A DNA stretch of 14,229 bases, taken from the NCBI GenBank assembly GCA_945283395.1, contig CALYQH010000008.1, positions 1 through 14,229 on the forward strand, given 5' to 3'. Each line of letters starts with the position of its first letter. Position 1 is the first letter of the stretch. Below the pieces are notes generated by a model that was given only the letters and a program-made list of their open reading frames with translations, had not been told where the DNA came from and made no database searches. The stretch comes from an uncultured Ventosimonas sp. Lineage in GTDB: Bacteria > Pseudomonadota > Gammaproteobacteria > Pseudomonadales > Pseudomonadaceae. Positions 1 through 14,229 of this stretch are shown piece after piece. The position numbers and the translations under genes are program-made.

Positions 1-168
1 GGCTTAATTAGTTTATTTGTTTGCTATCATGCTCAATAATTCTTATAAAACTATGGAATATAATTATCTTATTATTAGTTAATCTGAATAACCATTGGCT
101 AATATAGATATTTATTAAAAATAGAGATTGTTGGTTGGCAATCTCTATATTATATTCATGGGTTTTAA
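1..168. other. intergenic region downstream of obg
   Basis: This AT-rich stretch holds no ORF that I can support. The only recognisable element is the inverted repeat at 121-148, which acts as the obg terminator on the minus strand. Nothing else is seen in bases 1-110. Confidence 0.6.
115..148 (-). terminator. Rho-independent terminator of obg
   Basis: A perfect 10-bp inverted repeat, ATAGAGATTG (121-130) and CAATCTCTAT (139-148), encloses an 8-nt loop. Read on the minus strand, the stem is followed by a run of five T (complement of A115-A119). It lies about 20 bases beyond the obg stop codon. The stem is AT-rich, so strength is uncertain, but shape and position fit an intrinsic terminator. 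Confidence 0.7.
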
Positions 169-1428
<1,260 letters not shown>

Positions 1429-1489
1429 TTAGTTTAATAGGTTATGAGGGTATTGCAAGTGGTTAACCGAGTTTTATTAAGATACAGAC

Positions 1490-1518
1490 AAAAAAACCCT
1501 GCATAAACAGGGTTTTTT
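1490..1518 (-). terminator. Terminator after rpmA (bidirectional shape)
   Basis: The stem CCCTG (1497-1501) and CAGGG (1508-1512) has a 6-nt loop. It is flanked by a run of seven A on one side (1490-1496) and six T on the other (1513-1518), so it could terminate in either direction. It starts 12 bases beyond the rpmA stop codon and separates the rplU-rpmA transcript from obg. Partial readthrough into obg is possible. Confidence 0.85.
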
Positions 1519-1530
1519 AAAGGAAGAGGT

Positions 1531-1788
1531 TTATGCAGTAGCAATACTTACATAACGACGATTTAATTCGCCCTTTACTTCGAACTTAACAATACCGTCT
1601 ATTTTAGCAAATAGAGTATGGTCTTTACCCATTCCTACACCATAACCTGGGTGGAATTGAGTACCGCGTTGACGAACAAGAATATTACCTGCTTTTGCAT
1701 TTTGTCCACCAAATAGTTTAACGCCAAGACGTTTGGATTCGGAATCACGACCATTGCGGGTAGAACCGCCAGCTTTTTTGTGTGCCAT
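1531..1788 (-). CDS. rpmA: 50S ribosomal protein L27
   Basis: L27 is a 50S subunit protein whose N-terminal tail reaches towards the peptidyl transferase centre. The full 85-aa protein is present with the conserved start [16 protein letters not shown] and the GVKLFGGQ and [10 protein letters not shown] segments. There is no Firmicutes-type N-terminal extension, as expected for a proteobacterium. A good Shine-Dalgarno (AAGGAG on the minus strand) precedes the ATG. It is co-transcribed with rplU, 23 bases upstream, and the pair ends at a strong terminator. Confidence 0.99.
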
Positions 1789-1811
1789 GAGCTATATACT
1801 CCTTAAAAGGA

Positions 1812-2123
1812 TTAGGCAGAAATACCAGTAATTTTAATTTCAGTGTACCATTGACGGTGGCCCTGATGTTTCATGTGGTGCTTACGACGACGAAATTTGA
1901 TAATCCTTACTTTGTCGTGGCGGCCTTGGCTAATAACTTCAGCCGTTACTTTTGCACCATCTACTATTGGGGCGCCAATGTTAATTTGTTCACCATTAGC
2001 AACTAGTAGTACTTTATCAAAGGTGATGCTTTCACCCGTGGCTACCTCTAATTTTTCAATTTTGAGGTATTCACCTTCGGCGACTTTATATTGTTTGCCA
2101 CCTGTTACAATAACTGCATACAT
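1812..2123 (-). CDS. rplU: 50S ribosomal protein L21
   Basis: L21 binds 23S rRNA and is an early component of the 50S subunit. The 103-aa product has the family start [14 protein letters not shown] and the basic C-terminal signature [16 protein letters not shown], which contacts RNA. A GGAG Shine-Dalgarno lies upstream of the ATG on the minus strand. This is the first gene of the rplU-rpmA unit. It follows a leader of about 130 nt with at least two predicted hairpins and a promoter that coincides with a long inverted repeat (2262-2293), so regulation of transcription, of the leader, or of both is plausible. Confidence 0.99.
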
Positions 2124-2253
2124 TTAAATAATCTCCATTGGTCCTGCTCACCCGACGCTTTAGCTGAAAAAATTATTGGTCTGGCATGGCTGCAAGGTGC
2201 TGGAAACACCAAGCTATTGCGTAAGACAGGGTATTACCTGAGGGAATTCAGGG
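2124..2253 (-). promoter_or_regulatory. Structured rplU 5' leader
   Basis: About 130 nt separate the predicted rplU transcription start from its ATG, long for this gene pair. Two small hairpins are visible: CCTGA (2237-2241) with TCAGG (2248-2252), and GGTG (2196-2199) with CACC (2207-2210). The second extends by outer GC pairs beyond an AA/AA internal loop. Ribosomal protein operons often carry autoregulatory leaders, so such a role is possible. I do not recognise this one as a known leader class. Confidence 0.4.
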
Positions 2254-2259
2254 GAGCAA

Positions 2260-2288
2260 ATTCTACTTGTTTTATTACAATAAAGCAA
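2260..2288 (-). promoter_or_regulatory. Sigma-70 promoter of rplU-rpmA
   Basis: On the minus strand the -35 is TTGCTT (2283-2288) and the -10 is TAGAAT (2260-2265), with a 17-bp spacer. The -10 is a good match; the -35 matches only in TTG. Almost the whole core promoter falls inside the inverted repeat at 2262-2293. Confidence 0.55.
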
Positions 2289-2293
2289 GTAGA
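2262..2293. repeat. 15-bp inverted repeat over the rplU promoter
   Basis: The left arm is TCTACTTGTTTTATT (2262-2276), the centre is AC, and the right arm is AATAAAGCAAGTAGA (2279-2293). The arms are complementary except for one T/G pair (2270 and 2285). It covers the -10/-35 region of rplU rather than following a gene, so an operator or a cruciform-prone promoter fits better than a terminator. Confidence 0.7.
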
Positions 2294-2667
2294 TTTAAAT
2301 ATTTGCTATGTTAGGTAAGTTCTAATTTTACTGAACAAGAATTCTGGAACAAATATTGATTAAGTATTTTGGGGTCGAAAAATAAAACATTCTTAGTGAG
2401 GTGAGCTAGCTAATTAAAAAGTTGTTTTTTATTATAGCAAATTTTGTGTTCATTATTATAAGTTCTACATATAAAAAAGGCTAAGGATAGGCTATATTGC
2501 AATTACATAGCTAATAGTTCTTTAGAAGATTATGCATTATTAAATGAATAGAATAGTGAATTATTTTAAATGAGCGCATTGATAGCATATTTATACAGAG
2601 TTATATACAAGCTTGGAGTATCATTCTTATAGAAAGGAAAAACAATGATTTTTGCTCTTTTTAATAC
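2294..2667. other. AT-rich intergenic stretch, no gene seen
   Basis: About 370 bases upstream of the ispB promoter contain no RNA gene or conserved coding region that I recognise. A tiny ORF of 8 codons (2645-2671) has an AAAGGA-like ribosome site before it, but it ends inside the ispB -35 and is not convincing as a gene. The length could hide a small RNA or gene remnant that cannot be recognised by eye. Confidence 0.5.
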
Positions 2668-2696
2668 TTGACACTCATTAATCTCACCCCTAGCAT
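2668..2696 (+). promoter_or_regulatory. Sigma-70 promoter of ispB
   Basis: A perfect -35 TTGACA (2668-2673) is followed after exactly 17 bp by TAGCAT (2691-2696), a 4-of-6 match to the -10 consensus. The predicted start of transcription is about 25 bases before the ispB GTG, leaving a short leader. Confidence 0.65.
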
Positions 2697-2726
2697 TACA
2701 TGCAATATTTTACAGAGAATTAGCGT

Positions 2727-3710
2727 GTGACTAATCAAACTAACAAACAAAGTTTTTATCAGGTTATAGCCGATGATTTTGCTCGTGTAGATGATATTAT
2801 TCGTCATCAACTTGTTTCAGATGTCCCCTTAGTAGAGCAAATTGCTGAGTATATTATTTCCGCTGGTGGTAAAAGGTTGCGCCCATTATTGGTATTATTA
2901 GCAGGTAATGCCTTAGCTAAGAAAGACGATGATCTATGCTTGTTAGCTGGGTTAATTGAGTTTATTCATACCTCTACTTTATTACATGATGATGTGGTAG
3001 ATGCCTCTGGGTTAAGACGCGGGCGTTCTACGGCAAATGCGTTATGGGGCAATGCACCTAGTGTTTTGGTCGGAGACTTTTTATATACCCGAGCCTTTGA
3101 AATGTTGGTTAAATTAGATTCTATGCCTCTAATGCAAGTTATTTCGCATGCTACCCGAATTATTGCAGAGGGAGAAGTGTTACAACTTTCTAGAGTAAGG
3201 GATGCTAATACGACTGAAGAAATTTATATGCAAGTAATACGAGGCAAAACAGCTATGTTATTTGAGGCAGCGACTCATAGTGCAGCTGTATTAGCGAAAG
3301 GAACCAACGAGCAGTGTGAGGCGTTACGTCAGTTTGGTGATGCGCTAGGGATAGCTTTCCAATTGGTTGATGATTTGCTGGACTATAAAGGTTCAACTGC
3401 GGATTTAGGAAAAAATGTAGGGGATGATTTAGCAGAAGGTAAACCAACCTTACCATTGATTTATGCTATGCGTAATGGAAATACTGAACAAGCCACGGTA
3501 GTTCGTAAGGCTATTCAAAAAGGGGGTACAGATCAATTAGCGTTAATTAACCAAATAGTACAAGAAACAGGTGCTTTAGATTATACGGCACATCTTGCTA
3601 GAGATTATGCTAGTAAGGCCATTAGTTATATTGAATCAGTTATTCCTGATAGTGTTTATAAATCAGCATTAAAAGATCTAACCGAATTTTCGGTAGTAAG
3701 AACTTACTAA
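2727..3710 (+). CDS. ispB: Octaprenyl diphosphate synthase (IspB type)
   Basis: This trans-prenyltransferase extends farnesyl diphosphate with isopentenyl diphosphate to make the all-trans side chain of ubiquinone. It shows GGKR at 47-50, the first aspartate-rich motif DDVVD at 88-92, the second DDLLD at 215-219 and the terminal YIESVIP region. Its 327 aa is near full length for IspB/PolyPPS. The start is GTG, giving MTNQTNKQSFYQVIADDF, whose FYxVxADDF matches my memory of Pseudomonas IspB. A GAGA-type ribosome site lies before it. The gene is divergent from rplU, a common arrangement. Its product is not known to feed the arabinose operon, whose lipid carrier should be a cis-polyprenyl phosphate such as undecaprenyl phosphate. 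No terminator is visible in the 37 bases before the next reading frame, so readthrough is likely. Confidence 0.97.
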   Translation: MTNQTNKQSFYQVIADDFARVDDIIRHQLVSDVPLVEQIAEYIISAGGKRLRPLLVLLAGNALAKKDDDLCLLAGLIEFIHTSTLLHDDVVDASGLRRGRSTANALWGNAPSVLVGDFLYTRAFEMLVKLDSMPLMQVISHATRIIAEGEVLQLSRVRDANTTEEIYMQVIRGKTAMLFEAATHSAAVLAKGTNEQCEALRQFGDALGIAFQLVDDLLDYKGSTADLGKNVGDDLAEGKPTLPLIYAMRNGNTEQATVVRKAIQKGGTDQLALINQIVQETGALDYTAHLARDYASKAISYIESVIPDSVYKSALKDLTEFSVVRTY

Positions 3711-3747
3711 ACATTGATGAAATAATTTTATAGAATGACTATTAAGT

Positions 3748-5643
3748 GTGTTAACCCAAAATAAAAAGATTATTTTACTATTGTTATTAATATCATTGGT
3801 CTCGGTGGAACTTCTTAGCACTGCCTGGATAAGTGATGATGCAGCTATTATTCTACGGGTAATAGAAAATTTTATTCATGGCTATGGACCAAATTTTAAT
3901 GTTGGTGAACGTGTTCAGGCATATACCCACCCTCTTTGGTTTTTATTTCTTTCGTTTGTTGCATTATTTATTAATAATATTTTTATTGTTACTCTTATAG
4001 TTTCTATCTTAATGAGTCTATTTACGCTTATATTTTTAATAATAAAGATAGCGCGAATTTTTGGTTAGGTTTTTTATCAATTTTATTATTATCTTTGTCT
4101 AGGGCGTACGTTGATTTTTCAACATCAGGCTTAGAAAATGTTTTATCTCATTTTATAATATTAGTTGGGATATTTTGGGGAAATAGAGTTTTAAAAGATA
4201 CAAACTATAAGCACTTATTATATTTCTTTCTGTCCTGTAGTTTATTATATCTAAATAGGCCAGATCTAATTCTAATTTTCTTTCCATTATTTTGCCATGT
4301 CCTATTTAGTAATAGTAAAGTATTTCCACTAGTATTTAAGGCTTTATTATTAGCTGCATTGCCAGTCATTATTTGGACATTATTTGCCATGTATTATTAT
4401 GGTTTTCCTTTTCCTAATACAGCTTATTCTAAATTGGCGACTGGAATAGGATTGTCAGAGCGTATTTCACAGGGAGTAAATTATTTTATAGACTCTTATG
4501 AAAGAGATCCCATCACTCTAAGTTTGATTGTTATAGGAAGTATATTAGGCTTATGGCAATCAATATTAACCAGATATTTAACTGTGGGTGTCCTTTTCTA
4601 CTTATGTTATATCATAAGTGTAGGTGGCGATTTTATGTCAGGAAGATTTTTTACATCACCATTATTAGTTGCTGTTGCTATTATAGCATTATCTGATGTT
4701 TATAAAATAATTTATTATTTTATTCTTAGTTATGGACTATTGATAGGCATTGCTCGGGTTGATTACACTTTGTTAAGTAGTAGCGATTATAACGTTACTT
4801 TCTTGAATGAGTATGGAATTGCTGATGAACGGGGCTTCTAATTTCAACAAACTGCCTTGTTAAATTCGAATCAGGGGTTGCTTTCTTTAAACATCCCTTC
4901 TTGGAAATTTTCAGAGGAAGATAAAGATATCAGTATTAAATGTGGGCGTTTGGGTTTTTCAGGGTTATTAATTGGACCTAATCGTTATTTTATAGATAAT
5001 TGTGCGCTAGTTGACCCTTTATTGGCAAGGTTACCAGCAAAATATAATAAGCATTGGCGTATAGGGCATTTTTATCGGCAATTGCCGAATGGATACTTAG
5101 AAACAATAATGACTCAAAGCAACTCTATTACTGATCCTGATGTTAAAAAGTTCTACGATGCTATAGCCAGTATTACAAAAGGAGAATTGAATACGTTTAG
5201 TAGAATAAAGAATATTATTAGGGTAAATAGTGGAGCTATTTATATAAAAGATAAAGATAAGTATAGATATACTTCTATAACATATAGTCCTTTAATAATT
5301 GACTATGAATTATTAAATCATTCAGCTATAGATTCGGAAGAGTGGGATAAAAAAGGAAGTACAATTTTTCTGTAAGCTTTATTAATAAAGTTGCCTAAAA
5401 ATACAGAAATAATTTCTATGGATTTATCTTTAGCTAATTCCGATTATAGAATAGATTATATCTCAAAGGAGCGAGTGATTTTTTACAGCTAAAATTGCAG
5501 CTAAAATGAATAGCTATGGGTTAATACGTTATCATTTAATAGCTAAGACTTCTATAAAAAATGTCGATTCTATCCAGATTACTGCTGTGAATTCAGGAGA
5601 TTTTGAGTATTATTCGTTGGGGCATATCATCATTAATGAATAA
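3748..5643 (+). pseudogene. Broken GT-C arabinofuranosyltransferase (AftB/TfpW-like)
   Basis: When rejoined, this is one gene of about 630 codons, the length I recall for mycobacterial AftB. These multi-pass enzymes move D-Araf from a polyprenyl-phosphate donor to a target outside the membrane. Family signatures in order are SDDAAIILR and GERVQAYTHPLW (first loop), STSGLENVLSH, FPNTAYSKL, GGDFMSGRFF, NEYGIADERG, DPLLARLPA, WRIGHF and a terminal YSLGHIII. Four lesions are seen. (1) A frameshift near 4030-4040, by the T run at 4033-4037. (2) An in-frame TAA at 4839-4841, between ERGF and FQQTALLN, where Tyr is likely ancestral. (3) An in-frame TAA at 5373-5375. (4) A frameshift in the T6 run at 5479-5484, after which the frame continues to TAA at 5641-5643. 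Frameshifts could be sequencing errors, but two extra nonsense codons point to true decay. The GTG at 3748 is a weak start with no clear Shine-Dalgarno. Confidence 0.85.
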
Positions 5644-5646
5644 TTA

Positions 5647-6825
5647 TTAAAAAAATGAGACTAATAGTAAGCAAAAATAACCTAACTTAGGATAAGTGCA
5701 GCAGTGTGGGATAATCCAAGAGAAAATATATAACAAGAAAATAATGAAGAATAACATCGGATGCTTATAGCAAATTGGTCTTATATAGGCTTGTTGCATT
5801 TGTATTAAATAAAAAACTAGTAAAGTAAATAGGGTTATATAAGTACTTATCCAACGACCCCAATCATAACCTACTATAAATAGTGGAATGATGAAGATTA
5901 TTGAAATAATAACAAATTTTTTAATAGGTAAAGTTTTAGCATAAGTAACAAAAATAAAGGGAAAAAAAGCTAACAAACAGCAAATAGGATAATAAATTAA
6001 ATAATCCCCGTAGATAGCATTATATTTTGTATTGGCTATAGCAGCTGCCAAATTTTGACTAGTGGCATAAATTGCCCCATTACAAAAGTTATCCGATTTT
6101 TCAAAAGTTAAGCTTGAACAAATTATTTTCCAACTATGGTTATCGCCATGATAGAAATAACTTAGAATAAGAGCGACTATACTAAGTAAGCTAAATAAGA
6201 CTACAGCGGCTGCTACTATTTTTTTATCAATTAGATGTGTGTAATAGAGGGTAACAAATAGAAAAATAAAAAAAGGACAGTAAAAGATGATCATTTCATG
6301 GATGGGGGCAAATACAGCAAAAAAAAAGATCGCAACAGTCAAGTAATGATTAGCACAGATTTTTTGGGTTTTTAGAGGATGAATAAGCAGTAAAAGTATT
6401 GCGAAAATAGTTACTAACAATAGCTCTTTTCTGAAAGCTGCTCGATAAGTCCAGTAGCTAAATCCTATATAAAAAGCGGGAGAACATAGTAGCATTTTTT
6501 CAACAAATGAATGGCTAGTTTTAAGATATAAAAAAATGCTAAAAGTAATAAATAAGACCATTAAACTTGCTTGGACATAACTAGTTAAATTGATTAAATT
6601 AATATTTAACAGATTTGCCAACAAAGCTAGGATTTCTCCTGATAATCCTCTTCGAATGAAACCATTGCTGTAATTGATTAACCAATCTGCAGAAAGCCAA
6701 AAGTCACCTTTATCATTATTAATATTAGATACCAAATATATGATTTGATTGAGAGCAAAATATAAAAGTAATAACATAATAAGGTTACTAATAATATATA
6801 GTCTTTTAAAAATTAGTTTTTCCAT
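5647..6825 (-). CDS. Uncharacterised polytopic membrane protein, copy A
   Basis: The 392-aa product is very hydrophobic, with roughly ten predicted membrane spans. I do not recognise a named family. After the first span comes a polar segment, residues 40-66, with GDFWLSADW and INYSNGFIRRGL. Later come SPAFYIGFSYW with RKELLLVTIF, HEMIIF, YFHGD, FCNGAIYA and DWGRWIS (321-327). An Asp-containing motif in the first outer loop and scattered charged residues in other loops resemble GT-C glycosyltransferases or polysaccharide polymerases, but this is only architectural similarity. It is paralogous to copy B (11366-12544) over its full length. The gene converges on the GT-C pseudogene with 3 bases between stop codons and is divergent from the DPPR synthase gene. 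It has no clear Shine-Dalgarno and appears more AT-rich than the core genes. Confidence 0.85.
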   Translation of the reverse strand: MEKLIFKRLYIISNLIMLLLLYFALNQIIYLVSNINNDKGDFWLSADWLINYSNGFIRRGLSGEILALLANLLNINLINLTSYVQASLMVLFITFSIFLYLKTSHSFVEKMLLCSPAFYIGFSYWTYRAAFRKELLLVTIFAILLLLIHPLKTQKICANHYLTVAIFFFAVFAPIHEMIIFYCPFFIFLFVTLYYTHLIDKKIVAAAVVLFSLLSIVALILSYFYHGDNHSWKIICSSLTFEKSDNFCNGAIYATSQNLAAAIANTKYNAIYGDYLIYYPICCLLAFFPFIFVTYAKTLPIKKFVIISIIFIIPLFIVGYDWGRWISTYITLFTLLVFYLIQMQQAYIRPICYKHPMLFFIIFLLYIFSWIIPHCCTYPKLGYFCLLLVSFF

Positions 6826-6963
6826 AAAAATTTAATGTTAGTAATGAGTAAAGTTTTAGTTGAAAATTATGCAAAATATCGTAAGGTAAGGTAAAAATAA
6901 AGAAATAATTTTAGCGTATTGTTAAAATGATAAATTAATCATTGATGAATATGGAATATAATT
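6826..6963. promoter_or_regulatory. Divergent promoter region of the D-Araf operon
   Basis: These 138 bases separate two divergent genes and must hold promoters for both. For the plus strand the best candidate is an extended -10, TGTTAAAAT (6920-6928), 35 bases before the ATG at 6964; no good -35 is seen. Immediately after it lies the imperfect palindrome AATGATAAATTAATCATT (6926-6943). The TATAAT at 6957-6962 is too close to the ATG to serve this start. Confidence 0.4.
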
Positions 6964-8349
6964 ATGGCGGAGTTAATACCCGTTGTTGTTGAGCTTGATG
7001 GTGCGTTACTAAGTTCTTCGCTATCATGGGAGCATTGGCTATTTTCTATAAAACAACATGTTTTTACTATTCTCCAAAAAATATCAGCCGCGCCTCTACA
7101 AAAATCATCTTTTGATGTTTCCACGCTACCTTATGATGAGGCTGTTTTATCTATACTTAGAGAGGAACATGCTAAGGGTAGAAGTATTATCTTGCTAACT
7201 AGCAATAATTTTTCATTAGCAATGAAAATTGCAGAGTTTTTAAAATGTATCTCTGAAGTTAAGGATATAAGCCACCTTTCACAACAAGAGATAACAGCTA
7301 ATTTAAAACAAGAATTTGGTTATCATGGGTTTGATATTATTGTTCATAATGAAACCTCTATGATGTTATCTGAAATAGCTAATAAATCATTTCTCGTTAA
7401 ACCCTCTAACAAAGCTATTGTATATACCCAACATGGGAAGCATATTAAAACTATTAGCGAACCAAACAAAAGCCCAATGCAAGACTGGTTATATGAACTT
7501 AGATTACACCAATGGGTGAAAAACTTTCTCATCTTTATTCCTTTGTTAACTTCTCATCAAGTTAGTCTAACAACATTAGGCTATGCAATGATGGCTTTTT
7601 TGTTATTTGGTTGCTGTTCTTCAAGTGCTTATCTATTAAATGATTTACTTGATCTAGCAGCTGATAGAGTACATAAAACTAAACGAAATAGACCTTTTGC
7701 AGCAGGACGATTAGCTATTAGTACAGGGCTTATTACTTCCCCTACGCTATTATTAATAGCTATCATAGTGGCTAGCTTAGTTTTACCAACTAATTTCTTA
7801 GTTGTGTTATTAGTTTACTATGTTGTTACGCTAGCTTATTCTTTATTTTTAAAACGTTACATGGCGATAGATGTAGTTGTATTAGCTATATTATATACCC
7901 TAAGAATTGTGGCAGGCGGTGCTGCGCTAAGTATTGTATTAACCTCTTGGATATTAGCCTTTGCCATTTTTATTTTCTTAAGCTTAGCATTAGTTAAACG
8001 CTATATAGAGTTAAACGATGCACAACTGACAGGGGAAAATACTAAAGTGAAAGGGCGTGGCTATTATGCAAGTGATTTAAGCATGATAGCCGCATTAGGT
8101 GCAGCGGCAGGCTATTTATCAGTAATGGTATTAGCTCTTTATATTAATAGTCCACAAGTAGCTAAGCTATATAGTCATACAGAAATTATTTGGTTGGCTT
8201 GTCCTATTTTATTATTTTGGGTGACACGTCTTTGGTTTCTGGCGCACAGAGGAGAATTACATAGTGATCCAGTAGTTTTTGCCATTAAAGATAGGGTGAG
8301 CTTGTTGGCAGGTGGGCTCTTTATATTAGTTTTTTGGATAGCAATATGA
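6964..8349 (+). CDS. DPPR synthase (UbiA family) with degenerate HAD domain
   Basis: The C-terminal part (about 175-461) is a UbiA prenyltransferase like mycobacterial Rv3806c, which joins phosphoribose from PRPP to a polyprenyl phosphate, the committed step to lipid-linked D-arabinofuranose. It carries NDLLDLAADR at 226-235, then KTKRNRPFAAG, and LKRYMAIDVVVLAILYTLR at 296-314, with about eight or nine membrane spans. Residues 1 to about 165 align with the HAD phosphatase domain common in bacterial fusions of this type, but the catalytic sites are lost. Motif I reads ELDGAL at 10-15 (normally DxDGT). The motif IV GDSxADLP region reads HNETSMML at 128-135, and the usual lysine region is altered. 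The domain is probably a structural relic. This is the first gene of a tight four-gene operon and overlaps the next gene by ATGA. Confidence 0.92.
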   Translation: MAELIPVVVELDGALLSSSLSWEHWLFSIKQHVFTILQKISAAPLQKSSFDVSTLPYDEAVLSILREEHAKGRSIILLTSNNFSLAMKIAEFLKCISEVKDISHLSQQEITANLKQEFGYHGFDIIVHNETSMMLSEIANKSFLVKPSNKAIVYTQHGKHIKTISEPNKSPMQDWLYELRLHQWVKNFLIFIPLLTSHQVSLTTLGYAMMAFLLFGCCSSSAYLLNDLLDLAADRVHKTKRNRPFAAGRLAISTGLITSPTLLLIAIIVASLVLPTNFLVVLLVYYVVTLAYSLFLKRYMAIDVVVLAILYTLRIVAGGAALSIVLTSWILAFAIFIFLSLALVKRYIELNDAQLTGENTKVKGRGYYASDLSMIAALGAAAGYLSVMVLALYINSPQVAKLYSHTEIIWLACPILLFWVTRLWFLAHRGELHSDPVVFAIKDRVSLLAGGLFILVFWIAI

Positions 8350-9662
8350 ATCATTTAGTCGCATCATGGGGTAATTATCCCAACTTTTCTCAGACTGCTC
8401 ATACACTGAGTTGGCGTTGTGAGTTAGCAGAGCTTTATCAGCAGTCCACCGTATCTTTTGGTAGTACCTTGGCTTATGGTAATGGACGTAGTTATGGAGA
8501 TAGTTGCTTAGCACTGAGTGACCATGTCATAGCTATGCGAGGTTTAAATAGATTTATTAATGTTGATTGGCAACTAGGTATTATTAGAGCAGAGGCTGGC
8601 GTTACCTTAGCAGAAGTATTAGAGTTAATTATACCGCATGGCTGGTTTCTAGCCGTAACACCTGGTACGCAATTTATTACATTAGGTGGTGCAGTGGCCA
8701 ATGATGTGCATGGAAAGAATCATCATAGAAGGGGAACTTTTGGAAACCATGTATTACAGTTCGGTTTATTAAGGCAAAATGAGCCAGAGATTACTTGCTC
8801 CAAATTAGAAAATTTAGCCTTATTTCAGGCTACTATTGGCGGTTTAGGGCTGACTGGCATTATTACATGGGTTGAAATACAGCTTATTCCTATCAAAGCT
8901 AGTCAAATTGATAGTAAAGTAGTACGTTTTAATAATTTGGATGAGTTTTTTACGTTGTCAGCAGAGTTGGATTCTTTACATGAATATAGCGTAGCTTGGG
9001 TGGATTGCATAGCAACGGGTAATAAGACGGGACGTGGAGTTTTTATGGCTGGGGATTATGCAGAAGATGGCGAATTGGCTTACAGCCAACCTAAGAAGCT
9101 ACAAGCTCCTATAAAATTGCCTTGTTCTCTTGTTAATTCATTATCTTTAAAAGCATTTAATGCTATTTATTGGCGAAAACATCCTAAATCAATCAAGTCA
9201 GTACGTATTGATTATTATCCTTTCTTTTACCCACTAGATAATATTTTATATTGGAATAGGATATATGGCTACAAAGGATTCCAACAATACCAATGTGTTA
9301 TTCCTAAAAGAGTAAGCGAACAAGCGATTAGAGCGCTACTCAGTACTATTGCACAACAAGGAATAGGTTCTTTTTTAGCGGTCTTAAAATGTTGTGGTGC
9401 TATTTCATCGCCAGGTTTAATGAGTTTTCCTATGGAAGGTACTACCTTAGCATTGGACTTTCCACAAAGTAAGGCGTTGGCTAAGGTTTTATTTCCTCGT
9501 TTAGACGCTATCGTACGAGAAGCGGGTGGTAGATTATATGCTGCTAAAGATGCGCATATGCAAGCTGATGATTTTAAGCAAGCCTATCCAGCATGGGAGC
9601 AATTAGAGGCATTGCGCGATAGAGGATTAAATTCACACTTTTGGAAAAGGGTAACGTCATGA
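8346..9662 (+). CDS. DprE1-like decaprenylphosphoryl-ribose 2'-oxidase
   Basis: This FAD enzyme oxidises the 2'-OH of polyprenyl-phosphoryl-ribose to the keto intermediate, the first half of epimerisation to D-arabinose. The FAD domain shows YGNGRSYGDS (44-53), VTPGTQFITLGGAV, then DVHGKNHH with His at 122, and FGNHV. Near the C-terminus are TLALDFP and GGRLYAAKD, with Lys 401 matching the catalytic Lys418 of M. tuberculosis DprE1. The residue equivalent to Cys387, the covalent benzothiazinone target, is Ala369. I chose the ATG at 8346 because it overlaps the upstream stop as ATGA; an in-frame TTG lies four codons earlier. The product is 438 aa, near the usual size, and its gene is coupled to the DprE2-like gene by another ATGA overlap. 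No membrane anchor or signal peptide is seen. Confidence 0.93.
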   Translation: MNHLVASWGNYPNFSQTAHTLSWRCELAELYQQSTVSFGSTLAYGNGRSYGDSCLALSDHVIAMRGLNRFINVDWQLGIIRAEAGVTLAEVLELIIPHGWFLAVTPGTQFITLGGAVANDVHGKNHHRRGTFGNHVLQFGLLRQNEPEITCSKLENLALFQATIGGLGLTGIITWVEIQLIPIKASQIDSKVVRFNNLDEFFTLSAELDSLHEYSVAWVDCIATGNKTGRGVFMAGDYAEDGELAYSQPKKLQAPIKLPCSLVNSLSLKAFNAIYWRKHPKSIKSVRIDYYPFFYPLDNILYWNRIYGYKGFQQYQCVIPKRVSEQAIRALLSTIAQQGIGSFLAVLKCCGAISSPGLMSFPMEGTTLALDFPQSKALAKVLFPRLDAIVREAGGRLYAAKDAHMQADDFKQAYPAWEQLEALRDRGLNSHFWKRVTS

Positions 9663-10405
9663 AGCGTTTTTTAATTATAGGAGCTACTTCTGCTATTGCA
9701 ATAGCTACTGCACGCTTGTGGTTAAAACAAAATAAGCAATCAGAATTTTTTCTAGTTGCTCGTAATGAGGAAAAATTAACACAAACTAAAATGGATTTAG
9801 AGACGAGAGGAGCACCAAAAGTAATTACCTATACAATGGATGTTAATAATATGGCACAACATGAAATTATGCTTGAACAGTGCGTTAATTCACTTAAGCA
9901 AATTGATATAGTACTAATAGCACATGGTACTCTACCTGATCAACAATTGTGTGAACAAAACGTTGATGTTACTTTAAAGGAGTTTGAAACAAATGGTCTG
10001 TCTGTTATTGTATTGTTAATAGTGCTAGCCAATCTGATGAAGCAGCAGCACTTTGGGCAGATAGCTGTAATTTCTTCGGTTGCAGCTGATAGAGGGCGAC
10101 CTTCAAATTATTTGTATGGGGCAGCGAAAGCGGCAGTTACTACTTTTTGTGAGGGGCTACGAGCACGCCTCTATAAACATCAGGTAGGACTGACAATCAT
10201 TAAGCCTGGCTTTGTAGATACTCCTATGACCCAAGGTTTACCATTGCCAAAGTTAATGGTAGTTAGACCAGAAAAAATAGCCAATTATATAGTAAAAGGA
10301 GTTAAGGCCAATAAATCAGTTATTTATGCACCTTGGTTTTGGTTCTTCATCATGTATATTATTCGGCATATTCCGCAATGGCTTTTTAAGAGAATGAAAC
10401 TGTGA
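9659..10405 (+). CDS. DprE2-like decaprenylphosphoryl-2-keto-ribose reductase (SDR)
   Basis: This is a short-chain dehydrogenase that reduces the keto intermediate from DprE1 with NADH or NADPH to polyprenyl-phosphoryl-D-arabinofuranose. The nucleotide loop is GATSAIA (8-14), an atypical glycine motif; mycobacterial DprE2 is also atypical here. The catalytic set is Ser139/Ser140 with Tyr153 and Lys157 (YGAAK). The C-terminal IYAPWFWFFIMYIIRHIPQW closely follows the WAP...RHIPR end I recall from mycobacterial DprE2 and may pack on the membrane. The ATG at 9659 is preferred: it has AAGGG upstream and overlaps the DprE1 stop by ATGA. Length is 248 aa, normal for the family. The final codons overlap the next gene's GTG (GTGA). 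Confidence 0.93.
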   Translation: MKRFLIIGATSAIAIATARLWLKQNKQSEFFLVARNEEKLTQTKMDLETRGAPKVITYTMDVNNMAQHEIMLEQCVNSLKQIDIVLIAHGTLPDQQLCEQNVDVTLKEFETNGLSVIVLLIVLANLMKQQHFGQIAVISSVAADRGRPSNYLYGAAKAAVTTFCEGLRARLYKHQVGLTIIKPGFVDTPMTQGLPLPKLMVVRPEKIANYIVKGVKANKSVIYAPWFWFFIMYIIRHIPQWLFKRMKL

Positions 10406-11355
10406 CAGAGCCTACTAAGGTTACTGGTAGGCGTTATAGAGCCGTTATTATTTCTATTATTATAGCAGCCTTAGGTTATACAGCATTTTCATTGTGGGCA
10501 GGTTGGGAAGAGGTAAGTAAAGCATTTGTTGAGGTAGGGATTACAGGTATTGTAATAGTTGTAGTATTAGTTCTAATCAATTATCTATTACGCTTTATTC
10601 GCTGGCAAAAATATCTTGCTATCTTCGGTCACAAGTTACCTTTCTGGGATCATTTGCGCATCTATTTGGCAGGGTTCGCTTTAACGACTACTCCAGGCAA
10701 AGCAGGAGAGGCATTACGGAGTTTTTTATTAGAGCCTTATGGGGTGCCCTTTAAACATAGTTTGGCGGCTTTCTTAAGTGAGCGGTTAGCTGATTTGATA
10801 GCCATTCTTTTATTATCCTTTATTGGATTATCCCAATATCCCGCTGCTCGCCCTCTTATAATAGTGAGTGTTTTTCTAATTATAATAGCCTTGTTGGCGC
10901 TTTCTAATAGCAAATTGCTTAATAAGCTATTGGCTAAATTAGCGAAGCGAAGAGGCAAATTTGTAAATTTATTAAGCCAGCTATGTCATATTCTACTCGA
11001 AGCTCAGCAATGCCATAAGTTAAATGTAATAGTTACAGCTACTATTTTGAGTATATTAGCTTGGGGGGCAGAAGCTGTTGCCTTCTATTTTATATTACAA
11101 TGGATGGGAGCAGAGGTTTCACTAAGTTTTGCTATTTTTATTTATGCTTTGTCTATGTTAGCTGGAGCTCTTAGTTTTATGCCAGGAGGATTGGGAGGAG
11201 CGGAAGCAGTCATGATAGCATTATTAATATTAAAAGGCATGACAAGTGCTGAGGCAGTTGCCGCCACATTATTAATACGTTTTGCTACATTATGGTTTGC
11301 AGTAGGTTTAGGTATTAGTGTGTTACTTATAAAAATAACTAAGCCAAATGGTTAG
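10402..11355 (+). CDS. LPG_synthase_TM/UPF0104 membrane protein, possible flippase
   Basis: This 317-aa polytopic protein belongs to the family of the membrane part of lysylphosphatidylglycerol synthase (PF03706). It has YLLRFIRWQKYL (61-72), TTTPGKAGE (95-103), SERLADLIA, and MPGGLGGAEAVM around 260-271, with about eight spans. Soluble synthase domains are absent, so it does not make lysyl-lipid. Family members often lie in glycan gene clusters, and some are proposed to translocate lipid-linked sugars. In this operon, moving the D-Araf lipid from the cytoplasmic to the periplasmic face is the natural guess. The GTG start overlaps the upstream stop codon (GTGA), so translation is coupled. The stop lies 10 bases from the convergent stop of copy B, with no terminator hairpin between them. 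Confidence 0.9.
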   Translation: MTEPTKVTGRRYRAVIISIIIAALGYTAFSLWAGWEEVSKAFVEVGITGIVIVVVLVLINYLLRFIRWQKYLAIFGHKLPFWDHLRIYLAGFALTTTPGKAGEALRSFLLEPYGVPFKHSLAAFLSERLADLIAILLLSFIGLSQYPAARPLIIVSVFLIIIALLALSNSKLLNKLLAKLAKRRGKFVNLLSQLCHILLEAQQCHKLNVIVTATILSILAWGAEAVAFYFILQWMGAEVSLSFAIFIYALSMLAGALSFMPGGLGGAEAVMIALLILKGMTSAEAVAATLLIRFATLWFAVGLGISVLLIKITKPNG

Positions 11356-11365
11356 CTAGTGATTT

Positions 11366-12544
11366 TCAAAGTAGTGCAGAGACTTTTATGATTAAGCTAC
11401 TTTTCGGAAATGCATAAATACAACAAAAAGGAACGACCCACGTAAAAGTATAAATTACAAATAAACAAGCCGAAAAGATAGTATGTTGTTGAAAAAAAGG
11501 CTTTATTCGTGCCTGTTTGGTATGTAATAAGAAAAAAGTAATGAGTGAAAATATAGTAGTATAGGTTGATATCCAACGTCCCCAATCTACAGCGATAACA
11601 AATAAAGGTAATAAGCAAATAAAAGAAACTAATAAACCATATTTGACTTTCAGCTCTTTATTATAAGTTATCATAGTAAAAGGTAAGAAAGCCAATATAA
11701 GTAACAAAGGATAGGAAACCAAATAGCTAGTATTTTTTATGTAGAAGTTTATGCCTTCAATTGCTGCGTTAAGATCTTTGCCTAGCGCATTAATAGCTCC
11801 ATTACAGAAAACACTGATGGTATAAGGAGATACACTTTTACAAATAGCCGCACTACTTGCTGGATCACCATGAAACAAGTAACTTAGTAAAAATAATATA
11901 ATGTTTATTAAGCAAATAGTGATGCAAATAAAACAAACTGATTTTAGACTAATTAATTTATTGGTATAAAGAATAAAGAAAAAAAATAGTAACAGTGGTG
12001 AAAAGAAAATTATCATCTCATGGGTCAAACCAAAAAGGATGTAAAGTAACAGGGAGAAGGTTACGTAATAATTGTCTTGCAGTTTGTTTTTAAATAGTAA
12101 TTTAATCACTACTAATAAGGCGAAAATAGTCACTAATATTAATTCTTTTCTAAATCCACCTCGAGGAGTCCAATAACAAAAGCCTATATAGAAAGCTGGC
12201 GAACAGAAAATAGCTTTTTCTACAAAGGTTTTTGTGGTTTTGAAATATAGAATAAGAGATAAAATGACAAATAAAATTATTAGGAGTAATTGTAATTTAA
12301 TGGTTACCTTAATTAGATCAAGATTCAAAAACTGACAAATTTTCAGTAAAATCTCACCCAATAAACCCCGGCGAATGAAACCATTGCTATAGTTTATTAC
12401 CCAGTCGGCAGTAAGCCAAAAATCTCCTTTCGTACTGAGCGCATCCGCAGCCAGATAAAAAGCTTGATCCACGGTTAAGTAACAAAGAATTATAATAATT
12501 AAACTGCCAATAAAGTTTAGTCTGGAAGATATATAAGTATTCAT
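11366..12544 (-). CDS. Uncharacterised polytopic membrane protein, copy B
   Basis: This is a paralogue of copy A. Both have 392 residues once the ATG at 12544 is used. A TTG eleven codons upstream also keeps the frame open, but the ATG product aligns with copy A from the first residue without gaps (QxxYL at 27-31 in both). Shared blocks include KGDFWLTADW, INYSNGFIRRGLLGEIL, CSPAFYIGFCYWTPR, FRKELILVTIFALL, HEMIIFFSP, LFHGD, FCNGAINA and DWGRWISTY. No signal peptide beyond the first span and no named family is recognised. Architecture again suggests a GT-C-like or polymerase-like enzyme of envelope glycans. It converges on the flippase-like gene (10 bases apart), so it is not part of that operon. 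Divergence between the copies is clear, so the duplication is old or the copies came in separately. Confidence 0.85.
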   Translation of the reverse strand: MNTYISSRLNFIGSLIIIILCYLTVDQAFYLAADALSTKGDFWLTADWVINYSNGFIRRGLLGEILLKICQFLNLDLIKVTIKLQLLLIILFVILSLILYFKTTKTFVEKAIFCSPAFYIGFCYWTPRGGFRKELILVTIFALLVVIKLLFKNKLQDNYYVTFSLLLYILFGLTHEMIIFFSPLLLFFFFILYTNKLISLKSVCFICITICLINIILFLLSYLFHGDPASSAAICKSVSPYTISVFCNGAINALGKDLNAAIEGINFYIKNTSYLVSYPLLLILAFLPFTMITYNKELKVKYGLLVSFICLLPLFVIAVDWGRWISTYTTIFSLITFFLLHTKQARIKPFFQQHTIFSACLFVIYTFTWVVPFCCIYAFPKSSLIIKVSALL

Positions 12545-12683
12545 TAATAAACAAAAAAAAATGGCTATAACTGCCAAGTAGTATAACTAGTAATGGTTAA
12601 TTAAACACATTGTTTCGATATTACAAACCGAAAATATTATTATTAGACTAGTTAAGTTAGATCAAATTAAACTAATATAAAAC

Positions 12684-12716
12684 TTGTATTATGCAATAAT
12701 GATAATTATTATCATT
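12684..12716 (+). promoter_or_regulatory. Fur box overlapping the promoter of the small gene
   Basis: AATGATAATTATTATCATT (12698-12716) is a perfect 9-1-9 palindrome and fits the Fur consensus core TGATAATnATTATCA exactly. It overlaps a candidate promoter: TTGTAT (12684-12689), 17 bp, then TATTAT (12707-12712), a 5-of-6 match to the -10. Iron-loaded Fur bound here would block RNA polymerase, so the gene downstream should be induced when iron is scarce. Confidence 0.85.
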
Positions 12717-12745
12717 TAATATTTAATAATTAAGGAGACTTTGCG

Positions 12746-12958
12746 ATGACTTACTTAATCGATGCTTGGTTAGAATGTGCACATCCCAAATTAAGAGTCT
12801 TAAATAAAGCAACTGGCGAAGTTTGTTTAGAGTTATCTGAGAATCAGTTGGCTAGATTACAGGAGCAAGGGCTATTAGATGTTAATAGATTATATTCAGT
12901 TGATCCTTTATTAATACAAGAAATATCACATGAGTTATTAGAGGTAATAGCTTGTTAG
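12746..12958 (+). CDS. Small Fur-regulated conserved protein
   Basis: This encodes a soluble-looking 70-aa protein starting MTYLIDAWLECAHPKLRVLN, with no membrane span or signal peptide. It has two cysteines, at 11 and 28, plus a terminal one. The central part (GEVCLELSENQLARLQEQG) suggests a short helical protein. A strong ribosome site, AGGAG at 12733-12737, and a Fur box over its promoter support a real, iron-repressed gene. From memory, it resembles the small iron-starvation gene that follows ispB in Pseudomonas (PA4570-like); I could not verify this. If correct, the accessory block at 3748-12544 sits between ispB and its former neighbour. Function unknown. Confidence 0.85.
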   Translation: MTYLIDAWLECAHPKLRVLNKATGEVCLELSENQLARLQEQGLLDVNRLYSVDPLLIQEISHELLEVIAC

Positions 12959-13025
12959 ACTGTGCGTTAATAAAGTTGTAACAAATTATTGCATTTGGAA
13001 AAAGATTGATTTCCATAGCTTAGTT

Positions 13026-13056
13026 TATGCCTTGCTTTAACAAGAGCATAATTTTC
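13026..13056 (+). terminator. Candidate terminator after the Fur-regulated gene
   Basis: TATGCCTTG (13026-13034) pairs with CAAG-A-GCATA (13041-13050), forming nine pairs with one bulged A and a 6-nt loop. A short ATTTTC tract follows. It is about 70 bases beyond the stop codon and before the rpsJ promoter. The T tract is short, so efficiency is uncertain. Confidence 0.45.
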
Positions 13057-13101
13057 TGGGCAGCACAATATAAATATGGGATTTTGTATTGTTATTATAG
13101 A

Positions 13102-13130
13102 TTGACATATAGGCTAACTCGCCTTAGAAT
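13102..13130 (+). promoter_or_regulatory. Strong sigma-70 promoter of the S10 operon
   Basis: A perfect -35 TTGACA (13102-13107) and a -10 TAGAAT (13125-13130) are separated by exactly 17 bp. The expected transcription start is near 13137, giving a leader of only about 54 nt before rpsJ. The strength fits a ribosomal protein operon. Confidence 0.85.
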
Positions 13131-13138
13131 TGCGCCTC

Positions 13139-13169
13139 TTTTCGATAGGCAAAATCTGTCTGTCGAGAG
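13139..13169 (+). promoter_or_regulatory. Hairpin at the 5' end of the rpsJ leader
   Basis: TTTTCGATAG (13139-13148) can pair with CTGTCGAGAG (13160-13169) through ten pairs, including G-U, around an 11-nt loop. It sits at the predicted 5' end of the transcript. It could protect the mRNA or serve in autoregulation. It is much smaller than the E. coli L4-binding S10 leader and has no following T run, so it is not an attenuator of that kind. Confidence 0.4.
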
Positions 13170-13190
13170 TTATTAGAGTCTGAGGTCAAC

Positions 13191-13502
13191 ATGCAAAACC
13201 AACAAATCCGTATTAGGTTAAAGGCATTTGATCACCGCTTGATAGATCAATCCACCCAAGAAATCGTAGATACTGCGAAACGTACTGGGGCTCAAGTGCG
13301 TGGTCCTATTCCATTGCCTACTCGTAAAGAGAGATTTAATGTATTGATTTCTCCGCACGTTAATAAAGACGCGCGCGATCAATATGAAATTCGTACTCAT
13401 AAAAGAGTATTAGATATAGTGCAACCAACTGATAAGACCGTTGATGCGTTAATGAAGCTAGATCTTGCGGCTGGTGTAGAAGTGCAAATCAGCCTCGGCT
13501 AA
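13191..13502 (+). CDS. rpsJ: 30S ribosomal protein S10
   Basis: S10 is a 30S head protein and, as NusE, a partner of NusB in transcription antitermination. The 103-aa product is complete, with [13 protein letters not shown], the loop signature [14 protein letters not shown], then [10 protein letters not shown] and VEVQISLG at the end. A GAGG-type ribosome site precedes the ATG. This is the first gene of the S10 operon here, with a strong promoter just upstream. In many gammaproteobacteria tuf precedes rpsJ, but here the upstream neighbour is the Fur-regulated small gene, so gene order has changed. The 79-base gap to rplC is longer than in E. coli and contains predicted hairpins. Confidence 0.99.
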
Positions 13503-13528
13503 GGTATTCTTTAGTCGTGTAACGCTCT

Positions 13529-13560
13529 GCGATGGGCGGCCATAGCGGGTGAAAGCCCCG
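13529..13560 (+). promoter_or_regulatory. Structured rpsJ-rplC spacer
   Basis: Two adjacent hairpins are predicted in the gap before rplC. The first pairs GC-G-ATGG (13529-13535) with CCAT-A-GC (13540-13546) around GCGG, with one G/A mismatch. The second pairs CGGG (13546-13549) with CCCG (13557-13560). They share base 13546, so they may compete. They are GC-rich relative to the surroundings, which suggests selection for RNA structure. Role unknown. Confidence 0.4.
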
Positions 13561-13581
13561 TACACTTATAGAGGTATATAT

Positions 13582-14211
13582 ATGACAATTGGTGTTATCG
13601 GTCGTAAATGTGGTATGACCCGCATTTTTACCGAAGAAGGAGTCTCGATTCCAGTTACTGTAATTGAAGTAGAACCGAATCGTGTTACTCAATTTAAATC
13701 AGAAGAAACTGACGGTTATCGTGCCGTTCAAGTGACAGTAGGTAGTCGTCGTACTTCCCGCTTAACTAAACCACAAGCAGGCCATTTTGCTAAAGCAAAA
13801 GTAGCTGCTGGACGTCAAGTCTTAGAGTTTCGTTTAGAAGAGGGTGAATACCAAACTGGTGATGAACTAAAAGTTGACATGTTTGAAGTAGGTCAAGTAG
13901 TTGACGTAACAGGTCAGTCTAAAGGTAAAGGCTACGCTGGAACTATTAAACGTTGGAACTTTCGTGGTCAAGATAATACGCATGGTAACTCTGTTTCTCA
14001 CCGTGTCCCAGGTTCTATCGGTCAGTGTCAGACTCCTGGTCGTGTTTTTAAAGGCAAGAAAATGTCTGGTCATTTAGGTGATGAACGCGTTACTGTGCAA
14101 TCCCTACAAATCGTTCGTGTTGACGCGGAACGTAACTTACTATTAGTAAAAGGTGCTGTGCCTGGTGCTACTGGTAGTGACGTTATTGTGCGCCCAGCAG
14201 TTAAGGGTTAA
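13582..14211 (+). CDS. rplC: 50S ribosomal protein L3
   Basis: L3 is an early 50S assembly protein whose loop approaches the peptidyl transferase centre. The product starts [20 protein letters not shown] and contains the family block [20 protein letters not shown], including the Gln that PrmB methylates in E. coli L3. I chose the ATG at 13582, preceded by GAGG at 13571-13574; an in-frame ATG eleven codons earlier lies inside the spacer hairpin and would add an N-terminus unlike the family. Length is 209 aa, the same as in E. coli. It is the second gene of the S10 operon. Confidence 0.98.
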
Positions 14212-14224
14212 GGGAGAATAAAGA

Positions 14225-14229
14225 ATGCA
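14225..14229 (+). CDS. rplD: Start of ribosomal protein L4 gene (truncated by window end)
   Basis: Only ATGCA is inside the window. An AGGGAGA ribosome site lies just upstream at 14210-14216, and L4 is the invariant next gene of the S10 operon, usually starting with Met-Gln or similar. The call rests on context alone. Confidence 0.55.

Follow-up and report, generated by a model that had tools for sequence, protein, structure and literature searches.

Two paralogous membrane proteins of 392 residues, referred to here as copies A and B, are probably inner-membrane glycosyltransferases of the GT-C(A) type that depend on a polyprenyl-phosphate sugar and transfer D-arabinofuranose (D-Araf) from polyprenyl phosphate. 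Both the predicted structure and the genes nearby suggest a transfer of D-Araf, a rare sugar that is carried on a lipid, to an acceptor at the cell surface. Both are encoded in the window, that is, the whole stretch of 14,229 nt that was analysed. The results below on fold, residue conservation, recurrent linkage to pathway genes and the accessory island are all computational. D-Araf is chiefly known as a component of the mycobacterial cell wall, and its pathway there is a drug target (DprE1, Emb). Of 398 genomes sampled from the phylum of the window, 54 have DprE1-type genes, and for most such genomes we know of no final transferase or glycan. A and B belong to a family of compact proteins (about 390 residues) whose predicted fold resembles GT-C and whose genes lie in several DprE1 operons; in our opinion, this family is a candidate for the final transfer step.

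The two copies and their accessory island

Copy A (5647..6825) and copy B (11366..12544) are uninterrupted minus-strand frames in the ORF list of the window, and each encodes a predicted GT-C glycosyltransferase; copy A is a multi-pass membrane protein, probably of PF27463 type. The preliminary description had taken them for paralogues, which is borne out by their alignment, with 174 identities over 382 positions (46%, E 1e-105), far above chance. The four motifs that it listed as shared, including SPAFYIGF, HEMIIF and DWGRWIS, are all present in both proteins. Their equal length holds if B is translated from the ATG at 12544 and is lost if the earliest start of the frame, a TTG at 12577, is used (403 aa). 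Since the four closest database entries have 392, 409, 392 and 392 aa, this equality carries little meaning in any case. The described arrangement is also correct: A and B lie on the strand opposite to the biosynthetic genes, with 3 bases (5644-5646) between the stop codons of A and of the plus-strand frame ending at 5643, and 10 bases (11356-11365) between those of B and of the gene ending at 11355. A and the HAD-UbiA gene start divergently, and the 138 bp that separate them (6826..6963) are possibly a control region shared by both.

Comparison with congeners delimits an island between ispB and rpsJ (3711..13190). In three congeners this interval measures just 339-870 bases and the block is missing, so that both copies and the pathway genes together make up a single accessory island. 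A phage collection searched with the UbiA protein and a plasmid collection searched with A gave no match, which speaks against carriage by phage or plasmid.

The biosynthetic genes are all on the plus strand. The HAD-UbiA fusion (6964..8349) is a polyprenyl-phosphate phosphoribosyltransferase (PPPRS) with an N-terminal phosphatase-like domain; it matches NF006088 with 501 bits, over the cut-off, and NF008978 (decaprenyl-phosphate phosphoribosyltransferase) with 158.9 bits, below the cut-off of 207. The active-site residues expected of a PPPRS, NDxxDxxxD and the later R and E, are kept. In the HAD domain, the nucleophile is changed from Asp to Glu and a later Asp is lost, while both are present in the eight relatives compared, three of them near-copies. 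The catalytic Asp that marks the phosphatase (PRP/HAD) of a pentofuranose system is thus absent from the island domain, which looks degenerate from its sequence, and a different phosphatase may do the step instead. The epimerase expected of an Araf system is represented by two matches, both below curated cut-offs: the DprE1-like oxidase (8334..9662; polyprenyl-P-ribose to 2-keto) matches NF053785 (E 1.1e-100, 338 bits against a cut-off of 500), and the DprE2-like reductase (9641..10405) matches NF053786 (E 3.6e-51), its best match being the SDR model NF005489, over the cut-off. A flippase-like PF03706/TIGR00374 membrane protein (10402..11355) is, from its family matches, a candidate flippase for the lipid-linked pentofuranose; GtrA-like proteins are found at four other loci of the A/B family (L006, L013, L018 and L127).

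The island also contains an AftB-like gene on the plus strand (3748..5643), of which there are only pieces (3748-4068, 4095-4841, 4857-5375 and a last stretch to 5643). Two pieces match the AftB-type model NF041481 separately, below the curated cut-off, and three match an intact AftB-like ORF of 636 aa on another contig (C31) of the same genome, whose own match to NF041481 is also below that cut-off. The preliminary description, which considered the standard arabinosyltransferase broken, was therefore right for the island copy and not for the genome. The intact ORF means that A and B are not arabinosyltransferases by default, and it speaks against them as the sole remaining transferases.

Predicted fold and family

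AlphaFold models of both copies are confident (pLDDT 94). When they are aligned structurally, GT-C-type proteins rank top, AftB and AftD among them, and the partners in the long alignments (~265-325 residues) are lipid-monophosphate GT-C and OST/PMT-type proteins; Foldseek alone gave no significant result. According to PMC12041299, the core of a GT-C(A) protein has seven TM helices, the first and second of which are separated by juxtamembrane helices, and this arrangement is present in the predicted fold. A further mark of the type is an essential Asp, D62 in AftB, at the tip of the first juxtamembrane helix. Position 47 of the A/B family is acidic in all 86 aligned rows (75 D, 11 E) and lies in a short helix (44-48) past the first long helix. 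The conserved basic residues are R58, R59, R132, K133 and R324.

The preliminary description could not assign the proteins to a named family. This agrees with the searches of A and B against NCBIfam (no family at E<=1) and against the Pfam copy used, which was without PF27463 (no family matched), and it has to be amended for their homologues. PF27463, a newer Pfam family, is the precomputed label of 79 of the 120 homologues of A listed, including an entry 99% identical to A (P0001); membership is read here from these labels and not from a model match of A or B themselves. A literature search on PF27463 found no paper, and a PDB sequence search with the family profile gave a single match, at E 1. 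The family is little studied and is present in several bacterial groups. One copy is interrupted (locus L151, genome G553), and at loci L035 and L131 the ORF set used contains no family ORF.

Gene neighbourhoods

Over 61 loci, the most recurrent neighbours of the family are DprE1, the UbiA-type phosphoribosyltransferase and DprE2; the fourth commonest cluster occurs at 10 of the 61. At five loci, the family gene and the pathway genes form a single same-strand run. Operons of this kind are found at L128, L013 and L018, the last of these from a cultured Methylophilales isolate. This co-occurrence is an enrichment and not a rule. DprE1 is inside the fetched stretch at just 9 of 80 loci, and at the level of genomes the presence of DprE1 was tested for 47 of 81 loci (L004 and 46 of the 80) and that of PPPRS in 29 genomes. 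Two genomes with family members (G397 and G492) have neither a detected DprE1 nor a detected PPPRS, and DprE1 was not found in several partial Pelagibacter single-cell genomes with family members; these and other cases argue against a strict tie. On the family tree, the DprE1-linked label needs at least nine changes, with a number this low in 15 of 500 shuffles, which argues against a single clade of linked members and indicates that the linkage was gained or kept many times. The tree and the neighbour count were made without 28 locus ids, mainly from Chryseobacterium and other Bacteroidota, and the tree also without L054, family ORFs with E >1e-10 and L117, a duplicate of the window. Among 59 neighbours of unlinked family genes, tallied by Pfam family, no partner dominated (EpsG in 3 of 59).

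Proposed function and alternative explanations

What follows on the activity of A and B, on single-residue roles, and on donor, acceptor and periplasmic location is inferred. The HAD-UbiA protein of the island would place ribose-5-phosphate onto polyprenyl phosphate, a phosphatase would take off the 5-phosphate, and DprE1/DprE2 would invert C2 to give polyprenyl-P-D-arabinofuranose, which the PF03706 protein or another flippase would bring to the periplasmic face. On that side of the membrane, A and B would bind D-Araf via D47, whose short helix follows TM1, and via R58, R59, R132, K133 and R324, and hand it to a surface glycan or glycoprotein. The retention of two copies suggests two different acceptor positions, for instance the first residue and its extension, although this is a guess. 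The preliminary description had proposed a new GT-C-like group that uses or polymerises lipid-linked D-Araf, to be abandoned if the fold were unrelated to GT-C or polymerases or if homologues never occurred with DprE1/DprE2/UbiA genes. Both copies have a GT-C-like predicted fold and homologues recur beside all three genes, which supports that interpretation; a match to Wzy/EpsG polymerases is absent, and the group is not entirely new, since homologues carry the PF27463 label.

The lipid-linked sugar could also be another one. It is unlikely, in our judgement, that A and B use ribofuranose, xylofuranose or a hexose on lipid monophosphate, the DprE1/DprE2 neighbourhood being then a surface-glycan island with no shared donor. 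The two genomes with neither DprE1 nor PPPRS would fit such an explanation, as would locus L020, where a UbiA-HAD gene adjoins the family gene in a stretch without DprE1 (its genome, G089, has DprE1 elsewhere), and the characterised GT136 enzyme is described as accepting more than one pentofuranose (PMC11127046). Against it, DprE1 and DprE2 themselves, and not UbiA alone, are among the most recurrent neighbours, and no second sugar pathway was recognised among the island ORFs of >=100 aa. We consider it very improbable that A and B are Wzy/EpsG/WaaL-type polymerases or ligases joining diphospholipid-linked oligosaccharides, some of them containing D-Araf: the EpsG and Wzy_C models (PF14897, PF04932) are unmatched at E<=0.01 in 86 members, in which six families matched overall, and this speaks against Wzy/EpsG membership. 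The long structural alignments point the same way, and the best 50 structural matches listed per model include no Wzy or WaaL chain, which does not exclude a relation.

Decay of the island, with A and B having little or no present function in this organism whatever the family does elsewhere, would account for the broken AftB-like gene, the two altered HAD residues and the congeners without the island. We regard it as rather improbable, given that both copies have uninterrupted frames and, for all that they are only 46% identical, preserve the near-invariant family residues, and that the UbiA, DprE1, DprE2 and flippase frames are uninterrupted too, with the UbiA active site preserved. Transfer of D-Araf by A and B remains our preferred explanation. 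A broader form of it is tentative and, we think, somewhat doubtful: the family would be a widespread, functionally unassigned GT-C family and a main D-arabinofuranosyltransferase of many Gram-negatives. In this organism A and B, as primer and extender, would build a D-arabinan on a protein or glycan of the surface and would be the Gram-negative equivalent of mycobacterial AftA/Emb/AftB. As a marker, the family might help to trace D-Araf glycans among uncultured bacteria; it might also be a simple arabinosyltransferase model, free of the large additional domains that Emb and AftD have.

Comparison with known systems

AftB (model NF041481; GT89) is the terminal beta-1,2-D-arabinofuranosyltransferase of mycobacteria. 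A and B differ from it in sequence, with no NCBIfam match at E<=1 and 10-11% identity in the structural alignment. Moreover, AftB has a periplasmic cap domain (PMC12041299), for which the 392 residues of A or B leave scant room.

The three-component type of pentofuranose pathway is already known from the GT136 system of Citrobacter youngae (PMC11127046). As in the island, a single locus provides a UbiA-type PPPRS carrying a HAD domain, an epimerase step, a GT-C-type protein and a candidate flippase. The GT-C-type protein of C. youngae, ORF12, is larger than A and B, its residues 503-652 being a carbohydrate-binding domain, and the flippase is a MATE protein, whereas that of the island is of PF03706 type (PMC11127046). 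In the literature searched, no report was found linking the A/B family to a pentofuranose pathway.

TfpW of Pseudomonas paraeruginosa (group IV P. aeruginosa) is a GT-C enzyme that transfers alpha-1,5-D-Araf onto type IV pilins. It is encoded with pilA, whereas none of the island ORFs of >=100 aa was recognised as a pilin. Its system shares with the island the same kind of D-Araf supply pathway (PMC12369383, PMC11841053), and the closest named entries of the window's DprE1 are from Pseudomonas and relatives.

Copies A and B and their family

A (5647–6825) and B (11366–12544), both minus-strand ORFs without interruption, are 46% identical across 382 aa in pairwise alignment, which bears out the paralogy proposed in the preliminary description; the equal length also stated there holds only when the ATG at 12544 is taken as the start of B, and the gaps of 3 and 10 bases between stop codons are reproduced. 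Between and around the two copies, the plus strand carries a broken AftB-like gene (3748–5643), a HAD-UbiA fusion (6964–8349), DprE1-like (8334–9662) and DprE2-like (9641–10405) genes and a PF03706 flippase-like gene (10402–11355). The GC content is low in A (28.7%), B (30.5%) and the broken AftB-like gene (30.1%), the pathway genes having 34.7–38.8%. On the tree, A is placed with the database protein P0002 and B with P0003 (98% identical) and P0004, so that the A/B duplication is older than those splits. For both P0004 and an 81% identical DprE1 (P0122) the longest contig listed is 9357 bases, and the two are probably encoded on one contig.

The copies had been described as not assignable to a named family. 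No Pfam or NCBIfam family is indeed matched above cut-off: A has no match with the local models at E ≤ 1, and the single Pfam row for B (E 0.11; search at E ≤ 1) is below that model's cut-off. Homologues, however, do bear a label, PF27463, which is absent from the local Pfam used for A and B and was seen on homologues only (79 of the 120 listed by our count, precomputed). The homologue search covered 5.8 billion proteins, with 8000 candidates scored and 154 homologues at E ≤ 0.001. The family is strongly patterned: an 86-row alignment reveals a first-loop motif around D/E47-W-x-I-N-Y-x-x-G-F-I/V-R-R-G-L-x-G, followed by R-K-E 132–134, H-E 176–177, a Cys pair (236 and 248) and D-W-G-R-W 321–325, all of them present in both A and B. 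Position 47 is acidic in 86/86 rows and D321 and R324 are invariant, while most other motif columns have exceptions.

An accessory island between ispB and rpsJ

In three congeners (L139, L140 and L141; two assembled as single contigs and one as two contigs, all with a listed completeness of 100%), ispB is followed by rpsJ after 339, 690 and 870 bases, and the longest additional ORF in the largest gap has 74 aa. The block 3711–13190, absent there, is therefore accessory, gained in the window's organism or lost in the congeners. Genome searches found neither the family nor DprE1 in these three genomes. The D-arabinose island adjoins ribosomal protein genes. Its ORFs of 100 aa or more comprise the broken AftB-like gene, A, the genes of the D-Araf-lipid pathway, the flippase-like gene and B; neither inspection of these ORFs nor Pfam/NCBIfam searches turned up a pilin or a gene for polysaccharide assembly.

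The standard arabinosyltransferase had been considered broken, which is correct for the island copy but not for the genome: contig C31 has an intact AftB-like ORF of 636 aa (L138:1219–3129; NF041481 match under cut-off), 48–60% identical to pieces of the broken gene. It lies away from the island, flanked by an SDR-like ORF and a leuA-like ORF (the latter by eye). The HAD domain of the HAD-UbiA fusion has E at the nucleophile position, D in 8/8 relatives compared, and also misses a later conserved D, unlike the same relatives; the active-site residues of the UbiA part are kept. For a Citrobacter enzyme, the main text of PMC11127046 describes some product still formed by the corresponding D18A mutant. 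A different phosphatase may serve the pathway, or the pathway may be in decay.

Association of the family with D-arabinose genes

The association with DprE1, UbiA and DprE2 genes envisaged in the preliminary description is found among the homologues, whose loci come from one scan of named genome contigs (80 loci, several phyla) and from further genomes. When the proteins encoded up to 4 kb from a family gene at 61 loci (window counted once) were all compared with one another, DprE1 (12 loci), UbiA (12, weak in L065) and DprE2 (11) came out as the most frequent partners; the fourth neighbour cluster was found at 10. Same-strand, near-abutting runs occur at L128 (DprE1, DprE2, HAD, family gene, UbiA, flippase, PMT_2-type protein), L081 (the same order up to the flippase), L013 (UbiA, GtrA-like, DprE1, DprE2, family gene, HAD), L018 (family gene, HAD-UbiA, GtrA-like, DprE1, DprE2) and L006 (GtrA-like, DprE1, DprE2, family gene). 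The family gene runs tail-to-tail towards DprE2 at L010, L019, L034, L036 and L127 and towards an unlabelled ORF preceding DprE1 at L044, resembling B and the pathway in the window. DprE1 linkage requires at least nine changes on a 75-row tree, and the association has therefore arisen or been retained on many occasions, with the qualification that L010, L019, L034 and L036 form one clade.

Candidate flippases are of PF03706 type in the window (10402–11355), L010, L019, L081, L116 and L128 and GtrA-like in L006, L013, L018 and L127, never together in the stretches seen (short in L006 and L013); L034 and L036 have neither. PF03706 proteins may serve as an alternative flippase for the D-Araf lipid. 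Genome G214 has two family copies about 29 kb apart (L126, L127), one at a DprE1 operon and the other away from it.

Among 398 genomes sampled across the phylum, the family (E ≤ 0.001) was found in 9 and DprE1 (E ≤ 1e-60) in 54; leaving out the window's genome, DprE1 was present in 5/8 family-positive genomes versus 48/389 others (Fisher p 0.0015). The class sample (369 genomes, some common to both samples) gave 4/7 versus 63/361 (p 0.023); of the seven matches to the family here, four are weak (E 3e-5 to 9e-4). In 75 relatives, the family occurs in the window's genome and G029 only, both DprE1-positive, versus 14/73 others. DprE1 (E ≤ 1e-60) was also found in 34 of 47 chosen family-positive genomes.

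Proposed function

We think that A and B are quite likely GT-C enzymes passing D-Araf from polyprenyl phosphate. UbiA would convert PRPP and polyprenyl phosphate into polyprenyl-P-Ribf-5-P, from which a phosphatase would take off the 5-phosphate; DprE1/DprE2 would then yield polyprenyl-P-D-Araf, to be exposed by a flippase and used by A and B for D-Araf transfer. We infer this chemistry from the DPPRS, DprE1/E2 and AftB families and from the three-component systems in the main text of PMC11127046.

That A and B are GT-C enzymes with another lipid-monophosphate sugar as donor seems to us unlikely, even if the structural match list of B, with two GPI-transamidase rows and FtsW/RodA matches, slightly lowers our confidence in D-Araf and slightly favours another sugar; the support that locus L020 lends to such a donor is weakened by a DprE1 elsewhere in its genome. 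For the family as a whole, more than one lipid-linked sugar is probably used, since DprE1 lies within the stretch at just 9 of the 80 loci of the named-contig scan, since some family members are on other contigs than DprE1 in DprE1-positive genomes (L150, L151), and since genome searches found neither DprE1 nor a PPPRS in G397 and G492, both listed as 100% complete. The family members of these two large genomes (L132 and L134) are very divergent.

Comparison with known systems

The literature search, over open-licence papers and including passages of PMC11127046, PMC12041299, PMC11841053, PMC12369383 and PMC10920833, found no report of the family, and the main text of PMC10920833 has no word beginning with "arabin". 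GT-C enzymes transferring a lipid-linked pentofuranose are an already known kind; what is new is a family without a findable name that recurs in D-Araf operons.
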